64,000 nucleotides of DNA from Euphorbia lathyris (taxonomy: Eukaryota; Streptophyta; Magnoliopsida; Malpighiales; Euphorbiaceae). A model generated the notes under the pieces. The model was not told the DNA's origin and did not search any database. It saw only the letters and a program-made list of their open reading frames with translations. The stretch is from the NCBI RefSeq assembly GCF_963576675.1, contig NC_088915.1:35307501-35371500 (forward strand), in the 5' to 3' direction. Each line of letters begins with the position of its first letter. The stretch's first letter is position 1. Shown here one piece after another: positions 1 through 64,000 of the stretch. A program made the translations under genes and the position numbers.

Positions 1-395
1 CTTTTGAGGAAGTTAAAAGATAACCTGAATAAGCTTAGGTTTTGATTAGTAGCTGATGCTCTGGTTACGAGACTTGTCGCCATTATCGAATCTGTTAAGC
101 TCACTATCTTTTTCGAAATGGGGTTTCTGTTTTTTCAGCGACTGCGAGGTGCGGGCGAGGTGGAGGAAGGAGAAGTTCAATAGGTTTTTGGTTATTTGTA
201 GAATGACCTCGATATATTTTTTTATTCATATTTTGGCCCTCTAACTAGATTTATTTTACAAAAATCGACAAATTTATTTAAAATTTGAACTTAAAACATT
301 ACAAAGTCATCGAGTTCTTGAACTGGGGTGTTGTTCCGGTCGCCGGTCCTGCATCGGGGTGGCCCATGTGTACACTCCGATGTTAAAGTTGGTAG
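1..395. other. Left flank of element A; no gene seen
   Basis: No convincing coding sequence: the one short ORF (56-244) has no recognisable motif. The stretch at 320-395 is locally G/C-rich and contains 'actccgatgttaaagttggt'. This resembles the 'CTCCGAyGcTcAAGTcAGT' phrase often found in LTRs of plant Tat-type Ty3 elements, so the flank may be an old LTR into which element A inserted. That is inference from a remembered pattern. The sequence would continue after the element at 21556. Confidence 0.3.
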
Positions 396-400
396 AAGTA
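396..400. repeat. Target-site duplication of element A, left copy (aagta)
   Basis: 'aagta' immediately precedes the TG of the 5' LTR and is repeated at 21551-21555 directly after the CA of the 3' LTR. Five bp is the usual duplication for Ty3 elements. Confidence 0.92.
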
Positions 401-638
401 TGATAGGGGCGTTTCGTCCCTATCTTTTAGAGTGATTTACAGTTTAATTTTAGATGAAATAAATAAGTTTAATTGCAAAAATAGAATGTTTTAATAAAAT
501 AACGAAATAAAAATAAATTCTGTACTTTCGGTTAATTTTTCTTATTTTTTATTAATTTAGAAAATAAAACGTCAAGTTAACTCGGCTCTCGAGAATTGTA
601 TTCCAGGTACGAGCAAGGAGCAAAAAATCCTCCAACAT

Positions 639-1108
639 ACGCGGGGCGTATCACCCTCCACGCGGGGCGTGGAACACATTGTCAGAAATAATTGCTCAAT
701 CCGCAGGCACCACGTGGAACTTACCCACTGCCACGCGGGGCGTCCTACCTTCTACACGGAGCGTATGAGCAATGATAAGCAATAATGTCTCAATCATGAA
801 TGTCAGACTGCAAGATCTTCTAAGTCAACTGACAATACGCGGGGCGTACAACCAGACACGCGGGGCGTGTATGGGAAGTTCTTCAGTCCAAAAATCCAGA
901 GACTTATTTACGCGAGGCGTGCTTCAGCTACGCATGGCGTAAAAAACCCAATTCAAGCAATAAAATCTCAAAAACTCAACCACGCGAGGCGCACCCCAGT
1001 CTACGCGGGGCGTGGTTGAGACAACAAGATCTGGATTTGGTCCACATGCAGGAGATTTCTGACGGAATGGGCAAATACGCGGGGCGTACGCCACCATACG
1101 CGAGGCGT
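639..1108. repeat. Array of six direct pairs of an 11-bp GC-rich motif in LTR A
   Basis: The consensus is ACGCGGGGCGT. Copies start at 639/660, 733/754, 837/858, 910/930, 982/1003 and 1077/1098. Start-to-start distance within a pair is 21, 21, 21, 20, 21 and 21 bp, all in the same orientation, with about 10 bp of unrelated sequence between. Distances between pairs vary (about 50-80 bp). Variants include ACGCGAGGCGT and ACGCATGGCGT. The array lies in the presumed U3, ending 80 bp before the TATA box. Regular two-turn spacing suggests a protein-binding enhancer; no known factor is assigned. Confidence 0.9.
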
Positions 1109-1188
1109 ATCATGGGAAATCTGCAGAAAATCATGTTCCTCCATGCTTGTATCTTGTAAAATTACAATTCTACCCCTAGTTTGATGTG

Positions 1189-1196
1189 TATAAATA
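1189..1196 (+). promoter_or_regulatory. TATA box of LTR A
   Basis: TATAAATA in a G/C-poorer setting, 80 bp downstream of the motif array. The same sequence is at 20529-20536 in the other LTR. Transcription would start about 30 bp downstream, near 1220. Inferred from sequence only. Confidence 0.6.
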
Positions 1197-2220
1197 GGAG
1201 TGACTAGCACTCATTTAAAAAAAAAAAGCTTTTGACGTACAACTCTTTGTATAAATTGAGCTCTTGTTATATAGTTTGAGATTTTATTTTACATAGCAAA
1301 ACTCTATCACCTTTAGAGCTTGTTCGTTGATTCCGGCATCCCGTCAAAGCTCCATTCCATCTCCGTTCACCAAGCTCGAAAGCTCCACCTCCAAGTCCTA
1401 AGAGACGGCCTTGAGTCCGGTTAGCTAGTTCCGATGATGGATTCTTCCCTTTTCACTTGCTAATTAGCTTGTACTCTTCCTATGTACTAGGCTTGGTTGT
1501 ATTTCATATTTACATTCTCCATATTTATAATTTATGATTCATAATCTCTTTTTCTATATATGTGTTGATGTTTGTTACTTGTTTTGATACTCGTAATTGT
1601 TTATTGTGTAGGAGAACGCGATTTCCGACGCCATTCGGGCTATCTTTAGGGATTCGTATAGGTGTTGCCTTACCGAAAGTGACGCTCCGGAAACCGTAGG
1701 AATTGACAAGCCACGGAACTTACGGGCCCTAATTTTTGATCCCAAGCATTAGACACGCCTTGACTAGGAACCACGTAGTCTAAGTACTTCACGGGTCGGT
1801 CACACTACACATAGTCGTCATTGCAAGAGTAAATCATTAACCGTATATATATTGGGAGTCATTGTTTGTCATATTTATAACTTATCGCCATCCGTATCAT
1901 TTCGTAGAGTTTTTGTTATATAAATTTGTCTCACCGTAGTTAGGAGTAGTTTGTAGTTGTTCCTCGAATCAACTCAAAGTATTCACCGCTTAGATAACGT
2001 ATAAAACCGAGTCGTTTAATACTTGTAGTTATAAATCCCGTGGATTCAATACCCGGTCTTAACCGGATTATTACTTGATACGACGGGGTACACTTGCCCC
2101 TAAGTAGTAGCGTCTAGTAGAGATAGAGCATTTAGAAAGATCACATCCATAGTCGTAACACACTTATCATAATATATATTTCATAAAAACTCTACCTAGC
2201 CGTTTACGCCATCAAGTTTT

Positions 2221-2238
2221 TGGCGCCGTTGCCGGGGA
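2221..2238 (+). promoter_or_regulatory. Primer-binding site of element A (tRNA-Asp type)
   Basis: TGGCGCCGTTGCCGGGGA lies 6 nt after the 5' LTR. Its reverse complement ends in CCA-type CGCCA and corresponds to the 3' end of plant tRNA-Asp, the primer classically used by Athila elements. Confidence 0.85.
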
Positions 2239-2373
2239 TTTATAATTTTTTGCAATATTAGACAAAAACGTTTTATTGTTAGTCTAGGCATTATTTTTGT
2301 ATAAATTGTTTATATATACTTTTTACTAACAAACATTCTTTCTTGTTTATAATTTATTTCATTTACTTATTTT

Positions 2374-3894
2374 ATGCACAACCGATCTCGGAGTGATACT
2401 CTCGTTCCTATTGATCTTGAAATTGAACGTACTCTTTGTAGGATTCGGAGAGAGAAAATGGCAAACCTCAACAATGAAGCTAACCAACCCGAGGTCAACC
2501 AAAGGCCGCCGGTGCAACCCGTTAACAACAACCGCAATGGTGGAGGCAATGACATGCGCTCGATGATGGAGATTCTTGCTCTGCATCGTCCTCAAAACCG
2601 CAACGGAATCGTTGCCCCCACCATCCCGGCCAACACATATGAAATCAAGACTAGCATGATCCAACTTATCCAACAACTTGGCCAGTTCGGAGGGGAACCC
2701 CATGAAAACCCTAACGAACATCTCGATAAATTTCTTATGTGTGCCGAAACTTCTCGGCAAAATGGTGTCCCGGTTGAGGCCGTCCGACTAAATTTGTTTC
2801 CTTTCTCTTTGACAGGACAAGCATTGGAGTGGTTGCACTCGTTGGAGGCGGGTTCGATTACATCATGGGTGGAACTTGAGAAGGAGTTCCTTCCTTACTA
2901 CTTCCCGTCCTCCAAAACGGTTAAGTTGAGGAACGACATCACTACCTTTCGGCAGCTCGAACACGAAGCCCTTCATGCGGCTTGGGCAAGATTCCGAAAG
3001 TTGCTTTGAAGCTGCCCGCACCACGATATCCCCAAGCACGATTTGGTAAGCACTTTTTATCACAGATTAACACCTACTAATCGTGCCACCGTGGATTCCG
3101 CAGCAGGTGGGGACCTGTTTAGGAAGTCGGCCAGTGAAGCATATGAGCTCATCCACGAGCTCGTAAGGAAAAGCGTACAGTGGCAAGAAGATCGGCTTGC
3201 CGGACCTTCGCGACATCAAACGTTCGCCGTGGAGAAAGAGGCTCCGAAAAGTTCCATGGCGGAAATGAATAAAAAACTTGACGCTTTGATAGCCCAGTTG
3301 AGCCTTAACAAAGTTGCACAGGTCCTGATGTGCAACCATTGTGGTGGAGATCATGACGGACTTAATTGCCAAGCCGGTAGCCCTTTCGCCGGCGACACCG
3401 AAAATGTAAGTTACATAGGAGGCAATCAAAGGTACAACCCTAACCTGAACTCCTACTCACACCACCACAATAATAATAACAGCGGATGGAGGCCTCGGTA
3501 CCAACACCCTCACTTGTCGTATGGCAATAATAATAATGTATTGAGGCCCCCATCCGACTTTGATCAAGAATATCGAGAAAATGGGCTAGGGCAATCACAA
3601 ACCATGCCCGGTAATCGGAACACTCCACCTCCCGATAATGTGCATGGCCAGTCAGTAACGTCCTTGTTAAAGGATATCTTAACCCGTCTTGCCGATAGTG
3701 AGGTGTTTTGCAGGGACCTTAGCCGCCAGGTAGCCCACTTGAATCGTCAGCAACAGGAGAGGCCATTAAGAACCCTCCCGACAAACACCGAGCAAAACCC
3801 GCTGGGCAAAAATAGAGAGTCCGGACAGGCGATAACTCTCCTAAATAGTAGAAGTTCGGACCCGTCGAGTTCCAACTCGGACAGCCTGCAGTGA
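2374..3894 (+). pseudogene. gag: gag of element A, one in-frame stop
   Basis: Encodes the Ty3/Athila Gag, which assembles the virus-like particle and packages RNA. The first part starts with 'MHNRSRSDTLVPIDLEIERT', which parallels 'MRRAGPPVFPIDLELERT' in the gag of element B. The retrotransposon-gag core (about residues 90-215, with 'LNLFPFSLTGQALEWLHSL') is clear. The zinc knuckle CNHCGGDHDGLNC (CX2CX3HX4C) is one residue shorter than the standard spacing, as in element B. A TGA at 3007-3009 interrupts the frame; the protein continues in the same frame to 3894, and the position fits an Arg CGA codon that became TGA. The ORF ends shortly after 'GQAITLLNSR', the counterpart of 'VMAITLRSGKE' just before the protease in B. 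Gag is therefore kept whole and pol is absent. Confidence 0.88.
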
Positions 3895-4118
3895 GCCGCC
3901 GCATGAGAAAGTCGAGCTACTTCGACTCTAAACGTAGCATCGGTTTGAATTTCTCAAACCCCTTGTTTATATGTATCATAATTTTTATTTATTTTTATTC
4001 ATTTGCATTTTTCTCTCTTTTATGTTATTTTTTATTTTTATTTTTAGTTATTTTTATTTTTTCCCGTCTCATAAATCCAAAGAAAAACAAATCCCATGTT
4101 TAATCCAAAAAATAAGCC
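3895..4118. other. Non-coding spacer after gag of element A
   Basis: T-rich low-complexity sequence with no coding motif. It leads into the inverted motif pairs that precede the accessory gene. In an autonomous relative this is where pol would be; nothing of pol remains. Confidence 0.6.
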
Positions 4119-4793
4119 ACGCGGAGCGTACACACCAGTACGCCCCGCGTACCTGCGTGTCTGTCCCCATTTTCGTAATTAAAGACATGCTACGCGGGGC
4201 GTCTATCCTACCACGCCCCGTGTACCTTCAACCGTTGGGACTTCCGTTGAATAAAAGCCACGTGTGTGGACACGCGGGGCGCCCCTTAGGGCACGCCCCG
4301 CGTATCCTAGGGGAGTTGCGAATTGCAACTCCCCATGGCAGCCTTTTCCCCTTCCACCTTCCCCATCACTCTCTCCTCTTCCCCAAAAATATTTCCCACT
4401 TCTCCACTCCACCTCATCTTCCCTCCAATCACCCTTCACCTTTTCAAATTCAAACTTCTTAAACTTCCCTCCACATTAATTTCCCTTTAACCACCATCTT
4501 AATTACACTTTAAAAATCATAAAATCATTAAATATTCAAAATCCACCAATTAAAATTCATAAAAATTTAAAAACTCCCTTAAAACCGAAAAATAATGCTT
4601 CCACTTCCGTCATCCACGCGGGGCGTACCCCCATTTACGCCCCGCGTCCTCGCCTTTCTCCTACCAATTTATGGCCAGGAGGTGTGATACGCGAGGCGTG
4701 CTTCCCCCCAAGCCCCGCGTGCCGTGCCGTTTTTATGTCAAATAATGATCAGAAGGTGGGATACGCGTGACGTGGCCTCTTCACGCCTCGCGT
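4119..4793. repeat. Six inverted pairs of the 11-bp GC-rich motif upstream of the accessory ORF
   Basis: Each pair has a forward copy (ACGCGGGGCGT type) followed by a reverse-complement copy (ACGCCCCGCGT type). Starts are 4119/4140, 4192/4213, 4272/4293, 4616/4637, 4689/4710 and 4763/4783, so spacing is 21, 21, 21, 21, 21 and 20 bp. Each pair can fold into an 11-bp hairpin with a loop of about 10 nt. The motif matches the LTR array, but there the partners are direct rather than inverted. The last copy ends about 50 bp upstream of a TATA-like box. Confidence 0.9.
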
Positions 4794-4841
4794 ACCCCTC
4801 TGGGAATCCGAGTTTTACTTGGATTCCCCACTCCTCCCCTT

Positions 4842-4847
4842 TATATA
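4842..4847 (+). promoter_or_regulatory. Possible internal TATA box for the accessory ORF
   Basis: TATATA in the context 'cctttatatactc', followed by a pyrimidine-rich leader and, 88 bp later, the ATG at 4935. Together with the motif pairs just upstream it repeats the arrangement in the LTR (motif array, then TATA). An internal promoter giving a separate accessory mRNA is inference. Confidence 0.45.
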
Positions 4848-4934
4848 CTCATCCCTTTTTCCTTCTTCTCCCCCACAACTCACCCTTACTCCCCACACTC
4901 TTCCTACACTCTCTCTCAATCCCTCACTAACACC

Positions 4935-6197
4935 ATGGCACGACGCAAACATGTTGCCGACATGCACCCCCCCGCGGTCCACTCGGGCCCGTACCTCTCA
5001 TTCCCAACTACGCCAATCACCACCACCCCCCGAACGAGAGGAAACACCGCCACTCACCCGCCAATACCGGGCTCCTTTCCATCTTCTCACCGAAGAAGAA
5101 GCCCAATCCTACCAAACACTCTCTGCTGCCCACATAATGGAACTTCCATACATCAATCGCAGCACTCTTGATCGTTTCGGCTTTGGAGGTGCTTTTGAGG
5201 ACCGCCTCCGCGCTCTAAACAGGCTCGATCACTATCGGGCACGCCACCATGTTTATTCTTCGTTGGTCGTGGAGTTCTACACCACCCTCGAGTCTAACGG
5301 GGTTCCCGGAGCCGCCCTCTTCAACTTTTGCCTTCACAACCACCCTTTCTCCATTGACACGCAATGGCTTCGCAACCATTTCACACATCAAGTGGAGGAG
5401 GGCATAGCACATTGGCCCAAGGGTGTCTCCCCTCGTGATTTTTGGACCTCCATCACCGGGTCCGACGATTACGATGTCTCCAACCTCCGCCCGGCCTGCA
5501 TCCACGATCCAATCCTCCAACTTCTCCACCGCTTCATCTCCTTCTACTTCTCGGGGAAGTCCGAGTCCACCAAGGTCAATAAGCACGAGCTTTTGGCCCT
5601 CTATTGTTGTGCAAATGGCCTCACCTACGACCTTTCCTACCTCGTGGCCGTCCAACTCCACCACATGCCCACCCGAAAACGTGGCAAAATCGGGTTGGGC
5701 CATCTCATCACCATCTTCGCCACCTCCACTATTGGCGAAGCTGCCCTTGACCGTCTTCCCAGCTTGGAGCCTCAGACTTTGGACAAAAATGCTTTCAAAT
5801 CTCTCAAGCGCCCTACTTCCGGTCCGGGTGAGAGTTCGGGGCAGCCCAACCCCAAGAGGACGAGGACGAGGGATCGGACTCAGACATGGGCCTAAACTTT
5901 AGCCCACCGCCCAACCATGACTTCAACTCCATATATGCTCGGTTGGATGCTTTGGAGGGCCACCAACGTGCCGATCGCGCACACTTTGACTCCCTATTCG
6001 CCACCCTCAACACCCGTTTTGACACCCTTGAGGCTAATCGCCTCATGGACCATTCCACCTACATCACCCGCTTTAACTCTATTGAGGCCCAAAGGCGTGA
6101 GGATCGGGCCCATCTCGATGCTCGCTTCGACGCTTTCACCAACACCTTCTCCTCCTACTTCAACATCCACGGCAATCCTCCTCCGCCTCAACCCTAG
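4935..6197 (+). pseudogene. ATHILA ORF-1-like accessory protein of element A (frameshifted)
   Basis: This is the non-gag, non-pol gene found in Athila-type elements; its function is unknown. The ATG at 4935 opens with MARRKHVADMHPP in one frame. After a run of six C (about 5024-5029) the reading continues one frame over with 'LTEEEAQSYQTLSAAHIMEL'. The core carries 'VVEFYTTLESNG', 'DFWTSITGSDDYD', 'ELLALYCCANGLTYDLSYLV' and 'KIGLGHLITIFA'. Near 5830-5850 the frame returns, giving an acidic stretch (EDEDEGSDSD) and a C-terminal helical region (5886-6197) with repeats of the type 'FDTLEANR..DH..Y..RFNSIEAQRREDRAHLDARFD', likely coiled coil. The domain order matches the accessory ORF of element B (14865-16252). 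Two frameshifts suggest a dead copy unless sequencing errors in homopolymers are responsible. Confidence 0.72.
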
Positions 6198-6422
6198 TTT
6201 ACCTTCGTTTGTTTTATGTTTTCTTCTTTGTTTTCTGTTTTTCCCTTTCATGTTTTATGTTTTTAGTTCGTGTTGTCTATGTGTTTCTTTTGTTGTTTTT
6301 GTGTTTCGATTGTACTTTCCTTTTATTTTGAATATATTTCTGATTTTCCTTTATGTTTCGTTTTGTTTATTTCCTCTTTTCGTGTTCATTTTTCTCTGTT
6401 TATGCATCAATAAAAAATCTTC
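6198..6422. other. T-rich 3' trailer of the accessory ORF
   Basis: Repetitive T-rich sequence ('ttttgtttt' types) with no coding motif, between the accessory stop and the downstream inverted motif pairs. Confidence 0.5.
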
Positions 6423-6600
6423 ACACGTGGCGTACCCCATTTGACGCCCCGCGTGTTCCATCGTTTTACCTGTATAACTGGCCCAGAGCTCGGAATACGC
6501 ATGGCACCCCTCTAAGTGCGCCCCGCGTATTTGAGTCTCTGGCCAAAATAAACTTACAACGCACCTCCTACGCGGGGCGCCCCCTGGGCACGCCTCGCGT
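6423..6600. repeat. Three inverted pairs of the 11-bp motif downstream of the accessory ORF
   Basis: Forward/reverse starts are 6423/6444, 6497/6518 and 6570/6590 (spacing 21, 21, 20 bp). They have the same arrangement as the six pairs upstream of the ORF. The first two forward copies are degenerate (ACACGTGGCGT, ACGCATGGCAC) but their reverse partners are well conserved. Confidence 0.87.
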
Positions 6601-7427
6601 AGGACCTGACCTTCAAGGGTCCTTTTTAAATTTCATCTTTATTTTTGTTTTTGTTTTTCTTTTCTTTTGCGACGTCCTTGGAATAGACGTCATTTTAATA
6701 ACGCTGAGGGCCGTGCAACCCCGCACTCACCGTTTGTTTTGCACTAACAAAAACAAAAATAAAAATCAAATAAACAACAAAAAAATTAAACTAATTTATT
6801 GATTCTTAAATTTTTCCGACACACTACCCCCCTCGTAAATTAATTAAAAGTTCCGTTATTTGTTCTTAAATAAAAAGACGTTAACACAAAGGATCGGTTT
6901 AAGTAAGAAATTTTAGTCTTAATTCTGAAGTTATAGAATTTATGCAAAGCCTAGATTCGTACTAAACAAAAGCATTGAGTCCTAACCCACAAGTCATCTC
7001 TATAATGAAATTTAAAAAGGCAATAAAAATGGGATAGTTGAAAATTTGACGAGAACTTGAACGTACAAAATTTAACCCGAAAATTTTGTGAGATATTTTT
7101 GAGCCTAAAAGAGTTCGTACGAGAACTCTATTTCTTTCACAATTTTTCGAGAGCTTTGACTTCACTCAATTCATAGAGTTTGCACCTAATACCGGGTTAA
7201 GTACACTTATTTTGGTATAAATGGTAATAGATGATAAACCGAACCCACTTAGGCTAATTTTTTTCTTAAAATTATTTTTCTCGTTTTCATTAACCTCTAG
7301 GAAACCCCCTCGAGCCTATTAACCGACTTTTTTTGTTAATACCCCTTTTAACATTTAACCCTTTTTCCTCTTGTTTAAATACCAACAAAATCAAATTGCA
7401 CCCGAAATAAGACAAGGCCTTGATAAG
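6601..7427. other. Non-coding 3' region of element A up to the element B insertion
   Basis: A/T-rich with no ORF carrying recognisable domains. It resumes at 19108 after element B. Confidence 0.6.
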
Positions 7428-7432
7428 TAAGC
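7428..7432. repeat. Target-site duplication of element B, left copy (taagc)
   Basis: 'taagc' immediately precedes the LTR start; the same five bases follow the 3' LTR at 19103-19107. Confidence 0.92.
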
Positions 7433-8710
7433 TGTTAGGCATGAAATTGACTAAGTTTAACTTGATATTTATAAGGGATTTGGGTGTTATTTATGCTATA
7501 TTGCAAAGAATAAGGACTGATTAATGTCTTTATGCAGATTAGTAAAGATAAATGCTAAACACGCTGGAAACAGCTTGTTTCGCTACAGCCAAAGAGGAGT
7601 GGAGCCTTTCTTATGTCCAGTGGTCAAACGCCGGATTATTCAATGATGGACAACGACAGATCAGAGGTGGCAGAGGCAGCGACAGAGCAGCAGGTGGAGA
7701 AGTGTAGAGGCGACATTACCTAAAGAAGCATGATGACATGAAGTATCAACCCTTGAGTGTTCAAGGGTCAAAGGATCTTTAATCATTTCAGTTTATTTTG
7801 TTTTAGTTTTTTTAGTTGACTTATTTTCTGGAAGGGTACGAAGGTTGTACCAATTTTGCCCCTGTCTTTCTCCTTTAAGTAGGCGTAGCAAAGGAAAGAT
7901 ATGGAGTTCGGAACTTTTAGTAATTTTGAGAAGTAGAATAGTTGTTTGTAGAAAGAAAGAAAAGAGAGCTCGAATGGAGTCTCTTAAAGTTTTAAGAACT
8001 ACCGATTACTCACTGCTCGATATGAGTGAGTAGTCTATTTTGAATGGGCACGGCCAGGCCGAGCCGGTAATGTAAGTTTTACATCGTTTTTAATGAATAT
8101 TTAGTATTTTGCCAATGCTGTGATTGATGAGGATTTAACTTTCATGCCTTGGCATTTATGCATGTGTTAGATGGATGATAGGACACTGCTTACATCTTCA
8201 CTGATATCTCTATTAATCTTCCAACCTCGAAGCTGACCAGTTAGATGGTTGTGTCAAGGGTTTTCTTAATCAGAAATGCAGTTTTGTTCTTAATGCAAGA
8301 AAGAACGTATCTTTAGGACGCTAAAGGTTCTAGTAAACCTTAGGAGCTTGAGAACACACAAAAGTTGACTCAAGCTCACATTAAAACTGATACTTTGGCT
8401 TCATTGGCATTATCCTGTATTCATTGGAATGTTGTAAGGCTTAGCACAACCTGTTCGGCAGTGTCGAGCCTGTTCTATTTTCTAAATCATTACCAAGTTA
8501 TCTTATTTCTTACTGCGTCAGTCTTCTTGCATCCTTCGTAACCAACATCACACAATCAAATTAAAAGGGAGAAACATGTTTGACCCACACGCTGTTTAGC
8601 AACAATTTCTGATATACATTTGAATCTCAATCCCTGTGGAGACGATACTTAACTTATCACTTTATTACTTGTATCTAGTGCACTTGCTAGAGTCTCATTT
8701 GAGGACAACA
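7433..8710 (+). repeat. 5' LTR of element B
   Basis: Runs from 'tgttaggcatgaaattgac' to 'catttgaggacaaca'. The 62-residue ORF inside it (7845-8033) has no known motif and recurs in the other LTR only because of duplication. Confidence 0.95.
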
Positions 8711-8716
8711 AGTTTT

Positions 8717-8734
8717 TGGCACCGTTGCCGGGGA
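8717..8734 (+). promoter_or_regulatory. Primer-binding site of element B (tRNA-Asp type)
   Basis: TGGCACCGTTGCCGGGGA lies 6 nt after the LTR and differs from the PBS of element A at one base. It is the common Athila PBS, complementary to the tRNA-Asp 3' end. Confidence 0.85.
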
Positions 8735-8832
8735 TTGAAAGCAACAAACTTTATCTGAAATTTCTGTGAAACAGGGTGTTTTTAATCCATTTGCTAAGGT
8801 GTGCAGGAAACAAAGAAGTTCTTAACCTGTTT

Positions 8833-10062
8833 ATGCGTAGAGCTGGACCTCCTGTTTTTCCTATCGATCTCGAGTTAGAGAGAACGTGTAGACGAAACAG
8901 AGCGGGAGCCCGACGTGCTAGACAGAGAGAAAGACAAAGAGAGAGAAGAATGGCTGGAAGGGTACCACCCGAACAACCAGTTCAACCAAACCAAGAAGAA
9001 GAGGGAGAGAATAACAACCCTCCTGTTATGCGAATCAGAGATTATTCGAGGCCAACCACAGAGGGATATTCATCATGTATTGTGTTACCCAACGAGGGGA
9101 ACAACATGTTCGAAGTAAAGGGGTCCATGATACAAATGATCCAGGCCTCCGTACAATTTAATGGGTTTCAATCTGAAGATCCAAATGGGCATATTCAAGA
9201 ATTCATCACGTTGTGCAACACATTCAGATCGAACAGAGGTGTTTCTGACGATGTAATCAGATTGAAGCTGTTTCCTTTTTCCCTGAGGGATAAAGCTAAG
9301 AACTGGCTAAGAAATTTACAGCCAGGAACAATCACAAGTTGGGAAGAGATGGCGCGAGCTTTTCTGATGAAATATTTCCCACCACGACAAGCCATCAAAC
9401 TGAGAAATGAAGTGTCTCAGTTCATACAAGAAGAGGATGAGTCGCTGGCAGAAGCCTGGGAAAGGTATAAAGAGTTATTGAGAAGGGTGCCAAATCATGG
9501 TATCCCTATATGGATGCAAGTGCAAAATTTCTACAATGGCGTGACCAACATTTACAAAATTCAAATCGAATCCATTGCTAACGGTAACCCAGAAGATCTT
9601 GAGCCACAGGCTTTGTATGACCTTATTGAGAAGGTAGTCAGCACAAGTTACAACTGGCACTCAGCCAGAAGTGAAGGGAAGAAGATGGGAAATGATGATG
9701 TTGTGTCGAAACTGACAAGTCAGGTAGAACAGCTTGCTCGACAGCTGGGAAAGATAAACGTGTCTTCGATCCACAATGAACCACCATTCAATGACATTTG
9801 TGATTTTTGTGGAGGAGCTCATTTTAACATAAATTGTCCCGGAGTTAAGCAAGGAAAGGGCACACAGGCTGAATGTGACTACGCAGGGTATAATCAAAGG
9901 AACCAGCCTAACCGTTATTTTAACACGTATAACTCTGAAACCAGGAACCATCCAAATTTTGGATGGACATGCCAACCAGACCAGCTGGGACAACCACGGT
10001 ATCAAGACCAGCCAAGGTATCAACAACAGCAAGGAGGACAGTACCAACAACAACCTCAGTAG
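8833..10062 (+). CDS. gag: Gag of element B, ending at an in-frame TAG that separates it from pol
   Basis: Structural particle protein of an Athila element. I place the start at the Met at 8833 (MRRAGPPVFPIDLELERT) rather than 8776, because this opening matches related gag proteins including that of A. An Arg-rich N-terminus is followed by the retrotransposon-gag domain ('LKLFPFSLRDKAKNWLRNL', 'FLMKYFPPRQAIKLRNEV') and a zinc knuckle CDFCGGAHFNINC with CX2CX3HX4C spacing. The C-terminus is Gln/Tyr-rich. The TAG at 10060-10062 sits inside a Gln-rich run and the same frame continues into pol from 10063, so this is one gag-pol reading frame split by a single nonsense codon. It may be a CAG-to-TAG mutation or, less likely, a readthrough stop (next codon is CAA). 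Confidence 0.85.
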   Translation: MRRAGPPVFPIDLELERTCRRNRAGARRARQRERQRERRMAGRVPPEQPVQPNQEEEGENNNPPVMRIRDYSRPTTEGYSSCIVLPNEGNNMFEVKGSMIQMIQASVQFNGFQSEDPNGHIQEFITLCNTFRSNRGVSDDVIRLKLFPFSLRDKAKNWLRNLQPGTITSWEEMARAFLMKYFPPRQAIKLRNEVSQFIQEEDESLAEAWERYKELLRRVPNHGIPIWMQVQNFYNGVTNIYKIQIESIANGNPEDLEPQALYDLIEKVVSTSYNWHSARSEGKKMGNDDVVSKLTSQVEQLARQLGKINVSSIHNEPPFNDICDFCGGAHFNINCPGVKQGKGTQAECDYAGYNQRNQPNRYFNTYNSETRNHPNFGWTCQPDQLGQPRYQDQPRYQQQQGGQYQQQPQ

Positions 10063-12309
10063 CAATACAAGCAACCTGTGCCACAAAAGGAAGATGTAGA
10101 ACCAGATATGAAAACAATGATGATGCAGTTCATGAAACAGACACATGCGTCGATCAAGAATCTGGAGACACAAGTTCACCAGATAGCTGCATCCACGTCA
10201 AAAGGAAATGGAATAATGCCAAGCAACACAGAGCCAAATCCTAAAGGCGACGTCATGGCAATCACCCTAAGGTCTGGTAAGGAAACTCAACCAATTGTTT
10301 TTACTGATAAGAATGCTGAGTGTGCAAGAACGTCCAAGGAAGCTGAAGGGGAGCAGGAACAGGCCGTTCCTAGTAGTGAAGAAATAAGGAAGGCAAACTA
10401 CACAAGTAAGCCGGACCAAGAGGAGGGAGAAAGAATGTATAAACCACCACCGCCGTATGTTCCACCTGTGCCATATCCAACGCATCTAATCAATAAAAAG
10501 CTAGAAGAGCAGAATTCGAAAGTGTTGGATACCTTAAGGAAGTTACACATCAACATTCCTTTCGTAGAAGCACTGGCACAGATGCCGACATACGCCAAAT
10601 TCCTCAAAGACATCCTGTCGAACAAAAAGAAGCTGGAGAACATTTCCATGATACAACTCAACAGAGATTGTTCGTCAATACTCCAAAACAAGCAGCAGCT
10701 GCCCAAGAAGCTAAAAGATCCAGGGAGTTTTTCGATTCCTTGTTCAATTGGAAAGCTAAATATTGAAAATGCACTATGTGATCTAGGGGCTAGCATAAAC
10801 CTCATGCCGTATTCTGTATATGCAAAACTTGGATTAGGAGAACCCCAACCTACTCGTATGTCTATTCAATTAGCTGATCGTTCAGTATGCTATCATATGG
10901 GGGTTGTGGAAGACGTGCTAGTCAAAGTAGGAAAATTTATTTTGCCTGTTGATTTCATTATAATGGACATTGATGAAGACTTGCATGTTCCTATCATCCT
11001 AGGTAGACCATTTTTAGCCACAGGCAGGGCATTGATAGACGTAGGCGAGGGACAATTATTTTTAAGGATTAATGGGGAAGAAGTCATCTTTAAGATGAAT
11101 GAGGCAATGAGACGTGCAAATAATAATGATGACACATGCTGTTTCTTGGATGATTTTCAAAGTCTTTCTACTTTGCAGGAACAGGACACTTTAGAAACTT
11201 TATTAGGAGAAGAGGTGAACATATGCGAAGGAATAGGCTGTTCCATTGAATCCAGCCTACCGGCACCTCCTTTCGATCCTACTGTTCCTACTCATCAAGA
11301 GCCACCAGAGATACCAACTGTGCCAGTGACTAAACCAGAATTGAAACTGTTGCCTTCACACCTCGAGTATGCGTTCCTTGAACCACCCAGTGGAAGTCCG
11401 GTCATCATATCCTCAAAGTTAACTCCTGATCAAAAGGCGCAACTCATGGCAGTTTTGCAAAGAAACAAGGATGCAATCGCATGGAAAATTGATGATATAA
11501 AAGGAATTAGTCCTGCAGTCTGTATTCACAAAATCTTGATGGAAAAGGAGCATAAACCAACTATCCAACCGCAACGCAGACTAAATCCCCACATGAAGGA
11601 GGTTGTGCGAAAAGAAGTGATCAAGCTTCTCGATGCTGGCATTATTTACCCAATATCTGATAGTGTGTGGACAAGCCCTGTTCACGTTGTGCCGAAGAAG
11701 GGAGGAACAACAGTAGTCCTCAACGAGAAAGATGAGTTGGTGCCCACAAGAACGATTACAGGGTGGAGAGTTTGTGTTGATTACAGAAAGCTCAATGAAG
11801 CCACGAGGAAGGATCATTTCCCTTTGCCCTTCATTGATCAGATGCTGGAGCGGTTAGCAGGATATGCTTTCTATTGTTTTCTCGACGGGTATTCAGGATA
11901 CAACCAAATCGCAATTCGTAGTGAGGACCAAGAAAAGACAACGTTCACATGTCCGTATGGGACTTATGCTTACAGAAGAATGCCGTTCGGGTTGTGTAAC
12001 GCTCCAGCCACTTTCCAGCGATGTATGATGTCCATTTTTCATGACATGGTGGAGCGGACCGTAGAAATATTCATAGACGACTTCTCGGTTTATGGAAACT
12101 CTTTTGATAGCTGTCTAAACAACCTCGAAGCTGTGCTTGTGCGATGCAAGGAAACTAACTTGGTCTTAAATTGGGAGAAGTGCCACTTCATGGTCACGGG
12201 AGGAATTGTCCTTGGGCATAAAATTTCAGAGAAAGGGATGGAAGTGGACAAAGCTAAGGTAGAGGTGATAGAAAAGCTAGTTGTGCCCACCAATGTAAAA
12301 GATGTGTGA
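10063..12309 (+). pseudogene. pol: Pol of element B, part 1: protease and reverse transcriptase
   Basis: Same frame as gag. The linker contains 'GDVMAITLRSGKE', the usual mark before the protease. The protease domain follows with 'ALCDLGASINLMPYSVY' (active-site Asp in DLGAS) and the flap-like 'IIMDIDEDLHVPIILGRPFL'. RT follows: 'WRVCVDYRKLNEATRKDHFPL', 'YAFYCFLDGYSGYNQI', 'FTCPYGTYAYRRMPFGLCNAPATFQRCM' and the catalytic 'FIDDFSVYG' (Y/F-x-D-D class). The frame ends at TGA 12307-12309 where family members have an Arg before '[12 protein letters not shown]'; the sequence after the TGA still reads [15 protein letters not shown] in this frame. A short deletion then shifts the frame. Confidence 0.9.
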
Positions 12310-14218
12310 AGTTTTCTGGGGCACGCAGGGTTTTATCGCAGGTTCATCAAAGATTGCGATTCCTTTGTCGGCTTTACTTCATAAGGAAGCCGAATTCTCT
12401 TTCGATGCAAACTGTGTGAAGGCGTTTGAGCTCTTAAAGACCAAGCTGATCAACTTGCCTATACTGGCAGGACCGGACTGGGAGCAACCTTTTGAAATGA
12501 TGTGCGACGCAAGCGATACTTGTGTGGGAGCTGTTCTTGGACAAAGGATTGAGAAGAAGTTCCAGCCTATTTACTATGCAAGCAAGACATTAAACGAGGC
12601 CCAACAGAATTATACAACTACCGAGAAAGAACTTCTTGCAGTTGTGTATGCCTTCGATAAATTCAGACCCTACTTAGTGCTATCCAAGGTTGTTGTTCAC
12701 ACAGACCACGCTGCGTTGCGATACTTGTTTGCTAAAAAGGATGCTAAGCCGAGGCTGATCCGATGGTTATTATTGCTTCAAGAGTTTGATCTAGAAATAA
12801 GGGATAAAAAAGGAACGGAGAATGTCGCGGCTGATCATTTGTCAAGGATTGATCACCAAGGCAGTCAGGAAAGACCAGAGATTGTTGAGAGGTTTCCAGA
12901 CGAACATCTATACACTGCACAGTCTGCGCCATGGTTTGCCGATATTGCCAATTACCTAGCAAGTTCGCTCAAGCCTCACAAACTGTCCACTAATCAGAGG
13001 AGAAATTTTTTTGCTGAAATTAAATATTACTTTTGGGATGACCCTTATCTTTTCAGGTTGTGCGCGGATCAAATTATTCGAAGATGTATATCTCAAGAAG
13101 AGGGACAGGATGTTCTAAGCCACTGTCATGACCGTGAAGCTGGAGGACACCATAGCGCTAGTAGAACTGCAGCCAAGGTCCTTCAATCAGGTTTTTTCTG
13201 GCCAACGCTTTTCAAAGATGCCCATCTGTTCGTTAGCACTTGCGATGAGTGCCAGCGAACAGGCAACATCTCGGCTAGGAATGCTATGCCCCTCAACAAC
13301 ATAGTTGTTTGCGAAATTTTTGACATCTGGGGCATAGATTTTATGGGTCCATTCCCTACATCCTTAGGAAATAAATATATCTTAGTTGTTGTAGATTATG
13401 TGAGCAAGTGGGTTGAAGAAATGGCTAGTCCCACCAATGACGCCCGTGTGGTAGTAAAATTCCTGAAAAAGCTGTTTGCCAGATTCGGTGTCCCACGAGC
13501 GATCATTAGTGATCAAGGAACCCACTTTTGCAATGCCAAATTCGAGAAGCTGATGGGAAAGCTTGGAGTCTCTCACAGAATTTCCACACCTTACCATCCA
13601 CAAACAAGTGGACAGGTAGAGATTTCCAATCGTGAAATCAAAAGAATTTTAGAAAAAACTGTTGGCAATTCTAGGAAAGACTGGGCAAACAAGCTAGACG
13701 ATGCTCTTTGGGCATATAGGACTGCCTATAAAACACCAATTGGAATGTCTCCGTTTAGATTGTTATACGGAAAATCTTGTCACCTTCCTGTGGAAATGGA
13801 ACACAGGGCCTTTTGGGCATTAACTTTCTTAAATTTTGAGCAACAGGCTGTTGGAGATCAGAGAAAACTTCAACTCTGCGACATGGAAGAGTTCAGGCTG
13901 TTCTCATATGAGAATGCCGTGAATTACAAAAACAAGACCAAGCTGTGGCATGATAAAAAAATCCAAACAAAAACATTCCAAGAAGGTCAGAGAGTCCTCC
14001 TGTACAATTCAAGACTCAGGTTGTTTCCTGGGAAGCTAAAGTCAAGATGGACGGGACCTTATACGGTGCACAAGGTGTTTAATCATAGAGCGGTTGAGAT
14101 TGGCATGGAAGGTCAGGAACCTTTCAAAGTGAATGGGCAGAGATTAAAACCATATTTAGAGAACGATCACACAAGGAAGATTGATACCGTTCATTTCCAG
14201 GACCTCCCAAGCCAGTAA
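12310..14218 (+). pseudogene. pol: Pol of element B, part 2: RNase H and integrase
   Basis: After the frameshift near 12345 the protein reads '[19 protein letters not shown]'. RNase H carries [43 protein letters not shown] and ADHLSRI (D-E-D-D residues present). The integrase has an HHCC zinc-binding region ('[12 protein letters not shown]' then 'CDECQRTG') and the DDE core: [19 protein letters not shown], and Glu in '[14 protein letters not shown]'. The C-terminus '[14 protein letters not shown]' is the usual non-chromodomain tail of Athila. The stop at 14216-14218 is the natural end. These domains look intact; only the TGA and the frameshift disconnect them from RT. Confidence 0.9.
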
Positions 14219-14864
14219 AAGCACAAAAAGGGTGTTCGCTACAAACACCAATTGTAGCACAAGTAATTTTGCATTTTAATTATTTTAATTTAGTTAAATA
14301 GTGTCAATTGTAGTAGATTCATTTAACGTAGAACTGTGATTCATAATAGGTATCTTATGAACAGTCACAGTGGTAAAACTCAAACCTTTTCCTAAAGGTG
14401 TAGTTTTACAAATGTACCTGTTCCGTAGGGGAGCAGTATCTTGGGAAAATTGGGCGGCAAAAACAAAAAGAAAAAATAATATAAGTCAGAAAAAGTAGAG
14501 ACGTCCAATCCTATCCCCATAGGCACTCATCTCGCCTGTCTTCCTCGATGAAATCAAATGGATAGGGAGAAATTAATTCGAAATTTAAATCGTGACCGTT
14601 CATCACCCTTGATCCTATTTCGAATGAACATGCCGTTTTGCCAATCTGTCCAGGTGGCATCCTCTGAATCGACCTCATAATGACAGATTGGCAACGGGAC
14701 GTTTCTGCTCTCCCTACTTAAGAGCTCTACTTCATTACGGTCATTCGCTCACTGTATTTTTTTCTTTCTTTTCTTTTTCTTTTCTTCGTTCGTTCTTTTC
14801 ATTTAGACATTCCATGCTTTGTGCCCTTTACCACTGGGAAACATTATTTAAACTCGAGCACAGC
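14219..14864. other. Spacer between pol and accessory ORF of element B, containing a strong stem-loop
   Basis: No protein motif. The notable item is the 13-bp inverted repeat described at 14638-14694. It is the same location, just upstream of the accessory ORF, at which element A has its inverted motif pairs. Confidence 0.6.
14638..14694 (+). repeat. Stem-loop upstream of the accessory ORF of element B
   Basis: TTGCCAATCTGTC (14638-14650) and its exact reverse complement GACAGATTGGCAA (14682-14694) are separated by 31 nt. Outside the 13-bp stem the pairing can resume (CCGTT against AACGG) after a small bulge. Confidence 0.75.
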
Positions 14865-16252
14865 ATGAGAACCCGTGGTTCAGAAAAACACGTAAAAGTT
14901 GAGGGCTCATCCAAGAAAGAAAAATCGAAAGGGAAGATGACGGAGCCCAATACTGTAGCTTTTGTTCCAGATGAAAAACTGGTAAAGAAACTTTCCCAGC
15001 TCAAAGACGCAACCGTGCAGGCTTACTACGAAGAGCTGGCTAAGCTTGACTTCGGACCCATCCGAACAGTTTGTTGGGAAACCCTAAGGCGGCTAAAGCT
15101 TGATGCTCGTGTGCGCGTACTCATGGAGGCAGGCCACTTTGGATGCTTCTTTGAGATGAAGGAACTGCCTATCGGGAACTGACACTCGAGTTCTTGGCCA
15201 CTTTTAAGCACAACATGGAGATAACCGATCCTGAGGAAGAGGGAAAGTTCAGCTTCCGAAACATGGGACACTCCCAGAGGCCTTCACTCAACTTGTTCAA
15301 CCAGATGTTAGGCGCTGCCGATGACGATGACCTTGAATCGGAAAGCTACAAAAAGGCATTCACCAAGACGCCAGATGTCTTTGACCCTACGGCTTTCTAG
15401 GAGTCAATTTCGGGACAGAAATACTATGACGGTAGCGTGTCCAAGGCTTCCAATGTTGATGACTATGCAATCCGCTATTTGCACAAGCTAATTTCCAGCA
15501 CAATATTTGCCCGAGAAAATCAAGCCACCATGCCACATGCAGATCTCACCGCCTTGTAGAGTATGGCAGTTGGGCCGAGAATGAATCTAGGCTACTGGTT
15601 CGGAGAATACATCAGCGCTTTCTGCAAGAAGAACTCTTCACTCATCTGTTGTAGGAGCATCGTCACCAGGATTGCTGAATTGATCGGAGTTTTTAAACCC
15701 AAGGACCACTCTCGTCTCACGATTGTGAACCACCCGGACCAGATTGACCTCCGGAGCCTACAGAAGATGCTGTTCGGAAAGATGGTAAATGGGAAGTGGG
15801 TGTGGATGTCGGACTTTGTTACATCAAGGCAAACAGAAAGCCGAAAAAGGAAAAGCGAACCAACAGTGTTGGTCTCATCGGATTCTGAACAGGTCGAGAA
15901 ACCAAAGGACCTGGCCTTCTATCAGAAGTGTGCAAAGCTTTCCAGTGAGGATATAATGGACCGATTCAATGCCTTGTGTGCCCAAAATCAGGAAAACCGT
16001 GAAATGATATTCGCCATAGAACAAAAATACGAGTCACAATAGAGGTCGATCGACATGCTCAAAACCATTTGTATTGAGGAGCATGGCAAGGAAAGTCCCT
16101 CTGGTTTTTCTGAAAAGAGTCCGGTAAGAAAAGTGCCTGAAACACCTGCTAGTGCTCATGTTAATGCTAATGCTGGTACGTCCTCGAAAGAGGATGGCAT
16201 TCCTGCCACTGTGGATAGAGAGGTTAACTCCTCTCTCTCCCAACCCGTCTGA
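14865..16252 (+). pseudogene. ATHILA ORF-1-like accessory protein of element B (broken)
   Basis: Starts at Met 14865 (MRTRGSEKHVKVEGSSKK). A frameshift near 15165 separates 'RVRVLMEAGHFGCFFEMKEL' from the continuing frame, which reads 'YRELTLEFLATFKHNMEI', a conserved phrase of ATHILA ORF-1 proteins. In that frame stops occur at 15398 (TAG), 15557 (TAG) and 16040 (TAG). At 15398 element A has Trp ('FWTSITG' against 'F*ESISG'), so TGG-to-TAG is the simplest cause. The remainder includes 'RMNLGYWFGEYISAFCKK', a Lys/Arg- and Ser-rich stretch, and 'NALCAQNQENREMIFAIEQK', probably coiled coil. Function unknown; the same family as the ORF at 4935-6197. Confidence 0.75.
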
Positions 16253-16397
16253 TTTATCCAAATTGTCGCTGTCCTAGCATCTGGTAACCTCTAACACCCT
16301 TACTCTATCATGTTCTGCTCTGCCTGTATTATTATGCTTTCATTTATCTACAATCTACTGCCGTGTTAATAACATTGAGGACAATGTTTGGTTTTCA

Positions 16398-16412
16398 TTT
16401 GGGGGTGGGGAT
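16398..16412 (+). promoter_or_regulatory. Internal polypurine-tract-like sequence in element B
   Basis: 'TTTGGGGGTGGGGATT', preceded by 'ttgaggacaatg', resembles the true PPT region at 17792-17825 ('ttgaggacaagc' then TTTGGGGGTATT). It could prime internally; that is inference. Confidence 0.45.
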
Positions 16413-17813
16413 TGTGTATCACAATTTATGCGGGCATGACATGATAAATGCTTTAAATTTTGTTTGTTTAATTAGTAATTTGATGTAGAACAAATATCCC
16501 TTGAGAATCTCTGTTGCATATGTCCTTGGTAATTATTGTGATGCTTGTGTTCATTTTCTCTTCTGCCTATTTATTCACCATCTAGTCAATTGTTTTGTGT
16601 TCAGCGGGAATCAAAGAACAGACTGTGCATGTTTTGATGTAGCAGTTTAGTGTTACTTGCTTGTTTGCATTTTGTGTCCCCAAATCTGGAAGTTCCAAAA
16701 AATTTCAAATTTTTAATTCCTCTTTCAAAATTAGTAACCCTTGCCTTACTGCATTTTCCCAAATATAGTGAGAACTTGAGCCTAAGATTGCATCTATGGT
16801 ATGCATTGTTTCTTTTCTGAGTGGGCCAGCGCTCACTATCTTTAGGGAGAATTTGCCTTGGTGCCCTGTTGAAATGGTGATTGGTTCTGACTCTCATAGG
16901 AGGAAAAAGGCATTTAGTTACCCTCTCCGCTACACAAAAAGACATATGTGCTTTGCACTCCAATGATTAGGATAACCAAGTCGAGCCATGACATGTTCTT
17001 TCTAAAAAACCACGAATGATAGCCCTCTCCCTTCACTTGAAACTCTAAAACACCCTGAGTTCTGTCTTATGCTTCGAAAAGCCAATCGTTTAAAATAGAA
17101 TCACGTGCTTAAGTTATGCAAAAATAAGCGGTTGAGCAAATATTGCTTAGGAAAAGACTGAAAGGACTTGGGAATATAATGTGGGGAGGAAGGAACCTTA
17201 ATGAAATAACAAAAAGAGTACTGGGTTATGAGGAAACGGGTTGTGTAGATAAGCAAAAAGGGTGAATAACAGTAATCAATGTAGGCCGTGTAGGTTAAAT
17301 AAATTGAAAAAAGACAGAGTTCATACACTGAAATAGCCTTTCACTGTCAAACCTGAACCTAAGCCTAACATTACAACCTTTATAAAGTCCTTTGGACTAT
17401 GTCTGGAGGAACTTTGACCCTTAGATTCGGGACCAATAGGCAAACTCGCACCCTAAGGGTGTGGTGTCTGTGCTGAGGAGTGAAATCACATTCTTTTTTC
17501 TATGGTAAGTAAATGCCATTCGAGAGTGAGTGAATTATTCCATTCCTTAGTGAGGCGTGTCTGGCAAGTAGGTAACTCCTTATGAAAGAGGAAGTCTAAA
17601 TTTTAAGATTTAAGGAAGTTCTCGACCAAAAAAGACAAAATGTTTAAGACAAGCTTGAACTCTTCCTTGAAATCTTAGCATGCATCTGTTCATTTTCCTA
17701 ATTGCACCATACAATCTTTGTTTCCCTCTTCACTCTCTGAAACAAATTTCATTCCTAACTCTTCTTCTGATTCCTTCTTACAAGTTGTTGCTTGAGGACA
17801 AGCAAAGGTTCAA

Positions 17814-17825
17814 TTTGGGGGTATT
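17814..17825 (+). promoter_or_regulatory. Polypurine tract of element B
   Basis: TTTGGGGGTATT directly abuts the TG of the 3' LTR, the position required for plus-strand priming. Confidence 0.7.
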
Positions 17826-19102
17826 TGTTAGGCATGAAATTGACTAAGTTTAACTTGATATTTATAAGGGATTTGGGTGTTATTTATGCTATATTGCAAA
17901 GAATAAGGACTGATTAATGTCTTTATGCAGATTAGTAAAGATAAATGCTAAACACGCTGGAAACAGCTTGTTTCGCTACGGCCAAAGAGGAGTGGAGCCT
18001 TTCTTATGTCCAGCGGTCAAACGCCGGATTATTCAATGAGGACAGCGACAGATCAGAGGTGGCAGAGGCAGCGACAGAGCAGCAGGTGGAGAAGTGTAGA
18101 GGCGACATTACCTAAAGAAGCATGATGACATGAAGTATCAACCCTTGAGTGTTCAAGGGTCAAAGGATCTTTAATCATTTCAGTTTATTTTGTTTTAGTT
18201 TTTTTAGTTGACTTATTTTCTGGAAGGGTACGAAGGTTGTATCAATTTTGCCCCTGTCTTTCTCCTTTAAGTAGGCGTAGCAAAGGAAAGATAGGGAGTT
18301 CGGAACTTTTAGTAATTTTGAGAAGTAGAATAGTTGTCTGTAGAAAGAAAGAAAAGAGAGCTCGAATGGAGTCTCTTAAAGTTTCAAGAACTACCGATTA
18401 CTCACTGCTCGATATGAGTGAGTAGTCTATTTTGAATGGGCACGGCCAGGCCGAGCCGGTAATGTAAGTTTTACATCGTTTTTAACGAATATTTAGTATT
18501 TTGCCAATGCTGTGATTGATGAGGATTTAACTTTCATGCCTCGGCATTTATGCATGTGTTAGATGGATGATAGGACACTGCTTACATCTTCACTGATATC
18601 TCTATTAATCTCCCAACCTCGAAGCTGACCAGTTAGATGGTTGTGTCAAGGGTTTTCTTAATCAGAAATGCAGTTTTGTTCTTAATGCAAGAAAGAACGT
18701 ATCTTTAGGACGCTAAAGGTTCTAGTAAATCTTAGGAGCTTGAGAACACACGAAAGTTGACTCAAGCTCATATTAAAACTGATACTTTGGCTTCATTGGC
18801 ATTATCATGTATTCATTGGAATGTTGTAAGGCTTAGCACAACCTGTTCGGCAGTGTCGAGCCTGTTCTATTTTCTAAATCATTACCAAGTTATCTTATTT
18901 CTTACTGCGTTAGTCTTCTTGCATCCTTCGTAACCAACATCACACAATCAAATTAAAAGGGAGAAACATGTTTGACCCACACGCTGTTTAGCAACAATTT
19001 CTGATATACATTTGAATCTCAATCCCTGTGGAGACGATACTTAACTTATCACTTTATTACTTGTATCTAGTGCACTTGCTAGAGTCTCATTTGAGGACAA
19101 CA
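17826..19102 (+). repeat. 3' LTR of element B
   Basis: Partner of 7433-8710, with the same ends and about 15 substitutions plus a single-base deletion (near the 'caatgaggacagcg' site). TSD 'taagc' follows at 19103-19107. Confidence 0.95.
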
Positions 19103-19107
19103 TAAGC
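19103..19107. repeat. Target-site duplication of element B, right copy (taagc)
   Basis: Matches 7428-7432 exactly. Confidence 0.92.
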
Positions 19108-19740
19108 ACCATAAGCTTTTGAAATCGTTTTTGTGCCGCTCTCAAAACAAAAAGAAAAAAAACACAATAAAGAGCAAAAGGCATTCTCAAGCTCCACCCG
19201 AGCAATTTCGAGTTATATTTTACGAACTCGCCAAGGCCAAAATAAAAACATGGTGCGATCATCAAAATGGTATTTAAACTCGAGTTTCCAAAAATTAACC
19301 ACTAAAAAGCCACCCACATTACAACCCCCCATCCGGGTTCATTTTTAATATTGCCTAGACCATAACATAGGAGGAAAAACCCGGATAAAAATGCAAACTC
19401 AAAGTGACTTCGAGTAAGTGCAAAGGAGAGTGCAAAAACACCGACCCACCAAAATTTGAGCGTAAGAGTGAAATCCCTTAGTGAGGTACTATCGGGTTCT
19501 CAAAAGATAATCGACCCCCGTTAATATTGCCTATTAAATTTGATCATGGAGGTTTCAAACAAAGTTTTGGTCACACATTTGTTTGCGTAGGTACTTGCCG
19601 AAAACTTTGCATAAAACTTTAGCTTCGGAATCACGCACTTGGTAAAACCAACCGACGGTTTGTTTCTTAATAATCTCAATCCCTTGTCTTTCGATTTCTT
19701 TTACTTGAGGACAAGTAAAACTTTAAAGTCCGAGGAGGTT
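19108..19740. other. 3' non-coding end of element A with PPT
   Basis: Continuation of A after element B. 'cttgaggacaagtaaaac' at about 19703 matches the 'TTGAGGACAAG' phrase before the PPT of B. The purine tract 'cgaggagg' (19731-19738) precedes the 3' LTR. No coding sequence. Confidence 0.6.
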
Positions 19741-21550
19741 TGATAGGGGTGTTTCATCCTTATCTTTTAGCGTGATTTACGGTTTAATTTTAGATGAAAT
19801 AAATAAGTTTAATTGCAAAAATAGAATGTTTTCATAAAATAACGAAATAAAAATAAATTCCGTACTTTCGGTTAATTTTCCTTATTTTTGATTAATTTAG
19901 AAAATAAAAGGTCAAGCTAACTCGACTCTCGAGAATTGTATTTCAGGTACGAGCAAGGAGCAAAAAATCCTCCAACATACGCGGGGCGTATCACCCTCCA
20001 CGCGGGGCGTGGAACACATTGTCAGAAATAATTGCTCAATCCACAGGCACCACGTGGAACTTACCCACTGCCACGCGGGGCGTCCTACCTTCCACGCGGG
20101 GCGTATGAGCAATGATAAGCAATAATGTCTCAATCATGAATGTCAGACTGCAAGATCTTCTAAGTCAACTAACAATACGCGGGGCGTACAACCAGACACG
20201 CGGGGCGTGTATGGGAAGTTCTTCAGTCCAAAAATCCAGAGACTTATTTACGCGAGGCGTGCTTCAGCTACGCATGGCGTAAAAGACCCAATTCAAGCAA
20301 TAAAATCTCAGAAACTCAACCACGCAAGGCACACCCCAGTCTACGCGGGGCATGGTTGAGACAACAAGGTCTGGATTTGGTCCACATGTAGGAGATTTCT
20401 GACGGAATGGGCAAATACGCGGGGCATACGCCACCATACGCGAGGCGTATCATGGCAAATCTATAGAAAATCATGTTCCTCCATGCTTGTATCTTATGAA
20501 ATTACAATTCTACCCCTAGCTTGATGTGTATAAATAGGAGTGACTAGCACTCATTTAAAAAAAAGCTTTTGACATACAACTCTTTGTATAAATGGAGCTC
20601 TTGTTATATAGTTTGAGATTTTATTTTACATAGTAAAACTCTATCACCTTGAGAGCTTGTTCGTTGATTCTGGCATCCCGTTAAAGCTCCGTTCCATCTC
20701 CGTTCACCAAGCTCGAAAGCTCCACCTCCAAGTCTTAAGAGACGGCCTTAAGTCCGGTTAGCTAGTTCCGAGGGTGGATTCTTCCTTTTTCACTTGCTAA
20801 TTAGCTTGTACTCTTCCTATGTACTAGGCTTGGTTGTATTTCATATTTACATTCTCCATATTTATAATTTATGATTCATAATCTCTTTTTCTATATATGT
20901 GTTGATGTTTGTTACTTGTTTTGATACTCGTAATTGATTATTGTGTAGGAGAACGCGATTTCCGACGCCATTCGGGCTATCTTTAGGGATTCATATAGGT
21001 GTTGCCTTACCGAAAGTGACGCTCCGGAAACCGTAGGAATTGACAAGCCACGGAACTTACGGGCCCTAATTTCTGATCCCAAGCATTAGACACGCCTTGA
21101 CTAGGAACCACGTAGTCTAAGTACTTCACGGGTCGATCACACTACACGTAGTCGTCATTGCAAGAGTAAATCATTAACCGTATATATATTGGGAGTCATT
21201 GTTTGTCATATTTATAACTTATTGCCATCCGTATCATTTTGTAGAGTTTTTGTTATATAAATTTGTCTCACCGTAGTTAGGAGTAGTTTGTAGTTGTTCC
21301 CGAATCAACTCAAAGTATTCACCGCTTAGATAACGTATAAAACCGAGTCGTTTAATACTTGTAGTTATAAATCTCGTGGATTCGATACCCGGTCTTAACC
21401 GGATTATTACTTGATACGACGGGGTACACTTGCCCCTAAGTAGTAGCGTCTAGTAGAGATAGAGCATTTAGGAAGATCACATCCATAGTCGTAACGCACT
21501 TATCATAATATATATTTCTTAAAAACTCTACCTAGCCGTTTACGCCATCA
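19741..21550 (+). repeat. 3' LTR of element A
   Basis: From 'tgataggggtg' to 'ttacgccatca'. The six direct motif pairs lie at 19979-20448 with the same 20-21 bp spacing. Copy 4 is intact here (ACGCGGGGCGT) where the 5' LTR has ACACGGAGCGT, while copies 9-11 carry G-to-A changes (for example ACGCGGGGCAT). The TATA box is at 20529-20536. Confidence 0.95.
19979..20448. repeat. Six direct motif pairs in the 3' LTR of element A
   Basis: Same organisation as 639-1108, shifted by 19,340 bp. Spacing is preserved although some copies have decayed by transitions. Confidence 0.88.
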
Positions 21551-21555
21551 AAGTA
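21551..21555. repeat. Target-site duplication of element A, right copy (aagta)
   Basis: Matches 396-400. Confidence 0.92.
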
Positions 21556-21808
21556 TAAAAAAAAAACAAAGAAATACGGAGAGATCAATTACATATCCAT
21601 TGTAAGGGTATATATAGGACGTGTTGTGGTTAGAGTCTCTTTTTCTTTGGGCTTCTTCATGGGCCTATTTGGTAGGAATACGGGCCTTGATCCACCTTCC
21701 TCAACAGAATCCCCTCCTTGGAGGTCCCTTCAGTATTGATGTGAGATTTAAGAATATGAAATTGTCTTATGGCGTGACAAATAATAAGTTTTCCACAACT
21801 TCTGCATT

Positions 21809-22811
21809 ATGAATATAACTATGTCAGTTAGGGCGGCTTATGAATATAATTGTGTATGGGACGTTTATGAATATAATTGTGTTATTTGAGACGGCTTATG
21901 AATATAAATGAGTCGATTGGAACGAGTTATGAACATAATTGCGTCGCTTAGGACAGCTTATGAGTATAATTGAATCACATGGGGACGGCTTATTAATATA
22001 ATTGCGTCAAATAGGGATGACTTATAAATATAAATGTGTCGCTTGGGACGACTTATGAATATAACTGCGTCGCTTAGGACGACTTATGAGTATAATTACA
22101 TCACATGGGGACAACTTATGAACATAATTGTGTCATTTGGGATGACTTATATAATTGCATCACATAGGGATGGCTTGTGAACATAATTGCATCATATGAG
22201 ACCACTTATGAATATAAGTACATCACTTGGAACGACTTAGGAATATAATTGTTTCATTTGGGACGACTTATTAATATAATTGCATCATATGAGACGACTT
22301 CTGAATATAATTGCATCACTTGAGATGGCTTATTAACATAATTGCATTGCTTAGGATGGCTTATGAGTATAATTGTGTCACATGAAGACTGCTTGTGAAT
22401 ATAATTGTGTTATTTGGGACTGCTTATGAATATAATTGCATCACATGAAATAGTTTTTGAATATAATTGCATCATATGGGACGGCTTATGAATATAATTG
22501 CATCACTTAGGACGGTTTATGAACATAATTGTGTCACTTAGGATGACTTATGAGTATAATTGCATCACATGGCAATGGTTTATAAATATAATTGTGTCGT
22601 TTGGGGTCGGATTATGTGTATAATTGCATTATATGAGACAGTTTATGAATATAATTGCACCACATGAGACATCTTATACATATAATTGTATCACTTGAGA
22701 TAGCTTATGAATATAATTGCATCATATGGGGACAGCTTATGAATATAATTACCTTACTTGGAATGGCTTATGAACATAATTACGTCACTTATGAGGGCTT
22801 ATGAATATAAT
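21809..22811. repeat. Minisatellite: about 32 degenerate units of 31 bp
   Basis: Units follow the pattern 'atgaatataattgcatcac' plus 'ttgggacggctt', mostly 31-32 bp with a few shorter ones. Divergence between units is high, so the array is old. Certain unit pairs (one with 'cttaggac..ctt' followed by one beginning 'atgagtataattg' with 'tcacatggggac') recur four times, suggesting a higher-order structure. No long reading frame persists across it. The sequence before it (21556-21808) shows nothing recognisable. Confidence 0.9.
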
Positions 22812-24136
22812 ATCGGCCTTGTTTGAGGGTCGAGTTTATGAGTCTTTTGGGCGGCTGTATTCATGAGGACGCACCTAGTTACTAGGATCATTGGAGGGAC
22901 AGGTTTATGAAAGTAATAATTGATGTGATAGGCTGCCTTTGAAAAATTTATGTAGTCATCATTTAGATGGTTTTTAAGAAATTGATAACACCCTACTGTT
23001 AACTTTGGGGCAAAAGAGTAATAATCAAATGATAAAAGGATCTATCAACATAATACACGACCACATGGCTTAGATCCAGATCCACTTTGAGATGGACATA
23101 CGCTAGACAGGGCGAAGCAAACAGGATCCACCACGTGATATATATCCGCTCTAATATCTTCCTGAAACGTCTTCAAGAATAACTCGGGAATTAACACCAT
23201 TAATGGTATATTAATGGTAAAAACGGACAAATTCAAAGAATGAGCAATAAATATGATAAAGAACATTAATAGTAAGACTATTCGCATTTTATATCATTAA
23301 TTACAGATGATTACAAAATCCAATATAAATACCTCAATCTCAAGGCGTTCTAGGTACGCATTCTGATTTACTAAAGTGCTTTTGTCAATTACTATTATTC
23401 TCAATATCGATACTGACTTTGGCATTGAAATGTCCTCTATCGATTCCAATGGCACCTCACAAGGACAATCTCCGGCAAGAGTTACATTTAGCTAATATCA
23501 ACTGGTGCAGTGAGTGTGGAACTCTCAAGTTTTCAGAGTTTCACCATAAACAAAATGACATCTGAAGGTTTACTAGACCTCCCCTCAACACGGGTGACTG
23601 GTGATATCACTACGGGGAATTATGCCTTAGGGATTCTACCTTGCTTACTTCAGGAACCTCTACTCACACAACTGAACTTGTCATTCAGGACATTCAGGAT
23701 ACATCTCCCTAAACCTTCCAAGAAGAAGTCAAACTCGTAGTGGTGGCCCACATGGGTTATGAATCCATAGATCGTAGAAGGAAAATTCTGGGGAGCCATT
23801 ATGCTGGGATTGGCGCACCCATGCATAATCGCCCTCCGATCAATCCTCATTTGAGGGGAGTCTTTCTTAGTTCAGGAAGCACGTATCCTGGACTTTAGGA
23901 ATATCAAGTCACTAGTGCCCCAACGTTTCTTCAATGAGGTGCAGTCTTCGGGTCTTCTGCGGAACTCTCCTTCTTTATAGCGTCGAATCCTCCCTTATCT
24001 CATAACGTCGAATCAACGGTAAGCCACACTAAAAATGCATCTCTTCCTCTTTGGCAGCTATTTCATGACCCAAAAAGAGTGGAGACCCCTAGGGAACAGT
24101 GGCAATTTAATCCAGTAACAAGGCAAAGGCTATCCT
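22812..24136. other. Unassigned repeat-like region, possible Tat-type LTR relic
   Basis: No convincing gene. At 23406-23500 the sequence 'actgactttggcattgaaat', then 'gtcctc', and further on 'ggtgcagtgagtg' recalls the U5 end and leader of plant Tat-type LTRs. With the phrase at 360-390 this could be one LTR containing the minisatellite and hosting element A. Weak evidence. Confidence 0.25.
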
Positions 24137-25268
24137 TGAAGGAAAATAGACAAACCTAGGCGCAGCGGAAATATAAATTTTTTATCTATTTCCCTTTCCC
24201 AAGATCTGTTAATCGTTATTTCATACAAATAGGGATTAAATAATTGTACCTTTTCTGAAGATCAATCTACCATTGCAAACGAAGTGCCCATAACTTTTTA
24301 ACCGTATAAACAATGATAATAACATAAAAGAAAACGATTAGTAATCAACCAATGAATAACAATCTAAATTGATTGCCTCTAAAGGAATCCACACGAGATC
24401 AAAGAGGGAGTAAACGAAAGAGTAATTTAGACGAGATAATGTCGGAAGAATTCACAGCCTCCAATAATAGCTTGGCTTAAATATATAGGGGATGGGCTAT
24501 TTATAGCCTTCTCAAATCTAAATCCTAGTTGTATTAGTTAATTAATTAAATTAGAATCCAATTCGGAATAGGATTACTGATTAAATAATTAATTAAACAT
24601 TTATCATTATCTTAAATTATATCCTAATACAATTAGATAATGATCCTAATCCAATTAGATATTAATTTATGTTAGGGATAATTAATTAGAGTTATAATGA
24701 TATTAAAACTTCTAATTAACATTATCTCTAATCATATATTTTCATTTACAATCATAATCTAATTACAATTATTAATTAAATTATCATATCCCTGTTAATA
24801 CATAAATTTCAGCCCACATATATATACCCTCTAAATTACAATTCTGTCCTCTGGTTCCAAGTCCCATCTGCGATCCATTAGGTTCTTACCGTTGCTAGCC
24901 GTATATATTTATTGGAATTAATTCAACCTAATTAATTTCAACTTAATATATAACGGAAAGAATTCGAGGACTGTTACTAGTAGAACCATAAATATTCCCT
25001 CCAGAGTGATAAGAAGTCAGGTTGATACTGACGTTTACCTTTCCGCATTAGATCCAGTATAATTCGATCCTTCATCAGATATATCCTTATACAATTTTTT
25101 AACTATGGAATATGTCAAGTCACATATATTGAGACGTCTGTTTTACTTGTCCATGTAGAATTAACTCTGAATAGATAAGTTAAATGAAATCTTCATTTCT
25201 ACTCGTAACCCTATCACCTTGCAAGGATTTCCAGTTAATTCTCCACAATAGGCCATGGATATATCTAA
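24137..25268 (-). mobile_element. Angela-like LTR fragment, minus strand
   Basis: Read on the minus strand it matches the 3' two-thirds of the LTR family seen intact at 43211-45294: shared 'atccttgcaaggtgatag', 'ttgcaaacgaagtgcccata' (here on plus) and the terminal 'tttccgctg' region. It ends at 24137 ('tgaaggaaaatagac' on plus, complement of '...ccttca'). The 5' third of the LTR is missing. It faces the solo LTR at 25408-27229. Confidence 0.75.
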
Positions 25269-25407
25269 GGGTGTTCATCGGTCGGTTCAGTCTGGAAACC
25301 GAAATAACCAAAACCGAATAGCCTTAAAAATAAAAACGAACCTAACCGAATAATAATAAATAACCGAACCGAACCGAACCGGCCAAATTATTTCGGTTGG
25401 TTTGGTT
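25269..25407. repeat. AACCG/CGGTT-rich short repeat segment
   Basis: 'gggtgttcatcggtcggttc' is followed by several 'accgaaccga' units and 'cggttggtttggttt'. This composition is common in short dispersed plant repeats. The segment resumes after the solo LTR at 27235 ('tagttattcggtttcc'), which then abuts truncated gag. Confidence 0.45.
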
Positions 25408-27229
25408 TGTTGGAGTTTAGTGTCCTAAAGAAAAATTTTTTTATGATATAAATATTAATGAATAAATTGTTTATTTAGTCATTTGTTTAATCAGATATAT
25501 AGCATTAAAATGTAACTATATATAAAGGCACAAATCTTTCATAAAGAAAGTAATCCTAAGTTTGTTTAAGTAATTATAAAGTGTTCATACAGGCATGAAG
25601 TGAGACTATACTTTATAATAAGATCAATAAACTTAAAATTAACCCAAGTCAAGTAATATGTTATAGGGGTTGGCATATTACTATTGAGACTTGCATGTAA
25701 CAGTGTTTTCTGTCGAGACAGAAAGCTGACCTCACAAGCTTTAGATATTTGAATATCTAGACAGTTACATGGATCCAGTGAAGGAGTTCATTGGGATTGG
25801 GACCCGACTTGAGATAACATCATGGATTAATTTATCTGAAAGTGTCAACTGTTCATCTCATTGGTATTAGTAGGTATAACTAATCATCAGACTCAAACAT
25901 TCGTTAATTAGTGATTCTGGATTATGGAGTCTGGTACTTTGATTCTGTGCGAGCACGATCCAACAAGTGAGAGTCTGGGGTGTGTGAGAGCAGGGTTGGG
26001 TATCACACAAAGTAATTACAGAATAGTTAATGTCAGATTGAGCATTCGTCACTCCCGATAAGTGGGAGATATATCCAAATGGCCGCTTATGGTGAATTAA
26101 CTGAAATCCTTGCAAGGTGATAGAGTTAAGAGCAGAAATAGATATTTCACTTAACTTATCTTTCAGAGTGAATTCAACATGTACAAGTAAAACGGACTCT
26201 TCGTTATATGTAACCTTGACACGTTCCATGGTTATAAGAAATTGACCAATAGCATATAGTTGATGAATGATCATATTATATTGTACCTAATGCAGAAAGG
26301 TTAACGTCAGTTATCAACCTGGCTTCTCAATTGCTCTGGGGGAATATCATAGGTTCTGCTAGTAACAACTCGCGACAGTATTCCGTTATATATATGTTGG
26401 AAATTAACCATGATAAATTAATTTCAAAGGATATATACGACTAGTGGCAATAAAGGACCTAATGGGTCGCATATGGGACTTGGAATCAGAGGACGAAAAT
26501 GTAATTAGTGAGACACTAATATATGGGCCGAAATTTGTAACTAAATTAGGGATATTTAATTTGATTTAATAATTATAATTAGATTATGATTGTAAATTAA
26601 ATTAAAGGATTACCTGATAATATTAATTAGAGGTTTTTAATGTGATTGAAACTCTAATTAATTATCCCTAACAATAATTAAATTATTAATTTGATTAATA
26701 ATATTATCTAGATATAATTAGTTATTATTTAGATAATAATAAAGTGTTTATTTAATTATCTAATTAGTAATCCTATTCCGAATAAGATTCTAATTATTTA
26801 ATTACCTAACACAATTGGGATTAGGGTTTTGAGAAGTCTATAAATAGACACCCTAACCCCTAAATTTCGACCAACACATTCAAAGGGCAAGAGGAACCGT
26901 TCCATCTCGGCTAATTTACATTATTTCTAACTCTCTCTTTGATCTCGTATCGATTTCTGTTAGAGGCAATCATTACGATTGCTATTATTAAGGTTGATTA
27001 CTGATTAGTTATTGTTTTCTGTGTTGAACAAAAATGTCTGTTGCTCACGGATTGAATATAAGAAGTTGTGGGCACTTCGTTTGCAACTGTAGATAGTTCT
27101 TCATAAAAGGTATTTCATTCTATCCCTCTTTATATGAAATAACAATTAACAGATCTTGGAAAATGGAAATAGATAAAATAGATAAAATTTTATTATTCCG
27201 CTACACCTAGGCTTGTCTATTTTTCTACA
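25408..27229 (+). mobile_element. Solo LTR of an Angela-like copia element
   Basis: Starts 'tgttggagtttagtgtcct', ends 'tatttttctaca', and is flanked by the perfect 5-bp duplication 'tggtt' (25403-25407 and 27230-27234). It is a diverged relative of the 2.08-kb LTRs at 43211 and 49929. No PBS or internal sequence follows, so it arose by recombination between the two LTRs of one insertion. A TATATATAA-like box is present near 25517. Confidence 0.88.
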
Positions 27230-27237
27230 TGGTTTAG

Positions 27238-28251
27238 TTATTCGGTTTCCATTGCCTTTCTGCTGCTCTTCTTGTCCTTCCTCGGGGTAGGACAACTTGA
27301 CTTGATATGGCCAGTTTGATGACATTCAAAGCATGTGATGGGCTTTGAGCTTTCTTTCTTATATATGTTGTCGCTTGACTCAACTTTGTATTTGTCATTC
27401 CTTTTGAATGGCTTTTTGTTGTACTTGTCATTCTTGCGAAACAGCTTCTTCATCTTTCTAGTGAACATGGTCATTTCTTCATCATCCGATGAGTCACCAT
27501 CGGTAGAGTCAGCTTTCATGACAACAGATTTTTGCTTCTTGTCTTTAGAATTTTCCTTCACCTTAAAGTTCTTCATTGAGATCTCATGGGTCAGCAGAGA
27601 TCCAATGAGCTCATCGTACTTGTAGGTGGTCAAGTCCTGAGCTTCTTCAACGACAGTCTTGTGTGCTTGCCAGCTTTGGGGAAGACTCCTCAGTATCTTC
27701 TTCACTTGTTCTTCCTCAGTGAAGTACTTGTCGAGTCTCTTGAGCTCGTTGATTATATTGGTGAATCTTGAGTTCATCTCAGAGATTCCTTCACCATTGC
27801 TCATCTCGAACAGCTCGTACAACTGCATATGTTAGTTCACCTTGGACTCCTTGACCTTGCTAGTTCCTTCGTAGGTGACCTCTAGCTTCTTCCAGATTTC
27901 TTGTGCTAACTCACAACCTGAAATCTTATTGTACTTTACAGCACCTAGAGCATAGTGAAGCATGTTTATAGCCAAGGCATGGTTTTGCAATTTCTTGAGG
28001 TCATCCTCTGACCACTTAGCCTCTTCCTTGACGACCTTTTGGCCGTCAACAGTTTCATAAGGAACAAATGGGCCTTGGACTATAGAAAGCCATGCACTCA
28101 TATTTTTTGCCTGAATGAAATTTTTCATCATGTTCTTCCAAAAGGTATAGTTAGACCCGAATAACAGTGGAGGCCTAGAGATGGATAATCCCTCAGAGAG
28201 TATCTGAGTTTTCTGATTTCCAGGGAGGAAACGAGTGATGTTCTCAGCCAT
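27238..28251 (-). pseudogene. gag: Truncated Sirevirus-type gag (element G)
   Basis: Minus strand. 'MAENITRFLPGNQKTQILSEG' is close to the gag start of element D (58274). The UBN2-type copia gag domain continues to a TAA near 27829 where D has Gln ('KVNQHM' against 'KVN*HM'), then through 'GEGISEMNSRFTNIINELKR' to the zinc knuckle CFECHQTGHIKSSC. The frame ends abruptly after 'SSRKAM', where D continues 'KAMVATWSDSD'. The CGGTT-rich segment begins there, so everything downstream (protease onward) is missing. Confidence 0.85.
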
Positions 28252-28299
28252 TATGGGGATCAGCTCAAGATAGTTATATCTTGTACACTGAGCTGGTTA

Positions 28300-28313
28300 A
28301 GCTCTGATACCAC
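28300..28313 (-). promoter_or_regulatory. PBS of element G (initiator tRNA-Met type)
   Basis: The minus strand reads GTGGTATCAGAGC, adjoining the LTR at 28315. This is the standard plant copia PBS complementary to initiator tRNA-Met. Confidence 0.8.
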
Positions 28314-28314
28314 T

Positions 28315-29667
28315 TGTCGGTCCCGTGTAACGTGACAAGATTAGTTCCAAGGGAGGGGTTAGGAACTATTTAAAATTTTCTTCAAAGGCTGACTTATATT
28401 TAGAACTAAGACTTTTACTAAGTCTTTTAGCACAACAATGCTGAGTAAGGTTAAAGGCAGATTTAGTCAACTGCTGACTAAAACTGTTTCTACCGTGATC
28501 AGGAGATAGCACTTAAGTCTATTCCTGAACTCAACTCTCAGATTACTCAACTCAACGTATGTTCGTTAAGGTTTTACTAGGCAGTACTTAGCAAGCAATA
28601 TATATAAAGGAGTAAAGGGTTAGAAGTTATCCAGCAGACTTATCCTGGTTCGGCCTCTCCGCCTACGTCCAGTCCCTGGAATTCCTTCCGAGCTTTTCAA
28701 ATCCTCTATTGAGCTCTTTAAAGGTAGAGCACAAACCGTTTACAAATAGTCACTGAGTATACAAGAGTATCTTCCTCTATTCTTCTACTCAATACTATAT
28801 CTACCGCTGAGTGCTATAACCGAGCAACTCAGCTTCTCCTTTCTATACTTCTAGAAATGATAAAGTGTTTGTTCTACAAAAGCTAAGAACACTTTAGATG
28901 AATTAATCACTCTAGACTTTTACACAAAGATATGAATTGGTGTAAGAAATTGCTTTGCTTTTCAATACAGAACTTCGAGTTATGATTTGGTCAGCGTTTC
29001 GACTTAATAAAGATATGCATCGAATGAAGCGTTTGAGAGGTCTATTTATAGTGACACTTGAGGCACCAGTCATTTTGAATTTTGAAATAACCTTTGGAGG
29101 GAAACGGCTTCATATCGCTTTCACTCGGTCAGTGCTCAGCATCTTCGGCCAATAAGAACGTTGCATCTTCTGTCTTCGTCAGGGATCAGTTGCTTTTGCT
29201 CAGGCTGGTCAGAGTGTCTCCACATTGTGGGAAAAGTCTTCCAGACAGCTTTCTGCTTCATTTGAAAATTTTCTTAAGTGGAAATACTTTGTCTCCAAGT
29301 TGTCCAGGCCAGCTGCTGACCTGACTTCCTTGTCGATTGACTCAGCAGCTTCGTCTTGAAGCTTTTGAAAAGGCTTCTCGATCCTTCTCTCCGCTGGGCT
29401 ATGTTTTGTTTTGCTTGTGTCGCGTTTTGGTTCTGCTTGGGCCGTGTGGCTTTCAACAGTTGAATTGGGCTTGGCTTTCTCTTCTCGATCCTTACACTTT
29501 TAATGTCTTGATTCTTATAAATCCAATTTACTCAACATTAAACAAACACATCAGTATTAATAAATCAAAGCACTTAATTTATTGTGTTAGAATATTTTTA
29601 TCATGGTGAATTAACTATATTTAAATAATTTTGTCAAATCAAAATCATATGGAAAGGTGTTTCAACA
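28315..29667 (-). repeat. LTR of Sirevirus-like fragment G
   Basis: Plus-strand limits 'tgtcggtcccgtgt' and 'aaaggtgtttcaaca'. Diverged homologue (1,353 bp) of the LTRs of D at 39010 and 58337, with shared 'tatcctggttcggcctctc' and 'tacgtccagtccc'. Rich in GTCAGC/CTCAGC words like D. Confidence 0.85.
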
Positions 29668-31557
29668 GAGATATCTGGACAATTATATGGATCCGGTGAA
29701 GGAATTCGGGTAAATTACATACGTGGTGTACAATCTTTACCCGTAATCACACTTTGGTGTACAACCAAAATTTTTTCACACTAAACTGTACAACCTTTTA
29801 GTGACCTCCCACTAAAGGGAGAGAGAGAAAAGAATTAATATTAAAAAAAAGTAAAAAATAAAAGAAAATATAATTAAGGGGTAAATTAGTCATTTAGCGT
29901 TAGGTGGGATCCATTTTATTTGTTAGGAGGTTAAAAGTGATGAGGTGGCGCGTTGACCAGGCGTTGAACGGTCAAAATTACCTGCTGTACACTTTAGTGG
30001 GAGGTCACTAAAAGGTTGTACAGTTTACTGTGACAAAATTTTGGTTGTACACCAAAGTGTGATTACGGATAAAGGTTGTACACCACGTATGTAATTTACC
30101 CGAAGGAATTCATTAGGATTGGGGACCCGATTTGAGATAATAGGATGGATGGATCTATCCTATGTCACATGTTCATCATATTGGTATTAGTAGGTATAAG
30201 TAATACTCAGACTCAAATGAATGTTAATTAGTGATTCTGAATTATGGAGTGTGATACTTTGACTTTGTTCAAACACAATCCATAACAGGGAGGACCCTAG
30301 GTTGTGTGCGGGCAGGCGTTGGGTATCACATGAAGTAATTGTAGAATAGTTAATATTAGATTGAGTATTCATCACTCCTGATAAATGGGAGACATATCCA
30401 GGATCACTTGTGGAAGACTTGACTCCAAATCCTTGCAATGTGATAGATTAAAAGTTGAAATGGAGATTTCACTTAATGTATCCATTCGGAGTTAACTCTA
30501 CCTGAACAAGTAAAATGAACGTCTCGCTATATGTGACTTGACACTATCCATAGTCATAAGATTCGTTCGAGGATATAGTTGGTGAAGGATCGGATTATAC
30601 TGGACCTAATACGGAAAGGTCAACGACAGAATCAACCTATTTTCTTATAGCTCTGGGGAAATATTTACGGTTCTGCTATTCACAGTCCACGCACTCATTC
30701 TGATATACAAAAGGTTGAATGTAATTTTGGAAATTAATTCAATGGATGTATACGACTAGTAGCAATAAGAACCTAATGGGTCACACATAACACTTGGAAC
30801 TAAAAGAGGACATAATAGTAATTTATGAATGGAGGATTAAAATTGTTTAATTATGGATTAAAGGGGGGTCGAATTTTGTATACATACAAATATATGTATA
30901 TTTTAGTTAATTTATTTAGATGATTATAATTGGATTATAATTGTGGTTAAATTAATTATAGGATAAATAAGTTAAGAGGTTTAATGTGATTATATCTCTA
31001 ATTATTATCTTATCAATAAATAAATATTATTTATTATATTTAGATATAATTATAGATAATATTAATAAGAGTGTTATTTGGAATAAGACTCTGATTAAGT
31101 GATCTTTTTTTTTTTTTGAAGACTCTGATTAAGTGATCTAATTCAATCTAACTAGGGTTTAGATTTGAGAGGATATAAATACTCTCCTATATGAGAATTT
31201 TGGCAAACACATATAGATACCAAGAGTTGGAATTTTGGCCACCATAGATTGAGGAAGAAATCATCCCGCTTGTCTCCATTCGATTAATTTTTATCTCTAT
31301 TTCTCTTTCCTTGATCTCGTGTTGATTTGTTAGAGGCAATCTTTATTGATTGTTATTCTTTGGTTGAGATTCTAATCGTTTGATTGTTTGTTTTAATTGT
31401 GCTCATGAAACTTGGGATTAAGAGTTGTGGGCACTTCAATTAAGGTATTTCGTTCTATCCCTCTTTATATGAAATAACATTTAACGGATCTTTGTTAAAG
31501 AAAATAGGTAAAAAAAGTTATATTTCTGTTGCTCCTGTATTTGCCTATTTCCCTTCA
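29668..31557 (+). mobile_element. 5'-truncated Angela-like LTR (H), interrupted by a MITE
   Basis: Begins inside the LTR ('gatatctggacaattatatg', compare 'gatatctggacagttacata' at 43560) directly at the end of element G. It continues after the insert at 29708-30111 through 'ttgggcacttc'-type sequence to the terminal '...ttgcctatttcccttca'. No PBS follows, so it is a solo or broken LTR. Short minus-strand ORFs within it are not genes. Confidence 0.8.
29708..30101. mobile_element. Mutator-like MITE with long TIRs
   Basis: 394 bp. GGGTAAATTACATACG at the left end and its reverse complement CGTATGTAATTTACCC at the right end begin a TIR of about 110 bp with few mismatches. The 10-bp direct repeat 'gaaggaattc' flanks it (29698-29707, 30102-30111), and related LTRs have only one copy at this place. 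TSD length of 9-10 bp plus long TIRs points to the Mutator superfamily. It has no coding capacity. Confidence 0.88.
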
Positions 31558-32168
31558 CTTACTAATGTTTATCACCACCTTTTTCGACATGAAATCAATC
31601 GAAAAATAAAAAACTTGAATAATTCAGTTTTTGTTCAACTATACCATTCGAGGATCTTGTCCTTCATTTCAAGTAGATGGAAGAAGTCGAGGTAGTAAGG
31701 GTTTATAGCTAATATAGTAATACATAAACCTCTAAAAAGCCTCCACATATTCTTCATTATTGGATTCTTAATGCTTCATTTTTCTAGTTCAAAGTCGCAC
31801 TAGTAGCTAAAATCAACAATAGAATCCATAACTAGGAAGCCAAATCTAGTACAGAAAAACCAAACACCAAAATAGAGGAACACACAACACTCAGACATTC
31901 AGTGAGACATTCTTACTTCAACTAATAGATTAATTCTTGTTATCTTTTGTCCGAGAAATAGACCCATTGATGAACCACATAACTATCAGTGTCATTTATT
32001 TATTTGCTATTACAAAAAGTTAAGGTAAATCTCCATATCATTTATTTATGAATCTTTTTTTATTCTGATTTCTTTTATTTATTCAAATTAAACATTTTAT
32101 TTCGATACAAATTCTCCCTAATAGTATTGACATAAAAGAAACAGATTTCGTTAAGTCATCTCCAATGA
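31558..32168. other. A/T-rich stretch without recognised feature
   Basis: I see no gene, repeat unit or element boundary apart from the poly(T) that begins the LINE at 32169. Confidence 0.5.
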
Positions 32169-33690
32169 TACTTTTTTTTTGTGAATAGGAAGACAAAAGC
32201 CCAAAATAAAACAAACTTAAGACAAAATAATTTTTCTCTTCGTGACCCGTCCAGCACGGTCCTCGTCGAGAATTTCCTGAAGACCTACAGGAGGCACCTC
32301 ACGCTCGTGATAATCCAAAGAATAACGTCCTGTGAAATTTGTCATCCAGTCATCGACTCGGTTCCCTTCACGATACGTATGAGAGAGCTTAACGTCCCAG
32401 TCCATGCTTAATAAGTCCTGACACCTCAATAAGAGCCCAACTTTCTGATTATGAGTCACCCCATCCTCTTCAAGAGCTTGAATAATAGACCTTGAATCAG
32501 TTTCTATAACCACTCTTCTCTGGCCCTTCTCCCACGCCAAACTTAAACCATGAAAAATTTGTCAGAGTTCAGCAGAAAAGACTTGAACCAATCCCTAAAT
32601 TTACCATGAACCCTCCTAGCTAGTTACCTTTGTGATCCCGTAAGAGCCCACCAGCTGAGGGGTTGCCCAAAGCTCCTTTGCAAGCACCGTCAGAGTTGAT
32701 TTTAATCCAATGTTGATCCGAAGAAGCCATTGAACCCAGTGATCCATTACCCGATTACCTTTTAAGTTATGCTCTCTTACTAGAGTCCTTTTATGTTCCA
32801 ACACTCTTGCCAGAATAAAATCCGCTTTATCACTGAACACTTCGTCAGCGCCAAAAACCTTCTTGTTCCGCCACTTCCAAATCCACAACGTTCCAAACGC
32901 AAACAGGCATGACCACTCGATCCCACAAACTAATCGATAGTTTTGCAGATTATTAAGAACTTAGTCCTTGCAATCCGAATTAAAGAACATGATAGTAATA
33001 TCAGATGGTAGCAGTTCTAGCCAGACCAACCGGGCTTTATAACAATCCCGAAGAACATGGACAAGGCTTTCGGGTTGACCACATTCATCTGGAGTTGAAG
33101 AAATTGTCTGGTCTTGCAAACAACTGAAGCCAGATCTAACTGAATAAATACCCTTGTCATCACGGTTCCAGCGGCAAGTATCCTCTCCCTCAGAATCAAC
33201 TTGGAGATAAAAAGTCCGAAGACGAAGCAAAATTACCTTTAGTAATAACAAAACCAGAGAATCCCAAACTCATTCACCATTAGACCAGAACGCAGAAAAT
33301 CAGGCGGAATTGGAGAACCGCTAGAATTTATTAGAGGTCGATCACTGCACCAACAATCATTCCAAAAGCTGGTCGACTTCCCATTGACAACTACGCGACT
33401 AAGCCCTCGATCAAGAATTTGATAACCAGCCATGATACTTGCTTTGAATGAAAAATATTCAGGTCCTTTCTATCAGCACAGTATTTTGCATGCAACACCT
33501 GAACCTAAAGACGATTGTGGTTCAGTTAAAACAACCCAAGAAAGTTTTGCAAGCATAGCTAAGTTCATATTTTTCATTCGTTTGATTCCTAGACCTCCAT
33601 GGCTACGAGGATGGCAATAATACTCTAAACATAGAGTACTGTTGAATTTTCCAGCTCCAATGGAGCCGCAAATCCTTCTGAAATCTTTAT
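32169..33690 (-). pseudogene. 5'-truncated plant LINE (L1/RIL-type), 3' part of ORF2
   Basis: The run of T at 32169-32178 is the poly(A) tail on the minus strand. Upstream on that strand come the end of RT ('HGGLGIKRMKNMNLAMLAKL', about 33595-33540), a region like 'VVVNGKSTSFWNDCWCSDRPL' (33433-33239), the zf-RVT region ('WRNKKVFGADEVFSDKADFIL') and an RNase H domain ('VVIETDSRSIIQALEEDG', 'SHTYREGNRVDDWMTNF'). Several frameshifts and stops. It is typical of dead-on-arrival LINE copies. Confidence 0.82.
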
Positions 33691-33884
33691 CCTAAGTTTT
33701 TTTAATTATTAATTGAGTAATGTTCTTATAGATTAATTTTTTTATACGAATGTACATATTGTTTGAATATGGATTGGATTTAGTATTGCTTGTATTAATT
33801 GTTTTTTTCTTTTGACACTATGTTTTGTATATTATTGTAGGTATATAATTATTTGTAAGTTTTTTTTATTTAAATGTGGATATT
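33691..33884. other. A/T-rich spacer
   Basis: No feature seen between the LINE fragment and the TSD of the Pack-MULE-like element. Confidence 0.5.
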
Positions 33885-33893
33885 TTTAATTTT

Positions 33894-35133
33894 GGAAAAA
33901 GTACAAAAATAAACCTTGTGGTTATACCTGTTTTCGAACAATACCTATGTGGTTTAAAAGTTTGCAAAATGGTACCTTGAGGTTCATTCCGTTAGCAAAC
34001 ACATATCATATTGACTAACGGCGTTAAAAGTCAGAGGGAAAAGAGTTAATTTAGTCCTTATATTTATTTATTTTATAAATTCTCCCCATTTATTATCTAA
34101 TTATAACAAACAAGCCCAAAAAAAAAATCAAATATACCCTCTTCTCCATCTCTCTTTAATTTCTTATTTTTTTTCTTCACTTCTCTCTCCTCTTTATTAA
34201 TTTCTCTCTAAATTTTCAAATCTCTTTCTAAATCTTATTAATTGAACTTTAGAAAACTCATATCCACTAGCTTTAACTGCTACATGATGAACTAAGTTCC
34301 CTCCCGCACTATCTCCAGCCATGAAACAACGCTTACGATACTCGAGAATCCTTCAATTTCTATAGTGTCGATGAATTTCAGAGTGTCGAAACAATCTTCG
34401 ATTTGTGCTGGAGATCGATGCTCCGGTGCAAGGCGGTAGTTGACGGAGATGACAAAGGCTGAGAGCTCACGTGCGATTCGCCGGCAGAAGTCGTCATAAG
34501 GTTTCGAACTGGGAGACAAGTATGCAAAACCGCCGCCGTGGAAGAAGAAGATAACCGGAAGGCCGCTGTGATTGGAAGCAGTTCCAGCGGTGGGAGTGAA
34601 AAGTCGGAACCATTGCTTGCTTAATTACAAATGCTACTTGGCATTTCACTGGAGATGAAAATTAAATTTCATTTTCAGAACTTCACCGTAGAAAACCCTC
34701 AACACATAACAAAATTCATCCATAGACACAAGATATTGAACAAATAACTAGGTAAATCACATGACATACTAAGATTTAGAGAGAGATTTGAAAATCATTG
34801 ATTTTAGAGAGAGAAATTAACAAAGAGAAAAGTGAAGAGAAGAAAAAAAAAATATAAAATTAAAGAGAGATGGAGAAGATGGTATATTTGATTCTTATTT
34901 TTTATTTTGGGGCTTGTTTGTGATAATTACATAATAAGGGGAAGAATTTATAAAATAAATAAATATAAAGACTAAATTAACTCTTTTTCCTTTGACTTTT
35001 AACACCGTTAGTCAATTTGGTATGTGTTTGCTAACGGAATAAACCTCAAAGTACCATTTTGTAAACTTTTAAACCACATGAGTGTTGTTCGAAAACAGGT
35101 GTAACCACAAGATTTATTTTTATACTTTTTCCC
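33894..35133. mobile_element. Pack-MULE-like element carrying a carboxylesterase gene fragment
   Basis: Ends in inverted repeats of several hundred bp: the left starts GGAAAAAGTACAAAAATAAA and the right ends, in reverse complement, GGAAAAAGTATAAAAATAAA. Similarity continues through 'ttccgttagcaaacacata' to the pyrimidine-rich part near 34240. The 9-bp direct repeat 'tttaatttt' flanks it (33885-33893, 35134-35142). Long TIRs and a 9-bp TSD are Mutator hallmarks. The middle (about 34255-34640) is a host gene fragment, and no transposase is present. Confidence 0.85.
34255..34620 (-). pseudogene. Captured fragment of a carboxylesterase (CXE/GID1-like alpha/beta hydrolase)
   Basis: Minus strand. 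'[20 protein letters not shown]' has the oxyanion-hole motif HGGGF, then '[20 protein letters not shown]' (the NYRLAPEH signature of plant class-I carboxylesterases), then '[11 protein letters not shown]'. In another frame comes '[20 protein letters not shown]' with the nucleophile motif GDSAGG. The two parts are out of frame, and the Asp and His of the triad would lie beyond the fragment, so it cannot encode an active enzyme. In full-length proteins the family hydrolyses small esters or, as GID1, binds gibberellin. Confidence 0.85.
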
Positions 35134-35142
35134 TTTAATTTT

Positions 35143-35337
35143 TGTATTTAAATGTGTATATACTTGTAGTTAATGTAACTTTTATTATTTGGCTAATTTT
35201 TTATTTTTTTTATTATTATTGAAAAATATAATAATACATATTATTATTTTTGTGTTCCACGTTTTTTTAGAAGAGATATTAAATTGTAATGGTATGAAAA
35301 AGTGTAATTAAATCAACATTGATAAACATTAATTAGG
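35143..35337. other. A/T-rich spacer
   Basis: No feature seen between the Pack-MULE-like element and the LINE target duplication. Confidence 0.5.
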
Positions 35338-35350
35338 TACTAAGTGGTAT
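35338..35350. repeat. Target-site duplication of the large LINE, left copy
   Basis: 'tactaagtggtat' (13 bp) precedes the poly(T) and is repeated at 62473-62485 beyond the LINE 5' end. This length is typical of target-primed insertion. Confidence 0.88.
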
Positions 35351-35511
35351 TTTTTTTTTTTATAGAAGTTGAAAGATCCTGGAATCCCAACTAGGTTGGC
35401 ACCCCAAGAGCACGCACTCAAAACCCGATATTATTAAAAATAAAGTAAAAAAAATGTAACACGGGGGAACGGAAAAACAAATAAACAAAACAAAAACAAA
35501 AAACAAATAAA

Positions 35512-36707
35512 TCAGCGAAATCTAAAGTGACCAACATTACAGATATCATCAAAAAGCAGTGAGTGGCAGAAGTGCGGAGCCGATTGCCACCACGTAATGC
35601 CGGAGGAGGAGGAGACGCTGAAGCGTGCTAAAGCATCATCAACCCGATTACCTTCTCTATATATGTGGGTAATCATAACGGACATCTGCGAGCACTGTTG
35701 TAGACATTTCAACCAGTCTTGATGGATGGACCAAGGAACGATGGTAGAATGTGACTTTAATTTATTGACCACTAACAAGGAGTCTGATTCAATCCAAAGC
35801 ATGTGCCAGTTCTTCTCCCAAGCTAGGCCAACTGCAAAAATTACCACCTTCAGCTCAGCAATATAAGAATAAGAGGAAGCAATTGGGAATGCAAAACACC
35901 CTTTGGAAAATCCTCTAGACGATCGGAATACTCCACCGGCGCCAGCAGCCCCCGGGGAGCCTAACGCAGATCCGTCAACATTAACCTTCAGCCAATAAGG
36001 TGGTGGGGGAATCCATTTTACCGAGATGATGTTAGGTGCCCGAGGGGGTCTGATCGGGACCTGAAGACGAGCTAGGATCACCGCGTCATTCTGGGAGAGA
36101 CAACAACCTGAACTACCAGACCGAGCCTCATGAATTAGCAGCCGAATGGAACGAATTGCAGCTGAAGTAGACGATAATAAATTAGTGAACAAAGCTTCAT
36201 TTCTGATCTTCCAAATAAGCCAGACACAGGTGACGACTGCTGAGCTCCAATGAGCAGCAACATGCGTCCCAAACGACATGCCACGAAGATTATCAAAAAA
36301 TGAGACAAAAGAAGGAAAGGCGGCAATTGAACGATTGAAAATCCTCCCAATTTCATGCCAAAGTGCCCTTGAAAAATTGCAATGAACAAAAAGATGATCA
36401 ATATTCTCACTATCCATATAGCAAAGACACATCGACTCGCCAGTTGCAAGCCCGTCTTCTGAAGAATTGATTGAGTTGCCACTCTGCCATGAATTACTCG
36501 CCAGATTAGCATTGATCGAGATGGGGGAATATGTTGACCCCAGATGAATGATTGCCAATCAGCTCTAGAGATACCAGGAATCAGATTAGAATAGAACGTC
36601 TTTACTGAAAATTCTCCTTTCATATCAGGCTTCCAAATGCAAAGGTCTGACTGATCCAACCCTCTGTCAATCGACCGAATATGGTTCTGGATATGCAGAG
36701 GAAGTCA
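35512..36707 (-). pseudogene. LINE ORF2, C-terminal part: zf-RVT and RNase H
   Basis: After a TGA at 36705-36707 the frame continues with the zf-RVT region 'DLCIWKPDMKGEFSVKTFYS' and 'LIWRVIHGRVATQSIL'. Near 36435 a frameshift moves to 'CLCYMDSENIDHLFVHCNFS'. The RNase H domain has 'WLKVNVDGSALGSPGAAGAG' (Asp), 'AELKVVIFAVGLAWE' (Glu), 'LWIESDSLLVVNKL' (Asp) and 'HIYREGNRVDDALARF' (Asp). An extra RNase H at this place marks a subset of plant L1 elements. Confidence 0.85.
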
Positions 36708-38117
36708 GTCTAAATTATACCACTCGATCCCATTCCAGAAATCATCAACACAGTTAAACAGTTGGCGTTGATTCCGTGCAGGAATACTAAGGCTGTCGAC
36801 CACCGTCGGCTTGATCCAATTGTCTGACCAAAAATTCAAAGTTGACGATCTGCCAATCCACCAGTGTGAGTTATCCCTGATCAAATCATAAGTTGTTCGA
36901 CAAGAGGACCAGATTGACGATGGAGCAATGAAGAGTTTAGGTAAACCCGATTTTGAGAGAAATCTTGAACGCAACATATGGATAGCAAAGCTAGTCCCTT
37001 GGATTAGTTCCCAACACATCTTGCCCAGTAGTGCCTGATTAAAGGTCTTGAAGTCCTTCACTCCCAGTCCTCCATTTTTCATGCCATGGCAACAAACCCG
37101 CCAAGGGACCGTAATTAATTTCTTCGTATCAGTACAACCACTCCAAAGAAAATTTTGCACATTTCTGTTGAGTCTTTTCAGTAATCTCATAGGCCATCTG
37201 TAAAGAAGAAAAGAATGCACAAGGGAACTAGGTATTGCTGAGGTTATAAGAGTCAATCTCCCAGCAAAAGATAGTGCCTTTCCTTTCCAATTACTAAATT
37301 GAGTAAGAAATTTGTCAGCTAACTGACACAGAAACCGAGCCCGAGGTGCTCCCTTAAATAGAGGAACTCCAAGATATATGAAAGGCAGTTGAGCCGTGTG
37401 GATTCCAAGGCAACCTGCCAGCCTGTTAGCCCTGATACTAGACACATGCTTACCAAAGAACACAGAGGACTTTGCCCAACTGACCTGTTGACCAGAAATG
37501 CTCCCGTAAAATGGGAAAAGATTCTTAAGTGTACGCATATTCCGCATAGAAGCAACACCAAAGACCAACATGTCATCTGCAAATAGCAGATGAGAAGGGA
37601 ATGAATTCCCACCAGGATAATGCATTGTCGAATAAGCCCATTCATGCTTAAGCTTTAAAAACCATCGGGTGAAGAAGTCTTCAGCAATTCCAAATAGAAT
37701 GGGAGATAGGGGATCACCTTGTCTCACACCACGGGAACATATAAAATATCCTCTCGGGATGCCATCCACCATGACAGAAATACAGGAAGATGATATAATG
37801 TTTAAAATCCAATCCCTGAAAGTAAGTGAGAAACCAAAGGATTCAAGGACCTCAAGTAGGAAATTCCAATCGATAGTGTCAAAGGCTTTCCTAATATCAA
37901 TTTTTAAAGCCATGTGTCCCCCAAAACGTTTCCTATCCAACATATTAATCCCTTCCGATGCAAGGGCAATACATTGATGAACGCTTCGACCTTTTAGAAA
38001 CCCATATTGATTAACAGAGACAATTCTGGTTGCAATTCCTGCCAGACGGTCAGCTAATATCTTTGAGATTATTTTAAAACCGAAATTGCTCATTACAATT
38101 GGCCTAAAGTTTTCCAC
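36708..38117 (-). pseudogene. LINE ORF2: reverse transcriptase
   Basis: 470-residue open stretch with RT motifs 'ENFRPIVMSNFGFKIISKIL', 'NQYGFLKGRSVHQCIALASE', 'ALKIDIRKAFDTIDWNFLL', 'VRQGDPLSPILFGIAEDFFT' and the catalytic 'LLFADDMLVFG' (FADD box). The thumb region includes 'GGLGVKDFKTFNQALLGKMC'. RT makes cDNA at the nicked target. The core motifs are intact, but the N-terminal junction is broken by a one-base change in a run of five (38132-38136). Confidence 0.88.
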
Positions 38118-39004
38118 TCTATCAGCTTCGGAAAAATTTAGGAATAAGGGCCATAAGGTTATAATTCAATCCAGGATAGACATAACCGTTATCAAAGAAA
38201 GAACCTACCATATTGCATACATCCTCTCCAATCACGTCCCAAAAGCCTTGGTAGAAATTGCCCCCAAAACCATCCGTCCCAGGAGCACTATCAGGATCCA
38301 TTTCAAAAACCGTTCGATGGATCTCCTCACTAGTAGGTTTGGCGGTTAGAAAGTTGTTCTCCTCGGCGGTTACCAGAGAAGGAATCATAGTACTCACAGA
38401 AGAAAGGTCAACCCGCTCGCTTGAGCTTGTAAAAAGAGTGGAGAAATACTCAATTACATGATTAGCAATTGTGTTTATATTCGATGTTGGTTGCCCATTA
38501 ATCACTAAATTCTGAATCCCATTCCTTGATTGTCTGACTCTTGCCGATCTATGGAAAAAACATGTGTTCCTGTCTCCAGCTTTTAGCCATTTAATCCGAC
38601 TCTTTTCCCTGTAAAGCATTTTCTGTCATAATAGCTGAATATCCAGATCATCCTTTGCTTGCATTTCAGCATTACAAAGTTCAGTTGAGCAACCCAATTC
38701 CTCAATTCGGCTTTGCACATCATTGAGCCGACCCTCAGCCAACCTGATGTTATTTTCAACCCGTCCAAATACAGCCCGATTCCATTAGCGTAAGATTGGC
38801 CGAAGCGTCCTAAGTTTGTGATAGAAGAGCTGAGCGGGGGGAAGGGAAAGGTGAGACGCTGACCAATGTGATGAAATCACCTCTCTAAGAGAGCCATGAG
38901 TTAACCACATAGAATGGAACCTAAATCTGGCCACACGCTAACCCCCAGATTGGCAATTTAAAAGCATGGGAGAGTGGTCTGAACGGTATCTGGCAAGCGA
39001 AGTA
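38118..39004 (-). pseudogene. LINE ORF2: linker and N-terminal RT, up to the insertion of element D
   Basis: Contains 'SLARYRSDHSPMLLNC' (end of endonuclease domain, about 39000-38950), stops near 38945 and 38790, then 'REKSRIKWLKAGDRNTCFFH' and 'SEEIHRTVFEMDPDSAPGTD', which is the conserved KSPGPDG-type entry to the RT. It adjoins the TSD of element D at 39005-39009. Confidence 0.82.
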
Positions 39005-39009
39005 CAAGT
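39005..39009. repeat. Target-site duplication of element D, left copy (caagt)
   Basis: Matches 59814-59818 on the other side of element D. Confidence 0.92.
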
Positions 39010-40474
39010 TGTTGGTCCCGTGTGATTAGTTCCAAGGGGGGGTTAGGAACTAATATAACTTTTTCGTTAATTATTTATGCTGACTTAACAGTTTTGGTAA
39101 GTTTGTCAACTCAACTTTGGTCAGCTTGGCTGAATTTAGCGTAAGACAGCTTTAGTCAGATATTGACTAAAACTGTTTTACTTGTAAGTTGAGAATTGAC
39201 ACTCACAGAGGTCAGCTTTCAACTTAGCACTCTAATTTACTCAGAGTCAGCTTAATCAGTTTAGATGCTGAGTAAATTTACCATACAACACATACAGATA
39301 TATATATATAGAGAGAGTTAGAGATTACTCAGTATCACTTATCCTGGTTTGGCCTCTCTGCCTACGTCCAGTCCCCAGAGTCCTCCGGGCTTTTAGAATC
39401 CAATACTGAGCTCTTTAAAGGTAGAGCACAAACCGTTTACAAGGCAGTTGAATATGCAAGAGTACCTTCCTCTAACTCCTACTGAATGCTATAATCGAAC
39501 ACCCAGATTTTCTCTACCACTAAGTACTCAACACCGAGCACTCAGCATACACTCTCAATATTACAATTGATAAGAACTTGTTCCCTTTCAAACAAAGAAC
39601 ACTTTAGATGATTACAATCAATCTAGCATTTACACAAAGAATGGAAGTTTGGTGTAAGATATTTTTCTTGTTTTTGAGTGCTTTTGATTTGTATCTTTCT
39701 CACTTATGATTTTCTGTAAATCGGCAATCTTCCAAATGAAACCTTTGTCCCTTTTATAGTTGAAATGTAGGAAACAAATCATTTGAAATTTGATTTGTCC
39801 ATTGAGTCCAAAACGGCTCTTTTAGGGGACAAATCTCTGGTCAGCTTCAGATGTGCAGGCCAATCCTGAATCCTAAATTCTTCAGACGTCAGGCTTGTCT
39901 TCTTCCTGCAGACTTTGTCTTTTTCCGGCAGTTCGTCTTTTAGCCACGAACAGTTGACCCATTCATCTTGGAATTTGGCTTTTGCGTAATTCCGAGATTT
40001 CTATTATTGGCGCAGAGGGTTGGCAGTCTTTGTCTTCTAGCCAACGGATTTTTCATGCTGTCTTGAGGATAACTCAGCTTGACTTCGTTGTCCACTGCCT
40101 TTGATTGTTTACCAAATTTCATACTGAGTTCTCCCGTACTCAGCTTCCAAGGTTAGCTTCGTTCTGTAAGACTTCATTCTGAAGCAGACATTTTTTCTTT
40201 TATGCTGAGTTCCGTTTTACTCAGCTTCTCAGATCATCTTTATTCTTAGCCTGTTGTTGTGATGATGACTTATCTTTTATGATGGTGAGTTGCTCTTTAC
40301 TCAGCTTACGCTGTGTCTTTGTCCTGTCTTATTTTTATTTCCTTTTACATTTATATTTGTACTCAACATTGAACAAACGAATTAGTACAATTAAATCAAA
40401 GCACTTAAATTTAATTGTCTCTTAATCATGGATGATTTTGTCAAATCAAAATCTTGTGGAAAGGTGTTTCAACA
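39010..40474 (-). repeat. 3' LTR of element D
   Basis: 1,465 bp, from 'tgttggtcccgtgtgattag' to 'aaaggtgtttcaaca' on the plus strand. It carries three small hairpins built on CTGAGT/ACTCAG at 40132-40310. Very similar to the partner at 58337-59813. Confidence 0.95.
40132..40310. repeat. Three CTGAGT...ACTCAG hairpins in LTR D
   Basis: 'ctgagttctcccgtactcag', 'gctgagttccgttttactca' plus gc, and 'gtgagttgctctttactcag' each have a 6-7 bp stem and about 8-nt loop. They are repeated in the other LTR at 59463-59645. Palindromic motif clusters in non-coding parts are described for Sireviruses; this specific motif is what I read here. Confidence 0.7.
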
Positions 40475-40913
40475 AACTCCCCCATTTTGATGTTGGCAAA
40501 ATACATAGTTATGGAACTCAGTTTTGAAGTTCCCCATGATTGATTTATTTTTCATATTCCTGAAATTGCTCCCCCGTAAGGGTTGCATTTATTAACTTAA
40601 CTCTAAACCTTCCAAGATTTAATTGAGAGAAATTAAAGATATTTGTACTGACTAAGTTCAATCCTAGATCTTCTAAGATCAGATATGTCAGTTTTCAGAA
40701 ATGGTCATTTTATTACTTCAGTTTACTTATGTGTGAAGATGTATACTGAGTATTATGATTTGTTTGTTCAATTTGGACAGAGCAGTATATACTACTAAGC
40801 ATGGTATTAAGACAGGTTAGATAAAGTGATGCTTATCATAAATTTACTTGGCAAGAAACACAAATATTAAGCACCCAAAGAAGTATGGGCTAAGTTCTAA
40901 ATTTTAGACTAGA
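40474..40913 (-). other. 3' non-coding region and PPT of element D
   Basis: Next to the LTR the minus strand reads 'AAAATGGGGGAGTTTG', a typical copia polypurine tract (40474-40488). The rest shows no coding motif. Confidence 0.65.
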
Positions 40914-41142
40914 CTACTTCTTCTTCTTCAGACTGGCTTCAGCATACTTGCCTTTTCCTTTGTCTTTACTTCCTGATGCACCACCGGCGTGCTGAGTTCC
41001 ATCTTGGCTTTTCTCCCCCGTTTTTCCATCATCGGAAGGAGGAGGAATGAACGTATCATTTCTAGCAGCACCAGACAGAGCGTTTGAATAACGCTTCAAC
41101 CTTCTTATACTCTCACTTAGGCCATCAATAACGGAAACATAG
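40914..41142 (-). pseudogene. Extra ORF of element D, C-terminal part (cut by element C)
   Basis: Minus strand: 'GDYVSVIDGLSESIRRLKRY' then a Ser/Gly/Lys-rich tail ending in KKKK and a stop. It was joined to the part at 52012-52869 before element C inserted. A piece between the two may have been lost together with the left end of C. Confidence 0.7.
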
Positions 41143-41150
41143 TCACCCTA

Positions 41151-43196
41151 AATCGAGTACCAACTAAATCCGCTAGTTCCACACTATATGAATTGTTCGT
41201 TGGTAGGAAACCCGTGTTTTCATTTATGAGAGTATGGGGTTGTTCAGCCTTTGTTAAACGCATTGCGTCCGACAAACTAGATTCGAAATCTGATAAATGT
41301 TTCTTCATTGGATACCCTAAGGAAACTATGGGATATTACTTCTATCATCCAGATGATCAGAAAGTAATCATATACAAGCACGCAACCTTCTTAGAGAAAG
41401 AGTTTCTCGAAGAAACACAAAAGGGAAGCATGATTGAACTTGACGAAGTTCAAGAAGAAGAAACACCGACTGAAACAACAGAGGCGGTTGAGGTACCCGA
41501 AGGAGTCCCATTAGATGAGACTCCAGTGCCACCTATTCGTAGATCACAAAGAGTTCGTGAACTCTCAGTTAGATATGGTTTTCTAGTGGGAGATGATAAT
41601 GAGGTTCCCGTGTTAGACGACGAACCCGAAAACTACAAAGAGGCTCTTACTAGTCCAGATTCTAAAGCATGGCTTGAGGCCATGGATTCTAAAATGGATT
41701 CCATGTATACTAACCAAGTGTGGACTTTGGTTGATCCACCCGAAGGGATATTACCCATTGGGTGCAGGTGGATCTTCAAAAAGAAGACAGACATGGATGG
41801 AAAGGTTAGCACCTACAAAGCTAGGTTAGTAGCGAAAGGATATCGTCAAAAGCAAGGAATTGATTATGATGAAACTTTCTCTCCTGTGGCTATGTCCAAA
41901 TCAATCAGAATCATGCTTGCAATTGCCGTTCACTACGATTATGAGATTTGGCAAATGGATGTGAAAACAGCTTTCCTAAACGGAAACCTGCTTGAGGATG
42001 TATATATGATGCAGCCTGAAGGTTTCATATCGAAGGATGCAAATAAAGTTTGCAAACTTCAGAGATCCATTTATGGACTCAAGCAAGCATCTAGAAGCTG
42101 GAATAAGCGTTTTGACGAAACCATAAAACAATTTGGTTTTGAACAAAATTACGAAGAAGCTTGCATTTACAAGAAAGCAAGTGGGAGCTCTATAGCATTT
42201 CTCATACTATATGTGGACGATATATTATTAATGGGAAATGATGTTGCTCTCTTACATTCAGTGAAAGTATGGTTATCTGGTAACTTCTCAATGAAAGACC
42301 TTGGTGAAGCAGCTTATATACTTGGTATAAAGATCTATAGAGATAGATCGAGAAGACTGTTTGGTCTTTCACAGGCTACATACATTGAAAAGATGCTAAA
42401 TCGGTTTAGCATGCTTGAATCAAAACGAGGTAACTTACCCATGTTACATGGAGTAAAGTTAAACAATCATCAATGTCCTAAAACCGATGATGATAAACGA
42501 CGCATGGCTGTAGTCCCGTACGCCAGTGCAATCGGTTCGATTATGTATGCTATGCTATGCACTAGACCTGACGTAGCGTTCGCGTTATCTGTAACGAGTC
42601 GTTACCAAGGGAATCCGGGAGACGAGCATTGGATTGCCGTCAAGAACATTCTTAAGTACTTGAGAAGAACTAAAGATATGTTCCTAGTGTACGGAGAAGG
42701 TGATCTGAAAATAGAAGGATTTTCAGACGCAAGTCATCTCACAGATGAGAATGATTATAAATCCCAATCAGGATACCTGTTTATCTTGAATGGGGGCGCG
42801 GTCAGTTGGAATAGTTCCAAGCAGGGAAGCGTAGCTTTCTCTACGACCGAGTCAGAGTATATCGCAGCTACGGAAGCAGCAAAGGAAGCGGTTTGGATTA
42901 GAAAGTTCAGTACAGAACTAGGTGTGGTGCCTGACATTGTCAATCCCATTACACTGTACTGTGATAACAATGGAGCCATTGCGCAAGCAAAGGAACCACG
43001 GTCTCATAATGCATCCAAGCATTACCTTAAGCGATACCACATCATTAGAGAGATTGTGGCTAGAGGAGATGTGAGAATAGAAAGAGTACCTATAGAGGAA
43101 AACGTTGCAGATCCATTGACAAAGCCTTTAACCCAGAGAATACATGATCGTCATTTAACTTCTACTGGGATAAGTTTTAGAAACAATTGGCTTTAG
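41151..43196 (+). pseudogene. pol: Pol of element C, upstream copy: integrase C-terminus, RT, RNase H
   Basis: Open for over 680 codons but lacks gag, protease and the integrase catalytic core. It begins within integrase ('LNRVPTKSASSTLYELFVGR'), runs through 'GCRWIFKKKTDMDGKVSTYK', 'MDVKTAFLNGNLLEDVYMMQ', 'IYGLKQASRSWNKRF', the catalytic 'LILYVDDILLMGND', then RNase H with 'GFSDASHLTDENDYKSQSGY', 'STTESEYIAATEAAKEAVWI' and 'TLYCDNNGAIAQAKEPRSHN'. It ends naturally at 43196, 14 bp before the LTR. The region 42361-43150 is intact here but deleted in the downstream copy. Confidence 0.9.
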
Positions 43197-43210
43197 TCCA
43201 AGTGGGAGTA

Positions 43211-45294
43211 TGTTGGGGTTTAGTGTCCTATAGACAATTGTTCTAGGATACAAACTTAATGTAAATGAATTGTTCTTTATATCATTTGTTTAATGAGATA
43301 TATGTTTTATAACTATATAAAGGCAATCCCTTTTAAGCACTAAATAAAGTCTAATAAAAGGAAATCCGTAAGTTTATTTAAAGTGATTATAAAGTGTTCA
43401 TACAAGCATGAAGTGAGACAAAACTTTATAGTAAACTGATAAACTTAAAACCACCCCAAGTCAAGTGATATGTTTGGGATTGACATATCACTGTTGAGAC
43501 TTGTATGTAACAATGTCTTCTGTCCGACAGAAAGCTGATCTCACAAGCTTCATATATACAGATATCTGGACAGTTACATAGATCCGATGAAACGTTGTTC
43601 ATTAGGATTGGGGATCCGATTTGAGATAACAGGATGGGTAGATTCATCCTTGTCACCTGTTCATCTCATTGGTATTAATAGGTATAACTAATCCTCAGAC
43701 TCAAATGAATATTAATTGGTATTCTGGATTACGGAATGTGATGCTTTGACTCTGGTGTAACACGATCCTTAACAGAGATGACTCTGGGGTGTGAACAGTA
43801 GACATTGGGTATCACAGAAAGTAATTGCGGAGTCGTTATATATTGGATTGAGCATTTATCACTCCCGATAAATGGGAGATACATCCATGGATCGCTTGTG
43901 GAAGACTCGACTCTAAATCCTTGCAAGGTGATAGCTTAAGAGTAAGAAATACAGATTTCACTTAACCTATCTTTTTGAGTTGACTCGGCCTGTACAAGTA
44001 AAACGAACGTCTCGCTATATGTGACTTGACATCACCCATAGTCATAAGATTCAGTTCAAGGATGTAGTTGATAAAGGATCGAATTATACTGTAACTAATA
44101 CGGAAAGGTTAACGACAGAATCAACCTGTCTTCTTATAGCTCTGGGGGAATGATTACGGACTTGCTAATCACATACTCTGTACATCATTCCGTTATGCAA
44201 AGATTAAATATAATTCTTTAAAAATTAATTTAATAACGTTGCATACGGCTAGAAGCAATAAGAACCTAATGGATCACACATAAGACTTGGAACCTAAAAG
44301 AGAGATAGATGTTAATTAATTGATAGAAGCCCAATTGAGCCCAATAAGGCCCATGGACATAAGGGGGTCGAAATTCATGTAGTGATATACATGAATAATT
44401 AATTTTATTTTGTTAATCCTAATTAGATTAGAAATATGAATTAAATTAATTAAGAGATAATTAAGTTAGGGGTTTTAATTAGATTAATATACTCCTATTA
44501 TTATCCAATAAGGTTATTATTATTATCCTTAATATATTAGATATATAGTGAGATAATAATTAGGAATTCTATTCCGAATGGAATTCCTATTCAGTAACCT
44601 AATTCTATCTAACTAGGGATTAGATACAAGAGATTATAAATACCCCTTCCCTTGAAATTTTCAAAATCCAAGCAAGCCATACCCTACTTGTGATTTTCAA
44701 AATTCACCTAGTCCAAGAGAGAGAAAATTCGACACCCCTAGTTCAAGGACGAGATTTCTCTACGGCTTCGTTTGATCAATTGATTTTCATTTATTTCTTT
44801 TATCCTTGATCTTGTGTTGATTAATTAGAGGCAATCTACTTTGGTTGCTATTCAACGGTTGATACTAAATTAATCTTCCCGTGTTTTATTTCGTGTTTGG
44901 GAACTCAAAGAAGAAAAACAAACAAAAGGGAGAAATTCGTTTTACTACTCCTACATCAGGTCAGTTCACGATTTCGCGGATTTCCGGAGATTGAACTGTC
45001 GGATCGTCGCGATTTTTGGACAGGAGCTTCTAGACATATTCTTCCACGTTTCCACCGAAGGGATTATCGTTCAGAGGTCTGGAAGGTCTGTTTCGGATAG
45101 GGGCAGATTGGTAGACAGTTTCTATCTCTTTTGAAGTTGTGGGCACTTCGTTTGCAACGGTAGATAGAACTTCTAAAAGGTATTTCTTCTTATCCTTCTT
45201 TATATGAAATAACGGTTAACAGATCTTGTGGTTAAATGGAAATAGGTTAAAAAATTTATATTTCCGCTGCTATACCTTAGCCTAATTTCCAACA
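43211..45294 (+). repeat. First LTR of element C
   Basis: Starts 'tgttggggtttagtgtccta', ends 'cctaatttccaaca', followed directly by a PBS. It is preceded by the purine tract 'agtgggag' (43201-43208), so it serves as 3' LTR of the upstream copy and 5' LTR of the downstream copy. A TATATAAA box lies at 43315-43322. Confidence 0.93.
43315..43322 (+). promoter_or_regulatory. TATA box of LTR C
   Basis: TATATAAA about 105 bp into the LTR, conserved in the second LTR (near 50033) and in the solo LTR (near 25517). If used, U3 is short and most of the 2.1-kb LTR is R/U5. Confidence 0.45.
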
Positions 45295-45295
45295 G

Positions 45296-45309
45296 TGGTA
45301 TCAGAGCCA
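45296..45309 (+). promoter_or_regulatory. PBS of element C (initiator tRNA-Met)
   Basis: TGGTATCAGAGCCA, one base after the LTR, the standard copia PBS. Confidence 0.88.
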
Positions 45310-46914
45310 TCGTTAAATCCGTTATTTCATATATGAAAATTTAGAAGTTTTTCAATAGGATTGAATAAATATTTATAGTTAGGATTAATTAACAAATTGT
45401 TTTGATTAATTGATTCTAAAGATAAATAAATTTTAATTAATTGTTAATAAAAATAGATTATGCGTATGTTCCTAATTATTTTGGTTGATAATCATTATAA
45501 CGAAATCTATTAGTTTTATAGTTAGATTGATAAAATCAGTTTTATTAATTCTAAAGATAAAACGGAAATCTATAGTAGTTTTTCCTATTTTCTGAAAATC
45601 GTTTTAAAACCGTTTTAGAACTGATATATATATATTTAAAATCGTTTTTTATATTTAAATATATATGTTTCAGAAATTGATAGTTTTCTGTTTTGATTAT
45701 CGAATGAAAATTTGTTTAAAAGTTTGTTTTACCAATTTGTAAATCAAAATGTTAAATGAATTAAAATCAAAATAATTGGGGCGTGCATAATTAAAGTTTT
45801 GTATAGTTATATTAATCTAAAGATTAATATAAAAGATACGAAAACTATTAGAAGTAAAATTGGATGAAAGTTAATTGATAAGTTAATGTGATTAACATAA
45901 ATATTACATAAGATAGTTATGTAATCAACCAATTAAATTTATTTAATTGAGTCTATGCATGTTTGGAGTTATGGACATATTTGGACCCTCTTTAGTCTTT
46001 TGGTATTTTTGAAATAGGGCATGCGAGTCCTGCCTTTCTACTATCTATTGTAATTTCTCCTCTCATCTGATTCCCTTCAATTCAATTGAAGTTTTCTTTA
46101 GTAGTATAGAAATTAATATGTAATTTCAAGGCGCCATGGAGAAGACGGAGGACCTAAAGAGAAATATGTAATAGTTAGTATTTCCTTAGGTTTGCCCTTT
46201 TATTCCGTCTCTGGCTCGACGGAATAATTTAGATGATATGTCCATAACGCCAATGTATGTGAATGTATGTGTCTGATGTATGCTAAAGTAAATCAAGACT
46301 AAGTTAGATTATGAGACCTAAAATAAAATCCCTCATTAAAAAGTTAAGTAAATAAATAAATTATTAAAATCGGTTGCCCCTCCCTAATATTATAATTCAG
46401 CCGGCAGTGCTGAGGGCCTTTGGGTTGTTGAGTAAACTCAAGCTCGGGGTCCTTTCGGTAACACTTGAATTATCGAAAATCATTTTTCATGAATATGGGG
46501 TAATACTTAAATTAGATTATGATAATTGGATGAGTAAACTCATGTTGTCATAAACTAATGGGCAAGACGGTTGGGATTAATATGAATAGCATATTAGTTA
46601 CTAATGTGGTTAGTAACCCAATAACCTATGAATCACATTAAAGATGTGATTGATTACATGAATCTACCTAATGAATGAGACTACCTTGTTGAGTAAACTC
46701 AAGGCGAAATCTCAGGAGTTAGGATCCTAGCTCACTAAAGGATTTGTGAAATTCTTCGAATTAATATGGAGGGCTATTAATTTGGCAAAATAGTGGGAGC
46801 AATCTAAAATAAACTAAAAGGCCTATAATTTTAGATTGATATACTTTAAGAAAATGAATGACATACGTTTACTCTTTCTCACTCTCAGGTTTAATTAAAC
46901 CCACTCTTATAATC
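45310..46914. other. Untranslated leader of element C
   Basis: About 1.6 kb of A/T-rich sequence without coding motifs between PBS and gag. It contains several 'ttgagtaaactca' palindromes (46427, 46691 and the related 46530 site), which could be structural elements of the leader. Confidence 0.55.
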
Positions 46915-47703
46915 ATGACTAAAACCAATCTGCAAAACATTCTTACCGATAACAAATTGAATGGTTCAAACTTCACCGACTGGTTTCGTAACCTCAAAAT
47001 TGTTTTGAAGTTCGATAAAATAGGGTATGTACTTGATACATCGATACCCCCTCTCCCTGCTGATGATGCTCCCATTGAGGAAATTGATGCTTACCAGAAG
47101 CATAAGGCTGATGATGATCATGCCAGATGCATCATACTTGCATCGATGACACCGGAATTACAAAGGCAACATGAGGAAATGGATGCCTATTCCATCATCA
47201 TGCACCTAAAGGAATTGTTTGGGAAACAAACCAGGTGCGAACGCTACGAGATATCCAAGTTGCTATATCGTAGTAGGATGCAAGAGGGCACATCTGTCAT
47301 GACACATTGTGTCAAGATGATTGGCTACATTATCAAACTTTCTAGTATTGGATTTACGATGGATAACGAATTAAGTATAGACTTAATTCTTCAATCCCTC
47401 CCAGAAAGTTATTCACAGTTCATTATGAACTATCAGATGAATGACTTGCAAACCTCTTTTGAAGAGCTTGCAAATATGCTCAAGTCAGTTGAGCCTAATA
47501 TGAAGAAAGACAAAGCCATACCGGCTCTTGTCATTGAGGGATCAAAGAAAAGGAAAGGGAGCTATCCCAATCCTAATTATCCCAAGAAAGGTAAGAAAGT
47601 CGTGCCCTACAAAGCTAAGGAAAAGGAAGTGAAGAAGCCCAAAGGAGAGTGCCACTTCTGTGGTAAAGACGGGCATTGGAAAAGAAACTGTTGGTGTACC
47701 TAG
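46915..47703 (+). CDS. gag: Gag of element C
   Basis: Start chosen at 46915 (MTKTNLQNILTDNKLNGSNF) because this opening is typical of copia gag and the codons before it are not. The UBN2-type gag domain (about residues 15-190) contains 'WFRNLKIVLKFDKIGYVLDT' and 'LILQSLPESYSQFIMNYQMN'. A Lys-rich stretch and one CCHC knuckle CHFCGKDGHWKRNC follow. It ends at TAG 47701-47703 ('CWCT*'). In relatives the frame continues into protease; here the following frame is disrupted, so this is likely the full surviving product (262 residues). Confidence 0.85.
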   Translation: MTKTNLQNILTDNKLNGSNFTDWFRNLKIVLKFDKIGYVLDTSIPPLPADDAPIEEIDAYQKHKADDDHARCIILASMTPELQRQHEEMDAYSIIMHLKELFGKQTRCERYEISKLLYRSRMQEGTSVMTHCVKMIGYIIKLSSIGFTMDNELSIDLILQSLPESYSQFIMNYQMNDLQTSFEELANMLKSVEPNMKKDKAIPALVIEGSKKRKGSYPNPNYPKKGKKVVPYKAKEKEVKKPKGECHFCGKDGHWKRNCWCT

Positions 47704-48238
47704 CCTTCCTCAAAAAGGGAAGAAGCTGGGACTTCAACATCTGGTATGTTTTATATTGAAATTTCACAGTCTGAATCTTTTGGTACTTGATACCGGATGG
47801 TGCCTGAGGATATTCCAGGAATATCTAGAAATATTATTTCTATTAGCCGCCTTGTTGACGACGGCTTTTCATATTTCAATAAAAGACAAACGTTGCGATT
47901 TTTATAGAGATTCGATCTTCTATTTTTCAGGAATATCACAAAATGGGATTTATGTGTTAGATAACAAAATTCCTGATTTTGCAATTGATACCAAAAGACA
48001 TAAGCTAGATAATTCAACTTACTTGTGGCATTGTCATTTAGGCCACATAAACAAGAGACGCATGCTAAAGCTACATTCAGATGGGCTTATAGATCCAATC
48101 GATCCCGAATCATTGGAAATATACGAATCATGTTTAAAAGGTAAAATGACAAAGACACCCTTTAGCAATAAAGGTGAGCGTGTATCAGACACTCTAGGAC
48201 TCATTCATTCAGATGTATGTGGTCCTATGTCAGTCTAA
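47704..48238 (+). pseudogene. pol: Protease remnant and pre-integrase region of element C
   Basis: 'LLVLDTGWC' keeps the protease DTG, but the rest of the domain is missing: the sequence jumps to what in another frame reads 'PGISRNIISISRLVDDGFSY', normally found just after the protease. A second frameshift leads to 'DKRCDFYRDSIFYFSGISQN' and the GAG_pre-integrase motif 'LWHCHLGHINKRRMLKL' with His-His and, later, Cys in 'YESCLKGKMTKTPFSNKGER'. It ends at TAA 48236-48238 within the integrase start ('GPMSV*ARGGFRFF'). Confidence 0.8.
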
Positions 48239-49846
48239 GCAAGAGGAGGATTCAGATTCTTCATAAGCTTCATAGATGACCATACCCGATATGGTTACAT
48301 CTACTTGATGAAGCACAAGTCAGAAGCTTTTGAGAAATTCAAATGCTTCAAGAATGAAGTAGAAAATCAATTAGGAAAGAAAATAAAGACGCTTCGATCT
48401 GATCGAGGTGGCGAATATCTTTCAGATGATTTTCTGAATTATCTAACTGAATGTGGGATATGCTTACAATGGACACCTCCCTATACACCACAACACAATG
48501 GTGTGTCCGAGAGGAGAAACCATACCCTATTAGATATGGTACGATCCATGATGAGCATGGCCTTACTTCCAAAGACGTTCTGGGGCTATGCCTTAGAAAC
48601 TGCCCTCTTCACCCTAAATCGAGTACCAACTAAATCCGTTAGTTCCACACTATATGAATTGTTCGTTGGTAGGAAACCCGTGTTTTCATTTATGAGAGTA
48701 TGGGGTTGTTCAGCCTTTGTCAAACGCATTGCGTCCGACAAACTAGATTCGAAATCTGATAAATATTTCTTCATTGGATACCCTAAGGAAACTATGGGAT
48801 ATTGCTTCTATCATCCAGATGATCAGAAAGTAATCGTATCCAAGCACGCAACCTTCTTAGAGAAAGAGTTTCTCGAAGAAACACAAAAGGGAAGCATGAT
48901 TGAACTTGACGAAGTTCAAGAAGAAGAAACACCGACTGAAACAACAGAGGCGGTTGAGGTACCCGAAGGAGTCCCATTAGATGAGACTCCAGTGCCACCT
49001 ATTCATAGATCACAAAGAGTTCGTGAACTCCCAGTTAGATATGGTTTTCTAGTGGGAGATGATAATGACGTTCCCGTGTTAGACGACGAACCCGAAAACT
49101 ACGAGGAGGCTCTTACTAGTCCAGATTCTAAAGCATGGCTTGAGGCCATGGATTCTGAAATGGATTCCATGTATACTAACCAAGTGTGGACTTTGGTTGA
49201 TCCACCCGAAGGGATATTACCCATTGGGTGCAGGTGGATCTTCAAAAAGAAGACAGACATGGATGGAAAGGTTAGCACCTACAAAGCTAGGTTAGTAGCG
49301 AAAGGATATCGTCAAAAGCAAGGAATTGATTATGACGAAACTTTCTCTCCTGTGGCTATGTCCAAATCAATCAGAATCATGCTTGCAATTGCCGCTCACT
49401 ATGATTATGAGATTTGGCAAATGGATGTGAAAACAGCTTTCCTAAACGGAAACCTGCTTGAGGATGTATATATGATGCAGCCTGAAGGTTTCATATCGAA
49501 GGATGCAAATAAAGTTTGCAAACTTCAGAGATCCATTTATGGACTCAAGCAAGCATCTAGAAGCTGGAATAAGCGTTTTGACGAAACCATAAAACAATTT
49601 GATTTTGAACAAAATTGCAAAGAAGCTTGCATTTACAAGAAAGCAAGTGGGAGCTCTATAGCATTTCTCATACTATATGTGGACGATATATTATTAATGG
49701 GAAATGACGTTGCTCTCTTACAGTCAGTGAAAGTATGGTTATCTGGTAACTTCTCAATGAAAGACCTTGGTGAAGCAGCTTATATACTTGGTATAAAGAT
49801 CTATAGAGATAGATCGAGAAGACTGCTTGGGTTTAGTGTCATTTAA
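48239..49846 (+). pseudogene. pol: Pol of element C, downstream copy: integrase and RT, RNase H deleted
   Basis: The integrase core continues from 'GFRFFISFIDDHTRYGYIYL' with 'LRSDRGGEYLSDDF' (Asp) and 'YTPQHNGVSERRNHTLLDMV' (Glu). RT is as in the upstream copy, with 'LILYVDDILLMGND'. At 49826 the frame leaves the family sequence ('RDRSRRLLGFSVI*'), and RNase H (about 790 bp relative to 42361-43150) is replaced by about 25 bp of filler. Confidence 0.88.
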
Positions 49847-49928
49847 CTTCCCATAGAATACATGATCGTCATTTAACTTCTACTGGGATAAGTTTTAGAA
49901 ACAATTGGCTTTAGTCCAAGTGGGAGTA

Positions 49929-52011
49929 TGTTGGGGTTTAGTGTCCTATAGACAATTGTTCTAGGATACAAACTTAATGTAAATGAATTGTTCTTTATAT
50001 CATTTGTTTAATGAGATATATGTTTTATAACTATATAAAGGCAACCCCTTTTAAGCACTAAATAAAGTCTAATAAAAGGAAATCCGTAAGTTTATTTAAA
50101 GTGATTATAAAGTGTTCATACAAGCATGAAGTGAGACAAAACTTTATAGTAAACTGATAAACTTAAAACCACCCCAAGTCAAGTGATATGTTTGGGATTG
50201 ACATATCACTGTTGAGACTTGTATGTAACAATGTCTTCTGTCCGACAGAAAGCTGATCTCACAAGCTTCATATATACAGATATCTGGACAGTTACATAGA
50301 TCCGATGAAACGTTGTTCATTAGGATTGGGGATCCGATTTGAGATAACAGGATGGGTAGATTCATCCTTGTCACCTGTTCATCTCATTGGTATTAATAGG
50401 TATAACTAATTCTCAGACTCAAAGGAATATTAATTAGTATTCTGGATTACGGAATGTGATGCTTTGACTCTGGTGTAACACGATCCTTAACAGAGATGAC
50501 TCTGGGGTGTGAACAGTAGACGTTGGGTATCACAGGAAGTAATTGCGGAGTCGTTATATATTGGATTGAGCATTTATCACTCCCGATAAATGGGAGATAC
50601 ATCCATGGATCGCTTGTGGAAGACTCGACTCTAAATCCTTGCAAGGTGATAGCTTAAGAGTAAGAAATACAGATTTCACTTAACCTATCTTTTTGAGTTG
50701 ACTCGGCCTGTACAAGTAAAACGAACGTCTCGCTATATATGACTTGACATCACCCATAGTCATAAGATTCAGTTCAAGGATGTAGTTAATAAAGGATCGA
50801 ATTATACTGTAACTAATACGGAAAGGTTAACGACAGAATCAACCTGTCTTCTTATAGCTCTGTGGGAATGATTATGGACTTGCTAATCACATACTCTGTA
50901 CATCATTCCGTTATGCAAAGATTAAATATAATTCTTTGAAAATTAATTTAATAACGTTGCATACGGCTAAAAGCAATAAGAACCTAATGGATCACACATA
51001 AGACTTGGAACCTAAAAGAGAGATAGATGTTAATTAATTGATAGAAGCCCAATTAAGCCCAATAAGGCCCATGGACATAAGGGGGTCGAAATTCATGTAG
51101 TGATATACATGAATAATTAATTTGATTTTGTTAATCGTAATTAGATTAGGAATATGAATTAAATTAATTAAGAGATAATTAAGTTAGGGGTTTTAATTAG
51201 ATTAATATACTCCTATTATTATCCAATAAGGTTATTATTATTATCCTTAATATATTAGATATATAGTGAGATAATAATTAGGAATTCTATTCCGAATGGA
51301 ATTCCTATTCAGTAACCTAATTCTATCTAACTAGGGATTAGATACAAGAGATTATAAATACCCATTCCCTTGATATTTTCGAAATCCAAGCAAATCATAC
51401 CCTACTTGTGATTTTCGAAATTCAGCTAGTCCAAGAGAGAGAAAATTCGACACCCCTAGTTCGAGGACGTGATTTCTCTACGGCTTCGTTTGATCAATTG
51501 ATTTTCATCTATTTCTTTTATCCTTGATCTTGTGTTGATTAATTAGAGGCAATCTACTTTGGTTGCTATTCAACGGTTGATACTAAATTAATCTTTCCGT
51601 GTTTTATTTCGTGTTTGGGAACTCGAAGAAGAAAAACAAACAAAAGGGAGAAATTCGTTTTACTACTCCTACATCAGGTCAGTTCACGATTTCGCGGATT
51701 CCCGAAGATTGAACCGTCGGATCGTCGCGATTTTTAGATAGAAGCTTCTAGACATATTCTTCCACGTTTTCACCGAAGGGATTGTCGTTCGGAGGTCTAG
51801 AAGGTCTGTTTCGGATAGGGGCAGATTGGTAGACAGTTTCTATCTCTTTTGAAGTTGTGGGCACTTCGTTTGCAACGGTAGATAGAACTTCTAAAAGGTA
51901 TTTCTTCTTATCCTTCTTTATATGAAATAACGGTTAACGGATCTTGTGGTTAAATGGAAATAGGTTAAAATTTTATATTTCCGCTGCTATACCTTAGCCT
52001 AATTTCCAACA
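49929..52011 (+). repeat. Second (3') LTR of element C
   Basis: 2,083 bp, near-identical to 43211-45294; ends '...aatttccaaca' and abuts element D sequence at 52012 ('ctcagcacc'). Confidence 0.93.
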
Positions 52012-52869
52012 CTCAGCACCTTCAGTCCCCTTCAAAGGTTGGTTGAATAACAATCCGAACAGCAGAGCCGCTATGATTTCACTTCCCAAACTGTCAGTCT
52101 CATTGATGGTCTCAATTTTTTGATCCTCGAGGATTTTGGTGATTAGAGAGCCTAGTCTGAGTTTCTTACCTCCCCGTTGAAGTGCACCAACCAGGAACAC
52201 AGGCATATTGAGCGGGTTGTAGGTCAGCATGTGCCATATGAAGCACTGCTCGAAGTTGGATGCCGACGATGCTGAGCTGAGCTTTGGGAAAATGAAGTTA
52301 GTCAATATGTAATGAGCCATCTTCTGATTTTGGCCCATACAGGTACTGGGTATTTCTCCCTTGTGATTCTTGGGCTTACAAAATCCCTTGACATGGTCAA
52401 GCTTTTCTTTGGTTGTCCTAAATTCTTTCCCTGCTTCTGGTAGGTTGAGTAGGGTTGCTAAGTAAGATGGGGTGATTGTTATCTTATGCCCCTTGACGGA
52501 AGTTTCCAAATAGTCAGCATCGTCTTCGTCGACAAAAAGGTTGGAGTAGAATTCTCTAACTAACCTAGGATAGGTTTTTCCAGAGAGAGAAAAGAGTCCT
52601 ACCCATTCATTCTTCTCAATCCACTCACAGAAGGGTTTTTCAGTGGTGATGAAGCTCGGAGAGAACCATCTGCATTTCAGAACTTCCAGATTATTGACCT
52701 TCTTGTGAATTTTGATCATGTTCCTTTCCTTGGGCTTCTTTGAAGAGCTCGCTGGGTCAGCTTGAGGGTTTTTGTTTGGAGTTTGATTGAGCTGGGGAGG
52801 AGATTTTGGATTTTCATCGGTGTGATGTTTGCCGGAATCACCACCGGAGATATTTTGAGAGTTCGACAT
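52012..52869 (-). pseudogene. Extra ORF of element D, N-terminal part
   Basis: Minus strand from Met 52869 (MSNSQNISGGDSGKHHTDEN). A low-complexity Pro/Asn/Lys head is followed by a folded region: 'CRWFSPSFITTEKPFCEWIE', 'SGKTYPRLVREFYSNLFVDE', 'HKITITPSYLATLLNLPEAG', 'HYILTNFIFPKLSSASSASN', 'IWHMLTYNPLNMPVFLVGAL', 'LRLGSLITKILEDQ'. This layout fits the plant family annotated as putative plant transposon protein (Transposase_32 type). It sits where Sireviruses carry their so-called env-like ORF, but I see no signal peptide or transmembrane segment in this part. Element C interrupts it after 'KGTEGAE'. Confidence 0.75.
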
Positions 52870-53370
52870 TTCCTTCTCAGAGTTCTTAGGAATTTTTGAA
52901 ATTTAGAGAGAGAGGAATTCGAATGCCAAAAGATTCAAGCGTAAAGAGGATTAAGTGGAAAATCTTCCACTATTTATAGAGATTGAAATTGATCCTATTC
53001 GTTGAACTAGCCGTTTCACCTTGGGACGTTCAATCGACAGAGATTCTGTCATTTATGACACGTTCGGCGCATGGGTTATCCCATTATTGCTTACGTTGTC
53101 CTAGGTGCTATTTATTATATGTGTTAGCATTTAATGGTGCAAGTGGGCTTTAACTCAGTTTTGCTAGAATTCGAAGCATTTGTGATACTGAGTACCTAGT
53201 TCTATGTAAATGAATTTCTTCTCTTAGTAACTTAGCATAGGGTAATCACTTCAACATATATATCTACTCAGCATAGGGTGATCTTATATTTTAAGCTCAG
53301 TATGTAGTAGTTACTAATTTTGAATTAACTCAGCATGGCAATCATTCAACATTCAATTTTTCACTTAGAA
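52870..53370. other. Non-coding spacer between pol and the extra ORF of element D
   Basis: Contains repeated ACTCAGCAT/TACTGAGT words (for example 53185-53345) but no coding motif. Confidence 0.55.
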
Positions 53371-53895
53371 TTATTGAAGAGGATTAGACATACCGATAGC
53401 TTCCCTCAGTATGTTGAATTGTTCACGAGCCAATGGCTTGGTGAAGATATCTGCAAGCTGTTCATCTGTTGGCACATAGGTCAGCTTGATCTCGCCCTTT
53501 AGTACGTGATCTCTGATGAAGTGATGTCTTATGCTGACATGCTTCATCCTGCTGTGTTGGATTGGATTTTTGGACAGATCAATGGCACTTTTGTTTTCAC
53601 ATTTGATCTCTATTGCTTCGGTTTTTACTCCATAATCCTCAAGCTGCTGCTTAATCCATAAAACTTGTGCAACACAGCTTCCAGCAGCTACGTACTCAGC
53701 TTCAGTTGTAGACAAAGCTACTGATGACTGCTTCTTGCTGAACCAAGATACTAGACAGCTTCCAAGGAAATGACATCCTCCTGAAGTACTTTTACGTTCT
53801 AGCTTATCTCGTCCATAGTCAGCATCAGTATATCCAATGAGTGTGAAGTCATTTGAGGTTGGATACCATAAACCTGCATCAACTGAGCTTTGCAA
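53371..53895 (-). pseudogene. pol: Pol of element D: RNase H
   Basis: Minus strand: 'LIGYTDADYGRDKLERKSTS' (Asp), 'SKKQSSVALSTTEAEYVAAG' (Glu), 'IKCENKSAIDLSKNPIQHSR' where most relatives have C-D-N, then 'KHVSIRHHFIRDHVLKGEIK' and 'DEQLADIFTKPL'. It ends at a natural TAA. The Glu in place of the usual Asp (CENKSA) may disable RNase H. Confidence 0.87.
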
Positions 53896-54184
53896 ATATC
53901 TAAAAATTCTTTTTACAGCAATTAGGTGAGATTACATGGGGTCAGCTTGATATCTTGCACAATAACATACTGAGTACTGTATATTAGGTCTACTAGCCGT
54001 GAGATAAAGTAAGGATCCTATCATACCTCGATAAAGTTTACTATCTATTGACTTACTCTTCTCATCTTTGCATAGAACAGTATCAGTACCCATAGGGTTT
54101 GCAATCTTCCATATCGAATTTTTTTAACATTTCTTTGGTGTACTTGGACTGACTTATGAAGATGCCATTCTTACATTGCTTAAT
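53896..54184 (-). pseudogene. pol: Pol of element D: RT-RNase H connection, with stops
   Basis: Translates as 'IKQCKNGIFISQSKYTKEML' after the TAA near 54185, then a frameshift around 54105-54130, and 'GTDTVLCKDEKS'-like sequence. It links the RT and RNase H blocks. Confidence 0.7.
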
Positions 54185-55945
54185 TTAAAGTCCAAGGAAG
54201 AAGTTGAGTTCACTCATCATGGACATCTCGAACTCAGTTTGCATCTGTTTGCTAAACTCTTTATATAAAGATTCGTCAGTAGCACCAAATATTATATCAT
54301 CTACATAAATTTGTGCAAGTAGGGTATGTTTACCCTTTTTCTTAATGAACAAGGTTGTGTCAGTTTTTCCTCTAACATAGTTCCTGGTCAGTAGGAAGCT
54401 TGTCAACCTCTCATACCAGGCTCTTGGAGCTTGCTTCAGGCCATACAGGGCCTTCTTGAGTTTATAAACATGGTTTGGAAATTTTGGATCTTCAAACCCA
54501 GGAGGTTGATTAACATATACTTCCTCGTTTATAAAGCCATTAAGAAATGCACTTTTAACATCCATTTGGTATAATTTAAAGTTCATAAAGCTAGCATAAG
54601 CACACAATATACGTATGGCTTCTAGCCTAGCAACTGGTGCAAAAGTTTCACCATAGTCAATACCCTCTTGCTGACTATAGCCTTGGGCTACAAGTCGAGC
54701 TTTGTTTCTGACTACGTTTCCATGCTCATCGAGTTTGTTTCTAAAGACCCACTTGGTTCCTATGGACTTTTGATTTCTAGGCTTAGGCACTAAATCCCAT
54801 ACCTCATTCCTGGTGAATTGATCAAGCTCTTCTTGCATGGCATTGATCCAATATTCATCGTGCTCAGCATCGGCAAAGTTCTTTAGCTCATGCACTGAGA
54901 CGAATGCTACGTTGCTGAGGAACTTCCTAAGCTGATCTCTTGTCATCAGCTTGTTGTCAGCAGCATTAAGAATAGATTTTTCTGAGTGTCCTCTTGGAAT
55001 TTTTATTTCCTTAGGTAGTGTTGAGTTGTTTGGAACATGTGTTTCTGCAATCTCTACAAGAATAGATTGGTCAGCAAATGTAATTTCAACTTCTTGCTTA
55101 CTTTTGGTCAGTCCTTGTATTGATGACTCAGAGGCTCCTGGATGATCAGCGGAAGCTGAGCTTGGTTCATCTTCTTCGAGCTGAGCTAACTTTCCTGTAG
55201 GGTCAGCTTCATCGAACTCAATATGTACAGACTCTTCTACAACCTGAGTTCTTTTATTATATACTCTATATGCTTTACTGTTTGTTGAGTACCCTAAAAA
55301 GATCGCTTCGTCAGCTTTAGCATCAAATTTTCCAAGGTTATCCTTTGTATTGAGTATAAAACACTTACACCCAAAGGCACAAAAGTAGCCAATGTTGGGC
55401 TTTCGTCCTTTCCAAAGTTCATATGGGGTTTTCTTAAGTATAGGCCTAACTAGAGCCCTATTAAGTATGTAGCATGCTGTGTGGACAGCTTCACCCCAGA
55501 AGTACTTTGGAAGCCTATTTTCACTCAGCATGGTTCTAGCAATTTCGATAATAGTTCTGTTCTTCCTTTCAACAACCCCATTCTGTTGAGGTGTTCTAGG
55601 AGCAGAGAAATTATGGTCAATACCACTGGTTTCACAGAATTCGTCAAACTGTTGGTTTTTGAATTCTCCACCATTGTCACTTCTAATATGAGCTACTTTT
55701 AGGTCTTTGTCAATTTCAAGCTTTTTAATCAGTGTGGTAAACATCTCAAATATTTCATCCTTGCTACTCAGCAAGATGATCCAAGTGTACCGAGAGAAAT
55801 CGTCTACAATGACCAAGGAAAATTTCTTACCTCCCAAGCTGAGTGGCTGGATAGGTCCGAAAAGATCCAAGTGTAGTAATTCCAATGGTCTCTTGGTTGA
55901 GACAATGTTTTTACTTTGAAATGACTTTTTGGTTTGTTTGCCTAG
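54185..55945 (-). pseudogene. pol: Pol of element D: integrase and reverse transcriptase
   Basis: Integrase: '[20 protein letters not shown]' (first Asp), '[20 protein letters not shown]' (second), '[20 protein letters not shown]' (Glu). RT: '[20 protein letters not shown]', '[20 protein letters not shown]', '[17 protein letters not shown]' and the catalytic '[15 protein letters not shown]'. It ends at TAA 54185-54187 after 'LNFFLGL', where a Gln codon is expected (CAA to TAA). It is open for 566 codons from Met 55885. Confidence 0.9.
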
Positions 55946-56476
55946 CTAACAAGCTTTACACAATTGATCTTTTTCAAATTTTAATTTGGGTAAACCCTCA
56001 ACTAATTGTTTTCTAGCTAATTTGGCAAGAAGGTCCATGCTGACATGCCCAAGTCTTTTATGCCATAGCCAGGAGTTATCCTCTTTAGACACTAAGCATA
56101 TGTTTTCAGAAAACTGTTTTTCTAAATTTAGCATGTATACATTGTCTACACGAGGGGCAGTTAAAATCAATTTATTTGTATTTCCCTCGAGTATTTGACA
56201 CTTAGTATCATCAAATACAACCTTTCTGCCGCTCTTACAAAGTTGAGCTACACTCAGCAGGTTGTATTTGAGACCTTTAACTAGGGAGACTGACTCAATA
56301 GTTGGGTTACCTCCGATAGTACCTGAGCCAACTATCTTACCCTTCTTATTGTCTCCAAAGCTTACACTTCCACCTCGTTTAAGCTCTAGTGTAATGAATT
56401 GTGTTTCATTACCTGTCATGTGTCTTGAGCATGCGCTGTCTATGTACCAAAGTTTTGACTTCTCCACGCATGTCAA
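55946..56476 (-). pseudogene. pol: Pol of element D: protease and pre-integrase domain
   Basis: 'KLWYIDSACSRHMTGNETQF' is the copia protease start, but the active-site D-S/T-G reads D-S-A here, which should impair or abolish cleavage. The pre-integrase motif 'NSWLWHKRLGHVSMDLLAKL' ends with 'FEKDQLCKAC'. The TAG at 55946-55948 lies where relatives have Gln (C-Q-x-G-K), so it is probably CAG to TAG. Confidence 0.87.
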
Positions 56477-58274
56477 GCTGACCTGCAGTTTAAACTATTC
56501 ATCTGTAGGTACGCAATTCTTTTTGGCTCCTTTCTTGTTAGTATAAACAGGTGCAAAGTCATATTTTTGTGACGACATACTTTTATAGTGTGGCCATTTT
56601 TACCACAGAAGTCACAATAACTTACCCTTTGAGGGTGACACTGAGTGTGGTCAGCATTGTTATACTGAGCATGCCAACATACCTTAGTGGTATGTCCTTT
56701 TCTTCCGCAGAAGTCACATTGGACAATCCGCTTGTTGAACCAACACACATCTTTTGTGTGTCCCCTTTTCCCGCAACAGTCAGACTGGGTGAACTGTTTA
56801 TGCTGACTAGTACTTGCATACTCAGCATGGGATTTATTTTTATTTGAGCCTTTTACTTGACTCTGTAGGGTTGTAACGTCCTTTCTAAGTTTCTTTGACT
56901 CAGATTGAACCTCCGTGACAAACTTATGCATTATTTGAATGTTGCCATGTAAATCTGCATTGTCTTGGAGGAGATATCTGAGGTCACTCAGCTTGACATC
57001 TTCAATCTCGTCACACCGCCTACTGAGTGATTTGATTTTCTTGTTACACTTCTTAGTTATTGTATATAAATCACTCAAGGCATTTACCATTTCGTTTCTA
57101 AGTAAAAGTAAGGATGTTACCTCATTGTTGTGTTCCTCCTGGTCAGTTTCATCAGAGAGGTCAGCTTGCTCAGATTGAGAGTGATCAGCATCATCGGCCA
57201 TGAAGCATATGTTTGCCATTTCATTTGCATCAGCTTCGGATGATGTTGTCTTATCACTGTCACTCCATGTTGCTACCATTGCTTTCTTGTTTCCTTTCTT
57301 ATCCCTTTTTAGGTTTGGGCAGCTTGACTTGATGTGCCCAGTTTGGTGGCACTCAAAACATGTGACAGACTTGGAGTTGTCCCTCTTATATTTGTCACTG
57401 GACTTAGCTTTGTACCTATCACCTCTCTTGTATGGTCATTTGCTGTTTCTGTCATTTCTTCTGAACAGCTTCTTCATCTTTCTAGTGAACATAGCCATTT
57501 CCTCATCATCAGTTGACTCAGCTTCTGTGGAGTCAGCTTTCATCACTAGTGATTTCTGTTTCTTATCTTCAGACTTTTCTTTAGCTTCAAAGTTTTTCAT
57601 GGAGATTTCATGGGTCAGCAACGATCCGATCAGCTCATCATATTTGTAGGTAGTCAAGTCCTAAGCTTCTTTACAGCTGTTTTCTTTGCTTGCCAGCTCT
57701 TAGGTAGACTTCTCAGGATTTTCTTCACCTATTCCTCTTCAGTGAAGTTCTTTCCAAGTCTTTTGAGCTCATTTATGATGTTTGTGAATCTCGAGTTCAT
57801 TTCTGAGATGTCTTCGTTCTCGTTCATCTCGAACAGCTCGTAGAGTCTCATATGCTGATTGACTTTAGACTCCTTAACCTTACTTGTGCCTTCATAAGTC
57901 ACTTCCAGCTTCTTCCAAATCTCCTGTGCTGACTCACAACCTGAAATCTTATTGTATTCTACAGCATCTAAAGCACAGTGAAGCATATTTATAGCCGAAG
58001 CATTATTTTGTAATTTTTTTAGGTCATCCTCTGTCCATTCAGCTTCACTCTTAACAACTTTCTCATTGTTAACAGTTTTATATGGCACATGTGGACCTTG
58101 AACAATTGCAAGCCATGCGCTCATGTTTGTGGCTTGAATAAAGTTTTTCATCCTATTCTTCCAGAATGTATAATTCGACCTAAAGAATAGGGGAGGCCTA
58201 GTAATTGATAATCCCTCAGGGAGTATCTGTGTTGTTTGGTTTCCTGGTAGGAAACGAGTGCTATTCTCAGCCAT
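56473..58274 (-). pseudogene. gag: Gag of element D with four CCHC zinc knuckles
   Basis: Starts at Met 58274 (MAENSTRFLPGNQTTQILPE). The UBN2-type domain has 'NYTFWKNRMKNFIQATNMSA' and 'EIWKKLEVTYEGTSKVKESK'. A TAG at 57729 replaces Gln of relative G ('TEEEQVKK'), a frameshift follows near 57660, and a TGA occurs at 57434-57436. The first knuckle is CFECHQTGHIKSSC (about 57360-57320). An acidic region and a predicted coiled coil ('NALSDLYTITKKCNKKIKSL') precede three more: CCGKRGHTKDVC preceded by SD, CDFCGRKGHTTKVC and CDFCGKNGHTIKVC (56780-56580). Confidence 0.88.
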
Positions 58275-58320
58275 TTATGGGGATCCACTCAAGATAGCTA
58301 TATCTTTGAGTAGAGAGCTT

Positions 58321-58334
58321 AGGCTCTGATACCA
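58321..58334 (-). promoter_or_regulatory. PBS of element D (initiator tRNA-Met)
   Basis: Reads TGGTATCAGAGCCT on the minus strand, two bases after the LTR end at 58337. Confidence 0.85.
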
Positions 58335-58336
58335 CT

Positions 58337-59813
58337 TGTTGGTCCCGTGTGATTAGTTCCAAGGGGGGGTTAGGAACTAATATAACTTTTTCGTTAATTA
58401 TTTATGCTGACTTAACAGTTTTGGTAAGTTTGTCAACTCAGCTTTGGTCAGCTTGGCCGAATTTAGCGTAAGACAGCTTTAGTCAGATATTGACTAAAAC
58501 TGTTTTACTTGTAAGTTGAGAATTGACACTCACAGAGGTCAGCTTTCAACTTAGCACTCTAATTTACTCAGAGTCAGCTTAATCAGTTTAGATGTTGAGT
58601 AAATTTACCATACAACACATACAGATATATATATAGAGAGAGAGTTAGAGATTACTCAGTATCACTTATCCTGGTTCGGCCTCTCTGCCTACGTCCAGTC
58701 CCCAGAGTCCTCCGGGCTTTTAGAATCCAATACTGAGCTCTTTAAAGGTAGAGCACAACCCGTTTACAAGGAAGTTAAATATGCAAGAGTACCTTCATCT
58801 ATTCGTCTACTCAACTCCTACTGAATACTATAACCGAACACCCAGATTTTCTCTACCACTAAGTACTCAACACCGAGCACTCAGCATACACTCTCAATAT
58901 TACAATTGATAAGAACTTGTTCCCTTTCAAACAAAGAACACTTTAGATGATTACAATCAATCTAGCATTTACACAAAGAATGGAAGTTTGGTGTAAGATC
59001 TTTTTCTTGTTTTTGAATGCTTTTGATTTGTATCTTTCTCACTTATGATTTTCTGTAAACCGGCAATCTTCCAAATGAAACCTTTGTCCCTTTTATAGTT
59101 GAAATGTAGGAAACAAATCATTTGAAATTTGATTTGTCCGTTGAGTCCAAAACGGCTCTTTTAGGGGACAAATCTCTGGTCAGCTTCAGATGTGCAGGCC
59201 AATCCTGAATCCTGAATTCTTCAGACGTCAGGCTTGTGTTCTTCCTGCAGACTTTGTCTTTTTCCGGCAGTTCATCTTTTAGCCACGGAAAGTTGACCCA
59301 TTCATCTTGGAATTTGGCTTTTGCGTAATTCCGAGATTTCTATTATTGGCGCAGAGGGTTGGCAGTCTTTGTCTTCTAGCCAACGGATTTTTCATGATGT
59401 CTTGAGGATAACTCAGCTTGACTTCATTGTCCACTGCCTTTGATTGTTTACTAGATTTCATACTGAGTTCTCCCGTACTCAGCTTCCAAGGTTAGCTTCG
59501 TTCTGTAAGACTTCATTCTGAAGCAGACATTTCTTCTTTTATGCTGAGTTCCGTTTTACTCAGCTTCTCAGATCATCTTTATTCTTAGCCTGTTGTTGTG
59601 ATGATGACTTATCTTTTATGATGCTGAGTTGCTCTTTACTCAGCTTACGATGTGTCTTTGTCCTGTCTTATTTTTATTTCCTTTTGCATTTATATTTGTA
59701 CTCAACATTGAACAAACGGATTAGTACAATTAAATCAAAGCACTTAAAGTTAATTATCTCTTAATCATGGATGATTTTGTCAAATCAAAATCTTATGGAA
59801 AGGTGTTTCAACA
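58337..59813 (-). repeat. 5' LTR of element D
   Basis: 1,477 bp, same ends as 39010-40474 and very few differences from it. TSD 'caagt' follows at 59814-59818. The hairpins at 59463-59645 repeat those of the other LTR. Confidence 0.95.
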
Positions 59814-59818
59814 CAAGT
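59814..59818. repeat. Target-site duplication of element D, right copy (caagt)
   Basis: Matches 39005-39009; LINE sequence resumes on both sides. Confidence 0.92.
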
Positions 59819-60446
59819 GACAGTATCCCAAATGTCCATAAATCTGGTAGAACTTAACGGCTTGTCTAGTCTACATTCAATATGTGCTGATCCTTGCCTC
59901 CCATTCGTCCAAGTATAGAAATGTCCAAGAGAACCAATATCAAGTAATGCACAGTGATCAATGAAGTTCCTGAAATCTCGACAAGAGCTAGGAGATGGAG
60001 GAGAACCAGTCTTCTCATGAGAACCTGTTACTGCATTTGAAATCCCCAAAAACGAGCCAATTTTCACTCACACTATCCTTTAGATTACAGAGCTCTGACC
60101 ACAGATGCCTTCGATCAGAGGCAGTATTATGAGCATAAACAAAAGAAAGATGATGAAACTTGCCCCCAGAGTTGTACTTCACAGTCACCTGCTGATCAGA
60201 GGAGGAGAAAACAGAGACCGTTGAGCAATCTCTGGCAATTACCCATAGCGAAGGCGTAGGCTTATTATTCCAGGCAGTAATAAACATTCCAATTGAACGC
60301 CAAAAGGTATCAGAAATAGAGTCATGATGAACAAGCGGCTCTGCAAGGCAGAGTATGTCAGGACGGTGCTGAAGACAGAGTAACTTCAAAGCACGCTGTG
60401 AGCGGGCATTTGCAATGCCCCGACAATTCCAAAATAGAATAATCAT
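59819..60446 (-). pseudogene. LINE ORF2, N-terminal AP-type endonuclease
   Basis: Starts MIILFWNCRGIANARSQRAL (60446). Motifs: 'WNCRG', 'PDILCLAEPLVHHD' (Glu), 'HHLSFVYAHN', 'ENWLVFGDF' (Asp), then after a frameshift near 60050 'HCALLDIGSLGHFYTWTNGR' and 'HIECRLDKPLSSTRF'. The endonuclease nicks the target to prime reverse transcription. The domain continues across element D at 39004 ('LARYRSDHSP'). Confidence 0.87.
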
Positions 60447-60666
60447 TGGAAACGTTGTGGAGGCTTGCTAGGCCTTTTCGCACGAGTCCCCGATGAGATA
60501 ATGGAACTTTTATTCTTTTTTGCACCGTAGTCCAAGGTTCCTCATCCTGAACTTTCAAAATCAGAGATGAATCAGCAACTTTATCTGATGACTCCGAAGG
60601 CAGAACAGAAGGGCTCTACGAGTTACCTAAAGAGGTGTGAGCTTTCCATCCAAGATTCACCAGATC

Positions 60667-61820
60667 CTAGTCAAGTTGAGGAGAATGAATTCCATGATCT
60701 GCATCAAGTTCACCATTATATGGACAATCCGCCCAACGAGATGAAGAATTAGCCATGTCATGTAGAACAAGTTGCTTCCCTGAGTCATTCTGCTCTTCAC
60801 AATTAACACTGGGAGGAATGTTTTCCGCTTCGACAGTTTGCATATTAGTAGGAGGTTTATCCGGTGTTTGCACTTTCTTTTGCCAAACAATATTAGAATT
60901 GCCCTGCTCCGAATCTTGAACATGATGTTTCCCTTCCCTTTGGATGAACTCTGCTTTGGGTTGCTCCTCACGGCCAGGATTATGTCTACAACTTCCTGCA
61001 GAATGACCAATAGAATGACAGATTGAACACAAGTACGGGAGGCGTTCGTATTCCAAGAAGACCCACTGCATCAAAGATTATATATCCACACGTAGCTTGT
61101 ACTGAAGTTCCTTGGAAAGATCCATGTCAATTAGGATTCTAGCATAATGCCCCATCTCTCCTTCAAATGTATTTCGATCAAAACGAAGTGGAATTCCAAT
61201 AGCACTTGCAATACTAGCCATAATAGGTCTATCCCAAAATTCCCAGGGAAGATTGTAGAATCTTACCCAAACTTGAGCCGATGAGGATTTATAAGAGTCC
61301 GGATTGAAGCCCGTAGACCAAGGAATGAGTCTCATAACCCCTGGCTTAAGGACGACTGCCCCTTGACTCCAAACAGTCTATAAAAACCCCTACCAAGTGA
61401 AATTAGCTTCCAATCCATACTAAGGCCCCAAAGCGAATTGAGTTTACCTTTAAGAGCATGATGTTTCCAAGGGGATTCCCCTTTGGAGAGAGTAACATGC
61501 CCAATTATAGAGTGTTTGCAAAAATCAAGGCGCTCATTGTAAATAGCTTGTTGAATTTTAATTGCCCTAAATCCACGCTCATCGGAGATTTGAGGTTGAA
61601 CGGAGCCTGGAACCGATGATGAAGTCATCGTGCCAGTGAGTGTTGCTGCATAGGATTTACGGCCAGAAATTTGAGACACGGCGGAAGTCGGACCAAGAAC
61701 CAACGAAGGCTTCGTAGGCTGCCGGCAGACAGAGTATTTGAGGAAGGCAGAGCGCGGGAACAGGTGCGCAATTGAAAAAGAGTCCTCCGGCCCCGGAAGA
61801 GCCATGTCGTCAAACGGCAA
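60667..61820 (-). pseudogene. LINE ORF1: DUF4283-type RNA-binding protein with zinc knuckle
   Basis: Minus strand from Met 61820 (MPFDDMALPGPEDSFSIAHL). The DUF4283-like domain ('CKHSIIGHVTLSKGESPWKH', 'LISLGRGFYRLFGVKG') shifts frame near 61333 into 'STGFNPDSYKSSSAQVWVRF', 'YNLPWEFWDRPIMASIASAI'. A TAA at 61078-61080 follows, then 'YLCSICHSIGHSAGSC' (CX2CX4HX4C). The tail to about 60358 ('EEPWTTVQKR') may also belong to ORF1. ORF1 binds LINE RNA in the RNP. Confidence 0.83.
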
Positions 61821-62472
61821 TCACAGGGAAAGCTTATCACCCAACACAGGAAGAAGCAGTGAGATAATTTCAAAGATTCAATCGATTGAATATACAAATT
61901 CAAAAAAAAAATTCAAATAAACGGCATTATGAAATCAGAACAGAGAAGATTCAATCAAGCAGGATTTCAATTGCATAGCATATTCAATCGATTGAAATAT
62001 CGAATACATAAGAGATTCATAGCAAAACCCTAGAAATACAGAACAGAATTGATCGGAGAAAGTTGGAAACCAATCGGTGGTGGCGTCAAGGTTACAGATC
62101 AGAACGCAATTGTTCTCTCAATCAAAGGCGGACCTTAATTAAAGTTAATTAATTCAATTTATAATAATTAATTTAAGAACATCAGATGATTCAAATTCAG
62201 AAAGAAGGTCGTGGTGGCCTTGTTGTCTCTGATCCAGCGAAGGAGATGATCGGAGTCTGACCGCTGGAGAGAAGATCGGATCGGACAAAACAGAGAGAGT
62301 CTGTGAGATGAGAAGGCAGAGGAAAGGGAGCGAAATCCCTTCTCTTTCGTTCGAATTCCGTTTTCCAGATCTAATCCTTCCTCACCATTACAGAGAACGA
62401 GAGAAAGGAGAGCAGAGAGAAAGCCTCCTTTTCCTCAATCTATTTTAGTGGAAGACTTTCTTTATATCATTC
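61821..62472 (-). other. LINE 5' UTR
   Basis: Non-coding; on the minus strand it begins with 'gaaagtcttccactaaaata' and a CT/GA-rich stretch. It ends at the 13-bp TSD 62473-62485. Confidence 0.65.
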
Positions 62473-62485
62473 TACTAAGTGGTAT
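62473..62485. repeat. Target-site duplication of the large LINE, right copy
   Basis: 'tactaagtggtat', identical to 35338-35350. Confidence 0.88.
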
Positions 62486-63768
62486 CAATTTAGATACCAT
62501 ACAAAATAGTATCATTATATGCTTAACATTTAAAAATGTATTAATTTAGACTTTAATGGCAGAACGTGACATGTCATTTATATTATTTCGTTAATTGATA
62601 AAACTTAACGAAGTAATATAAATGTCACGTTTCGTTATCAAAACTTAAATTGGTACTCGTTAAATATTAATCTATATTAGTGTTATTTTGTACGGGAACC
62701 CTATGATGGTTCCTTATAGAAAAAAGGAAAACAAACTTGAAAAATAACAAACAACATATATATAAGTGGTATATCCATAAAGATTTGAAGATTGTCTCAA
62801 AACATCTCCAATAGATTCTTAAATTGGTTTGAGGAGTGAGAGTTAAAAATCCACTCCAATAGCCTCTTAGTTGTTACTCAAATTACTAAGAGACTCTATT
62901 CATTCTCTCTATTAATAGAGCGTCTCTCTCTACCTCTTAGTGCCTCCTCCTAACTTCATTTTTTATTATTGATGAGAGTCTCTCTTCTCATACTATTGGT
63001 AAATATATAACAATAAATAATAATTTTAATAATAAAATAATAATTAAAGAGTGAATAGTTGGAGATAGTATATCTTAGTCACTCTTAAATAGTCAATTAT
63101 TATTTTTAAAGAGAGTCTTCTGAAGATGCTCAAGCTCTTAGGCTTATATGATTCCATGAAGTGAGTTTCTTTTATTTTTATTTCGACTTACAATGTTAAT
63201 TTGTTTAAGATAAAATTGGCATGGTAGTCATAATTTAGCATTTTTAATTAAATTAGTAGTATGTTAATATTTATGTTATCTGGCTTACATAAATTATTTT
63301 CTCTCCGTTTTGTCATTTTGATCAAACAAAAACATTTGGAATTTTGAAAGTCCAAACAGTAAAAAAGTCATTTTGCTGTAAGATACAATCACACCAAGGT
63401 AGTTGAGAGGTAGGATGGACTAGTGTCAATTGTCCAAAATACTAGTTCAACTTATACAAGAATCAATCTATGAAAACACACCTGATAATGTTATATGCCC
63501 ATGGTTGGAGTACTAAAACAATCAGCTACAACATCAACAAAGTTCTTATGGATTTTCTCATGCTCCTTGTATTCTTTTCAATTCATGAATGGAAAAGAAT
63601 ATTTAGCAATACAAAAACTTGGGCCCAAAACAGCCAAATTTTACTACTTAATTGATAACATACTACATCAATAACTGTTCTTTTAACCATACCATTTGAA
63701 AGAAAAACATAAACCAGCAACCGGAAGTTGAGGTTGAATGAAAACAGCTCTTTTTATCATCAAACTAA
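62486..63768. other. Intergenic region downstream of beta-tubulin
   Basis: A/T-rich. 62800-63130 has inverted phrases ('catctccaatagattctta' near 62804; 'gttggagata' near 63059 and 'gaagatgctcaa' near 63122) that suggest a short MITE, but I could not define clean ends. The tubulin 3' UTR and polyadenylation site should lie in about 63500-63768. Confidence 0.45.
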
Positions 63769-64000
63769 TTAATATTCTTCTTCCTGATACTCTGCCTCCT
63801 CATCTTCATACCCTTCCTCATCAGCAGTTGCATCCTGATACTGCTGGTACTCAGACACCAAATCATTCATGTTACTTTCAGCTTCAGTGAATTCCATTTC
63901 ATCCATACCCTCACCAGTGTACCAATGCAAGAAAGCCTTTCTTCGGAACATAGCAGTAAATTGCTCGCTCACACGCCTAAACATCTCCTGTATCGATGTT
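63769..64000 (-). CDS. TUBB: Beta-tubulin, C-terminal end (partial; continues beyond the window)
   Basis: Minus strand: '[20 protein letters not shown]', '[20 protein letters not shown]', '[20 protein letters not shown]' and an acidic tail ending in EEEY, then TAA at 63769-63771. This is the highly conserved C-terminal helix region (binding surface for motors and MAPs) and the variable acidic tail of plant beta-tubulin, which pairs with alpha-tubulin in microtubules. About 77 codons are visible with no break. It is the only intact-looking host coding sequence here; the isotype cannot be told. Confidence 0.97.

Follow-up and report, generated by a model that had tools for sequence, protein, structure and literature searches.

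Paired ACGC/GCGT boxes in the LTRs and around the accessory gene of an Athila-type retrotransposon of Euphorbia lathyris as candidate DNA-level promoter sites

A stretch of 64,000 nucleotides from Euphorbia lathyris (contig NC_088915.1), referred to here as the window, contains an Athila-type LTR retrotransposon without pol, element A, in which a single 11-bp motif, ACGCGGGGCGT, is used in two arrangements. It is paired head to head around an accessory gene and paired in direct orientation in the LTR. The question raised by this locus is what such paired boxes are for, and whether they act as DNA, where they could be binding sites, or as RNA, where they could form hairpins bounding the accessory transcript. 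Both possibilities had been put forward in a preliminary description of the window. The features of element A on which the argument depends are given below.

401 to 2214, + strand: 5' LTR of element A, beginning with TGATAG and ending with CATCA
19741 to 21550: 3' LTR of element A
396 to 400 and 21551 to 21555: target-site repeat AAGTA of element A
2353 to 3894, + strand: gag (PF03732) of element A, a single frame interrupted by a stop codon at 3007-3009
4935 to 6197, + strand: accessory gene region, with ATG at 4935, a PF03078 match inside the open frame 4771-5895 and a stop at 6195-6197
7433 to 19102: nested LTR retrotransposon B inside element A, with gag and pol and with LTRs 98.7% alike
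639 to 1108, + strand: LTR array of 12 forward motif copies, forming six direct pairs with start-to-start distances of 20-21
4119 to 4303, + strand: triplet c1, inverted pairs 4119/4140, 4192/4213 and 4272/4293
4616 to 4793, + strand: triplet c2, inverted pairs 4616/4637, 4689/4710 and 4763/4783
6423 to 6600, + strand: triplet c3, inverted pairs 6423/6444, 6497/6518 and 6570/6590

The two LTRs of element A are 96.4% identical, and its coding content consists of gag and the accessory ORF, pol being absent. The accessory ORF matches the ATHILA ORF-1 family (PF03078) with an E value of 1.4e-6 and 27.9 bits against a cut-off of 20.2. The sequence TGGCGCCGTTGCCGGGGA, located 3' of the 5' LTR, is taken by us to resemble a tRNA-Asp-type primer site. 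Nested element B has zero motif matches when as many as 2 mismatches are allowed, and it has no repeated word of a similar kind either. A sub-threshold Rfam match to the plant snoR71 (37.1 bits, cut-off 40) was seen in the gag region of element B at 9397-9503 on the minus strand. Directly beyond the 3' end of element A, at 21802-22811, short units (tatgaatataattg...) are repeated in a degenerate tandem array, and further long repeats that are 97-98% alike (39003/58330, 41143/48609, 43132/49850) occur between 39003 and 59813; these are probably other transposons.

The motif is a quasi-palindrome, ACGC-GGG-GCGT, which matches its reverse complement at all but 3 of 11 positions. Its orientation therefore rests on the central GGG/CCC alone. 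At up to 2 mismatches 42 matches were found in the window against 2.54 expected, and the highest number in 100 shuffles was 7. The 3' LTR of element A retains 11 of the 12 LTR copies at this threshold. All nine inverted pairs reported earlier, six before and three after the accessory ORF, were recovered at their positions with start-to-start distances of 20 or 21; these fall into three triplets, with c1 and c2 preceding the ORF and c3 following it, with a pair-to-pair repeat of about 73 bp and one step of 80 in c1. The triplets, each shorter than 200 bp, have a GC content of 0.60-0.61 and a CpG observed/expected ratio of 1.19-1.32, and motif arrays are restricted to non-coding DNA. The description of one motif in two orientations, inverted inside and direct in the LTR, thus holds; the word "identical" does not, as exact copies account for 6 of the 18 internal arms and there are 4 mismatches in the left arm at 6497. 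It had also been said that the arrangement is hard to explain by chance or by simple duplication. The part on duplication is too strong, because duplication of a unit of about 73 bp together with two founding arrangements would yield the orientation rule by descent. Rfam gave zero matches at E <= 1 over the motif arrays, and in a viral contig collection an exact inverted pair spaced by 10 nt occurred at 0 places. One occurrence of that pair on a Gemmatimonadota contig was taken as chance.

Relatives were collected as loci around exact inverted pairs (10 kb each for 20 loci, 5 kb each for 9), and three further loci (L035-L037) were picked by their LTR pairs; all 32 lie on contig C1. In type-1 copies the layout is gag, c1, c2, ORF, c3, tail and LTR, and the pieces are about 65-95% like those of element A. 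Among the 29 loci chosen by an exact inverted pair, all nine slots are filled as in element A in 16, the remaining 13 being type-2, truncated or deleted copies. Those picked by LTR pairs carry all three clusters (L037), c1 and c2 (L035) or c1 and c3 (L036). An extra c3 pair is present in L023, L028 and L030. In L013, L032 and L036 clusters are fused and the accessory gene match is gone, an outcome to be expected if motif arrays recombine with each other. The type-2 copies (L008, L011, L022 and L025) resemble type 1 in LTR and tail, lack an accessory ORF match and carry 4-5 inverted pairs before the shared tail. The pol region was checked in two of them. In L008 the order is protease, RT, RNase H, integrase, as in gypsy elements; next come five inverted pairs, then the tail common to both types and a similar LTR. 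L022 gave RNase H and integrase, and its inverted pairs lie downstream of pol. To judge from its sequence, type 2 is thus a candidate supplier of pol and a possible autonomous partner for the pol-less type 1.

When orientation was left free, and ties and matches with more than 2 mismatches were dropped, LTR motifs in element A and the first 20 loci were forward in 273 of 273 cases and adjacent LTR pairs were direct in 122 of 122. Adjacent internal pairs were inverted in 103 of 103 in 15 type-1 copies, i.e. element A and 14 loci. In the whole genome of 1.02 Gb, exact pairs with a spacer of 6-12 nt numbered 853 head to head and 6,830 direct (3,318 and 3,512 on the two strands), with 0 tail to tail; reversed-pattern controls for these counts gave 0. 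Among the 50 head-to-head matches listed the spacer was 10 nt in 45, 9 in 3 and 8 in 2, and the start-to-start distance was 20 or 21 in 188 of 190 internal pairs. The same 20-21 bp spacing is found in the direct (LTR) and inverted (internal) settings. One turn of the DNA helix is 10.5 bp. Distances of about 21 and about 73 bp are near whole numbers of turns (two and seven), and complexes formed on them would therefore share one face of the helix. The step of about 80 bp in c1 is out of helical phase, which is evidence against the explanation that we favour below.

Conservation is concentrated in the arms. Identity between nine full copies is 88% in arms, 74% in loops, 68% in DNA between pairs and 78% in the nearby non-coding "mid" DNA; DNA between pairs thus evolves faster than its neighbourhood. 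Within the motif the central base is the most variable and the two half-sites are kept about equally. Conserved arms with a variable centre have the look of a symmetric protein site, as far as sequence can tell. The two LTRs of element A differ at 6 of 132 motif positions, at 7 of 354 positions between motifs and at 44 of 1325 positions elsewhere, and this greater divergence of the motif counts against a DNA-level site. All six motif differences are G/A, as would be expected of CpG decaying after insertion.

An alternative is that the pairs act as hairpins in the genomic RNA, for packaging, dimerisation, 3'-end formation or as Dicer substrates, in which case selection would act on the stem. 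Inside the element every pair is inverted, and the genomic RNA would contain them. Each of the nine folds better than nearly all of its dinucleotide shuffles (0-2 of 200 were better, z -2.7 to -6.9), and three direct LTR pairs tested in the same way gave z values of -1.2 to -1.9. In 13 of 20 copies a word of the AATAAN type lies at most 30 nt upstream of c3, and in element A it is as follows.

6409 to 6414, + strand: AATAAA just 5' of c3

Selection on the stem was looked for by permutation, dealing right arms anew among copies of the same slot in 190 pairs from 23 copies. The number of paired cells was 1877 of 2090 against a permutation mean of 1876.7 +- 3.1 (P = 0.52), which speaks against the stem. 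Cells changed on both sides and still paired numbered 15 against 10.35 (P = 0.052), which is weak evidence for the RNA reading; as the copies are related, the shuffle P values are rough. Smaller sets gave P = 0.38 for mismatches and P = 0.58 for pairing including G-U in the nine pairs of the window, and P = 0.60 and 0.83 for the same two measures in 119 pairs. RNA covariation as the main cause was rejected as not convincing on 9, 119 or 190 pairs. The scan behind the two larger sets took inverted pairs only, with spacing 18-23. The 190 pairs exclude the type-2 and fused loci L008, L011, L013, L022 and L025, L015 and L032 as deletion derivatives, an unassigned c3 pair of L018 (7084) and, in L023, L028 and L030, the additional pair that opens c3; L035-L037 lie outside this set. 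The modal arms contain a mismatch in 5 of 9 slots, such as T facing C in c2p3, and full pairing was seen in one copy each for c1p3 (of 21), c2p3 (of 21) and c3p3 (of 20). Moreover, the spacing is unchanged in direct pairs, which cannot form full stems together. The alignment of relatives that had been proposed as a check thus showed inverted pairing to be conserved, and compensatory change in the stems was not convincing. Hairpins in the genomic RNA are unlikely in our estimate. The more specific idea of hairpins bounding the accessory transcript was not well supported, given arms without convincing covariation and several stems that share a mismatch in most copies.

Two further inverted repeats, here called caps, follow the first two triplets.

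4310 to 4334, + strand: cap1, inverted repeat GGGGAGTTGC-GAATT-GCAACTCCCC, following c1
4802 to 4828, + strand: cap2, inverted repeat GGGAATCC...GGATTCCC, following c2

The caps are conserved, and their sequences are unlike the motif and unrelated to each other. In cap1 there are 2 pairs and 4 cells changed on both sides; 1 of 500 shuffles attained its covariation score, but 163 of 500 had as many such pairs and 438 of 500 as many pair types. In cap2 there are 4 pairs and 4 cells, and depending on the measure between 0 and 8 of 500 shuffles did as well. These figures come from few events in related copies. Some compensatory change in both caps, weak as it is, is what an RNA model would predict and counts against a DNA-level explanation. 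The caps could be structures formed in RNA or in DNA; they could also be additional symmetric sites.

Two TATA boxes, the internal one predicted, follow arrays of the motif.

1189 to 1196, + strand: LTR TATA box TATAAATA, 91 bp past the start of the last motif copy
4842 to 4847, + strand: predicted internal TATA box (TATATA), at an offset of 48 after c2

The word TATAAATA[G/A] begins 89-91 bp (once 99) after the last motif start in 24 LTRs, these being the ones in which motif and TATA were both found within 120 bp. In the interior, a TATA-like word was found by pattern 44-48 bp (about 46) past the last c2 arm in 19 of the 21 copies that possess pair c2p3, and the two others have TATTTATATC at this place. 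The same TATA-like words occur in 14 of 947 windows of 40 bp in the neighbouring AT-rich DNA. In L014 the internal TATA stretch is lost. An ATG follows at 134-152 after c2, which is about 90-105 bp beyond the internal TATA-like box. If the predicted box is used, the six upstream pairs would stay outside the accessory transcript, because they lie 5' of it.

The accessory ORF of element A itself is broken by frame shifts en route, its C-terminal part being open to the stop at 6195-6197. An open frame of more than 400 aa was found in 7 of 12 relatives (L006, L007, L009, L010, L018, L019 and L023). In 13 aligned copies, differences from element A at the three codon positions were 438/3118, 345/3116 and 1084/3114 (0.140, 0.111 and 0.348 per site), a pattern that shows past purifying selection on the accessory ORF. 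The open frame of element A has no membrane-like stretch (maximum hydropathy 1.21 over 19 residues), and a protein search with the accessory frame gave no match at E <= 0.001. A single-sequence fold of 5059-5838 reached a pLDDT of 47.7, too poor for use. An NLS-like run that ends the open frame of element A was set aside, as it seems to be the product of a frame change; L019 reads another frame there.

Taken together, the paired boxes are probably binding sites that act as DNA, both for the LTR promoter and for an internal promoter of the accessory gene. The earlier suggestion of DNA-level binding sites gains from the conserved arms, from a spacing that is constant in both orientations and from a TATA-like box at a near-fixed distance. 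The motif would be a double-stranded DNA site of two ACGC/GCGT half-sites around a 3-bp centre, and we infer that it is bound by a protein. Sites would work as side-by-side pairs 20-21 bp apart in arrays repeating every 73 bp or so. The LTR array upstream of the LTR TATA box would drive the full-length genomic RNA, and c1 and c2, upstream of the second TATA box, would drive a distinct mRNA encoding the accessory protein, with transcription starting at the internal TATA box. The triplet c3, just past the accessory gene, could be a downstream enhancer or a boundary, and a similar array is common to type 2. Against this explanation stand the internal arrays of type-2 elements, where an accessory ORF match is absent; not every internal array, then, would serve an accessory promoter. 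Among candidate readers, CAMTA (CGCG box) presumably fits the left half-site alone, yet the halves are about equally conserved, and VOZ (palindromic GCGT/ACGC site), we assume, does not seem to fit the spacing.

The reader could also be encoded by the element. VANDAL elements are DNA transposons. Passages on VANC21 and VANC6 describe their targets in VANDAL as a short motif in dense non-coding arrays that evolve by tandem repeats, and VANC21 as binding such motifs in the non-coding parts of its own element (PMC5735166). By analogy, the arrays of element A could be targets of anti-silencing or methylation, CpG-rich landing sites of an element-encoded, VANC-like protein, perhaps the accessory protein. 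The likeness lies in a short motif arrayed in the non-coding parts of one transposon family, here CpG-rich and recurrent across family members, and in an accessory ORF under selection whose open frame in element A is without a membrane-like stretch. VANC targets, for which the reader of the motif is known, are the nearest case of an element-encoded reader. On the other hand, the VANC21 motifs are in one orientation, whereas those studied here are "+" in the LTR and head to head inside, type-2 elements have arrays despite lacking an accessory gene match, and the single-sequence model of the candidate accessory protein is uninformative. An anti-silencing role is, on balance, rather improbable. 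More doubtful still is a two-part system in which the paired sites are recognised by the accessory protein and the 3-bp centre, direct in the LTR and head to head inside, is an orientation code by which this one regulator tells the genomic promoter from its own. If this were true, the pol-less elements would bring the gene of an activator and type-2 elements the enzymes, and the family would have its own sequence-specific regulator.

The orientation rule may be functional, or it may merely be the record of two founding arrangements spread by unit duplication. In the extreme case two founder arrangements would have spread by tandem duplication and retrotransposition and the sites would have no function. 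Such neutral expansion would agree with the array repeat of about 73 bp, with the gain and loss of pairs seen in the extra c3 pairs and the fused clusters, and with LTRs of element A that diverge more at motif positions than beside them. It agrees poorly with CpG-rich arms that are better conserved across copies than loops, inter-pair and neighbouring DNA, and with TATA boxes held at a near-fixed distance from the arrays. We regard it as very improbable.

The closest layout described belongs to Sireviruses, which are Ty1/copia elements. The passages on their RM boxes in Bousios et al. 2010 (PMC2829016) report a symmetric, CG-rich LTR motif upstream of the TATA box, palindromic with a CGG-CCG core, in at least eight copies whose clusters form CpG islands. 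According to the same passages, further copies lie upstream of the env-like gene and none in elements without that gene, the boxes are Sirevirus-specific and absent from the classic elements compared, and an internal promoter is proposed, though not conclusively identified (PMC2829016). Element A is similar in having 12 copies in its 5' LTR, then TATAAATA at 1189, and extra clusters upstream of an additional gene. The differences are also clear. The host here is a Ty3/gypsy element of Athila type, as indicated by the gypsy-order pol of the related type-2 element L008 and by the ATHILA-family accessory ORF of element A. Unlike the CGG-CCG core, the motif has ACGC/GCGT half-sites, is asymmetric at 3 of 11 positions and contains no CCG in its forward form. 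Its sites are paired at 20-21 bp, direct in the LTR and inverted inside, a TATA-like box adjoins the internal array, and type-2 elements without an accessory gene match keep 4-5 inverted pairs.

Within the Athila/Calypso/Diaspora lineage, passages of PMC1142308 describe long LTRs and an extra ORF that is present in Athila and Calypso and lost in Diaspora; motif arrays of this kind are not described in those passages. Element A agrees with this lineage in its long LTRs and its ATHILA ORF-1 family match and differs in having gag and the extra ORF but no pol. The forward letters of the motif also occur inside the lettuce FISH probe Oligo-ls350, which, in the part of the source concerned, labels chicory as well (PMC11598091). 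An earlier description in Ty3/gypsy elements was not found in a literature search covering titles, abstract openings and few subscription papers. The best reading of the layout is that it would be a Ty3/gypsy counterpart of the Sirevirus RM boxes.

How the third, env-like gene of plant retrotransposons is expressed is an unsettled question. A box common to the LTR TATA box and the internal TATA-like box makes the idea of an internal promoter directly testable, and the box-plus-TATA layout would reach beyond the Ty1/copia Sireviruses.
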